A DNA stretch of 43,877 bases, from the NCBI GenBank assembly GCA_022451925.1, contig JAKUNL010000025.1, positions 1 to 43,877 of the forward strand. The letters run 5' to 3'. The position numbers and the translations under genes were made by a program. Below, piece by piece: positions 1 to 43,877 of the stretch; position 1 is the first letter of the stretch, and every line of letters starts with the position of its first letter. This stretch comes from Dehalococcoidia bacterium (lineage in GTDB: Bacteria > Chloroflexota > Dehalococcoidia > Lucifugimonadales > UBA3495). The notes under the pieces were generated by a model that was not told the origin of the DNA, made no database searches, and was given only the letters and a program-made list of their open reading frames with translations.

Positions 1-621
1 AAAGTTGAACAAGAGGGGGACGTCAAGGTTCTTCCCTACGCTTTCAACCTCTTCTGAAGTTCGTAGCGCTTCGATGAACAAAGCATCTGCCCCGGCTTTT
101 ACGTAGGCATCGCAACGTTTCATAGCGTCATCCCATCCAGTTACAGCTATAGAATCGGTGCGAACTATGATTGTGAAATCGTCGTCGGTCCTGGCGTCCA
201 CTGCCGCCCGTATCTTTTGGACCATATCTTCGGTCGATACCACTTTTTTATCGTCCAAGTGACCGCAGCGTTTGGGCATCTCTTGGTCTTCTATGTGTAT
301 TGCTGCCACTCCAGCCCGTTCGTACTGCCTGATGGTACGTCTGACGTTCAAGATGCCCCCATAGCCGGTGTCCGCATCGGCAATTAAAGGGACATCAAGA
401 ATGTCAGCGATCGAACCTGCATTGGAAATCATATCTGACATGGTGGCGAGGCCTAAGTCGGCGTAGCCGAGCTGCGCAACCGAGGTTCCGGCTCCAGTCA
501 TGTAAACCGCCGGAAACCCTGCCTGTTGGATCAATTTTGCAGTTAAGCAGTCGTAAGCCCCAGGCGCTTGTATGATGCCTGGTTGTTGGAGTAGTTGTCG
601 GAATTTGGTAGTGGTGCGCAT
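1..621 (-). CDS. isocitrate lyase/PEP mutase family carbon-carbon lyase (3' end cut by window)
   Basis: I translated 207 codons from the ATG at 621 to the window edge without a stop, so the C-terminus is missing. A GGAGGT ribosome site lies five bases upstream of the ATG. The protein shows the family's TIM-barrel signatures: an early PGAYD segment (residues 20-24), the metal-binding DADTGYGG (82-89), Glu111-Asp112, and the loop KRCGH at 117-121. Cys119 is the catalytic cysteine that marks the lyase branch (isocitrate, 2-methylisocitrate or 2,3-dimethylmalate lyase) and is absent from PEP mutases and oxaloacetate decarboxylases. The enzyme would reversibly cleave a 2-hydroxy or 2-methyl-3-carboxy acid to pyruvate or glyoxylate plus a second acid. 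The exact substrate is open. The closest assignment is a methylisocitrate or dimethylmalate lyase-like enzyme. It sits 113 bases downstream of fabG and probably has its own promoter. Confidence 0.87.
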   Translation of the reverse strand, partial: MRTTTKFRQLLQQPGIIQAPGAYDCLTAKLIQQAGFPAVYMTGAGTSVAQLGYADLGLATMSDMISNAGSIADILDVPLIADADTGYGGILNVRRTIRQYERAGVAAIHIEDQEMPKRCGHLDDKKVVSTEDMVQKIRAAVDARTDDDFTIIVRTDSIAVTGWDDAMKRCDAYVKAGADALFIEALRTSEEVESVGKNLDVPLLFNF

Positions 622-681
622 ACTGACCTCCGAGTTTGTAATGCGTAATAAATAGAGTTAGATCACAGATTACGTGGCGCC

Positions 682-687
682 ATTATA
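682..687 (-). promoter_or_regulatory. putative -10 element (TATAAT) for the lyase gene
   Basis: On the minus strand a perfect TATAAT lies about 60 bases upstream of the lyase ATG, in the only gap between fabG and this gene. The -35 region at the usual distance is poor, so this is a moderate call. Confidence 0.4.
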
Positions 688-734
688 CAGGGGGAAATCC
701 TTGAGGACCTTGCTTCACTATAAGGTGCAGGGAG

Positions 735-1490
735 TCAGGCGATCATTCCGCCATCGATTGTGAGCACCTGTCCGGTGATGTAGCTGGCACCGTCACTGCA
801 CAGAAAAATCACGGCTTCAGCGACATCATCTGGAGTGCCGAACCGCCCCATGGGTATGTTGGCCAGTATCTGTGCCTGTTTGTCCTCTGGGATCTCTTCG
901 ACCATGGAAGTCGTGATGTATCCGGGAGCCAGGGCATTCACAGTCACGTTTCTAGACGCCACTTCTCGGGCGACAGCCTTAGTCAAACCCACCAGACCCG
1001 CCTTGGCTGCAGCGTAATTGGCTTGACCAGGGTTACCGGAGAGGCCCACCACCGATGACATATTAATTATCCTGCCAGAACGCTGCCTGATCAGGTGGGC
1101 CATAACATACCGGGTACAGAGGAAAGCACCTCTCAGATTCACACTCATGACGCTATCGAAGTCTTCGGGTTTCATCCGGATCAACAATTGGTCTTTATTG
1201 ATGCCGGCGTTATTGATGAGGATATCGATGGTGCCAAAGTGTTCGATCATCGTTTTGATGACCGATTCAGCAGCTTCCTCTTGAGATACATCACCGCCAA
1301 CTAGAAAGGCTTCCCCTCCGGTATTGTTGATTGAATCTACAATTACTGTCGCGGAATCCGGACTGGCGTGGTAATTAACCCCAACTCTGGCACCCGCCTG
1401 GGCCAAGCGACAGGCGACCACAGCTCCAATGCCTCTGGAGGCTCCAGTGACCAGTGCCACTTTGCCGGTTAGGTCGATACCTGTAATCAA
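735..1490 (-). CDS. fabG: 3-oxoacyl-[ACP] reductase FabG
   Basis: This 251-residue short-chain dehydrogenase reduces 3-oxoacyl-ACP with NADPH in fatty-acid elongation. Visible motifs are the nucleotide-binding TGASRGIG (15-22), NNAG (93-96), Asn118, Ser146 and the YxxxK pair Tyr159/Lys163, with the typical C-terminal GQVLTIDGG. Length and order match bacterial FabG. The start is TTG at 1490; its AAGG ribosome site overlaps the plsX stop codon, with only six bases between the two genes, so translational coupling is likely. It is the third gene of a MaoC-plsX-fabG operon, which supports FabG over a catabolic short-chain dehydrogenase. Confidence 0.93.
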   Translation of the reverse strand: MITGIDLTGKVALVTGASRGIGAVVACRLAQAGARVGVNYHASPDSATVIVDSINNTGGEAFLVGGDVSQEEAAESVIKTMIEHFGTIDILINNAGINKDQLLIRMKPEDFDSVMSVNLRGAFLCTRYVMAHLIRQRSGRIINMSSVVGLSGNPGQANYAAAKAGLVGLTKAVAREVASRNVTVNALAPGYITTSMVEEIPEDKQAQILANIPMGRFGTPDDVAEAVIFLCSDGASYITGQVLTIDGGMIA

Positions 1491-1496
1491 ATAACC

Positions 1497-2537
1497 TTAC
1501 CTGCTTGCGCCACTTTCGCTTTTCGCGTTCATTGATGCCAGGTCAGCTCGCATGATGTCGACCATGCCCAGTTCAACGTAGCGGACAGAAGTGCTAATAG
1601 CAGCTAGTATCTCATCTGATTTGCTAGAACCATGTCCCAAGATCACCGGGCCGTTGACGCCAAAAAGTGGCCCGCCATTAGTACGAGTTCTATTGGTTAA
1701 CTGGACCAACTCAGCCGCAAATTTACCAAGACTATTCTCGTCCAACAAAGAAGCCAGACGTTTCTTAGAATAGGCGGCAAACGCTGCGCCAAGGCCTTCT
1801 GTGAACTTAATCAAAATATTGCCAACAAATCCATCGCAGATTATGACTTCTGCTTTCTGTGTAAAGAAGTCCATACCCTCTACGTTACCGACGAAGTTCA
1901 TGTTGCTATCTTCAAATACCTGGTAACTTTCCTGAACCTGCTTATTCCCTTTGGCTGATTCAGACCCAACGCTGAGCAGTGCCACTCTTGGATCCTCAAT
2001 GCCCATGTATGTACGTGCCCAGGTAGACCCCAACGAGGCAAAGTTGAGCAACAGCCCTGGGCGGCAATCAATATTACTCCCAATATCCACCAAGACAGTG
2101 TTGGGTGCCAGTCCCAAAAATGGGCCTCCCAAACAGGGTCGCTCAAGACCTTCAAACAAACCCAGAGTCAGAACCGCACTGGCCATAGAACCACCCGTGG
2201 AGCCCATGGAAACAATTACGTCGGCATCGCCACTTTTTACAAGCTTGGTTGCCACCAAAACAGAAGACTTGGGCTTGGTACGCATCGCCTGCAACGGGTG
2301 TTCGTCGTCGCCTATCTTACCCTCTGAAGGCACAACATTTATTTTAATGTCAGATATATCGTGATTGTTCAACTCCTGTTCAATTGGCTCCTGGTCACCG
2401 ACCAGAATGATCTCGGCGTTAGTCGCTTTGGCCGCGAGGATGGCTCCTTTTACCGTTTCAACAGGTCCATGGTCTCCACCCATTGCGTCCATCGCAACTC
2501 TAACTGGGTTTGATCCATTGTACGTATTATTCTGCAT
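1497..2537 (-). CDS. plsX: phosphate acyltransferase PlsX
   Basis: PlsX converts acyl-ACP and phosphate to acyl-phosphate, the donor for PlsY in phospholipid synthesis. The N-terminus carries the family hallmark VAMDAMGGDHGP, followed by glycine-rich GSTGGSMASA and the DGFVGN and GHGSSK segments near the end. I chose the ATG at 2537 (346 residues) because an AAAGGAA ribosome site sits four bases upstream. An in-frame ATG at 2588 would add 17 residues without a ribosome site or family similarity. It lies between the double-hotdog dehydratase and fabG, the usual plsX-fab neighbourhood. Confidence 0.94.
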   Translation of the reverse strand: MQNNTYNGSNPVRVAMDAMGGDHGPVETVKGAILAAKATNAEIILVGDQEPIEQELNNHDISDIKINVVPSEGKIGDDEHPLQAMRTKPKSSVLVATKLVKSGDADVIVSMGSTGGSMASAVLTLGLFEGLERPCLGGPFLGLAPNTVLVDIGSNIDCRPGLLLNFASLGSTWARTYMGIEDPRVALLSVGSESAKGNKQVQESYQVFEDSNMNFVGNVEGMDFFTQKAEVIICDGFVGNILIKFTEGLGAAFAAYSKKRLASLLDENSLGKFAAELVQLTNRTRTNGGPLFGVNGPVILGHGSSKSDEILAAISTSVRYVELGMVDIMRADLASMNAKSESGASR

Positions 2538-2601
2538 AGTATTCCTTTCCTCGCTTGGTCGGCATCCGGCGGGGTAACCTCGGGCCATTCGTCAAAGTTT
2601 C

Positions 2602-3420
2602 CTAACTCTCGTCCATATTAAAACTAGCAGTACCCGCAATCAGTTCCTGCCCGTTGACGGCATTCTGGACTCCAACCGAATAAGACCGAACTGAGTCTTG
2701 ATTCTTGGAAAAATTACCCCAGGCAAACACCTTGGCCCCTAGATGAGCCGCCCCTTTGAACCGGACCCTCAGACCCGCTGATTCCAACCAAACTCTTCCA
2801 TGTGATTGGGCCATCATCTCTGACACGAATGCCAAGGTCAGCATACCGTGGGCTATAACCCCTCCGAACTGGGTTTTTGCTGCGAATTCCGCATCCAAGT
2901 GCAAAGGGTTATCATCACCAGAAACCCTAGCATAGGCATGCAATTGCTCTTGGCTTATCTCTTTTGAGATAACAGCCAATTCACTGCTTATACTTGCTGA
3001 ATCAGCCGCTTTCGGCTCGGCTGCTACAGTTCCGGAAACGTCTTTAGGCGGAACCAGTACGGTGCTCTTAGATATCAAAGCAACGTCTCCGTCTGACTTC
3101 ATAGTGCATGTCACAGTAATAAATTCCAAACCAGCTCTACGGCGAGGTTTTTCTACGAATGCGGTTACTTTCACCTCGCTACCGATAGCCACAGGTTTTA
3201 CGGTTTCGACTTCTTGAAGGCTGTGTATAGCACCATGAGGTAGAGCCAGCTCCCGCAACAGGAAGCCTAGGGCTGAGGCTGACGAATAAAGCGGCGGTGC
3301 AAGCCCTGTTTCCTGATAGATAGGAGTGGCGTCACCAACCGAGGCTAGATAATCATTGACTTTGTCATGTGTTGCATAAAACGAACCTAAGTCCAGATTA
3401 CGCTCTGTCTCGAGCACCAA
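2602..3420 (-). CDS. MaoC-type double-hotdog (R)-specific hydratase/dehydratase
   Basis: The protein has 272 residues and two hotdog halves. The N-terminal half (about 1-125) is a degenerate MaoC_N-like fold. The C-terminal half (about 150-270) carries the hydratase-2 motif SGDDNPLHLDAEFA at 167-180, with the catalytic pair Asp169 and His174 and the following HGM (191-193). Such proteins hydrate enoyl thioesters, or dehydrate (R)-3-hydroxyacyl thioesters. As the first gene of the plsX-fabG operon it may supply the dehydratase step of fatty-acid synthesis in place of FabZ; that role is inferred from context. The start is TTG at 3420 (GTG at 3417 is an alternative), with GAGGAGG nine bases upstream. 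Confidence 0.85.
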   Translation of the reverse strand: MVLETERNLDLGSFYATHDKVNDYLASVGDATPIYQETGLAPPLYSSASALGFLLRELALPHGAIHSLQEVETVKPVAIGSEVKVTAFVEKPRRRAGLEFITVTCTMKSDGDVALISKSTVLVPPKDVSGTVAAEPKAADSASISSELAVISKEISQEQLHAYARVSGDDNPLHLDAEFAAKTQFGGVIAHGMLTLAFVSEMMAQSHGRVWLESAGLRVRFKGAAHLGAKVFAWGNFSKNQDSVRSYSVGVQNAVNGQELIAGTASFNMDES

Positions 3421-3554
3421 CGCGGCCGGCCTCCTCGCCTTTGAAAGGTCTACCGCACGCAGACAGCGGTTGGAACCCTTTCTTGATTATCGGTATGGAA
3501 CCAACCGAAGGTTCCCAATAGTATTGTTAATCCTGATAATCTCCAGCAGGGCAG

Positions 3555-3583
3555 ATTATAACTACGGCCCGTAACTCCAGCAA
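3555..3583 (-). promoter_or_regulatory. sigma70-type promoter of the MaoC-plsX-fabG operon
   Basis: On the minus strand TTGCTG (3578-3583) and a perfect TATAAT (3555-3560) are separated by exactly 17 bases. Transcription would start near 3548, leaving a leader of about 128 bases. The leader contains an inverted repeat GGAACC-N7-GGTTCC at 3497-3515 of unknown meaning. Confidence 0.6.
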
Positions 3584-3644
3584 CATTATGTACACCCAGG
3601 TTGGTCAGCTTTGTCATGCATTACCCAAGCCTGATAGAGACCAC

Positions 3645-4853
3645 TCAGCCAAAGTTCTCAACTGCCAGGCCAGCAATGTGCTCTCCTATTGCCAGAGAAG
3701 AAGTTGCGCCGGGAGATGGTGCGTTCAGCACATGGATAGCGTCTCTGCCTTGAATGATGCTGAAATCATCCAATAATGAACCGTCTCTTGCTACTGCCTG
3801 CGCACGTACACCAGATCCGCCGCCAGCCAGATCAGAATCTTGTATCTCCGGTATAAGGGTTTGTAGATCTCGCAAAAACACCCTCTTGTTGTAAGAACGC
3901 CATATCTCACCCATCCCGATCTTCCAATATTTGGCTGCCATCTTCCAGAAACCGGGATAACCCAAGTTCCCAAGGCTATCGCCAAGATTGAAGTCGCGTT
4001 TACGATAACCCTCTCGTTGCAGCGCCATCACTGCGTTTGGGCCAGCTTCCACATGGCCTTTTATATTGCGTGTAAAGTGTACGCCCAGAAACGGAAACTC
4101 CGGATTTGGAACAGGATAGATCAAACCGGACACCAGATGGTGGCTCTCAGGCCGCAAGGTGTAATACTCGCCCCTGAACGGGATGATCCGTACGCCGATT
4201 TTCTCGTCTGTCATAGACGCAATTTTGTCGGCGTGCAAACCGGCGCAGTTGATCAAATGTTTTGCCTGTAGGCTTCCCTTGGTAGTCTCCAAAGCCACTG
4301 AACCAGTGGTCTTGATTATGTTACGTACCGTTGCTCCGGTAAAAATGTCTCCGCCGGCCTGCTGGAATTTTTCGGCAAATGCAGTGGCCACCTTGGTGAA
4401 ATCCACTATCCCAGTGTGGGGAGCCCACAAAGCCTTTACCCCTACCGTATGCGGTTCTATCTCTTTAAGACGTTCAGGACCGACCACCTCAAGATCTGGG
4501 ACACCATTTGCAGTCCCTCGATCATGAAGATCCTGCAACCGCCCCAGTTCCGACTCGTGGGTGGCGACAATCACCTTGCCGCATTGCTGAAATTCAATCT
4601 CGTTTTCTTCGCAGAATTTGACCATGTTATTAAGGCCAGCAACGCAGAACTTGGCCTTATGCGACCCTGGTCGGTAATAGATTCCGGAGTGCATAACGCC
4701 GCTATTGTGGCCGGTCTGGTGCGTGGCTAACTGGTCTTCTTTTTCAACAACTGCCACCCGCCATTGAGGCGCCCGTTCAAGTAACTGCATGGCTGTGGAC
4801 AGGCCAAGGATTCCGCCGCCGATGATTAAGATGTCATACTGACTGGATTCCAT
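3645..4853 (-). CDS. lhgO: L-2-hydroxyglutarate oxidase/dehydrogenase
   Basis: This 402-residue FAD protein belongs to the DAO family and most resembles LhgO/L2HGDH, which oxidises L-2-hydroxyglutarate to 2-oxoglutarate. It has an FAD-binding GGGILG (12-17) and the family-typical HQTGHNSGVMHSGIYY segment (about 45-60). A late GGSGVRAQ stretch precedes the C-terminal HVLNAPSPGATSSLAIG, which closes the FAD site. Length matches bacterial LhgO. The ATG at 4853 has AGAGG seven bases upstream. It is transcribed away from the luciferase-like gene across a 267-base divergent region. Glycerol-3-phosphate dehydrogenase-like activity is a weaker alternative. Confidence 0.9.
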   Translation of the reverse strand: MESSQYDILIIGGGILGLSTAMQLLERAPQWRVAVVEKEDQLATHQTGHNSGVMHSGIYYRPGSHKAKFCVAGLNNMVKFCEENEIEFQQCGKVIVATHESELGRLQDLHDRGTANGVPDLEVVGPERLKEIEPHTVGVKALWAPHTGIVDFTKVATAFAEKFQQAGGDIFTGATVRNIIKTTGSVALETTKGSLQAKHLINCAGLHADKIASMTDEKIGVRIIPFRGEYYTLRPESHHLVSGLIYPVPNPEFPFLGVHFTRNIKGHVEAGPNAVMALQREGYRKRDFNLGDSLGNLGYPGFWKMAAKYWKIGMGEIWRSYNKRVFLRDLQTLIPEIQDSDLAGGGSGVRAQAVARDGSLLDDFSIIQGRDAIHVLNAPSPGATSSLAIGEHIAGLAVENFG

Positions 4854-4884
4854 CTAATTGCCTCTAAATTTATTTGCTTTAGGA

Positions 4885-4900
4885 TACATGAACGTATGTA
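4885..4900. promoter_or_regulatory. palindromic putative operator upstream of lhgO
   Basis: A 16-base imperfect palindrome has outer arms TACAT and ATGTA around a six-base core and lies 32 bases upstream of the lhgO start. Size and position suit a dimeric repressor such as a GntR-family regulator, but no regulator is encoded nearby. Confidence 0.3.
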
Positions 4901-5120
4901 AATGACCGTGCGCCTAATAATGCTTGCCAAGGTGAGCCTAAGGGTAGTCCGACGAGCTAGGTCGGTCAAGACAAGGTAGCCCAGGTAAAAGGCATCTTTC
5001 TTGACCCTTTGGCCTCTATGAAGTACTTTTGAACTCAGTTTGGACAGGGACTGCCATAGATATATGAACCTGATAACGGCCAAACCGGTAATTCAACGAT
5101 ACACTTAGAGGAAGAAACGC

Positions 5121-6170
5121 ATGTTCTTCGGCGCATTTATGGAATTCGGTAACCGAGTTGGAGTCACAGAGTCTCAAGCTTTCCAGGAAGGGTTCCGCAT
5201 GGTAGATGCCGCGGAAGAGCAGGGACTAGACGGTGTTTGGCTCGCTGAATTGCATTTCAACCCCACTCGATCAGTAATGTCATCGCCTATCGTCATTGCC
5301 AGTTCCATCGCCACCCGCACCAAACGTCTCAAAGTGGGCATGGCGGTCTATGTACTGCCCTTGAGTAACCCGCTTCGCATAGCTGAAGAAGTGGCAACCG
5401 TGGATCACATCAGCGAGGGCAGGTTCGAGTTCGGCATCGGACGTAGTGGATTCGCACGCTCCTACGATGTTTTCAGCATCCCTTACGAGGAAAGCCAAGA
5501 AAGGTTCGCAGAATCCTTGAAGATCATCCTACTCGCCTGGGAAGGCCAAGAATTTTCCTACAGCGGCAAGTACTATAACGTGGATAAGGCAGTCATATCC
5601 CCGGCGCCTTATCAACAACCTCATCCTCCGCTACGGATAGCGGCAAACTCCCCAGATACTTTCATTCGGCTGGGTGAGGCCGGACACCCGATATTCGTCG
5701 GACTACGCGGTATGGACATCCCGGAACTGCGTGAGAACGTCGATCAATACCGGAAGAGTTGGGAGAAAGCCGGACATCCTGGACGGGGAGATGTCTCCCT
5801 CCGCATACCTGTCTATGCAGGAGAAACCCAGGAGCAGGCGATAGACGAGCCATTCGAAAGTATCAGTGGGTATTTTGGTCGCATGGGCAGCCTTTACCGA
5901 GAACGGGCTGGAAAGTCCGGCATAGAGGCCACGGAACTGGCAGATGGCCGAGCTGAAAGGCTGGCCGCCCTCAGCTACGACGATATGTTAAAAACCAAGA
6001 TCGCCTTCGGCACCGCCGATAGCCTGGTTGACCGATTTACCCAACTAAGAGAAGAACTTGGGCTGGATGGGGTTGTAGCCGAGTTGAACCCCGGCGGGCT
6101 TATCCCGGAAGAACGAGTGCTACGAAGCCTAAAGATCGTTACAGAAAAAGTCATGCCGGCCTTCAAGTAA
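5121..6170 (+). CDS. luciferase-like (LLM class) flavin-dependent monooxygenase
   Basis: The 349-residue protein has the bacterial-luciferase TIM-barrel pattern: an N-terminal MFFGAFMEF strand, the EEQGLDGVWLAELHF helix-strand, KRLKVGMAV, and the family signature RIAEEVATVDHISEGRFEFGIGRSG at about 85-110. A C-terminal FGTADSLVDRF segment is typical of the group. Members use reduced FMN and O2 to oxygenate or cleave organic substrates; the substrate here is unknown. The ATG at 5121 follows GAGGAAG. It leads a plus-strand group with a 2-hydroxyacid dehydrogenase 57 bases downstream. Expanded sets of such enzymes are known in SAR202 Chloroflexota, which fits the other genes, but one copy proves nothing. 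Confidence 0.9.
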   Translation: MFFGAFMEFGNRVGVTESQAFQEGFRMVDAAEEQGLDGVWLAELHFNPTRSVMSSPIVIASSIATRTKRLKVGMAVYVLPLSNPLRIAEEVATVDHISEGRFEFGIGRSGFARSYDVFSIPYEESQERFAESLKIILLAWEGQEFSYSGKYYNVDKAVISPAPYQQPHPPLRIAANSPDTFIRLGEAGHPIFVGLRGMDIPELRENVDQYRKSWEKAGHPGRGDVSLRIPVYAGETQEQAIDEPFESISGYFGRMGSLYRERAGKSGIEATELADGRAERLAALSYDDMLKTKIAFGTADSLVDRFTQLREELGLDGVVAELNPGGLIPEERVLRSLKIVTEKVMPAFK

Positions 6171-6227
6171 TCCTGTCTCCAACATATCGAAAAGAGCCGT
6201 ATCCGACCAGTTTAGGAAGTGACCAAA

Positions 6228-7214
6228 TTGAAACTAGCAGTATTGGACGATTACCAAGGGACAGCAAAAGATTTAGGCGACTGGTCCAGTCTTCCTCCTG
6301 GAACCACCGTTCAATTTTTCCAGGACCACATCGCCGATGAAGACAAATTAGTTGAACGCCTGAAGGGTTTTGACATGGTGATGGGTATGCGAGAGCGCAC
6401 ACCATTCACACGAACCATTCTCTCCAGATTGCCCAAACTGCGACTTCTGATAACGACTGGACTTAGGAATGCTTCATTCGATATGGATGCCGCCAGCGAC
6501 CTAGGCATACCGGTGTGTGGTGCCAGAGGAGCCGGCGAAGGACCCACCGAGCTTACCTGGGGCCTGATTCTCTCTCTTCTGCGACACATCCACGAGGAAG
6601 ACAAACGCTCAAGGGAAGGAACATGGGGCACCACGGTCGGGGTGGGATTGAAAGGTAAGACACTAGGTCTTATCGGCCTGGGCCACATCGGCTCGCTGGT
6701 CGCAAGGGTCGGCGCAGCCTTCGACATGAACATCATCGCTTGGAGTCAAAACATGACTGCCGACCGAGCCCAAGAATGTCAGGCCACGCTTGTAGACAAA
6801 GAGACCCTATTCAGAGAATCGGACATCGTATCGGTCCACCTTGTCTTGAGTGAGCGCAGCAGAGGTCTAGTGGGAGTCGAGGAACTCGAGATGATGAAAC
6901 CCACCGCCTATCTGGTCAACATCTCCAGAGGACCTATCGTTGACGAGAAAGCCCTTATAGACGCGTTAGAACGGAAAGCTATTGCTGGCGCGGCTCTGGA
7001 TACCTTCGACGTGGAACCGCTGCCTCCGAACCACCCGCTATTCAAAACGCCCAACACACTGATCTGCCCACATCTTGGTTACGTCACGGAAGAGAGTTAT
7101 CGGGCGTTCTACTCTGGGGTTATAGAAAATGTTCGTGCTTTCACCAGTGGCGAACCCATAAACGTGATCAACGAAGACGTACTCACATCCACTGATTTCA
7201 GAGGCTACAACTAA
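6228..7214 (+). CDS. D-isomer-specific 2-hydroxyacid dehydrogenase
   Basis: This NAD(P)-dependent dehydrogenase interconverts a 2-oxo acid and its D-2-hydroxy acid. Numbered from the GTG at 6219, it shows the Rossmann loop GLGHIG (153-158) and the catalytic triad Arg237 (NISRGPIVDE), Glu266 (DTFDVEPLP) and His285 (CPHLGY). These match the phosphoglycerate/hydroxypyruvate dehydrogenase superfamily. I prefer the TTG at 6228 because the GTG at 6219 leaves only two bases after the AGGA ribosome site, while TTG leaves ten and gives a natural MKLAVLDDYQ start. It probably shares a transcript with the upstream monooxygenase (57-base gap), and a small terminator-like hairpin follows. Substrate is unassigned. 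Confidence 0.88.
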   Translation: MKLAVLDDYQGTAKDLGDWSSLPPGTTVQFFQDHIADEDKLVERLKGFDMVMGMRERTPFTRTILSRLPKLRLLITTGLRNASFDMDAASDLGIPVCGARGAGEGPTELTWGLILSLLRHIHEEDKRSREGTWGTTVGVGLKGKTLGLIGLGHIGSLVARVGAAFDMNIIAWSQNMTADRAQECQATLVDKETLFRESDIVSVHLVLSERSRGLVGVEELEMMKPTAYLVNISRGPIVDEKALIDALERKAIAGAALDTFDVEPLPPNHPLFKTPNTLICPHLGYVTEESYRAFYSGVIENVRAFTSGEPINVINEDVLTSTDFRGYN

Positions 7215-7225
7215 GCCCCAACAAA

Positions 7226-7246
7226 CGAGAAGCGTCTCGCCTTTTT
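7226..7246 (+). terminator. short terminator-like hairpin
   Basis: CGAGA-AGCG-TCTCG forms a five-pair stem with a four-base loop followed by CC and five T residues, 12 bases after the dehydrogenase stop. The stem is short, so termination may be partial. Confidence 0.4.
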
Positions 7247-7345
7247 CAATCGCAAATGAAACTATTTCTTCCCTTAACGTTTAACGTTGAAGGTCAGGAT
7301 TCAGGTTGTAACTGTTAACGAATAAGCGCCAAGGAGAATCCCAAG

Positions 7346-8311
7346 ATGAAAGCAGTCAGACTAAATGAGTTTGGTGATGTGGACGTCCTTAAAATTGAAG
7401 ATATCGAAATGCCCATCCCACGTTCCCATCACGTTCTGATCAAAGTAGATTCCACAGGGGTGAACTATGCTGACGTCCTACGTAGAGGAGGTAACTACCC
7501 GGGTCCTGGCCTCCCGTCTTCAATGGGTCTAGAGTGCGCCGGGACAGTGACAGAAGTCGGGTCTGATGTTTCTGGGATCACGGTAGGCCAGAGGGTCATG
7601 GGCATGGGACCCGGCAGCCATGCTGAATACGCAGCTGTGAACGGTAATTTGGTTTTTCCATATCCAGCTTCCCTGGACCCCATAGTTGCTGGCGGTATGC
7701 CCATCGTGTTCCTAACTGCCTACCACATCCTACAATCCAGAGGCCACATGAAATCAGGAGACATCGTACTGGTGCAGGCAGGGGCTTCAGGTGTAGGCAC
7801 AGTTCTCATTCAACTGGCGAAGGCCTGGGGAGCTAAGGTAATAGCCACCGCGTCCACCCAAGACAAACTAGACCTGTGCAAGTCACTAGGAGCAGACGTG
7901 ACCATCAATTACACAGAGGCCGACTTTGAAGAAGTGGTCAAAGAGGAATCGGCCGGCGACGGCGTTCAAGTCATAGCGGAATGTGTTGGCGGAGAGATTT
8001 TAGAGAAAAGCGTGCGTTGCATCGCTCCATTCGGGACACTGGTCAGCTACGGCAATGCGTCACAGACCCCGACCAACCTGAAGGCCTCCGATATCACAAC
8101 CATGAACAGGACGGTGGTCGGATTCAGCATGGGTCGATCTCCCAGAGGGTTATTAGATCACAAAGGCGCCATGGAGGAGATGTTTCCCATGATTGCCGAA
8201 GGCAAAGTCAAATTGGTAGTCGATCAGATCCTACCAATGGCAGAGATTGGCAAGGCCCATCAGCACCTGTCCAACCGAGGCGCCAAAGGCAAAGTGATTC
8301 TAACTCCGTAG
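7346..8311 (+). CDS. zinc-independent quinone oxidoreductase-type MDR enzyme
   Basis: The 321-residue medium-chain dehydrogenase/reductase has the QOR pattern: GVNYADVLRRGG near residue 38, GLECAGTVTEVG (61-72), and the NADPH-binding AGASGVG at 145-151 followed by GAKVIATAST and KLDLCKSLGAD. The zinc-ligand cysteines of alcohol dehydrogenases are absent. Such enzymes reduce quinones or alpha,beta-unsaturated carbonyls (enoyl reductase-like) with NADPH. The ATG at 7346 has AGGAG nine bases upstream. A stretch with three TTAACG copies (7274-7320) lies just ahead of the gene. Confidence 0.9.
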   Translation: MKAVRLNEFGDVDVLKIEDIEMPIPRSHHVLIKVDSTGVNYADVLRRGGNYPGPGLPSSMGLECAGTVTEVGSDVSGITVGQRVMGMGPGSHAEYAAVNGNLVFPYPASLDPIVAGGMPIVFLTAYHILQSRGHMKSGDIVLVQAGASGVGTVLIQLAKAWGAKVIATASTQDKLDLCKSLGADVTINYTEADFEEVVKEESAGDGVQVIAECVGGEILEKSVRCIAPFGTLVSYGNASQTPTNLKASDITTMNRTVVGFSMGRSPRGLLDHKGAMEEMFPMIAEGKVKLVVDQILPMAEIGKAHQHLSNRGAKGKVILTP

Positions 8312-8336
8312 TCGCAGTTTGCGCAGCCTATACATC

Positions 8337-8363
8337 GTTCAATCCCAACACATACGATTGAAC
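8337..8363. repeat. perfect 8-bp inverted repeat abutting a ribosome site
   Basis: GTTCAATC (8337-8344) and GATTGAAC (8356-8363) are separated by 11 bases and end directly at the AGGAGA ribosome site of the next gene. As RNA it would form a hairpin that could influence initiation; as DNA it could be an operator. Confidence 0.45.
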
Positions 8364-8376
8364 AGGAGAGAACACT

Positions 8377-9651
8377 ATGAAAATTCTGTTGATCGCCACA
8401 AATCGACACGGACGCTACATGAACAACATCCAGGCCCAACCGCTTCCATTGGGCCTGGCCTACATCGCAGGGTATCTTGATCCAGACCGCCACACAACAA
8501 AGATGCTTGACCTCATGTTTACCAATGACTACGCAAGCGAAGTGGAAAGTGTTGTTAGGGACTTCCAACCAGATCTCGTAGGCCTGTCCCTTCGCAACCT
8601 GGACAACGGCAGTAACCTGTACCCGGAGTCAGTGCTTCCTATCACCAAAGAGGTCACAGACTTGATCCGATCTATCAGTCATGCGACCATCGTCTGCGGC
8701 GGGCCAGCTTTCAGCATTTTCCCTTATGAGTGTTTTGATTACATCGGGCCTGATGTTGGCATTTCTGGCAACGGGGTCGACGTTTTTTCTGACCTGGCCA
8801 ATCTTATAGATCAAGGGAAATCATATCGGGACTTACCGGGTCTGGTTTACCGGTCAGATGGTGAAATCACGATAACCGAACCAGTCACGACTTCCGGAGT
8901 AATGAAACCCCCTCGTCTGGAAGAACTGGACCTGGACAAATACGCTCAGGCAGGATTTGGCATTGGAGTTATCACCAAATGGTTCTCTAATAACGTGAGC
9001 CAGGGCGACGATGCGCACCGCCAGAATCTAAGACCTATCCAAGAAGTAATGACCGAAGTCAAAGACATGAAGCAGAGACTCGGTTTGAACAAATTCTTCT
9101 TCATTGCCAACGGCTTCAACATCCCTACGGACAACGCCAAAGCTTTTTGTCAGGCTCTTATCGACGCTGACCTAAAGATAGAATGGAATACCGGGCTGGT
9201 TCCCCGCGGATGCGACGGGGAGCTGATCAGCTTGATGAAACAATCAGGATGCGGGTTAGTGATAATCGGCGATTTGGTAGTTGACGCTCTACAACCGGAC
9301 GACATGTCTACCAGACTAGATCAAATGCAGCAGGTTTGCCGCTTGTGCGAGGAAGAAGGCCTACCCTTCACGGTTGGTCAGACCTTCGGGGCACCAGGAG
9401 AAACCAGGAATACTGTAGAAAGAAAATTGATGTTTCTTCGAGATATAAAGCCTGAAGTAGCCAACCTGAGGGTTGGGATTCGGATGCTACCAGGTTCAAA
9501 GTCCTTGGAACAGGCGAGGTTAGAAGGACGGATATTTGAGGACAAAGACCTAATGATGCCCGCATTCTATGTCGCAGATTCGGTGAAAGACTGGATCGTT
9601 GATTATCTCCAATCCGAAGCTAGCCAGAACTCTAGTTGGAGTATCGACTGA
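8377..9651 (+). CDS. B12-binding/radical-SAM-like protein lacking the cluster cysteines
   Basis: The 424-residue protein has the layout of cobalamin-binding radical SAM enzymes. The N-terminal part (1-140) has the Rossmann-like KILLIA, PLPLGLAYIAGYL, PDLVGLSLRN and IVCGGPAFSIFP elements of a B12-binding domain, without a DxHxxG motif. Residues 180-400 follow the radical SAM barrel: the post-cluster helix RPIQEVMTEVKDM, the strand KFFFIANGFNI, then GLVPRG, SGCGLVIIG and TFGAPGET. Where the CxxxCxxC cluster loop is expected after ITK (199-201) the sequence reads WFSNNVSQGD, so the three positions are Ser204, Ser208 and Asp211. The frame is intact there. It is probably a non-classical member or pseudoenzyme; the substrate is unknown. 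It may be cotranscribed with the quinone oxidoreductase 65 bases upstream. Confidence 0.8.
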   Translation: MKILLIATNRHGRYMNNIQAQPLPLGLAYIAGYLDPDRHTTKMLDLMFTNDYASEVESVVRDFQPDLVGLSLRNLDNGSNLYPESVLPITKEVTDLIRSISHATIVCGGPAFSIFPYECFDYIGPDVGISGNGVDVFSDLANLIDQGKSYRDLPGLVYRSDGEITITEPVTTSGVMKPPRLEELDLDKYAQAGFGIGVITKWFSNNVSQGDDAHRQNLRPIQEVMTEVKDMKQRLGLNKFFFIANGFNIPTDNAKAFCQALIDADLKIEWNTGLVPRGCDGELISLMKQSGCGLVIIGDLVVDALQPDDMSTRLDQMQQVCRLCEEEGLPFTVGQTFGAPGETRNTVERKLMFLRDIKPEVANLRVGIRMLPGSKSLEQARLEGRIFEDKDLMMPAFYVADSVKDWIVDYLQSEASQNSSWSID

Positions 9652-9684
9652 TGGGTTGGAACGATAACAATGGCGGTAAAACAC

Positions 9685-11997
9685 CTACGCAGATTCTTTT
9701 TCCCAAAGGGCTTCAAGTACTGACCCGGGCGACATGGGAGTCTCGTTCATGCGGACTCCGATTGCCTGGTTAATAGCATTCGCTATTGCCGGAACCGGGG
9801 GGATGATTGAGACCTCACCGACCCCTCTAACTCCAGTAGGGTGCTCGGGATTGGGAACTTCCACAATCTGGGCGTCAATCATTGGCAGGTCTAATGCAGT
9901 GGGCATCCGGTAATCCAGCAGGCTGGAGTTCAACATCCGACCTTCTCCGTCAATGACGTATTCCTCGTTCAATGCCCATCCGATACCCTGTACAGCCCCT
10001 CCCTGGATCTGGCCTTCCACATATAGAGGATGTATAGAAGTACCAGGGTCCTGAAGAGCTGTGTATCGAATAATATCGGTCTTTCCGGTCTCTGGATCCA
10101 CCTCAACATCCACTATGTGCACCGCAAAACCAGGGCTTTCTCCACCCCAAACTCCAGAAGCCCGACCGACCAGCGGGCCTCCAGTGGTGTTCTGACTTGC
10201 GGCTAACTCCTTCAAAGTCAGACGCGACTCTGGATTAGTGCGGTGAGAAAATATTCCATCGTTGATATCCACATCTTCTACTGGAACTCCCCAAAGCAGC
10301 GCCGCCCTAGCAGCCAACTGACGCTGGAGGTCTCGAGCTGCCTCAAAAGATGCCCAGCCGGTCTTATAGACCGCACTGCTGCCCGCACTGATGGCAGTAT
10401 AGCCAATGGAATCAGTATCTCCGACGGAAGGGTGCACGTCCTCGGATCGGATACCCAAGACCTCAGCCACGTGCATGGCAGCGGCTGTGCGACTGCCAGC
10501 CAGGTCAGAAGAGCCCTCAACCAAGCCGATACTACCGTCAGATTGCATGCTGACCACGGCGCTTGCCGGACCAGTAATGTTATTGCAAACCGCAGTAGCG
10601 ATACCTCTCCCCCTGTTTGGCGCACCAAGCGGCGATAAATAATGAGAATGGTCTTTCGCCGCATACAGCGCTTCCAGATAACCAATTTTCTTGTACGGAA
10701 TGCCAGTTATCCGGCGGGTACCTTCCTTAGCAGCGTTCAGAATGCGGAACTCGATCGGATCCATAGACAGCTTAGTAGCCAGTTCGTCGATCAGTGTCTC
10801 ACCGGCGAATCCGGCAGGAGGGCCCAGGGGTGCACGGTAAGGAGCGACCTTTGGTTTGTTGACTACCACGTCGTATCCCTCCACTCGAGCATTTTCAATA
10901 TCGTACGGGGCGAATATCGTCAGCGAAGCCAAATTGACCAAGGCACCTGGAAAGGCACCAGACTCATAAACCAAACGAGCATCGGCCGCGGTTATTTTTC
11001 CGTCTTTAGTGGCTCCTATCTTGGCTTTGATGTACCCACCAGCAGTCGCTCCAGTGCCCTCAAAAACTTCAGTTCGAGTCATAGTTATCTTGACGGGATG
11101 GCCGGTCTTCCTAGACAGTAGCGCAGCAACTGGCTCTACATACACCACTAATTTCCCTCCGAAACCGCCGCCTACCTCCATAGGAATAACCTTCACTTGG
11201 GATATTGGGATGCCCATAACTAGAGCAGTGAAATCTCGGATGGCAAAGTGGCCCTGAGAGCTTCCCCAGATAATCACACGACCGTCGCGGCCCCAACGAG
11301 CCGTTGCGCTGTGTGGTTCGATGTATCCCTGATGGACTGGCTTGGTATGGAACTCCCGTTCCACCACTACGTCTGCTTCTTCAAAACCTCGTTCTTGGTT
11401 ACCAATTTCGTATACAAAATGACTGGCCACGTTGGTAGGTTCGCTATTGTCATCATCATCTCTTAGACCTCCAGGTCGGAAGAACTCGCCCTCAGAGTGA
11501 AACAATCGGTCGTGGAGTATGGGTGCACCTGGTTCCATAGCCTCGTTGCCGTCGAGCACCGGAGTCAACACCTCGTAGTCGACCTCAATAAGGGACAGTG
11601 CTGCCTCGGCGATGTGGACACTAGTAGCCGCCACTCCCGCAACTGCATGACCCTTATATAGAACCTTACCGTTAGCCAGGACATTATTGCTCAGAAATCT
11701 TGGGTTCAGCGGAGCGCCCTCGGCCACATCTATCGGCCGGCCAGATAGAACAGGTAAGTCAGCGGAGGTTACAACTGCCTTCACGCCATCCAGAGCTAGG
11801 GCTTTCGTGGCGTCGATGGAGTTAATCTTGGCATGGGCGTAGGGACTCCGAAGTATCTTCCCGTAAAGGATTCCGGGCATAGTTACGTCAGCGCCATACC
11901 TAGCCTGTCCGGTGACTTTGTCTGTGGCGTCGTGGCGAATCGGCGTGGTGCCAATCACTCTGAATCCACTATTCTTGTTGGGTGATTTGGCGGTCAT
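9685..11997 (-). CDS. xanthine dehydrogenase family molybdopterin-binding (large) subunit
   Basis: The 770-residue protein is the Mo-cofactor subunit of the xanthine/aldehyde/CO dehydrogenase family, which hydroxylates heterocycles or aldehydes. Visible are the N-terminal hammerhead domain (DKVTGQARYGADV, about 26-38), HQGYIEPHSATARW, VGGGFGGK, APYRAPLGPPAGFAGE and the catalytic GVGE with Glu728 near the C-terminus. It lacks the CoxL active-site loop VAYRCSFR, so it is not a form I CO dehydrogenase. The iron-sulfur and FAD subunits that normally complete the enzyme are not in this window. It starts 24 bases after the ABC permease stop, with GAGGAG eight bases before its ATG, so it likely shares that transcript. 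Substrate is unassigned. Confidence 0.9.
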   Translation of the reverse strand: MTAKSPNKNSGFRVIGTTPIRHDATDKVTGQARYGADVTMPGILYGKILRSPYAHAKINSIDATKALALDGVKAVVTSADLPVLSGRPIDVAEGAPLNPRFLSNNVLANGKVLYKGHAVAGVAATSVHIAEAALSLIEVDYEVLTPVLDGNEAMEPGAPILHDRLFHSEGEFFRPGGLRDDDDNSEPTNVASHFVYEIGNQERGFEEADVVVEREFHTKPVHQGYIEPHSATARWGRDGRVIIWGSSQGHFAIRDFTALVMGIPISQVKVIPMEVGGGFGGKLVVYVEPVAALLSRKTGHPVKITMTRTEVFEGTGATAGGYIKAKIGATKDGKITAADARLVYESGAFPGALVNLASLTIFAPYDIENARVEGYDVVVNKPKVAPYRAPLGPPAGFAGETLIDELATKLSMDPIEFRILNAAKEGTRRITGIPYKKIGYLEALYAAKDHSHYLSPLGAPNRGRGIATAVCNNITGPASAVVSMQSDGSIGLVEGSSDLAGSRTAAAMHVAEVLGIRSEDVHPSVGDTDSIGYTAISAGSSAVYKTGWASFEAARDLQRQLAARAALLWGVPVEDVDINDGIFSHRTNPESRLTLKELAASQNTTGGPLVGRASGVWGGESPGFAVHIVDVEVDPETGKTDIIRYTALQDPGTSIHPLYVEGQIQGGAVQGIGWALNEEYVIDGEGRMLNSSLLDYRMPTALDLPMIDAQIVEVPNPEHPTGVRGVGEVSIIPPVPAIANAINQAIGVRMNETPMSPGSVLEALWEKESA

Positions 11998-12021
11998 TAC
12001 GGGTCTCCTCAGTTTTAAAAA

Positions 12022-15000
12022 TTACTCGTATCGAAGTGCCTCGGCAGGATAGATGCGCGACGCCTGTCGTGACGGCATATAGGTAGTTACCAGAGAAAAT
12101 ACGTAAGCAATGGCCACGATAATACCTATCTGGAGCCAGGGAATAGAAAACCTGACTGTCTCCAAATCTTCTTGAATATCTTTGACTATGTTATAAGAGA
12201 TGACAGTACCCAAACCGACTCCGATAGCAACACCCATGATTACAACGAACGAAGACTCAGTCAGGAAGCTCAACTGGACCATGCCCCGGCGGTAACCGAT
12301 GGCCCTTAGTACACCGATCTGCTGGCGCCGCTCCACCACAGCACGTAGACTGACCACCCCCAGCGCCGCAATGCCAACCATCAGACCTAGGCCCATGAAG
12401 CTAGTGAATAGATAATTGAATGCCCGGTTGGCGCCGGCAATTTCATCCACCAACTCGGACAAAACGTCAGTCTCCATACCATTTTCGCGGAATTCCGACT
12501 CCAAGTCCCTGGAAAGGGAAGGCACGTCGACACCGTCGGCAACTTTGAACCGGTAAGTCGTGGTCGGTATTTGGAACGGTATGGCAGAATCGAGCTCTTT
12601 TCGAGAAGCGATTATCCCTCGACCCAGTTCACCAAATGCATCCGAAATGCGATCGGTAACAGCGATAATAGTTAGCGGAATCACTGTGCCAGTGCCAGGG
12701 TCTCTGACTTCTATATCGATGGGCTCCATCTCAGCGTCATCAAAATAGACACCTTCCAGTTCAAACTGAACTTCGTCATTACCAAACCGTTCTCGAGATG
12801 GAACAATGAACGAATCAGTGACGACTAGGTTCGAATCTTTCTGAACCGCCTTCCAGACATCATCCGGACTATCGTAGCCATTGGCTATCAACTTCAGCGT
12901 GGTGCCAGTTTGCTTTAGGTACTGGTCATCAGCGACCCGAATACCATATGGCCGCCACTGTTGTTCCTCAGCTCCAACCTGCCTGATTTCCACCGGAAAT
13001 GCAGTGTAACCACCAATGGCAGTTATATCCCGATTATCCAAACCGGGTCGATCATCGATGGCAGTCCGAATATCATATATTGGAGTGTTGGCATTTACCG
13101 TTGCCTGAATATCCCACCCTCCGGCAACCTTCTCTGAATCACCCACAGCAGAGCTGAAAGCCTCGGTAAGTATGGACATGACTATAAGAGTGAATATCAC
13201 TAGGGAGAACATAGCCAGGGTTAGGCCAGTACGGAATTTAGCGGCCATTGGGTAGGCTACTGCAGTAACCACGACCGGTCTGAACCAACCAAAGGGTTTG
13301 GCCACATAGGTCAGCACTACAAGCAAAAGGTCGGCGTTATACATCACAGTCCACACGGCGGCCGCCACCATCGCGACTCCAGATATGAAGAACATCTCAA
13401 TACCGCCTTCAGTGTCGCCGAATATCCTTCTTAGCACACTGGAAGGTAGAATCCAGTACATCAGAGTGACCAATCCCATAAACGTATAGGCGATCCGATC
13501 TGCAACGTCCGCCTGAACTCCAATACGGTAAGAAATTGTTCTCAATGAAAGACCGATTCCGATGATTACCAAGGTGATCCCGACGCTCAGCGGTGCGACC
13601 TCCTTGGACGCGACCCCTATCCATACGAACAACCCGCCAGCAACCATTGTCATCCATCCGTGACTCATCGGCACCCAGATCGCTTGTCCAATTGTGATTA
13701 TCAGCCTAACGGGTAGGATAACAGCGGCCCACGCCGAAGTTACTAATAAACCAAATCCTTTACTGATATCCATTCTAACCAAAGCCAACAGGCCAAATCC
13801 GAAGAGCAAAGCAGGTCTAACTAAAGCCTCACACGGGGCCAGAAGGCGTTTGTTATAGGGTATTTGAGATTGCTCCACCGGAGCAGGAAGCCCTCTAACA
13901 GCGGCCACTATGTTTAAACGGCTGACGCGATAAGCCGAGATAGCTACGGTAGCTAATGTGATCACCATACCCAAGCAATATGCAACGACCGCGCTTCTTG
14001 GATCAAAGTGAATAAACATGGTGAAACTCTCCGGTGCACCGGTACCTCCAGATTGAAAAATCCGGTTCGCCATGAAGACAATTATGGAACTTGCCCCCAG
14101 TCCAAGACCAACTCCAACCGCACCTGAGACCAGAGAATACGCGGTACCTTCAAATATGAACATCTGAACCAAATGTCGTTGCTTGGCCCCTACAGCTCGG
14201 GCCATACCCATCTCCGAGCGCCTAGCTGCAGCTAGCATCACAAATATCAAGAAGATCAGCAGAACGCCAACCATGATTGAGAATAATCCCATGACTATGA
14301 AAATACTGGTTACTCCAGAACCCGCCTGATCAGCCACCTCCAAGACCTGTTTCTTGATGGCATTGACGCGAAATTCGGCCAGTCCAGCGAACAACGTGCC
14401 AACCTCGGCTCCCACTTCGCCAATTCCTGCTTCGTGTACAGCGTTTAAAACTGCCTCCTGGACGTCCTCGTCTGCCAGCATAGCGATGAAATCATCAGTC
14501 AAGACGCTTTCAACTAGCCCACTCGTGACCACCGCCAAATCAGCAGCCAATTCCTTAGTGAGTGTTGCGCGTAGAGTTTCCAACTCACCGATAACGTCCT
14601 CCCGGTTGAGCAGGGTTTGGATATCTCTCGCAATTTCTCTGTCGGTGAACAACACCCTCAGAGCGTCTGTAACCTCATCGCTAACCTCCGCTCCGTCAAT
14701 GACCCCACCTTGGTTGGAGACTGCGATGGAGTTGATTTGGTTTTCCCGTTCAAACATCTCCTGGGCCCGGTCCAACCTCACCAGCAGCGTGGGGCCAACT
14801 CCGGCCAGGCCGCCGCTATCCACGACTCCCTGAACTTTGAATGTAATGCTTAATCCGCCGACATAGGTGACTAGATCGTCGCCATACTGGGCATCCAACT
14901 CTTCCGCAGCATCTTCGTTGATCAAGGCATCGCCAGGTCCCAATGTCTCCAGATTTATCTCTTGTCCATTAACTAAATGGAACCGACCAAAACCATCAAG

Positions 15001-15492
15001 AGAATTGGGGTCCACTCCGGTTACCTGCATCTGCCCTTCGCTGAGAGCGGTCCTAATGTTCACAGTTGGCGCGAACTCACCTATCCCAGGGGCAAGGCCA
15101 TCGACCAGATCAAACTCCGCCAACTCCACCTTCAGTTGCTCGTAACGGTCCAGTGAGAAGTAATTAAAGCTGCCTACAGTATCTGATTCATCTGCGCGAG
15201 CCGAAAATATGATCTGGTCGATGGGTCCCAGGGCGTCTGTGGCATTCTTACGGATAGAAAACGTGATGGAATCACCAGTGCCAAATGCAGCGGCCATAAT
15301 CAGAGTGCTAATCATAATGCCGACTACTATCAGGCCGGTCTGGGATTTTCGTCGAGGTATGTTACGTAGGCCCAACTTGAGCATCACGCGGTTACGCCAG
15401 GCCATTATTGCCACGCCAGTTAACGCCGGTAAAAAAGCCGCCAAAAGGATGGCCATAATGACATCCATTGGGATGCCGAACAGTTCTTCCAT
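12022..15492 (-). CDS. very large FtsX-type ABC transporter permease
   Basis: The 1156-residue membrane protein has two FtsX halves. Half one has hydrophobic segments near 11-31 and 53-73, a large extracytoplasmic region (about 75-390), and three segments near 395-421, 451-476 and 501-522 with the cytoplasmic coupling motif ARRSEMGMARAVGAKQ. Half two repeats this plan: a segment near 756-776, an outer domain about 780-1020, and segments near 1028-1049, 1082-1103 and 1119-1139 with ERRQQIGVLRAIGYRR. Between them (about 560-735) lie several extra hydrophobic segments not expected in a simple MacB/LolC duplication. The family moves lipoproteins, lipids or peptides, or acts by mechanotransmission rather than classical import. 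It sits 45 bases behind its ATPase, with AGGA six bases before the ATG at 15492. Confidence 0.9.
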   Translation of the reverse strand: MEELFGIPMDVIMAILLAAFLPALTGVAIMAWRNRVMLKLGLRNIPRRKSQTGLIVVGIMISTLIMAAAFGTGDSITFSIRKNATDALGPIDQIIFSARADESDTVGSFNYFSLDRYEQLKVELAEFDLVDGLAPGIGEFAPTVNIRTALSEGQMQVTGVDPNSLDGFGRFHLVNGQEINLETLGPGDALINEDAAEELDAQYGDDLVTYVGGLSITFKVQGVVDSGGLAGVGPTLLVRLDRAQEMFERENQINSIAVSNQGGVIDGAEVSDEVTDALRVLFTDREIARDIQTLLNREDVIGELETLRATLTKELAADLAVVTSGLVESVLTDDFIAMLADEDVQEAVLNAVHEAGIGEVGAEVGTLFAGLAEFRVNAIKKQVLEVADQAGSGVTSIFIVMGLFSIMVGVLLIFLIFVMLAAARRSEMGMARAVGAKQRHLVQMFIFEGTAYSLVSGAVGVGLGLGASSIIVFMANRIFQSGGTGAPESFTMFIHFDPRSAVVAYCLGMVITLATVAISAYRVSRLNIVAAVRGLPAPVEQSQIPYNKRLLAPCEALVRPALLFGFGLLALVRMDISKGFGLLVTSAWAAVILPVRLIITIGQAIWVPMSHGWMTMVAGGLFVWIGVASKEVAPLSVGITLVIIGIGLSLRTISYRIGVQADVADRIAYTFMGLVTLMYWILPSSVLRRIFGDTEGGIEMFFISGVAMVAAAVWTVMYNADLLLVVLTYVAKPFGWFRPVVVTAVAYPMAAKFRTGLTLAMFSLVIFTLIVMSILTEAFSSAVGDSEKVAGGWDIQATVNANTPIYDIRTAIDDRPGLDNRDITAIGGYTAFPVEIRQVGAEEQQWRPYGIRVADDQYLKQTGTTLKLIANGYDSPDDVWKAVQKDSNLVVTDSFIVPSRERFGNDEVQFELEGVYFDDAEMEPIDIEVRDPGTGTVIPLTIIAVTDRISDAFGELGRGIIASRKELDSAIPFQIPTTTYRFKVADGVDVPSLSRDLESEFRENGMETDVLSELVDEIAGANRAFNYLFTSFMGLGLMVGIAALGVVSLRAVVERRQQIGVLRAIGYRRGMVQLSFLTESSFVVIMGVAIGVGLGTVISYNIVKDIQEDLETVRFSIPWLQIGIIVAIAYVFSLVTTYMPSRQASRIYPAEALRYE

Positions 15493-15537
15493 GTTAGTCC
15501 TGGTCGTAATTTATGACCGGGTAGTTAAAAGTTAATA

Positions 15538-16236
15538 TTAAGCTTCTGTAGCGTTTCCGTCGTCTACTATGGTGCCATCACGCATCCGAACAATTCGGTG
15601 GGCACGCTTTCCTACGTCATCAGAATGGGTGACCAGGACAAAGCTCTGACCGTTCTCAACATTGAGTTTGCACATAAGGTCCATAATGTCCGATGCCGTC
15701 TCGCTATCCAGATCACCAGTGGGTTCATCTGCCCAAACAATAGACGGATTATTAACCAGCGCTCTGGCGATGGTCACTCGTTGACGCTGACCGCCGGACA
15801 ACTCACCGGGGAGGTGTTGAGCCCTATCACTCAGACCAACCAGTTCCAGTAGATCCATGGAGCGCGTACGGGCTTCCGCGGGTCGAACTCCCGATACCAA
15901 CAACGGCAACTCCACGTTCTCCACTGCAGAGAGTACTGGAAGCAAGTTGTAGAGCTGGAATACAAAACCCATATTGCGCGCCCGGTAATCGCTACGATTA
16001 TCATCGGGCAGGTCGTGAAGGACCACGCCGTCTATTACCACCTGACCAGACTCTATCTCATCCAGACCGGAAAGACAGTTCAACATAGTAGTCTTACCGC
16101 AGCCGCTTGGCCCCATAATTGCGACCATTTCACCGCGCTCCACGGTCAGGTTGACGCCTCTCAAGGCGTTTACCTTTACAGTGCCGGTGTCGTAAATTTT
16201 ATGTATTCCGGTGGCAGTAATTATTGGTTCAGGCAT
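15538..16236 (-). CDS. LolD/MacB-type ABC transporter ATP-binding protein
   Basis: The 232-residue ATPase has Walker [10 protein letters not shown] (42-50), a Q-loop in [10 protein letters not shown], signature LSGGQRQR (146-153), Walker B IVWADE ending in Glu171, the D-loop DLD, and switch His204. Closest family members are LolD, MacB-N and FtsE-like ATPases that work with FtsX-type permeases, which fits the next gene. No clear ribosome site precedes the ATG at 16236. A likely promoter and a 6-bp inverted repeat lie just upstream. Confidence 0.94.
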
Positions 16237-16255
16237 TGTTATAGGCGGCGCATCA

Positions 16256-16281
16256 ATTGGTTTCTACCAATGGTAAGTATA
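16256..16281 (-). promoter_or_regulatory. putative promoter and operator ahead of the ABC operon
   Basis: On the minus strand TATACT (16276-16281) is a fair -10 element. The predicted start region overlaps a perfect inverted repeat ATTGGT-N4-ACCAAT (16256-16271), the place where a repressor would act. The -35 region is weak. Confidence 0.35.
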
Positions 16282-16362
16282 TCTGAATACCTGTACCACC
16301 AACATGATCTGAAACGCTTATTTCGGAGTAAGGCTTGTCGTTGGACTGGCGACTTAAACAAC

Positions 16363-16644
16363 CTATTGAACGCTGGAGCGCACCTGTTCCAGCCACCACC
16401 ACATGCGACTCCAGACCAACCTTCTTTCCATATCATTAAGGTCACGCCCGGCTTGTTTACGGACCGAGGATACCGCCTGGCCAGCCAAAAAACCCCAAGA
16501 TCCATGCTCATTCCTTAGCCAGCCAACGACTTTATCCCGATTTCCTTTCACCACGTCTGTCAATATGGGGTCAAGTACTTCGTTGGTAACCGAAAACACA
16601 ACAGGATTTTTCTCCCCGCAACTTCCGACCAATCGAACAATCAA
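16363..16644 (-). CDS. small conserved-looking hypothetical protein
   Basis: The 93-residue product starts at TTG 16644 without a strong ribosome site. I do not recognise its family by name. It is predicted soluble and basic, with two helical stretches: about 24-45 (LDPILTDVVKGNRDKVVGWL) and 52-92, which is rich in Arg and Trp (ERRLVWSRMWWWLEQVRSSV). The amphipathic pattern and absence of low-complexity sequence favour a real gene over the overlapping minus-strand reading frame at 16239-16511. It lies 126 bases before the ABC ATPase on the same strand, so a shared transcript is possible. Function is unknown. Confidence 0.5.
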   Translation of the reverse strand: MIVRLVGSCGEKNPVVFSVTNEVLDPILTDVVKGNRDKVVGWLRNEHGSWGFLAGQAVSSVRKQAGRDLNDMERRLVWSRMWWWLEQVRSSVQ

Positions 16645-16909
16645 GACTCAAACAAGAAATCATCCGAAGGTCAATAGCAGAATAAAATCAGGATACTCCG
16701 AGTAAGTCCGGCAGATGAACCGTTGACATTACCCAGTAAAACAGAGTCGATATCATTATTCTTACTGTTCCCTTAGATGCACAGAAGAACAGCTTAGGCA
16801 CAGAATACCGAATCAAACATGCGCAAACATGGGGCCATTTAGACTAGTTTCAGATAGGTTACATACGCAACTTTTATTAATTTTGTGTCAGATAAAGAAA
16901 TTCAGGAGA

Positions 16910-17590
16910 TTAGAGCTCGAATTCTTTCACATCTGGGGATATGGCCAATATGGCCCCTGTCAGCTGCTGCACCTCTTCTGGTGTCCAACCAGGGGCCACT
17001 TCTTTGAGGGTCAATCCATGTCCGTCGCATTCTATAACGGCTAGATCTGTAACGATCAGATAAACGCACCCTTTACCGGTCAGTGGAAAGGTACATTCCT
17101 GAACAATCTTTGGCTCGCCGTTGCGGTCTGTATGCTCCATAGCGACAATGACTCCAGACGCGCCAGTGGCGAGATCCATGGCTCCACCCACATTGCCAAC
17201 GCCCCGCTGAGGCAACATCCAGTTAGCTAAGTCTCCAGTAGCAGACACTTGATGGGAACCCAGCACCGTAACGTCTACATGCCCACCCCTAATCATAGCA
17301 AACGCCTCAGCAGAGTCGAAAAATGACATGCCATCGATTATCTGCAAGTACTGACCACCTGCGTTGATTAGGTCGATGTCCTCATTCCCCTCTTCAGCCA
17401 GGGGGCCGCAATTCAATATACCGCTCTCGCTATGGTAGAAGACCGTACGACCCTCCGGCACAAAGCTAGAAACCATCGTGGGGATACCAATGCCCAGATT
17501 CACGTAGGAACCGTCGGGCAACTCTTTGGCAACGCGCATTGCCACGATATCCCGCGGCAGACGCTCTTTGTCAGCTAACGATTCCATCAT
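16910..17590 (-). CDS. scoB: class I CoA-transferase subunit B (3-oxoacid CoA-transferase type)
   Basis: The 226-residue protein resembles the beta subunit of succinyl-CoA:3-oxoacid CoA-transferase. It has the oxyanion segment NLGIGIP (31-37) and the catalytic glutamate in YHSESG, Glu55, which forms the glutamyl-CoA thioester. The GxNVGGAMDLATGA and APGWTPEEV segments complete the family pattern. Length is close to the usual 210-220. Two adjacent ATG codons are available (17590 and 17587) behind AAGG. It is the last gene of a three-gene CoA-transferase array, 20 bases after the fused gene. Its natural partner A could be the A half of that fusion or the separate A subunit. The acyl substrate is not readable. 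Confidence 0.9.
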   Translation of the reverse strand: MMESLADKERLPRDIVAMRVAKELPDGSYVNLGIGIPTMVSSFVPEGRTVFYHSESGILNCGPLAEEGNEDIDLINAGGQYLQIIDGMSFFDSAEAFAMIRGGHVDVTVLGSHQVSATGDLANWMLPQRGVGNVGGAMDLATGASGVIVAMEHTDRNGEPKIVQECTFPLTGKGCVYLIVTDLAVIECDGHGLTLKEVAPGWTPEEVQQLTGAILAISPDVKEFEL

Positions 17591-17610
17591 TTGACCTTTT
17601 GTTCGCTCAA

Positions 17611-19011
17611 TTAAATGTCCAAGTAGGCGGAAAAATCAGATGGCCTAACCACAATGCGGTCAACGAATAATCCGGGGGTAATAATCTCTTCTGGACCAAG
17701 CTGGCCTGGTTCCACAATCTCATCCACTTCTACCACTGTCACCTTAGCGGTAGTGGCCATCACTGGGTTGAAGTTTCGGGAAGTACCCTTGTAGACCACG
17801 TTGCCCAGGGTGTCTGCCTTGTGACCACGAATGATACAGTAGTCAGCCCGCAGCCCAGTTTCTAAGACGTAGTCTTTACCGTCAATCGTCCTGGTCTCTT
17901 TGTTATCGCCTAACAGTGTTCCAACCCCCGTCGGGGTGTAGAAAGCCGCCACTCCGGCACCACCGCTTCGAAGACGTTCAGCAAGAGTGCCTTGGGGCAC
18001 TACTTCAAGGTCAGTTTCCCCCCTATTGTAAGCTTCCTCAAATGCGCTGGGACGAGACGCAGACGGAGAGACAGGGTAGGACGCCGTGGCTTTAACCACC
18101 TGATTATTTTCCACTAGTATACTGTGGTCAATGATATTGGGAGAACCAAAGGCGCTGACACGGGCCACACCAGCCGTGTTGCTGATCAACTGTAAGTTCT
18201 TAACACCTAAATCGCGTAGACCAACCATCAGGTAATGCGCCATGCCGCCGGGGCCAGCAAATCCATCAACGTTAATTACTGAGCCTTCTGGTACATCCAG
18301 AAGCGCATCCACAGCACTTGGATAGACTTTGTTGGGAGGGACAATGGCCGGAATATCAACGGTCAATTCCTTTAATCCAGATGAGACGGACAGCGGCGCA
18401 TCGGTAATAGAGATTACGTCCTCAGCAGCCCAACCAGGGGCCGTCTCAATTAACTCCAGACCACTGGCAACTACTTTGATGACTGCAACATCGGTAATAA
18501 TTAAGTCCAGCCGACCCGCTCCGTCCACAGGTAAAGTACATTTCTCTACTATGTTCGAGCGACCGCCTGGTCCCTGGTGGGGCATTACGGCAACCACGGT
18601 AGACGAACCGTAGGCCATGTCTACCGCTGAACCAGGGGCAAATAACCCTGCCGTCTTTTCCGTGGTCCAGTGAACGAAGTCTCCTTTTGTTGAGACTTGC
18701 GATGGCTCCAAAATCGCAACGTCAGTATGCCCACCCCGTAAAATACCGGCCACGTCAACCACGCCGGTAAATGAACCACCAGGGAGCATGGCTACAAGAC
18801 TCCCACCAGCGTCTACCGAGACCCCATCGTTATCTTGGCCTGTATAACCCAGTGCCCCGCTATCCGCTATGAACCAGACACCTCCACTGGCCGGTAGTTC
18901 AAATGGCAAGTGACAAGGTAAACCCATTCCAAGGGCGACAACTGCACCTGGGAATAACTCTTGGGCGGCACGTAGCACCATGTTGGATGATTCTAGCCGA
19001 TTGCCTGGCAT
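17611..19011 (-). CDS. fused CoA-transferase, subunit B-like then subunit A-like
   Basis: The 466-residue protein joins a B-type half (about 1-215) to an A-type half (about 226-466). This is the reverse of the A-then-B order in mammalian SCOT. The B half keeps ALGMGLP (26-32), but where the stand-alone neighbour has YHSESG it reads FIADSG, so the catalytic glutamate aligns with Asp50 without gaps. The A half has VPQGTLAERLRSGGAG (338-353), AFYTPTGVGT and the TLGNVVYKGTSRNFNP segment near 401-416. The start ATG at 19011 follows CGGAGA, 17 bases after the separate A gene. Gene order A, B-A, B suggests a duplicated AB operon whose inner pair fused. It may be a CoA-transferase with altered chemistry, or a thioesterase. 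Confidence 0.88.
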   Translation of the reverse strand: MPGNRLESSNMVLRAAQELFPGAVVALGMGLPCHLPFELPASGGVWFIADSGALGYTGQDNDGVSVDAGGSLVAMLPGGSFTGVVDVAGILRGGHTDVAILEPSQVSTKGDFVHWTTEKTAGLFAPGSAVDMAYGSSTVVAVMPHQGPGGRSNIVEKCTLPVDGAGRLDLIITDVAVIKVVASGLELIETAPGWAAEDVISITDAPLSVSSGLKELTVDIPAIVPPNKVYPSAVDALLDVPEGSVINVDGFAGPGGMAHYLMVGLRDLGVKNLQLISNTAGVARVSAFGSPNIIDHSILVENNQVVKATASYPVSPSASRPSAFEEAYNRGETDLEVVPQGTLAERLRSGGAGVAAFYTPTGVGTLLGDNKETRTIDGKDYVLETGLRADYCIIRGHKADTLGNVVYKGTSRNFNPVMATTAKVTVVEVDEIVEPGQLGPEEIITPGLFVDRIVVRPSDFSAYLDI

Positions 19012-19028
19012 TCCAAAATCTCCGATCG

Positions 19029-19730
19029 TCAGTCCGACAGGACAAGACGGTCAATGAATATCGCTTGGGTAATAACCAATTCAGGATCAATCCCTCCTGG
19101 CTCATGAACGGTGTCGACTTCGGCCACCGTGACTCCTGCGGCCATGGCCATTGTGGGGTTCCAATTACGACTGGTCGCTTGGTAAACCATGTTACCTAGA
19201 GTGTCGGCTACTTCAGCCCTAAGCAGGGCATAATCGGCCTTAAGGGCGAATTCCAACACGTGCTCTCTACCGTCGTATAGGCGCTTTTCTTTATCTTCTG
19301 CAAACCTTGTACCAGCACCACTGGGAAGAAATACCCCGCCGATCCCCGCGCCTCCGGCGCGGAGCCTCTCTGCCAAAACACCTTGTGGGACAATTTCAAG
19401 TTCCAAGTTGCCCGACTCCCAGGCCTTTTTTACCAAACCACCGTACACGGGATGAAACGGCATCGGAGAGATAATCTTCTTGATTTTTCCGGTCGCAACC
19501 AGGTCTGCAATAGTAAAGTCGGTAGATTCTTGAACCCACGCCCCCTGGCAAATCAATGTCAGTTCTGATACCTCAATTTCTGACAGTGCTTGTAGGAGTT
19601 TCTGCGGTATCCCACATCTAGCAAACCCAGCTACCAGTACTGTATCTCCAATGGAAATTCCCTCCAGAGCGTCTTTCCCCGACGGATAGAGTTTGCCATT
19701 TGTTGACGGATTATCTGGGACACTGATCAT
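19029..19730 (-). CDS. scoA: class I CoA-transferase subunit A (3-oxoacid CoA-transferase type)
   Basis: The 233-residue protein matches the alpha subunit of 3-oxoacid CoA-transferases: VAGFARCGIPQKLLQAL (about 33-49), the EIVPQGVLAERLRAGGAG segment, and the CoA-site strand ADTLGNMVYQATSRNWNP. Length is typical (220-235). The ATG at 19730 has AGGA six bases upstream. It leads the array, with a perfect TATAAT about 70 bases ahead, and is followed after 17 bases by the B-A fusion. It could pair with the fused B half or with the terminal B subunit. Confidence 0.9.
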   Translation of the reverse strand: MISVPDNPSTNGKLYPSGKDALEGISIGDTVLVAGFARCGIPQKLLQALSEIEVSELTLICQGAWVQESTDFTIADLVATGKIKKIISPMPFHPVYGGLVKKAWESGNLELEIVPQGVLAERLRAGGAGIGGVFLPSGAGTRFAEDKEKRLYDGREHVLEFALKADYALLRAEVADTLGNMVYQATSRNWNPTMAMAAGVTVAEVDTVHEPGGIDPELVITQAIFIDRLVLSD

Positions 19731-19799
19731 AGAGAATCCTGTTTCGCCCTTGAGTTTCAGGTGTAGGTGTGGTCATGCTGAGTTTCTCGGCAGCAACGC

Positions 19800-19805
19800 A
19801 TTATA
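19800..19805 (-). promoter_or_regulatory. -10 element of the CoA-transferase operon
   Basis: A perfect TATAAT on the minus strand lies 70 bases before the A-subunit start. At the -35 distance stands a poor TGGAAC, part of an inverted repeat GTTCC-N4-GGAAC (19823-19836) that could bind a regulator. The groEL terminator lies just upstream, so the operon needs its own promoter here. Confidence 0.5.
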
Positions 19806-19863
19806 GCTGGACAAAGGCAAATGTTCCACGGGGAACCCACCGAGTGTAATTCGATAGATTTTT

Positions 19864-19910
19864 ATCACAAAAAAGCCGCCCTTCGTAAAGAAGGGCGGCT
19901 TTTTTGTGAT
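19864..19910. terminator. strong symmetrical intrinsic terminator after groEL
   Basis: Two perfectly complementary 21-base arms (19864-19884 and 19890-19910) flank a five-base loop. The GC-rich GCCGCCCTTC core is bordered by a six-base A/T run, so on the minus strand the stem ends in TTTTTT as expected for termination of groESL. The element reads the same way on the other strand. Confidence 0.93.
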
Positions 19911-19938
19911 TGTTGCAGGAGATCCTGGAATGAAATTC

Positions 19939-21588
<1,650 letters not shown>

Positions 21589-21642
21589 TCAAGAATGGGC
21601 TTTTACCTGCCCTGTTGAGTTGTTCCAAATGTATATCGCTAG

Positions 21643-21933
21643 TTAGCCGATCTTCGCTAGTATGTCACTTTCCCGAAGAATCAACAGTTCATCGTCGCCG
21701 TCTTTGTATTCCGTTCCGGCGAACTTAGAGTAAATCACACGGTCTCCCTTGGCGAGTTCCATGGGAATCCTGCTGCCATCCTCGCTGACCCGGCCGGGTC
21801 CAACGGCGATGACCTCACCCTCCTGGGGTTTTTCCTTGGCGGTATCCGGCAGGTAGATTCCACCCTTTGTAGTCTGTTCACCTTCGCTGGGCTTCACCAC
21901 CACACGTTCTCCCAATGGCGTAAAGTTTGCCAC
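21643..21933 (-). CDS. groES: 10 kDa co-chaperonin GroES
   Basis: The 96-residue lid protein of the GroEL chaperonin has the expected [42 protein letters not shown] succession (shown here only as family pattern: mobile loop at about 17-32 and the conserved GEVIAVGPG). The start is GTG at 21933, five bases after a strong AAGGAGG; no ATG is nearby. It is the first gene of groESL, under the promoter and CIRCE-like operator upstream. Confidence 0.98.
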
Positions 21934-21992
21934 CGCGGCCTCCTTCTAAATCTCCGGGACAATTTGGTAGCCCGGCATTATTCTTACGTGGG

Positions 21993-22019
21993 ATAGCACT
22001 CCCAATTCAGAAGTGCCAA
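21993..22019. promoter_or_regulatory. CIRCE-like HrcA operator
   Basis: ATAGCACTC (21993-22001), nine bases, then AAGTGCCAA (22011-22019) match the CIRCE consensus TTAGCACTC-N9-GAGTGCTAA at 8 of 9 and 7 of 9 positions, with exact spacing. It lies just downstream of the groES -10 element, where HrcA would block transcription until heat shock. Confidence 0.85.
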
Positions 22020-22022
22020 TCC

Positions 22023-22051
22023 ATGTTAGGCTTGGCACAACACCTTGTCAA
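22023..22051 (-). promoter_or_regulatory. sigma70-type promoter of groESL
   Basis: On the minus strand a perfect TTGACA (22046-22051) and TAACAT (22023-22028) are separated by exactly 17 bases. The start site would fall inside the CIRCE-like repeat. Confidence 0.75.
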
Positions 22052-22184
22052 CATTCACGTGCCCGGCCTAGTATTTAATGGCAACTATTTATACGCTCAA
22101 TTAACATTTATATCCATTTTATCTTGTTAGAAACGACACCACTTCTAGCTGTGCTCCATCCATTCTGACTAAAGAGGAACCAAT

Positions 22185-22940
22185 ATTACTGAAGACATCC
22201 TAGACCTCGGGCCGGTGACTGTAACTTTGGCTCAAAACGTGGCAACGGTCACAATGAACCAACCCGAGAATGGCAATCGAATCGACAGCGATATGGCTCG
22301 CGCTCTAGCCGAAACATACCGGTTAATCTCCGAATATGACGGTCTGAGGTTAGCCGTTCTATGCGCAAATGGTGACGTTTTCTCTGTCAATGATGGATGT
22401 GACCCACCCCAAACAGCGGGAGCAACGGCGGTAGCTGGCCTTAAGATTCCCTTATTAGCTGTGATAAATGGCGATGCGACCGGACTAGGATTAGAGCTGG
22501 CGCTGACAGCAGATCTCCGCATCAGCGTTACCGCCGCTAAGTTCGGGTTTCCAGACATGTCCAGGGGAGTCATCCCCAAAAACGGCGGCACACAACGGCT
22601 GCCCAGACTCGTAGGGCCGTCTTGGGCCAAAGACATGTTACTCACTGGGCGCATAGTGGACGCCACAGAGGCATTATCCATCGGTCTCGTAAATCGAGTC
22701 GAAGAGAGCCGCGGACAGTTGGCCGTATTAGCCTCTGAAATAACAGAACAGATATCAACGGCCAGCCCCATCAGCGCACGCTATGCCAAAGAAGCGGTCG
22801 GCCATGGAATGGATCTTTCTTTGGAACAGGGTTTAGGACTTGAAGCAGATTTGAACATTATATTGCAATCCACATCGGATAGGGCTGAAGGGGTAAAGTC
22901 CTTTTTGGAAAAACGCCCTCCCAAATTTGACGGCTCTTAG
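22185..22940 (+). CDS. enoyl-CoA hydratase/isomerase family protein, probable ATT start
   Basis: The crotonase-fold protein has about 251 residues. From the GTG at 22215, Glu94 in GLGLELALTADLR is the first catalytic glutamate. The second is Asp114 (FPDMSRGVIP), and the usual CAGADL oxyanion loop reads SVNDGCD, so activity may differ from simple hydration. The GTG lacks a ribosome site. Reading upstream in frame adds ITEDILDLGP, the usual crotonase N-terminus, beginning with ATT at 22185 behind AGAGGAA, five to seven bases away. A stop at 22170 excludes a longer start. I therefore prefer the ATT start; a base error in an ATG is the alternative. It opens the catabolic cluster, divergent from groES. 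Confidence 0.82.
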   Translation: MTEDILDLGPVTVTLAQNVATVTMNQPENGNRIDSDMARALAETYRLISEYDGLRLAVLCANGDVFSVNDGCDPPQTAGATAVAGLKIPLLAVINGDATGLGLELALTADLRISVTAAKFGFPDMSRGVIPKNGGTQRLPRLVGPSWAKDMLLTGRIVDATEALSIGLVNRVEESRGQLAVLASEITEQISTASPISARYAKEAVGHGMDLSLEQGLGLEADLNIILQSTSDRAEGVKSFLEKRPPKFDGS

Positions 22941-22975
22941 ACGATGACTTATCAAGTGATATAAAAGGAATTCTT

Positions 22976-23521
22976 TTGAAATTAAAACTAGACCTCCATA
23001 CCCATCCCTGGGAGGCTTTCAATTTTGTACCTCCAACAGTGGACATCGCGGAGAAAATTGTTAATCAAATCAAATCTCGGGGTATAGATGGAATCGGTAT
23101 CACCGACCACCACAACAAGGAATGGGGAATGGAACTCCGGGAAATAGTGGAAAAGCACTTTCCGGGACAGGTCGTCATCCTGCCCGGGTGGGAGATCGAG
23201 ATTCGCCCAAAGGCCAACCCATTCGCCGAGTACCAGGTGGCAGAACTCTACCTACCGGACGGCGGAGGGGTTTTCCGTACTTACTGCCATCCCGGCTATT
23301 ACTCACCTGAGATATTAATCGAACCAAACATCCATGCGATTGAGATAGACAACTACATCCACAACTGGCACATCCGCAAAGACCAAGTCTCAGAAATAGC
23401 GTCAGAGCACGACCTGATATTGATGGAAGTGAGCGACGCCCACAACCTTGAGAATATCGGTCTACGCTACACCGAAATAGATCTAGACGAACTTTACGCC
23501 AGGGCTGTTCCGGAGGCCTAA
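22976..23521 (+). CDS. PHP-domain metal-dependent hydrolase-like protein
   Basis: The 181-residue protein has the full PHP metal-ligand set: DLHTH (6-10), TDHH (43-46), Glu73 in GWEIEI, His105 in CHPG, and SDAH (153-156). PHP proteins are phosphoesterases, often phosphatases or nucleases, with a trinuclear metal site. The protein is only the bare domain, shorter than histidinol phosphatase and with no polymerase. The TTG at 22976 has AGGA seven bases upstream. It lies between two crotonase genes in the same orientation (35 and 9 base gaps), an unusual place for a phosphoesterase. A small-molecule hydrolase of the pathway is possible but not shown. Confidence 0.85.
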   Translation: MKLKLDLHTHPWEAFNFVPPTVDIAEKIVNQIKSRGIDGIGITDHHNKEWGMELREIVEKHFPGQVVILPGWEIEIRPKANPFAEYQVAELYLPDGGGVFRTYCHPGYYSPEILIEPNIHAIEIDNYIHNWHIRKDQVSEIASEHDLILMEVSDAHNLENIGLRYTEIDLDELYARAVPEA

Positions 23522-23530
23522 GCCCATCTC

Positions 23531-24256
23531 ATGTCGGATAAAGGCAGGTTCCAAACGCTCCTGTTCGAGAAAAAAGGAGCATTGGCCCATATCTCGTTAA
23601 ACCGTCCTAGAGTAGTGAACGCCTACAACATCCAAATGCGGGATGATTTCTCAGAAGCATTATTTGCCGTTGAGTTAGATTCGGACGTGCGTGCACTATT
23701 GATAACCGGGCAAGGCCGTGGTTTCTGCGCTGGAGCAGACTTAACGGAGTTTGGTTCAGCACCATCTCAGGTGATTGCCCGTCAGGTGCGTTGGGAAAGA
23801 GACGTTTGGGGGCAACTGATAAACTTGAGCAAGCCTACAGTAGCCGCTCTGCATGGCTATTGCATCGGATCCGGCTTGGAGATAGCCCTTCTCTGCGACG
23901 TAAGGATCTCAGCCGCACGAACATTATTTGCGCTGCCGGAGATACAGTTGGGTATGATTCCAGCGGCAGGCGGCACCCAATCACTTCCCAGAACAATCGG
24001 CTCATCCCAGTCAATGGACCTGCTTCTGACCGGACGACGAATCCAAGCCGAAGAGGCCCTCGCACTGGGTCTGGTGACGCGTATAGTTTCTCCGGAATCA
24101 CTTCTGGATGAAGCCTGGCTGCTAGCCAACAGATTAGCCGATCTACCAGTTGCACCAGTCGCCGCATTGAAACAGTTGCTGAGGCAGGGGATGGACTTAG
24201 ACCTACCACAGGCGCTTGAATTAGAGAGTAGGGTAACCGCTAGGTTATCCACCTGA
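23531..24256 (+). CDS. enoyl-CoA hydratase/isomerase family protein with short C-terminus
   Basis: The 241-residue crotonase has intact signatures: oxyanion loop GFCAGADL (64-71), Glu117 in GSGLEIALLCD and Glu137 in PEIQLGMIP followed by AAGGTQSLPR. Both catalytic glutamates point to genuine enoyl-CoA hydration, unlike the neighbour at 22185. The protein ends at ESRVTARLST, where relatives continue about 25 residues through a FLEKRxPxF tail. I found no continuation in another frame downstream. It begins only nine bases after the PHP gene and 44 bases before the ligase gene. Confidence 0.9.
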   Translation: MSDKGRFQTLLFEKKGALAHISLNRPRVVNAYNIQMRDDFSEALFAVELDSDVRALLITGQGRGFCAGADLTEFGSAPSQVIARQVRWERDVWGQLINLSKPTVAALHGYCIGSGLEIALLCDVRISAARTLFALPEIQLGMIPAAGGTQSLPRTIGSSQSMDLLLTGRRIQAEEALALGLVTRIVSPESLLDEAWLLANRLADLPVAPVAALKQLLRQGMDLDLPQALELESRVTARLST

Positions 24257-24300
24257 ATAATCATGCTAGATACAAAAAGAAATAGACGGGAAATGAACTG

Positions 24301-25863
24301 ATGAACACATCTGAATTCTTGACCATCGCAGGCGCCATAGTCCCCGAACGCGCCGCAGTGGTATTCGACGGCCAGACCATAACATTCGCAGACTTGGCGG
24401 AACGGGTCAACCGACTGGCCAACGGCCTATCTCGTTTAGGAGTTGGCCAAGGAGACCGAGTAGCCACCATGCAAGTTAACACCAACCAATGCATTGAGAC
24501 GTATTTCGCAGCTGCACAGCTTGACGCCATATATGTGCCAATCAACTTTCGTGCCAAGACGGAAGAACTGGCCCAGATGCTGAAGATTTCAGAACCAACA
24601 TGTCTCTTGCTAGGGGAACGTTACCTACCGTTGGTCCCAGAAAGCATGCAGTCCTCGGGGGAAATAATAATCCTAGACGGCGACCCAGTATCTAGCTCTA
24701 CAAACTATGAAACCCTTCTTACTGAGTCATCTCCGGATCAACTACATTTCCCTGAGGCTGGAGATGAAGACACCACCGTAATCATGTTCACTGCAGGTAC
24801 GACGGGCGTCCCCAAAGGTGTCATGCTTACCCACGCCAGCTTTTCTTCATACCTGTTAGCCACAGTCGAACCAGCCGATCCGGATATTGAAGAAAGCAAC
24901 CTCATAACAGTCCCTTTCTACCACATCGCAGGACTACAGGCCGCTCTCGCGGCAGTTTACGGTGGACGCACATTGGTGGTTATGCGCCAGTTCGATGCCG
25001 GGGAGTGGCTGCATCTGGTCCAAGAAAACCAAGCCAACCGCGCCATGTTGGTGCCCACCATGTTGAAGCACCTGATGGAGCATCCCAAGTTCGAGGATTA
25101 CGACCTATCATCTCTTGGAGTCATAACCTATGGTGCCGCTCCAATGCCATTGGAAGTCATACGAGAAGCCATTGGGAAATTCCCCGGCGTACGGTTCATC
25201 AACGCATTTGGTCAGACTGAGACCGCATCGACAATCACTATGTTACCTCCGGACGACCACGTACTAAACGGAAGCCAAACTGAGATAGAGACCAAACTGA
25301 AACGTCTTACATCCATCGGAAAACCGCTCGAAGATGTAGAAGTCGATATCGTGGATGAAGAAGGTCAGTCTGTTGCCGTTGGCGAAAACGGCGAGATCGT
25401 GGCAAGGGGATCGCGAATGATGGCGGGTTATTGGCACGAAGAATCAGCAACCCAAGAAACAATGCGGAGCGGCTGGATATATACCGGAGACCTAGGTTAT
25501 CAAGACGAGGATGGTTACATATATCTATCAGGCCGAGCTAAAGATTTCATCAAGCGCGGAGGAGAGATGGTTTCTCCTGAGGAAGTGGAACAGGTACTCC
25601 GCTCCCATCCATTGTTGGACGACGCAGCCGTTATCGGAGTGCCCGACGTCGAATGGGGTGAGGAAGTCAGAGCAGTGGTGGTCAGCAATGCCGAAAACAC
25701 AAACGAAGAACTGATCATAGAGTTCTGCCGAGACCGGTTAGCCGGGTTTAAGCGACCGCGTTCCGTTATCTTTGTTAGGGAGCTGCCTCGCAACGTCATG
25801 GGCAAGGTACTAAAGCGCGACCTCCGTGAAGAGTTCGGTTACCCGGTGGAAAACCGTGAATAG
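24301..25863 (+). CDS. acyl-CoA synthetase (AMP-forming, class I adenylate-forming)
   Basis: The 520-residue ligase activates a carboxylic acid with ATP to acyl-AMP and then acyl-CoA. Motifs are TAGTTGVPKG (164-173), the YHIAGLQ loop, GAAPMP, FGQTE, YTGDLGYQDEDGY, the hinge AKDFIKRGGE, and the A10 motif PRNVMGKVLK with Lys502. Length is normal for medium/long-chain or aromatic acid ligases; the substrate cannot be told. The ribosome site before the ATG at 24301 is weak. It is the probable entry enzyme of the cluster. Confidence 0.93.
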   Translation: MNTSEFLTIAGAIVPERAAVVFDGQTITFADLAERVNRLANGLSRLGVGQGDRVATMQVNTNQCIETYFAAAQLDAIYVPINFRAKTEELAQMLKISEPTCLLLGERYLPLVPESMQSSGEIIILDGDPVSSSTNYETLLTESSPDQLHFPEAGDEDTTVIMFTAGTTGVPKGVMLTHASFSSYLLATVEPADPDIEESNLITVPFYHIAGLQAALAAVYGGRTLVVMRQFDAGEWLHLVQENQANRAMLVPTMLKHLMEHPKFEDYDLSSLGVITYGAAPMPLEVIREAIGKFPGVRFINAFGQTETASTITMLPPDDHVLNGSQTEIETKLKRLTSIGKPLEDVEVDIVDEEGQSVAVGENGEIVARGSRMMAGYWHEESATQETMRSGWIYTGDLGYQDEDGYIYLSGRAKDFIKRGGEMVSPEEVEQVLRSHPLLDDAAVIGVPDVEWGEEVRAVVVSNAENTNEELIIEFCRDRLAGFKRPRSVIFVRELPRNVMGKVLKRDLREEFGYPVENRE

Positions 25864-25927
25864 AGTATTATTCTTAACTGAAACAGCTAAAGGCAAATAA
25901 TCAACTAGGGTTGGAGTTGGTTTACTG

Positions 25928-26890
25928 ATGGGAATAGGATCTGGCGAAGACATGAAGGTGACGGTAGTCGGCACCGGTGGCGTAGGTGGTTATTTTGGAG
26001 GACTTTTGGCTCGGGCTGGTCATGAGGTGACGTTCATCGCCAGAGGATCCCATCTTGATGCCATCAAAGAGAATGGCCTTAGAGTAGAAAGCCAATTAGA
26101 CGGTACATTCACCGTCCACGGGGCCGCCACAGATAACTCTTCCGAAATTGGGGAGCAAGACCTAGTTATATTCGCCGTGAAGATGTATCACAACTTAAAC
26201 GCCATTAAGATCCTACCACCTTTGATTGGACCAGACACCATAGTCTTAACTCTGCAAAACGGCATCGATAACGGCGAGATACTATCCGAAGCCGTCGGTG
26301 ACGAACACGTTATGATTGGATCTGCCTACATGGAGGGGCGAATCAGGGAGCCTGGTGTTATTACTCAAAACGGCCCAGGCATCGCAGCTTTCGGAGAGAT
26401 GGACGTGGGCATCAGCCGCCGAGGCGAGAATCTACTCCAACGTTTTCAAGAAGCTGGTTGGCGAGTAAACCTGCATGAGAATATGCCAGGCATGCTCTGG
26501 AAAAAGTTTGCCTACATAGCAGGTTCAGCCGCGGTTTGCGCCGCAGCCAACTGCGTCTACGAAGAGATGCGCACAAAGCCAGAAACAAGACAGCTAATTA
26601 GTGACGCCATCGAAGAGGTTCTAGCCGTAGGTAAAGCTCGCGGAGCACCCATCATGACCGATTCCCTGGCCTGGGCCATGGACTCACTAGATCGGTTCCC
26701 AGGGCAGGGTCGGGCGTCGATGGCCAAAGATTTTACCGACCAACGTCCCGTTGAACTAGAAGGACTAACAGGAACCGTAGTCCGATGGGCCCGGGAATTG
26801 GAAGTGCCTACCCCAGCCAATGACTTTCTTTACGCCATACTGAAACCGAGCGCAGTCCGCATCGAAGAACTCAACCAGTCCACGGCGTAG
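25928..26890 (+). CDS. ketopantoate reductase family (ApbA/PanE-like) oxidoreductase
   Basis: The 320-residue NADP-dependent reductase has the N-terminal MKVTVVGTGGVGGYFGG Rossmann motif, FIARGSHLDAI, KMYHNLNAI, LTLQNGIDN, MLWKKFAYIAGSAAVC with the catalytic-lysine region, and ELEGLTGTVVRWARE near the end, all as in PanE. PanE reduces 2-dehydropantoate; many homologues in catabolic clusters act on other 2-oxo acids. Because pan genes are absent here, an alternative oxidoreductase role is possible. The start is either ATG 25928 or, giving a more family-like N-terminus, ATG 25952; both have weak ribosome sites. Confidence 0.88.
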   Translation: MGIGSGEDMKVTVVGTGGVGGYFGGLLARAGHEVTFIARGSHLDAIKENGLRVESQLDGTFTVHGAATDNSSEIGEQDLVIFAVKMYHNLNAIKILPPLIGPDTIVLTLQNGIDNGEILSEAVGDEHVMIGSAYMEGRIREPGVITQNGPGIAAFGEMDVGISRRGENLLQRFQEAGWRVNLHENMPGMLWKKFAYIAGSAAVCAAANCVYEEMRTKPETRQLISDAIEEVLAVGKARGAPIMTDSLAWAMDSLDRFPGQGRASMAKDFTDQRPVELEGLTGTVVRWARELEVPTPANDFLYAILKPSAVRIEELNQSTA

Positions 26891-26893
26891 GTC

Positions 26894-26996
26894 GGTGTGC
26901 CGGTCAACTAGTCCCCGTCCCATAGCATAGGACCCCAAGTTGGGTTGTTAAAGGCACACCTGCCGACTAGCTTCTATCCGATCGATCATGCTATGG
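26894..26996. repeat. nested alternative inverted repeats
   Basis: GGTGTGCC (26894-26901) pairs with GGCACACC (26953-26960). CCATAGCAT (26920-26928) pairs with ATGCTATGG (26988-26996). Because the second pair straddles the first, the two stems would form a pseudoknot or be mutually exclusive. A CCCAAGTTGGG palindrome lies at 26934-26944. Structure is inferred by eye; no covariation was tested. Confidence 0.4.
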
Positions 26997-27225
26997 CGAT
27001 CTAAGCACCGGATTCGGTAAATTATTTGCTACAACCGTCACTTACGCGCACATTACAATAAGTCCATTGCGAATGACAGGAAGCATATCACCAATATAGA
27101 CGCACATAGCCGCATTAGATCAAACCTACAGAGTTCCAGTCCGTCCAAATGCCGGTTTCCAAAACGAATACCGCTTCACGAGGGATAAATAGACATGTTA
27201 TGTTAATGTCTTGACCCTTGGGCGA

Positions 27226-27234
27226 TGATATACT
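27226..27234 (+). promoter_or_regulatory. extended -10 promoter for the ThDP enzyme gene
   Basis: TG-A-TATACT is an extended -10 sequence, about 150 bases ahead of the ThDP enzyme start. A TTGACC occurs only 12 bases upstream, too close for a -35, so recognition would depend on the TG extension. Confidence 0.45.
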
Positions 27235-27382
27235 CTCCGTGGCTAAAAACCCGACAGGGAATGAGCTCAAGTATCCCGAACCCATATCTTCGGATTGGTA
27301 CGTGTTATCAGCAGTAAGCCCCTCTGGGTCTCACTTTAGCAATGACAGATTCCATAACTAAACAATACAGGAGGCGGCCCAA

Positions 27383-29029
27383 TTGAACACAATTGAAGCC
27401 ATCACAGAGATTTTGAAAAGGGAGGGTGTGCAATACCTCCCGTGTTTCCCCACAACCCCGGTAATTGAGGCCGCAGCCTTAGGTGGCATCCGGCCAATCA
27501 TCTGTCGACAAGAAAGGGTTGGTGTGGGAATTGCCGACGGGCTCAGTCGGGTCAGCAACGGTGACCACATGGGCGTGTTTGCAATGCAATACGGGCCCGG
27601 CGCAGAGAACGCCTATCCCGGTATCGCAACCTCCTATTCAGATTCGGTGCCAATACTGCTGCTACCCCTAGGACATCCCAGAGACAAAGCTGGTATCAAC
27701 CCCCACTACGACTCATTAAAGGGCTACGCCGATATAACCAAAGCCATCGAACAGGTGAACATGCCAGACCGCACCTCAGACATCATGCGTCGGGCGTTTG
27801 CTGGACTTCGACAGGGTCGCGGAGGCCCCATGGCAGTGGAGATTCCAGCCGACATTGCGCTGGAAGAAGTACGTGAAGAGAGTTTCTACTACGCTCCCAG
27901 CCGGCCAACCACCAGTCAGGGCAATCCCTCTGACATCGAAGCAGCTGCCAAGGCACTTTGCGCCGCACATTACCCGGTGATCATGGCTGGTCAGGGTGTT
28001 CTTTATGCCAAAGCTTCAGATGAACTACTAGAATTGGCAGAACTGCTCCAGGTGCCCGTGTGCAGTACTTTACTAGGTAAAAGTGCATTCCCAGAGGTCC
28101 ATCCATTGGCCTTGGGGAGCACAGGCCCAACCATCTCCGGCCACGCCTACCATTTCATACGCCGTTCGGACCTCATATTCGGAATCGGAACCAGCTTTAC
28201 CAAGCACGGTATGGTGATGAACATCCCTCCCGGAAAGACCCTGATGCAAGCTACCAATGACGCATCAGATATCAACAAAGATTACAACGTCGACCTACCG
28301 ATTGTCGGAGACGCCAAATTGGTCCTGCGCCAGTTGATCGACTCCTGCAAGGAGATCGTTGGTAACAGCCGGAAGGACGACCAGTCCACAGCCAAAGAAG
28401 TGCAATCCGAGCGTGAAGGCTGGCTCGCTCAATGGCGAGCAAAGCTATCAGACAGTTCAACTCCCATGACTCCCTACCGTGTCATCTGGGATTTCATGCA
28501 CACAATCCCGCCGGAAGACGCCATCGTGACCCACGACTCAGGCAGCCCGCGAGATCAGTTGACTCCATTCTATCGATCAAACGGCCCTCGCACCTACCTA
28601 GGATGGGGCAAATCCCACGGCCTAGGCACAGGTCTTGGGCTGACCATCGGAGCTAAATTAGCAGCTCCGGAAAAGGTCTGCGTCAACTTTATGGGTGATG
28701 CCGCTTTCGGTATGGTCGGATTGGACTTTGAAACGGCGGTTCGAAGCAATATCCCAATTATCACAGTAGTGCTGAACAACTCGTCCATGGCCGTTGAAAC
28801 CAAGCAGATGGCCGACTCACACAATCTCTACGGAACCCGTGACTTAGGCGGCAACTACGCAGACTTGGGCAAGGCAATGGGCGGGTACGCTGAGCGCGTC
28901 ACAGATCCCAACCAAATAAGTGCAGCCTTCACCAGGGCTCGCAAGGTCACTGAGGAAGAAGGTAAGGCGGTCCTATTGGAGTTCATCACCAACGAGGAAG
29001 TCGAGTTCTCTCACCGCCGACCTTTCTAG
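27383..29029 (+). CDS. ThDP-dependent enzyme, acetolactate synthase-like
   Basis: The 548-residue protein has the three-domain layout of the pyruvate oxidase/acetolactate synthase family. The N-terminal pyrimidine domain has Glu44 (CRQERVGVGIADG), which activates ThDP. The middle domain starts at about residue 190. The C-terminal diphosphate domain has the metal motif GDAAFGM...NN from Gly438 to Asn466. Family members decarboxylate or ligate 2-oxo acids (acetolactate synthase, benzoylformate decarboxylase, oxalyl-CoA decarboxylase, 2-hydroxyacyl-CoA lyase). I cannot assign the substrate; no small regulatory acetolactate synthase subunit is adjacent, which argues against a biosynthetic role. 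The TTG at 27383 has GGAGG eight bases upstream. Confidence 0.88.
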   Translation: MNTIEAITEILKREGVQYLPCFPTTPVIEAAALGGIRPIICRQERVGVGIADGLSRVSNGDHMGVFAMQYGPGAENAYPGIATSYSDSVPILLLPLGHPRDKAGINPHYDSLKGYADITKAIEQVNMPDRTSDIMRRAFAGLRQGRGGPMAVEIPADIALEEVREESFYYAPSRPTTSQGNPSDIEAAAKALCAAHYPVIMAGQGVLYAKASDELLELAELLQVPVCSTLLGKSAFPEVHPLALGSTGPTISGHAYHFIRRSDLIFGIGTSFTKHGMVMNIPPGKTLMQATNDASDINKDYNVDLPIVGDAKLVLRQLIDSCKEIVGNSRKDDQSTAKEVQSEREGWLAQWRAKLSDSSTPMTPYRVIWDFMHTIPPEDAIVTHDSGSPRDQLTPFYRSNGPRTYLGWGKSHGLGTGLGLTIGAKLAAPEKVCVNFMGDAAFGMVGLDFETAVRSNIPIITVVLNNSSMAVETKQMADSHNLYGTRDLGGNYADLGKAMGGYAERVTDPNQISAAFTRARKVTEEEGKAVLLEFITNEEVEFSHRRPF

Positions 29030-29060
29030 GGTCATAAATAGAAATCGCAGGAGGCTGGCC

Positions 29061-29429
29061 ATGGACTCAAAATCGAAGTATCTCTTCATCGCAAGTATGG
29101 ACGTTGAACCAGCCAAAGAGGCTTTGTTCAACGACGTATACAATTCCGAACACTGCCCTGAATTAGGCAAAATCTCCGGTGTAGGACCGATCACACGGTT
29201 CGAAGCGCAGGCATTTCAGGTGCTAATCGGAGGACAGATGCAAACTGTACAAACCGATGGCCAACCCAGGTTTCATGCGATGTATGAGCTAGAAAGCCCA
29301 GACATTCTCCGCTCACCCGAGTGGGGTGAGGCCGTTGAACTGGGCCGGTGGCCTGAACAGGTCAGACCTCATACAAGCAACCGACGCCACACACTGTTGC
29401 GTCTGACCTATCCCGAGGCTAATAACTAG
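29061..29429 (+). CDS. small dimeric alpha-beta barrel-like protein
   Basis: The 122-residue protein resembles ferredoxin-like (dimeric alpha-beta barrel) domains: a first strand YLFIASMDV (8-16), the helix KEALFNDVYNSEHCPELGKI with the EHCPEL pattern, GVGPITRFEA, a PRFHAMYELES strand, and RHTLLRLTY. I do not know a specific function; such proteins often bind or process small aromatic or acyl substrates. The ATG at 29061 with GGAGG just upstream defines the start; longer readings overlap the previous gene. It lies 31 bases after the ThDP gene and nine before the dehydrogenase gene, so it is part of the operon. Confidence 0.8.
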   Translation: MDSKSKYLFIASMDVEPAKEALFNDVYNSEHCPELGKISGVGPITRFEAQAFQVLIGGQMQTVQTDGQPRFHAMYELESPDILRSPEWGEAVELGRWPEQVRPHTSNRRHTLLRLTYPEANN

Positions 29430-29437
29430 GAGACCCT

Positions 29438-30610
29438 ATGGACCCCGGTCTTAACAAACACCAACGAGAGTTGGTAAATACAGCGGAGCGGATCGCACAC
29501 GAATGCCTAGCGCCCCGCGCTGCAGAAGTCGATGCCTCCGGAACCAATCCCCGGGAAAGCTGGCACGATGTCTGGCAGAACGGTCTTCTAACCATTGGCG
29601 TTCCCAAGAAATACGGCGGCCATGAGCTGGATATGCTCACCTACGTCATGGTGATCGAAAAGCTCGCTGCAGGCTGCACCAATACTGGAATGACAGTACA
29701 CATGCATTCCACAGTCATGCGATTCATCAGCGCCCTTGGCACAGACCAACAAAAGGCTTTGTACTACCCAGAAATCGTCGACGATGGAAAACTCTTCGGA
29801 AGCTGGGGCAGCGAACCCGAAACACGTGGTGGATCTGCATTTCGCCACACTACCATAACTCCCGACGGTGAGGGTTACGTGCTGAACGGCGTTAAACACT
29901 TCTGCACTATGGCAGGGGGCGCCCATCGATACATGATTCACTGCAACGCCCAGAACACCACCGATCCCATTGGATCTCAATTACTGGCTTTGATCCCCCA
30001 CGATGTAGCAGGCCTATCCCAATTAGACGTATGGAACACTCTAGGAATGCGGGGTACTGTTAGCCCCAGCATGAAGTTAGATAAGTGCGCTGTCACCAAA
30101 GACGGCGTACTCGGCGAACCCGGGCAGGGTTTTTACACAGGAGTTACTCAGGGGTTCAGCATCGGTTTCGCCGCAGCTTACATTGGCGCGGCCCAAGCCG
30201 CCTTGGACTTCACGAGAGAGTTCTGTCTTAATCAATCGTTTGCCCCCGATCCTGGCATGGTAGCCGACGGCCTTGTTGCCCAACGTACCATCGCCGAGAT
30301 GACAATGGCGCTCAGTAGCGCACGAATGTCTCTTTACGATGCTGCCAGTCGATGGGAGGGAGCATCCGCGAACGAAAAGACAGCCATCGCGGCCAGGCCC
30401 AAATATATGGCGACGGTTGCAGCATTAGAAGTAACGGCCAAGGCAATCCAGATCACCGGAGGCCGAAGCGTCCATAAGAGTTGGCCTCTAGAACGCATAT
30501 ACCGTGACATCCGAACTTCAACCCTGATGCCGCCGACCCTTGACCGGTGCCTAGAATTAATTGGCCGAGCTGAATTCAACCTGGACACACCGTTAAATCG
30601 GGACGCTTAG
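29438..30610 (+). CDS. acyl-CoA dehydrogenase family flavoprotein without canonical Glu base
   Basis: The 390-residue protein has the acyl-CoA dehydrogenase fold: helical N-domain, GVPKKYGGHELDML, SWGSEPETRGGSA in place of the usual A-x-TEP-x-AGSD, LNGVKHFCTMAGGA, and a C-terminal helical bundle with QITGGRSVHKSWPLERIYRDIR. In typical dehydrogenases the base Glu lies in a YEGT-type sequence after the RDIR-type motif; here the region reads STLMPPTLDRCLELI, so no glutamate is present at the expected place. It might use another base, or act as a flavin monooxygenase of the DszC/nitroalkane-oxidase kind. The ATG at 29438 follows AGGAG. Confidence 0.88.
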   Translation: MDPGLNKHQRELVNTAERIAHECLAPRAAEVDASGTNPRESWHDVWQNGLLTIGVPKKYGGHELDMLTYVMVIEKLAAGCTNTGMTVHMHSTVMRFISALGTDQQKALYYPEIVDDGKLFGSWGSEPETRGGSAFRHTTITPDGEGYVLNGVKHFCTMAGGAHRYMIHCNAQNTTDPIGSQLLALIPHDVAGLSQLDVWNTLGMRGTVSPSMKLDKCAVTKDGVLGEPGQGFYTGVTQGFSIGFAAAYIGAAQAALDFTREFCLNQSFAPDPGMVADGLVAQRTIAEMTMALSSARMSLYDAASRWEGASANEKTAIAARPKYMATVAALEVTAKAIQITGGRSVHKSWPLERIYRDIRTSTLMPPTLDRCLELIGRAEFNLDTPLNRDA

Positions 30611-30634
30611 CCCCCAATCTTTAGGAGCATCTCC

Positions 30635-31834
30635 TTGACTGATCGTGCGCTAGAAGGGATGAAAGTCTTAGACCTCACCCACCACCTTTCCGGACCATAC
30701 TGCACCAAGTTGTTGGCCGACTTCGGGGCCGACGTGCTCAAGGTAGAGAAACCCGCCGGTGACCACACCAGGCGAGCCGGGCCGTTTCTGGAAGATGATA
30801 TCGACCCTGAGAAAAGTCTGGTCTTCGCATATCTAAACACCAACAAACAGAGCATCACCCTGAACCTCAAGTCCGATAAGGGCATCAGTATGTTGACGTC
30901 GCTCATTGAAGAATCAGACGTACTGGTGGAAAATTTCGCACCCAGGGTCATGCCGTCTCTGGGCCTAGATTTCGAAACTCTTCAACAGATAAACCCACGT
31001 CTTATTCTTACTTCCATATCTAACTTTGGGCAGACCGGCCCTTACCGCGACTACAAGGCTGCAGACATCATCGAATATGCCATGGGTGGTTTAATGTACA
31101 TCTCAGGTGCTTATGACAGAGAGCCTCTAAAACACGCTTTCAACCAAGCACAGTTCAAAGCTGGCACGGACGGTGCCTCCGCAACTTTGATGGCTATGTA
31201 CCACCAACGGCTGACCGGCGAAGGCCAGCACGTTGATGTATCAATCCAGGAAGCGGTCGCTACCGGACTGAGAGACGTGGTCAATAACTTCACCTACACC
31301 GGCGCGGTCCGGCGGCGGCAGCCGAATCACAGCGGGGATTTAAGCAGGCTTCGAGCCAGCTCTGACGGCCACCTAATCCCTAACCCTGGCATCGGCGCTG
31401 GATTGAATTGGGATGTCATGGTCGATTTCATGGGCATTCCGGAACTAGGCGGCGACAAATTCAACACACCGTCAGCCAGACTGGTCAACGCCGAAGAACT
31501 GGGCCAGATACTAGACAACTACTTCATCAAACAGAATAAGTACGAGCGGTTCTACGCCGCCCACGAAAAGCGATTCATCTTCGGTGTAGTCCAATCTCCC
31601 AGTGAAGTCATGGCGGACCCACAGTTTGAAGCTCGGAACTTCTTCGTAGATATCGCGCATCCATCACTGGGAACGCTCAAGTACCCGGGCGCGCCGTTCG
31701 AAATGAGCAAAACACCATGGGCGGCACGAAGTCCAGCTCCAACGCTGGGTCAGCACAACCAAGAAATCATCGGCAAAAAGTTGGGGCACACCCGCGAAGA
31801 ACTGGCCCAAATGCGAGCAGACTCAATCATATAA
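30635..31834 (+). CDS. class III CoA-transferase (CaiB/BaiF/Frc family), copy 1
   Basis: The 399-residue protein has the family hallmarks: an N-terminal MKVLDLTHHLSGPYCTKLLADFGADVLKVEKP pattern (split by family as 9-27 and 28-40), TLNLKSDKG, ENFAPRVM, and Asp179 in KAGTDGASATL, in the place of the catalytic aspartate. GEGQHVDVS follows. Such enzymes move CoA between acids through an aspartyl-CoA intermediate. The TTG at 30635 has AGGAG nine bases upstream. It follows the dehydrogenase by 24 bases. With a ThDP enzyme in the same cluster the group recalls frc-oxc, but this ThDP enzyme is not a clear oxalyl-CoA decarboxylase. Confidence 0.93.
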   Translation: MTDRALEGMKVLDLTHHLSGPYCTKLLADFGADVLKVEKPAGDHTRRAGPFLEDDIDPEKSLVFAYLNTNKQSITLNLKSDKGISMLTSLIEESDVLVENFAPRVMPSLGLDFETLQQINPRLILTSISNFGQTGPYRDYKAADIIEYAMGGLMYISGAYDREPLKHAFNQAQFKAGTDGASATLMAMYHQRLTGEGQHVDVSIQEAVATGLRDVVNNFTYTGAVRRRQPNHSGDLSRLRASSDGHLIPNPGIGAGLNWDVMVDFMGIPELGGDKFNTPSARLVNAEELGQILDNYFIKQNKYERFYAAHEKRFIFGVVQSPSEVMADPQFEARNFFVDIAHPSLGTLKYPGAPFEMSKTPWAARSPAPTLGQHNQEIIGKKLGHTREELAQMRADSII

Positions 31835-31892
31835 CTGGGTTCGACCTTCAAACCCAGATCAACCAAACCTACCATTGGAGAACCTCTGAGAC

Positions 31893-33242
31893 ATGCAAGG
31901 TCCTTTAGCAGGCGTCCGAATAATCGAGATGGGTCAGCTTATCGCCATTCCGTTTTCCATGAAGATGCTGGCGGATATGGGAGCACAAGTGATCCGACTA
32001 GAATCCACTGGGCGCTTGGAGAGCTACCGCAGCGACTCTGTCTACAAGAACGACATATCCGGCGAGTTTTGGAACAAAGGCGCTAATTTCTACGAACAGA
32101 ACCGAAACAAGCTGGGCGTCACCTTAGATCTAAGCAGGCCGGAAGGATTGGGAATCCTCAAAGAATTAATTCGGGTTTCGGATGTTTTCTCAGAGAATTT
32201 CACACCCCGTGTGATCAAGAACTTTGGACTCGAATACGAAGACATTAGAAAAATAAAACCCGACATTATAATGGTATCTTCCACCGGCTACGGGTTCTAT
32301 GGACCTTGGGCCAACTACGGAGCCACTGGACCAGCCACTGAAGGTGCGGCTGGGCTTGCCTATCAGACAGGTTACACCGATAGAGACGCTCCAGTCATGT
32401 CCGAGATTCCCTACACCGACTACACTTCAGGTGAACACACTGTCTTTGCCGTGATGGCAGCCTTAATGCACAGACTGAGTACTGGGCAAGGGCAATTCGT
32501 AGACATATCCCAAACACAGGCCACCAGCGCCACAATACCCGAGATTCTGATGGACTATTCCGCCAACGGACGCACAGGTAATCGTATGGGGAATCAAGAC
32601 ACCGTAATGTCCCCTCACGGATGCTACCCGTGCCAGGGTGATGACCGTTGGATCACTATAGCCGTCTCCAATAACCAAGAATGGCAGACCCTCTGCAATG
32701 TTTTGAGACAAGGCGATTGGGCATCGAATTCCAGGTTCGAGGACGACCTCAGCCGTTGGCAAAACCGCGACGAATTGGATGGGCTAATAGGAACGGTCAC
32801 TCACTCTTGGGATGCCCATGAGTTGATGACTGCCTTACAAAGCGCAGGTGTAGCAGCAGGTGTGGTCATGGACAGTCAAGACTTGCTTTTTGACCCGCAC
32901 TTGGTAGAAAGAAACTTTTACGAAGTAGTCTCACACCATGACAGCACCGGCATCCCACCACTGCCCTACGCCGGCCGGCCTTGGAAACTTTCAAGAACAC
33001 CGGCTGTTAAGGGCATGCCGGCCCCATTAATGGGTCAGCACAATTCTCTAATTCTAGAAAACATGCTAGGAAAGACTTCCGAAGAGGTTAAAGCGTTGGA
33101 GGAGTCTGGAATCATCGGTTATGGCCCCACGACGCCTCGCCCAGTTCAGCGCCCACCCATGGACGAACAGATTCGCCAAGGACGGATGCAGCGCTTCGAA
33201 AGCGACTTTGAAGAGCAAGTCAAACGGACGTTTCCAGCGTAG
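31893..33242 (+). CDS. class III CoA-transferase (CaiB/BaiF/Frc family), copy 2
   Basis: The 449-residue protein shares the family pattern: GVRIIEMGQ, ADMGAQVIRLES, TLDLSRPEGL, ENFTPRVIKNFGL, Asp176 in YTDYTSGEHTVF as the catalytic aspartate, and GQGQFVDIS. It is about 50 residues longer than copy 1, partly from a C-terminal segment rich in Pro, Arg and Gln, and differs widely from it in sequence. The ATG at 31893 has GGAG about 13 bases upstream. Its 58-base gap to copy 1 and direct succession suggest two different substrates rather than a recent duplication. Confidence 0.92.
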   Translation: MQGPLAGVRIIEMGQLIAIPFSMKMLADMGAQVIRLESTGRLESYRSDSVYKNDISGEFWNKGANFYEQNRNKLGVTLDLSRPEGLGILKELIRVSDVFSENFTPRVIKNFGLEYEDIRKIKPDIIMVSSTGYGFYGPWANYGATGPATEGAAGLAYQTGYTDRDAPVMSEIPYTDYTSGEHTVFAVMAALMHRLSTGQGQFVDISQTQATSATIPEILMDYSANGRTGNRMGNQDTVMSPHGCYPCQGDDRWITIAVSNNQEWQTLCNVLRQGDWASNSRFEDDLSRWQNRDELDGLIGTVTHSWDAHELMTALQSAGVAAGVVMDSQDLLFDPHLVERNFYEVVSHHDSTGIPPLPYAGRPWKLSRTPAVKGMPAPLMGQHNSLILENMLGKTSEEVKALEESGIIGYGPTTPRPVQRPPMDEQIRQGRMQRFESDFEEQVKRTFPA

Positions 33243-33485
33243 GCTGATATCAGTCAAGTTTGTAAAAATAAAACCTAGAATGAACTTCCGCCAACCTCAG
33301 CTGTTATAGGAATTTCCTTTTAACTCCTGAATGCTCTAACCAGCAGAGGTCTCCCTCAGTGGAGCAGACGGGTCACGATTAACTAGTTTGCCCCAGCTAA
33401 AATAAGATTATTTGACTCATACCTCAGAACGACACCGAATGACGGTTAATACATACTGGCGTCCATTGAGTTTAAGAGCCTGTAA

Positions 33486-34079
33486 CTACAACCCGTGTTT
33501 GCTTTCGTAGTCTTCTATGTCGGTAGACATGCGTAGGGTCAATCCGATGTCATCCAGACCGTTTACCAGGGCATCTTTACGAGCAGCATCAATCTCAAAC
33601 GAGATGGAAATTGCCTCGCTTTCGTCCCAGACCCGCTGACCAACTAGGTCCACGGTCAGCTCGATCCCTGGATCGCTTTCGGCCTTGTCCATGATCTCCC
33701 TAACCTGCTCCTCGGGGAGCACCAACGGTAACACGCCATTCTTGAAGCAGTTGTTATAGAAAATGTCAGCGAAGCTGGTAGAGATAATGCACTTTATACC
33801 GTAATCTCGGAGAGCCCACGGGGCATGCTCTCGCGAAGACCCGCAGCCAAAATTGGGACCAGCTACCAGAACGTTTGCGTTCCGGTAGCCTTCTTTATTG
33901 AGAACGAAATCTGGGTTATCCGTGCCGTCGGCATTGTAGCGCCACGACGAGAACAGCGCGTCCTGAAACCCGCTACGCTCGATACTTTTGAGGTATACCG
34001 CCGGAATGATCTGGTCAGTATCTATGTTAACGCGGTCGATGGGTGCGACCACGCCAGTTAATTTCGTAAATGCATCCAT
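33486..34079 (-). CDS. leuD: 3-isopropylmalate dehydratase small subunit LeuD
   Basis: The 197-residue protein has the LeuD signatures: VAPIDRVNIDTDQIIPAVYLK at the start (family pattern; residues 10-19 and 20-30), GPNFGCGSSREHAPWAL and FADIFYNNCFKNGVLP. With LeuC it isomerises 2- to 3-isopropylmalate in leucine synthesis. Length is close to E. coli LeuD (201). The ATG at 34079 is preceded by AGGGGGT. It sits 39 bases after leuC. leuA and leuB are not in the window. Confidence 0.96.
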   Translation of the reverse strand: MDAFTKLTGVVAPIDRVNIDTDQIIPAVYLKSIERSGFQDALFSSWRYNADGTDNPDFVLNKEGYRNANVLVAGPNFGCGSSREHAPWALRDYGIKCIISTSFADIFYNNCFKNGVLPLVLPEEQVREIMDKAESDPGIELTVDLVGQRVWDESEAISISFEIDAARKDALVNGLDDIGLTLRMSTDIEDYESKHGL

Positions 34080-34118
34080 AGTTTACCCCCTGGAATTATG
34101 AGCGGAAAATCTATTGGC

Positions 34119-35519
34119 CTAAAGGTCTCTTACGTCGACGAAGTGTCCTGCGACGGCGGCGGCGGCGGCCATTGCAGGACTGACCAGATGAGTGCGGCCA
34201 CCCTTGCCCTGGCGGCCCTCAAAGTTACGGTTGGATGTCGAGGCGCATCGCTCACCCGGCTTCAGTATGTCAGGGTTCATACCCAAACACATGGAACAGC
34301 CAGCTACTCGCCAATCAACCCCTGCTTCGATTAAGATCTTATCCAAGCCCTCATCCTCGGCCTCTTTCTTGATTTTAGCTGACCCGGGGACCATCATCGC
34401 ATAAACGTCATCATGAACCTTCTTGCCCTTGACGACCTCAGCGGCAGCGCGGATATCGTCCAAACGTGAGTTAGTACAAGCGCCGATAAAGACTCGATCG
34501 AGCTTTATGTCCTGAATGGCCATACCAGGTTTGAGGTCCATATATTCTAGTGCTCGGGTGATAGCATCCTTGGCATTCTCATCTTCGGAGTCCGCTGGGT
34601 CGGGGATCTTCCCTGAGATCGGTGCCACCATTCCGGGGGTGGTTCCCCAAGTCACATGAGGTTCTATGTCAGCCGCGTTAAGTTCCACCACCTTGTCATA
34701 CTTGGCTCCAGAATCAGTGGCCAAGGCCTTCCAACGTTCTACAGCGGCGTCAAAGTCGGCTCCTTGAGGAGCGAACTGGCGTCCCTTCAGATAGTCGAAA
34801 GTTGTCTGATCAGGGGCAATCATACCCGCCCTTGCACCAGCCTCTATGCTCATGTTACAGACAGTCATGCGGCCGTCCATGGACAAGTTCCTAATCGCTT
34901 CGCCTGTGTATTCAATTACGTGTCCGACGCCGCCGTAAACCCCAATCTTGCCGATAATGGCAAGAATGATATCTTTTGCGGTGACACCTGTAGGTAATTG
35001 CCCATTGACTCTTATTTCCATTGTGTCGGGTTTAAAAGAACGCAGAGTCTGGGTGGCCAACACGTGCTCAACCTCTGAAGTACCGATACCGATGGCAAAG
35101 GCGCCGAGGGCACCGTGAGTAGAGGTATGGCTATCGCCGCATACGACAGTCTTTCCAGGCTGGGTGTAACCAAGGTCTGGACCAATAACATGGACGATAC
35201 CCTGTAACGGACTGAACCGATCGTACAATGTGACCCCGAACTCAGCGCAGTTCCGATCAAGGGCGTCCAACTGCTTCTTGGAAATCTCATCGGTTACCGG
35301 GAGTGATAGGTCCCATGTTGGAGTATTGTGATCAGCGGTGGCGATGGTAAGGTCCAATCGCCTAACCTTTCGACCTGCATCCCTAAGGCCGTCGAAGGCC
35401 TGAGGGGAAGTGACTTCGTGGACTAAGTGGAGGTCGATGTAGATAATCGGCGGCTCTCCTGGTTCTTCGGCGACCACATGGTCGTCCCAGATTTTCTCGA
35501 ACATAGTCTTGGGAGGCAT
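34119..35519 (-). CDS. leuC: 3-isopropylmalate dehydratase large subunit LeuC
   Basis: The 466-residue aconitase-type subunit matches bacterial LeuC in length and motifs: [41 protein letters not shown] with Cys348, and [11 protein letters not shown] with Cys408 and Cys411, the three ligands of the 4Fe-4S cluster. The ATG at 35519 has AAGGAAG upstream. Type (466 residues, TQTL) favours true isopropylmalate isomerase over dimethylmaleate hydratase or homoaconitase. Confidence 0.97.
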
Positions 35520-35871
35520 TTAGGTCTTCCTTATAAATAATTAATTGAATTACAACTACCGGTTATCACCGATAATTGCCTGTTCCACGCCTAAACAGGA
35601 TGAAGAAAGTCGAAGCACATTATAGCACCAAGTGATCAGGTAGCCATGCTTATATTTTCAAAGGCAACCACTTAATCGGCGGGTAGAGCCTTCAGTGGGT
35701 TAATGGTACACTGGCGCTACGCCTAGACATCGGTGCCAAGTAGGACAATAAACTAGTCGGATCAATCAGCAATTCGACCGTTTAGCTTTTGATTTACTTC
35801 TATTTCGGTACTACTCCGCCGGAATTTAGCCTCAACATTATCCAGCATAAAACCCAGGGAGGAAGATAGCC
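35520..35871. other. 352-base divergent region between leuC and the aminopeptidase
   Basis: No gene was found. It holds an extended -10 promoter for leuC (35619-35627). On the plus strand TG-G-TACACT at 35704-35712 is a weak extended -10 candidate for the aminopeptidase. No leader peptide rich in leucine codons or T-box signature was seen. Confidence 0.5.
35619..35627 (-). promoter_or_regulatory. extended -10 promoter of leuCD
   Basis: On the minus strand TG-C-TATAAT is a perfect extended -10, about 100 bases upstream of the leuC start. The -35 region is weak, as is common with TG-extended promoters. Confidence 0.6.
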
Positions 35872-38454
35872 ATGCCCGCATCCGAAGTGGTGGTTCTACC
35901 CGAGACAGCCCGCCCCAGCAAGTACCGCATCAAACTGCAACCAGACCTTACGACGTTCACTTTCAGTGGAGAACAAAGCGTGGATCTTCAGATATTAGAG
36001 CCCACCACCTCCATCGTACTTAACGCGATTGACCTTGATATTAGTGTTGCCACCCTTCACGCCAACGGAGTAACGTTGTCCAACCCGGAAATTACCATCG
36101 ATAAGGAATCCGAAACAGCGACTTTGGTTTTCAACGACACCATACAGCCAGGGGACGGCCGACTAGAAATGGTATTCAGCGGGGAACTTAATGACAAACT
36201 TATGGGCTTTTACCGCTCGGAATACACCGCCCAGGATGGCGAAACTCGCTACTTGGCCACCACCCAATTCGAGCCGACCGACGCCCGTCGAGCGTTCCCC
36301 TGCTGGGACGAACCTGCTAAAAAGGCCACCTTTGAAGTGACACTCGTCTTCGCAGATGAATACGAAGCCATTTCCAACACTCCGGCAGTTGACGAGGCTG
36401 TCCCAGGCCCAGGCTTGAAATCGGTCCGGTTTGCAGAGACTCCGGTAATGTCCACCTACCTATTGGCTTTCGTAGTCGGTAACCTGGTTTCAATAGACCA
36501 ACGGGCCGAGGGCGGGACCAAAGTAGGCGTCTGGACCACACCGGGTAAGGAAAACCAGGCCACGTTCGCTCTGGATACGTCTGTAAAACTTCTGGGCTAT
36601 TTCAACGAGTATTTTGGTATTCCGTACCCATTAGCAAAGCTCGACCACATCGCCATACCCGACTTCGCCGCAGGAGCCATGGAAAATTGGGGCGCCGTCA
36701 CCTATCGTGAGACGGCCCTGCTCGTTGACCCAGACAACTCCTCTGCGGGAACCAGGCAACGGGTTGCTGAGGTAATTGCCCACGAAATGGCCCACATGTG
36801 GTTTGGAGACCTGGTAACCATGGAGTGGTGGGACGACCTCTGGCTCAATGAGAGTTTTGCATCCTGGATGGGAAACAAGGCAGTTGACTGGCTCTTCCCA
36901 GAGTGGGAGATGTGGACCCAGTTTGTAAACATGGACACCAATCGAGCGCTTAGCCTAGACGGGCTGAAAAACTCGCATCCCATAGAGCAGGCCGTCATGA
37001 ACCCTGCAGAAGTCAGCCAACTATTTGACGCCATCAGCTACAGCAAGGGTGCGTCGGTTATCCGCATGCTAGAGAACTTCCTGGGCGAGGAGACTTTTCG
37101 AAGAGGCCTTAACCGGTACCTTTCCGGGCACATGTACGACAATGCTCGAACCCAAGACCTATGGTCGGCACTAGAGACTGAGTCCGGTCAACCCGTCACC
37201 GCCATAATGGATTCATGGGTTAAGCAGATGGGATATCCGGTCCTTCAGGTAGAGACGGATCGCAGCGACAGTAAGACACAGATATCCGTGAGCCAAGAGC
37301 GATTTGTCTACGATCGTCTATTGGGTGATAGTAAGGCAGACACTGAGGTCTGGCGAGTGCCAATCAGTGTTAGCCAAGGAGGCGAGGAGTCTCCCATCAC
37401 TGTGATGGAGGGCAACCAAACTCAACTTGAGGTCCCAGGAAATACGACAAGTTGGGTCAAGTTGAACCCCCTCCAGACAGGTTTTTTCAGGGTCAACTAC
37501 AGTGCAGAAGACTGGCAACGATTGGTTCCAGCCATCGAGTCATTGGAACTGCATGCCACCGACCGCCTGGGTATACAGAATGACGCTTATGCTTTATCCC
37601 GAGCAGGAATCCTACCGGTCACCCAGTTCATGTCGATGGCCAACGCCTATAAAAATGAGACGGACGCCTCGGTGTGGAGCGACCTTGCCAGTAACCTAAG
37701 GGACATTGAGCAGCTTATCGCCGAAGAGCCAGTCCACTCGGCCTACCAGAGGTTTGCCCGTGAACTCTTCTCTCCAGCAGCCGGGAAAATTGGCTGGGAA
37801 CCTAAAGCCGATGAAGGTCACCTTGATGCCCTGCTCCGTTCCACGGTACTGAGTCAGGCTGGAAGCTATAACGACCCTGATGTGACTGCCGAGGCAACAG
37901 ACCGATTCAAGAAATATATGCAAGACAGGGAAACGCTAACCCCTGATCTCCGTGGCATGGTCTTTGCTCTCGCAGCACAGTCCGGAGGCAAGGACGTTTA
38001 CGACCAGATTTGGCACCTTGATAGCGAAACCGACCTGGCAGAGGAGAAGATCAGGCTTCTATTGTCTCTGAGCAGATTCCAAGACACAGACCTACTAACT
38101 TTAGCGTTAGAAGACTCTCTGTCCCCTAAAGTGCGATCCCAGGACACAATCACACTGGTGGCCAGCATAGCCGCCAACCCTAAAGGTCGGGACTTAGCCT
38201 GGGAATTCGTGAAGGCCAACTGGGGTGAATTCGATCGGCGCTACGGCGGTGGCGGATTCGGCCTCATGCGTCTGGTCTCCATTTGTAGCCACTTCAGTTC
38301 CCAAGAAAAAGCTGATGAGGTTGACAGTTTCTTCTCAGAACACCCGGCGCCAGCGGCAGAACGAACCATCCGCCAGGCTTTGGAAAGGGTACGTCTCAAC
38401 ATCAAATGGCTGGAGATTAACCGTCCGCTGCTAACCGACTGGTTCGACCGGTAG
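35872..38454 (+). CDS. M1 family zinc aminopeptidase (PSA/ERAP-like)
   Basis: The 860-residue metalloprotease removes N-terminal residues from peptides. It has the substrate motif GAMEN (268-272), the zinc site HEMAH (304-308) with Glu327 nineteen residues on (HExxH-x18-E), and the catalytic Tyr390. The C-terminal half (about 530-840) resembles the ERAP1_C helical domain and the protein resembles the puromycin-sensitive branch more than PepN. No signal peptide is visible, so it is probably cytoplasmic. The ATG at 35872 follows GGAGGAAG. It stands alone, divergent from leuC. Confidence 0.94.
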   Translation: MPASEVVVLPETARPSKYRIKLQPDLTTFTFSGEQSVDLQILEPTTSIVLNAIDLDISVATLHANGVTLSNPEITIDKESETATLVFNDTIQPGDGRLEMVFSGELNDKLMGFYRSEYTAQDGETRYLATTQFEPTDARRAFPCWDEPAKKATFEVTLVFADEYEAISNTPAVDEAVPGPGLKSVRFAETPVMSTYLLAFVVGNLVSIDQRAEGGTKVGVWTTPGKENQATFALDTSVKLLGYFNEYFGIPYPLAKLDHIAIPDFAAGAMENWGAVTYRETALLVDPDNSSAGTRQRVAEVIAHEMAHMWFGDLVTMEWWDDLWLNESFASWMGNKAVDWLFPEWEMWTQFVNMDTNRALSLDGLKNSHPIEQAVMNPAEVSQLFDAISYSKGASVIRMLENFLGEETFRRGLNRYLSGHMYDNARTQDLWSALETESGQPVTAIMDSWVKQMGYPVLQVETDRSDSKTQISVSQERFVYDRLLGDSKADTEVWRVPISVSQGGEESPITVMEGNQTQLEVPGNTTSWVKLNPLQTGFFRVNYSAEDWQRLVPAIESLELHATDRLGIQNDAYALSRAGILPVTQFMSMANAYKNETDASVWSDLASNLRDIEQLIAEEPVHSAYQRFARELFSPAAGKIGWEPKADEGHLDALLRSTVLSQAGSYNDPDVTAEATDRFKKYMQDRETLTPDLRGMVFALAAQSGGKDVYDQIWHLDSETDLAEEKIRLLLSLSRFQDTDLLTLALEDSLSPKVRSQDTITLVASIAANPKGRDLAWEFVKANWGEFDRRYGGGGFGLMRLVSICSHFSSQEKADEVDSFFSEHPAPAAERTIRQALERVRLNIKWLEINRPLLTDWFDR

Positions 38455-38531
38455 ACTGAATCTGACTGGCAGTCATCCTGTGTTTCACGCCTGACCTACA
38501 GACAACCCCAATTCCAACATCAGTGAGCCGA

Positions 38532-38540
38532 TGCTACAAT
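38532..38540 (+). promoter_or_regulatory. extended -10 promoter of metH-fhs
   Basis: TG-C-TACAAT lies 47 bases before the metH start. No good -35 was found. The whole aminopeptidase-metH gap is 132 bases, too short for a cobalamin riboswitch, and none was recognised. Confidence 0.5.
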
Positions 38541-38586
38541 AGCGAGTCGTGCAACAATCCAATCCTAAAAAAACTGGCGAACATTT

Positions 38587-41500
38587 ATGTCAACTAGCTC
38601 ACGTATTAATGAACTGAAACTGGCGCTCGCGCAACGCTTACTCGTGATGGACGGTGCAATGGGAACCGCCATCCAAAATAAAAACCTGGGCCCAAACGAC
38701 TTTGGCGGTGAAGAATATGAAGGATGCAACGAGTACCTGATCATCACCAAGCCAGATGTAATCAAAGATATCCACCAAAGCTACCTACAGGCAGGCGCGG
38801 ACATCATTGAGACGAATACCTTCGGAGGAACTCCGGTGGTTCTGGCAGAATACCATCTCGCCCACGAAGCTAGACGCATCAATAAAGAGGGAGCTGCCCT
38901 GGCCTTAGAAGCCGCCTTAGCAGAGTCCACTCCAGAGAAACCACGGTTCGTTGCTGGTTCAATGGGACCCACTACAAAGACGATCTCAGTCACAGGTGGT
39001 ATCACATTTGAAGAACTGGCCAACGACTATCACATCCAGGCCTCGGGACTAATAGAAGGCGGCGTAGACGTACTCTTGCTGGAGACCAGCCAGGACACTT
39101 TGAATGTTAAAGCAGGGCTGGAAGGCATAGACCGAGCTTTCGCCGAACTGGGCATACAAGTGCCTGTCGCAGTCCAGGGCACAATAGAACCGATGGGAAC
39201 ACTATTGGCCGGCCAAGACGCCGAAGCTTTCTATACGTCCCTGGCCCACCGTGACCTGCTCTGGATCGGGATCAACTGCGCCACTGGTGCGAATTTCATG
39301 ACCGACCACATTAGAACCCTCTCATCGCTTTCCAAGTTTCCGGTGGCCTGCCTTCCAAACGCTGGGATGCCTGATGAAGATGGTAACTACAACGAGACAC
39401 CAGAGAACATGGCTGAGACCGTTGGTAGGTTCGCCGAATCCGGTTGGGTAAATATCGTCGGCGGTTGCTGCGGCACCGTTTCCGAGCACATCAAGCTGCT
39501 ATCAGAGATGGCCGAGGGCAAGACTGTGCGCTCTGTTAATGAAATACCAGACAGCCGTGTCTCCGGGATCGAATCACTGCTGATCGACGACGATGTCCGG
39601 CCAGTCATTGTTGGTGAGCGCACCAACGTACTTGGCAGCAGGCAATTCCGCCGTCTAATCAAAGAAGGTTCATTTGAAGAGGCCGCCGAGGTTGGTCGTC
39701 GTCAGGTGAGAAACGGAGCCCATATCCTAGACGTATGCCTACAAGACCCAGACCGTGACGAATCTGCAGACGTCGCTGAGTTCCTGGACCTGGTGACCAA
39801 GAAAGTTAAAGCCCCTATTATGATTGACTCCACGGACGCATCAGTTATCGAACTAGCACTTACCAAGCTTCAGGGAAAATCCATAATCAACTCCATTAAC
39901 CTGGAAGACGGTGAAGAACGTTTCCAGTCGGTAGTTCCGCTTGCCAAGCGATACGGCGCCTCTTTAGTCGTCGGGTGCATCGATGACGACAAAGAACAGG
40001 CTCAGGCCATCACCAAAGAGCGCAAACTCGAAGTGGCGATCCGATCTGCTACACTCCTTACTGAAAAATATGGGATACCGATAGAGGACATCGTATTCGA
40101 CCCATTAGTCTTCCCTGTCGGAACCGGCGACGAGAACTACGTCGGTTCGGGCGCCGAGACGATAGAGGGTGTGCGCCTCATTAAAAAGGCGCTTCCGGGC
40201 GTCAAAACGGTACTCGGTATATCAAACGTGTCCTTCGGCCTGCCAGCAGCAGGAAGAGAAGTGCTTAACTCGGTTTTCCTTTACCACTGCGTTCAAGCCG
40301 GACTGGATATGGCCATCGTCAACTCCGAAGGGATGGAGCGTTACGCCACCATACCAGAGGAAGAAAGAAAGTTGGCCGAAGACCTCATCTGGTTCTCCGG
40401 GGAAGATCCGGTGGCGGCTTTCGCCGACCATTTCCGAGAAAAGGCGCCCAAAGCCTCATCAGAGGAGCGGCTGAACCTCCCACTGGATGAAAGACTTGCG
40501 CTGGCAATCATTGAAGGGTCCAAAGAAGGTCTGGCTGAAGACCTAGATGAAGCCCTTACCGGAAGGACTCCGCTTGAAATCATCAACGGCCCACTGATGG
40601 ATGGTATGGCGGAGGTTGGTCGCCAGTTCAACGCCAACCAGTTAATTGTCGCAGAAGTATTACAATCGGCGGAGTCCATGAAGTTCTCAGTGTCCCACCT
40701 TGAACCTCACATGGAACAGGCCGACTCTGCGGTCAAAGGCAAAGTGGTTCTGGCCACTGTTAAGGGCGATGTCCACGACATCGGCAAGAATTTGGTGGAA
40801 ATTATCCTGGGAAACAACGGTTATCAGGTAATAAACCTTGGCATTAAAGTTCCTCCGGAAGAACTGATCTCCGCTGTTAAAGAACATAAACCTGACATGG
40901 TTGGACTCTCTGGTCTACTGGTTAAATCGGCTAAAATGATGGTTGAGACTGCCCAAGACTTCAGTCAAGCCGGCATAACCACTCCGGTGCTAGTTGGCGG
41001 AGCGGCTCTATCCAACCGATTTACACGCCTCCGCATAGCACCCGAATACGACGGCATGGTCGCATATGCCCCTGACGCCATGTCAGGTCTGGCTCTGGCG
41101 AACACAATACAGGACGCCGATGAACGAGCCCAGTTAATAACGACTTTTGATGAAGAAGTTGAAGAGATGTTGGCAGCTGATGAAGCTTCCCGAGAGGGAG
41201 GATCTGAGCCTGGAGAAGACGTACCTCCAGCTCAGGTACGGCACGATTTTGACATACCAAACCCACCCGACCTGCGGTTACATGTAATCAACGACCATCC
41301 CTTGGAAGATATATTCCCCCTTATAAACCCACAGATGCTCTATGTAAGGCATCTAGGCTATAAAGGGCGGTTCGCAGATGACTTGGAGTCTGGAGTGCAA
41401 TCAGCGATAGATCTCCGGGACTCCGTCAGAAATGTGGAAGATTTAATGCTTGCCCAAGCCAACATCAAGGCAAACGCGGTATTCAAATTCTTCCCGGCCA

Positions 41501-42090
41501 ACTCAGACGGTCAACAAATACTGGTCCATGGGTCAGAAGACCGAAAAAGCTCCGAAAAATTTTACTTTGGGCGTCAGTCTCAACGAGACGGCCTATGCTT
41601 GGCCGACTACCTGTTACCCCAGAGCAGCGGGCAGGCCGATTACTTGGGCATGTTTCTTGTTTCAATCGGAACAGGGGTGCGGAAATTAGCCGAAACACTT
41701 ATGGCTGACGGCCAGTTCTTGAACTCTCATATCCTATCGGCCTTGGCTCTGGAAAGCGCAGAGGCATTCGCGGAGCTGCTGCATCAACAGATGCGGCAGA
41801 TGTGGGGTTATGGCGACAAACCCGGAACCACTCCCCAGGATTTATTCAGAACTCAATACAGAGGCAAACGGTTCTCCTTTGGCTATCCGGCCTGCCCTAG
41901 GCTGGAAGATCAAGAGCAGCTCTTCAGGTTGCTAGATGTATCAACCAACCTGGACGTTGAATTGACCGAAGGATTCATGATGGACCCTGAATCATCAGTA
42001 TCGGCGCTGGTGTTCCATCACCCCGACGCCAAATATTTCAATCTAAGCGAGACAGACATCGAACGTCTGGAACAGTTACTTTCAAAATAA
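38587..42090 (+). CDS. metH: cobalamin-dependent methionine synthase MetH
   Basis: The 1167-residue enzyme transfers a methyl group from methyl-tetrahydrofolate through cobalamin to homocysteine. Domains in order are the homocysteine domain (about 1-320) with zinc ligands Cys231 (GINC), Cys294 and Cys295 (GGCCG), a pterin-binding domain (about 340-620), the cobalamin cap (about 640-720), the B12 domain with the base-off motif DVHDIG where His730 binds cobalt, and the SAM-dependent activation domain (about 900-1160) with RGKRFSFGYPACP. Length is near E. coli MetH (1227). The ATG at 38587 has no obvious ribosome site. It precedes fhs by 32 bases, forming a one-carbon operon. Confidence 0.97.
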   Translation: MSTSSRINELKLALAQRLLVMDGAMGTAIQNKNLGPNDFGGEEYEGCNEYLIITKPDVIKDIHQSYLQAGADIIETNTFGGTPVVLAEYHLAHEARRINKEGAALALEAALAESTPEKPRFVAGSMGPTTKTISVTGGITFEELANDYHIQASGLIEGGVDVLLLETSQDTLNVKAGLEGIDRAFAELGIQVPVAVQGTIEPMGTLLAGQDAEAFYTSLAHRDLLWIGINCATGANFMTDHIRTLSSLSKFPVACLPNAGMPDEDGNYNETPENMAETVGRFAESGWVNIVGGCCGTVSEHIKLLSEMAEGKTVRSVNEIPDSRVSGIESLLIDDDVRPVIVGERTNVLGSRQFRRLIKEGSFEEAAEVGRRQVRNGAHILDVCLQDPDRDESADVAEFLDLVTKKVKAPIMIDSTDASVIELALTKLQGKSIINSINLEDGEERFQSVVPLAKRYGASLVVGCIDDDKEQAQAITKERKLEVAIRSATLLTEKYGIPIEDIVFDPLVFPVGTGDENYVGSGAETIEGVRLIKKALPGVKTVLGISNVSFGLPAAGREVLNSVFLYHCVQAGLDMAIVNSEGMERYATIPEEERKLAEDLIWFSGEDPVAAFADHFREKAPKASSEERLNLPLDERLALAIIEGSKEGLAEDLDEALTGRTPLEIINGPLMDGMAEVGRQFNANQLIVAEVLQSAESMKFSVSHLEPHMEQADSAVKGKVVLATVKGDVHDIGKNLVEIILGNNGYQVINLGIKVPPEELISAVKEHKPDMVGLSGLLVKSAKMMVETAQDFSQAGITTPVLVGGAALSNRFTRLRIAPEYDGMVAYAPDAMSGLALANTIQDADERAQLITTFDEEVEEMLAADEASREGGSEPGEDVPPAQVRHDFDIPNPPDLRLHVINDHPLEDIFPLINPQMLYVRHLGYKGRFADDLESGVQSAIDLRDSVRNVEDLMLAQANIKANAVFKFFPANSDGQQILVHGSEDRKSSEKFYFGRQSQRDGLCLADYLLPQSSGQADYLGMFLVSIGTGVRKLAETLMADGQFLNSHILSALALESAEAFAELLHQQMRQMWGYGDKPGTTPQDLFRTQYRGKRFSFGYPACPRLEDQEQLFRLLDVSTNLDVELTEGFMMDPESSVSALVFHHPDAKYFNLSETDIERLEQLLSK

Positions 42091-42122
42091 TCACTGGCCC
42101 AATCCTGGCGCCTGGAGGTGAC

Positions 42123-43754
42123 GTGGAGCCAATAACAAAAATCGCAAATGAACTTGGCCTAAATGAAGACCATTTGATCCCCTATGGTAGGCACAAGGCC
42201 AAGATTTCCCTGGAGGCCTTAAAAAAGCCAGACGATTACCGTGGCAAGCTGGTCGTGGTGACCGGTATAACGCCGACGCCGGCAGGAGAGGGCAAAACAA
42301 CTACAGCTATCGGACTGACCCAAGGGATGGGCCGTTTAGGACACAAGGTCTCAGTCAACCTGCGAGAGCCAACCCTGGGACCAATATTTGGTATCAAGGG
42401 CGGGGGCACGGGCGGTGGTATGGCCCGAGTAGTGCCAGAAGACGAGATCAACATCCACTTCACAGGCGATGCCCATGCCGTAGGGTCCGCTCATAATCTA
42501 CTCGCAGCACTGGTAGAAAACGAAGTGTTCCGCGGTTCCATACCGGGATTGGAATCCAGCGGCCTAATGTGGAACAGGGTCACAGATGCCTCTGATAGAG
42601 GATTACGCCAGGTGGTCTCTGGCATTGGTGGCGTCAACTTCGGCCCATTGCGCGAAGCTCGTTTCGACATCGTCTCCGCCTCTGAGATTATGGCTATATT
42701 AGCATTAGCGAGCGGCCTTGATGACTTGAGAGATAGGTTGAATCGTATCGTCATAGGCGAGACCTCTGAAGGGGAGCCAGTGAACGTTGAGCAACTCGGG
42801 TTCGCTGGTTCTTTGATGACGCTGTTACACCAAACAGTGATGCCCAACCTGGTACAGACAATGGAGGGACAGCCGTCCATTATCCACGCCGGTCCTTTTG
42901 GAAACATAGCCCATGGGTGTAGCTCAATCATTGCCGACAAGATGGCCCTGGGTTACGCCGATTATGTAATTACTGAGGCCGGTTTCGCATCGGACCTTGG
43001 ATTTGAAAAATTCATGCACATCAAGACCCGCCAAAGCGGGCTGCTGCCGAGCTGCGCCGTGTTGGTAGCCTCCGCCCGTGCCCTGAAATGGCACGGAGGC
43101 ATCAGAAGGAGAGACCTAGGTAACCCCGACCCGGACGCCGTAATCGCCGGAGCTGACAACCTGATCCATCACATCGGAATCGTCAGGAGTTTTGGGCTGC
43201 CATGCGTGGTCGCCATAAACCGATTCGGTACCGATAGCCCAGAGGAATTGGCCGCAGTCAAGAAGATCGCTATCGATGCAGGGGCTATCTCCGCAGTAGA
43301 ATGCGATGGCTATGCCCAAGGCGGCGCCGGAGGTGAAGACCTGGCTCAGGCCGTGATCGACGCCTCTCAAGACACTACTACAATCACCTACGCCTATCCC
43401 ACAAACGCGTCCGCCGAAGATAAGGTCTTAGCGCTCGCCCAAACGATTTATAACGCCTCAGACGTCAGTTGGTCGCCAGGGGCCCAAAGACGGTTACGGT
43501 ACTTTGAGTCCAAAGGCTGGGGTGATTTGCCTATATGCATGGCCAAGACCCACCTTTCAATATCCCATGACCAGAGCCTCAAAGGGCGTCCAGGTAACTA
43601 TACATTCCCGATCACTGACATCAGAGCCTCAGTTGGTGCAGGTTTCCTTTACGCCCTCGCGGGACCTATCCAAACTCTGCCAGGGCTGCCCACAAGGCCC
43701 AGGGCCTTAGATATGGATGTCACCCTGGACGGAGAGGTCATTGGTTTGAGTTAG
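42123..43754 (+). CDS. fhs: formate-tetrahydrofolate ligase
   Basis: The 543-residue enzyme makes 10-formyl-tetrahydrofolate from formate, ATP and tetrahydrofolate. It has the ATP-binding PAGEGKTT (53-60), LREPTLGPIFGIKGGG, FTGDAHAVGSAHNLLAA, ITEAGFASDLGFEKF and a C-terminal GPIQTLPGLP segment. Length is near the family's 550-560. The start is GTG at 42123, four bases after GGAGG. It follows metH and supplies C1 units that could be reduced to methyl-tetrahydrofolate by enzymes elsewhere. Confidence 0.97.
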   Translation: MEPITKIANELGLNEDHLIPYGRHKAKISLEALKKPDDYRGKLVVVTGITPTPAGEGKTTTAIGLTQGMGRLGHKVSVNLREPTLGPIFGIKGGGTGGGMARVVPEDEINIHFTGDAHAVGSAHNLLAALVENEVFRGSIPGLESSGLMWNRVTDASDRGLRQVVSGIGGVNFGPLREARFDIVSASEIMAILALASGLDDLRDRLNRIVIGETSEGEPVNVEQLGFAGSLMTLLHQTVMPNLVQTMEGQPSIIHAGPFGNIAHGCSSIIADKMALGYADYVITEAGFASDLGFEKFMHIKTRQSGLLPSCAVLVASARALKWHGGIRRRDLGNPDPDAVIAGADNLIHHIGIVRSFGLPCVVAINRFGTDSPEELAAVKKIAIDAGAISAVECDGYAQGGAGGEDLAQAVIDASQDTTTITYAYPTNASAEDKVLALAQTIYNASDVSWSPGAQRRLRYFESKGWGDLPICMAKTHLSISHDQSLKGRPGNYTFPITDIRASVGAGFLYALAGPIQTLPGLPTRPRALDMDVTLDGEVIGLS

Positions 43755-43877
43755 AGATCATAGCTAACCTCTCGACCAATCACCACGTATCATTCAATCA
43801 CTATACAGAATGACAAACGGACGAAGTCATCATGACAGTCACTAAGCGCTATTCCCATAATTTTAGGAAATTTTCCG
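43755..43877 (+). other. tail of window after fhs, no supported gene
   Basis: An ATG at 43832 opens a reading frame that is still open at the window end (15 codons), but it has no clear ribosome site, so a following gene cannot be claimed. No terminator was recognised after fhs. Confidence 0.3.

Follow-up and report, generated by a model that had tools for sequence, protein, structure and literature searches.

We analyzed a 43,877-nucleotide stretch of DNA (below, the window means this whole stretch) and found on its minus strand three consecutive genes for class I CoA-transferase subunits: an A subunit, a protein in which a B half (B') precedes an A half (A'), and a B subunit. We refer to A and B' as the outer pair, and to A' and B as the core pair. 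Sequence comparison across related genomes leads us to think it probable that A' and B form a working CoA-transferase, covalently tied to a decayed A+B' heterodimer that would act as its structural or allosteric partner. The features on which the argument rests are the following:

19029..19730, minus strand: outer A subunit, 233 aa; putative partner of the fused B'; acid-binding site partly decayed (Gln at the CtfA Asn50 position)
17611..19011, minus strand: fused B'-A' protein, 466 aa; supported by ORF, Pfam, NCBIfam, conservation in 40 genomes, and AlphaFold
18358..19011, minus strand: B' half, aa 1-218; decayed B subunit (Asn22 to Ala, Glu46 to Asp, SCOT Gly386 to Ser, CoA-phosphate contacts altered)
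18862..18864, minus strand: GAT codon for Asp50 of B', which alignment to CtfB matches with the catalytic Glu of class I CoA-transferases
17614..18357, minus strand: A' half, aa 219-466; core A subunit, conserved, in which the Phe24, Asn50 and Gln98 equivalents are intact
16910..17590, minus strand: core B subunit, 226 aa; active-site Asn, Glu and Gly-Gly intact
17426..17428, minus strand: catalytic Glu55 codon of core B (GAG, motif SESG)

The ORF scan returned the three genes exactly at the coordinates given in a preliminary description of this DNA, separated from one another by 17 and 20 bp, and the domain order from Pfam and NCBIfam bears out the A / B-A / B array claimed there. All three proteins match PF01144 (CoA_trans), the middle one over two stretches, and all four domains score as class I CoA-transferases, above the cut-off of 23 bits (A 140.3, A' 175.7, B 141.4, B' 38). 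In NCBIfam, the middle protein has a B half at aa 9-208 (TIGR02428) and, behind it, an A half at aa 227-455 (TIGR02429). The chain order is thus B-A, the reverse of the SCOT-type fusion (A domain before B domain), as had been noted from the sequence. Both A domains exceed the cut-off of 128.5 bits for TIGR02429, 3-oxoacid CoA-transferase subunit A (outer A 208.8, A' 228.9 bits). Against TIGR02428, 3-oxoacid CoA-transferase subunit B, with its curated cut-off of 243.55 bits, core B scores above (291.9 bits) and fused B' below (136.4 bits). The same genome carries a second, ordinary AB operon on another contig.

To compare the two sites, we placed the active-site residues by alignment to Thermosipho CtfAB (numbering according to PMC12400318 and the chain) and to SCOT, writing the B site as Asn22, Glu46, then Gly-Gly (SCOT Gly386), and the A site as Phe24, Asn50, Gln98. 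Wherever they can be read in the fused genomes, the core sites are NEGG in B and FNQ in A', the residues of an active enzyme: Asn22, Glu46 and the SCOT Gly386 equivalent are each present in 44/44 fused loci for core B, and Phe24, Asn50 and Gln98 each in 45/45 for A'. The PROSITE signature PS01723, in the form quoted in PMC12400318, does not match A', which reads VDGFAGPGGMAH and is one residue longer; the unfused core operons of the order also have the lengthened loop as their standard form. Throughout this core A' subfamily of the order (window 17614-18357; loci L117-L135) the acid-site loop is GF[AG]GPGG, one residue longer than GGFxxxGxP. The longer loop may mark a different substrate.

The outer pair of the window reads ADGS (B') and FQQ (A), and so departs from the residues of an active enzyme. 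Over 45 fused loci, the catalytic position of B' is occupied by Glu in 13, Asp in 20, Ala in 5, Asn in 4 and other residues in 3, while Asn22 is kept in 5/45 and the SCOT Gly386 equivalent in 9/45; in outer A, the CtfA Asn50 residue is kept in 4/45, Phe24 in 19/45 and Gln98 in 35/45. The outer sites are complete (NEGG/FNQ) in one fused family, f15, and in three genomes where the genes are unfused (G024, G020, G035). The remaining fused loci have substitutions at the N50 equivalent of A and, G009 excepted, at the N22 equivalent of B', and their Glu46 position holds D, E, A, N, G, T or H; G009 has a complete B' but Tyr and Gly in A. Outside f15, moreover, the basic residues of B' at the CoA-phosphate contacts are mostly lost, with one residue gained there, and the outer domains of some genomes (G122, G185, G003) have diverged to an extreme degree. 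The preliminary description suggested that the bridging protein could join two partial active sites; instead, the A'+B site is complete and invariant, and the A+B' site is decayed.

Might the decayed pair still catalyze, or have acquired, a reaction of its own? The simplest such case is acyl-CoA hydrolysis by the Asp, which would make the assembly a bifunctional transferase and hydrolase. Asp occupies the catalytic position of B' in the window and in most of its genus, and the engineered E46D variant of Thermosipho CtfB is an acyl-CoA hydrolase, E46S being dead (PMC12400318). Other reactions have also been described for class I folds that have replaced the Glu: with Cys there, AibA/AibB acts as a decarboxylase (PMC7756340), and with Gly, IpdAB acts as a ring-opening hydrolase (PMC5380842). 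Against hydrolysis, however, the B' position varies among D, E, A, N, G and T even inside a single family, which weakens the case for Asp as a conserved natural hydrolase, and Asn22, which holds D46 in CtfB, is replaced in B'. The oxyanion Gly386, the acid-binding Asn50 and the CoA-phosphate contacts are lost jointly; in AarC, Gly388 of the external oxyanion hole lies within a part that is strictly conserved across the superfamily (PMC4876117). Nor did we see a new invariant catalytic residue at the positions examined. We therefore regard an independent chemistry of the outer pair as unlikely, although it is the best placed of the alternatives to a non-catalytic partner. Residual hydrolase activity is possible in several genomes that have Glu or Asp left at the catalytic position of B'.

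The fusion-bearing group consists of uncultivated marine Chloroflexota, relatives of SAR202. The preliminary description had proposed a database search for B-A fusions with flanking A and B genes, and this search found them: full-length B'A' occurs in 40/197 genomes of the order (counted from the search table), and the order A / fusion / B is kept in nearly all carriers with readable flanks. The carriers comprise 33/36 genomes of the window's own family (f1), four genomes plus a contig-edge piece of f15, two genomes of f10 and a single genome of f4. B'A' is missing from three f1 genomes, which are 77-85% complete, and some carriers are one-contig assemblies. In one genome (G067; L171, 16468-17157) the outer A is encoded on the opposite strand, ∼12 kb away from the fusion, and its active-site residues are still complete. 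A wider search at E <= 1e-90, covering 294 genomes from the class and 301 from the phylum, gave zero matches except the window itself, no further member of a carrier family being among the genomes listed in these samples. Among the best 80 loci of the genome_contigs collection, A and B outside the fused Chloroflexota set are separate genes wherever both are read. In the A tree, every fused A' half, together with one contig-edge piece, falls in a single clade (support 98), so the fusion most likely arose once. An assembly artefact or a frameshift joining two genes is ruled out by the presence of the fusion in 40 genomes and its one origin.

Relatives in which the genes are unfused help to order the events. 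In many families of the order the sole array is a separate operon of the core type, A'B. G035 has an outer-type AB and a core AB on two separate contigs (L172, L185). In G024 (L122) and G020 (L128), four separate genes stand in a row, A-B-A'-B. A stop between the B and A halves in relatives, which the preliminary description named as grounds for rejecting its interpretation, is thus found in these two genomes; judged from their sequences, the two arrays look like the pre-fusion state. The A-B-A-B ancestry proposed there stands accordingly, but its two further steps fare less well. First, the fusion is unlikely to have come about by simply losing the inner stop. The first B and the next A' overlap by GTGA in L122, and in L128 the TAG of the first B is followed by 4 nt and then the ATG of A', in both cases with the two genes in different frames, so that for such an ancestor stop loss alone would have been insufficient and a frame change also needed. 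Second, a recent tandem duplication of AB is unsupported by the free tree of concatenated A+B, in which core pairs are grouped (99) and outer pairs are grouped (98) with other-phylum sequences and a third paralog between them, the reference set having been picked by similarity to the fusion and being skewed to the core type. Forcing core and outer pairs into a common clade costs 5.5 log-likelihood units and is not rejected (p-AU 0.385). Whichever origin holds, the two AB pairs appear from these sequences to be old paralogs, older than the carrier families.

Since the outer site is complete in the unfused arrays and in fused f15, and incomplete in the other fused loci, the decay is placed by these genomes after the fusion. 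Outside f1, the outer pair of L167 (G046) and L168 (G003) is also decayed, with different replacements, and G009 (L186), of the same family as G046, retains a complete B'. The decay of the outer site may, to judge by the residues, have occurred more than once.

We then asked whether selection still acts on the decayed pair. Pairwise dN/dS values, from unsaturated synonymous sites, are 0.08-0.27 for A, 0.14-0.47 for B', 0.04-0.11 for A' and 0.02-0.14 for B: all four domains are under purifying selection, and the outer A and B' are less constrained than A' and B. These values bear on whether the outer pair is a functionless passenger in the course of being lost, retained since B' is fused ahead of A'. 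Its faster evolution, its lost active site and the extreme divergence in the genomes mentioned above would fit a passenger, but a dN/dS of 0.08-0.47 for A and B' would not. The separate A gene, moreover, is under no forced retention and yet adjoins the fusion in nearly all readable genomes, and the glycine two residues beyond the catalytic position of B' is present in 45/45 loci. A mere passenger is, in our judgement, improbable.

Which A works with which B? We fitted the branch lengths of the four domains on one topology and computed partial rank correlations of their rates. The partial correlation is 0.72 for A-B' (p 5e-14) and 0.43 for A'-B (p 9e-5), p-values that serve as guides, the branches being only partly independent; the other pairings give 0.08-0.29, A-B being weakly positive at 0.29. 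In a branch bootstrap, the difference between partners and cross pairings was >0 in 99.7% of resamples and <=0 in 0.3%. This rate covariation, which is correlative, together with the joint decay of A and B', suggests that B' is the partner of A, and B the partner of A', in agreement with the pairing suggested in the preliminary description.

An AlphaFold model of B'-A' has a mean pLDDT of 83.1 and a pTM of 0.84, with low-pLDDT loops of B' that include 58-71 and 117-124; it is a model of a single chain, and is compatible with B' packing on its own A' or with B' and A' bridging two heterodimers. By fold comparison, the A' half matches the class I A subunit 3cdk_A (Z 29.2, rmsd 2.4, 224 aligned) and the B' half matches CtfB, 9cry_B (Z 25.3, rmsd 2.6, 208 aligned), so that in the model both halves of the fusion retain the class I fold. 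In SCOT, both domains of one chain build the active site. The fusion might likewise be a circularly permuted SCOT, with B' and A' of one chain paired and the separate A and B forming a second heterodimer, and the pTM of the single-chain model is in its favor. Each site would then combine a decayed half with an intact one, yet A' and B are both invariant while A and B' decay jointly; in addition, the rates covary within A-B' and within A'-B, and the operon that occurs alone in relatives is A'-B. We give a permuted SCOT as little credence as the passenger. That both pairs are working CoA-transferases brought together, perhaps for different substrates, is the least probable reading of all. In the unfused arrays and in fused f15 both sites are complete, and there likely to work as judged from sequence, but the outer site is without several needed residues in the window's genus and in nearly all other fused families.

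The reading that we prefer, an active core pair tied to a decayed outer pair, implies the following course of events. The sequences themselves show its first steps: an A-B-A-B array that is still unfused in relatives, a single event that joined the inner B' and A', and loss of the catalytic residues of A and B' afterwards in most fused lineages, with A' and B remaining invariant and purifying selection persisting on all four domains. The B'-A' chain would bridge two heterodimers into an asymmetric four-domain assembly, A:B'-A':B, the presumed counterpart of the usual (AB)2 heterotetramer; CtfAB crystals are reported to contain such a heterotetramer of two AB pairs (PMC12400318). The decayed half would have stopped transferring CoA and would be kept as a structural or allosteric partner. 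A' and B are predicted, as the likely reaction, to transfer CoA between acyl-CoA and carboxylate via a glutamyl-CoA thioester. The neighboring genes fit a role in acyl-CoA metabolism: many fused genomes share two enoyl-CoA hydratases, a PHP-like protein and an AMP-binding acyl-CoA ligase (window 22215-25863). The groEL gene lies near the array in 23/32 fused loci examined (in the window, at 19939-21567).

A stronger version, to which we grant somewhat less than an even chance, is that CoA-transferase activity depends on the tethered decayed heterodimer (a "prozyme" pair) and that the genomes show each step. The series would run, just as tentatively, from separate operons through adjacent operons and a fusion with two complete sites to a fusion with one site lost. 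With earlier states surviving in relatives, the order of events, fusion and then decay, may be read from genomes, a natural series in which an enzyme could be followed as it turns into a non-catalytic partner; why an enzyme retains its dead twin becomes a directly testable question. If our reading is true, neither a pseudoenzyme pair of class I CoA-transferases nor a fusion of that family with B ahead of A would, so far as our limited search of the literature goes, have been described before. A text search of the literature for CoA-transferases with pseudoenzymes or reversed fusions found nothing, most subscription journals lying outside its scope, and the SAR202 genome paper covers CoA-transferases of the CaiB/BaiF type, the word "fusion" being absent from it (PMC5395668). 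There is also a warning for annotation: the middle gene would be named a CoA-transferase, though half of it has lost its active site.

It is instructive to compare the array with known systems. The two-subunit class I enzymes CtfAB, ScoAB, AtoDA and PcaIJ share its domains, and A' and B hold all the catalytic residues tested; here, in contrast, two different AB pairs are joined through B'-A', and one site is lost. Mammalian SCOT (OXCT1) likewise has both subunit types in one chain, but in the order A-B, whereas here B precedes A, each half derives from a different AB pair, and the fusion is flanked by free-standing A and B genes. IpdAB and AibA/AibB also have a class I fold in which the catalytic Glu is replaced; they are stand-alone enzymes with new chemistry, while in B' the residue at this position is variable and the A+B' pair is attached to an intact enzyme. 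BbsCD is reported to combine active and catalytically dead paralogs in a heterotetramer, the same principle as proposed here. Both BbsCD and the trypanosomatid deoxyhypusine synthase are unrelated to CoA-transferases and have no covalent fusion. In the deoxyhypusine synthase, activation of the active partner by the dead paralog has been measured (PMC3663545), whereas the array described here is known from sequence; with its active subunits and dead paralogs joined in a heterotetramer, that enzyme offers the closest working principle to the one we propose.
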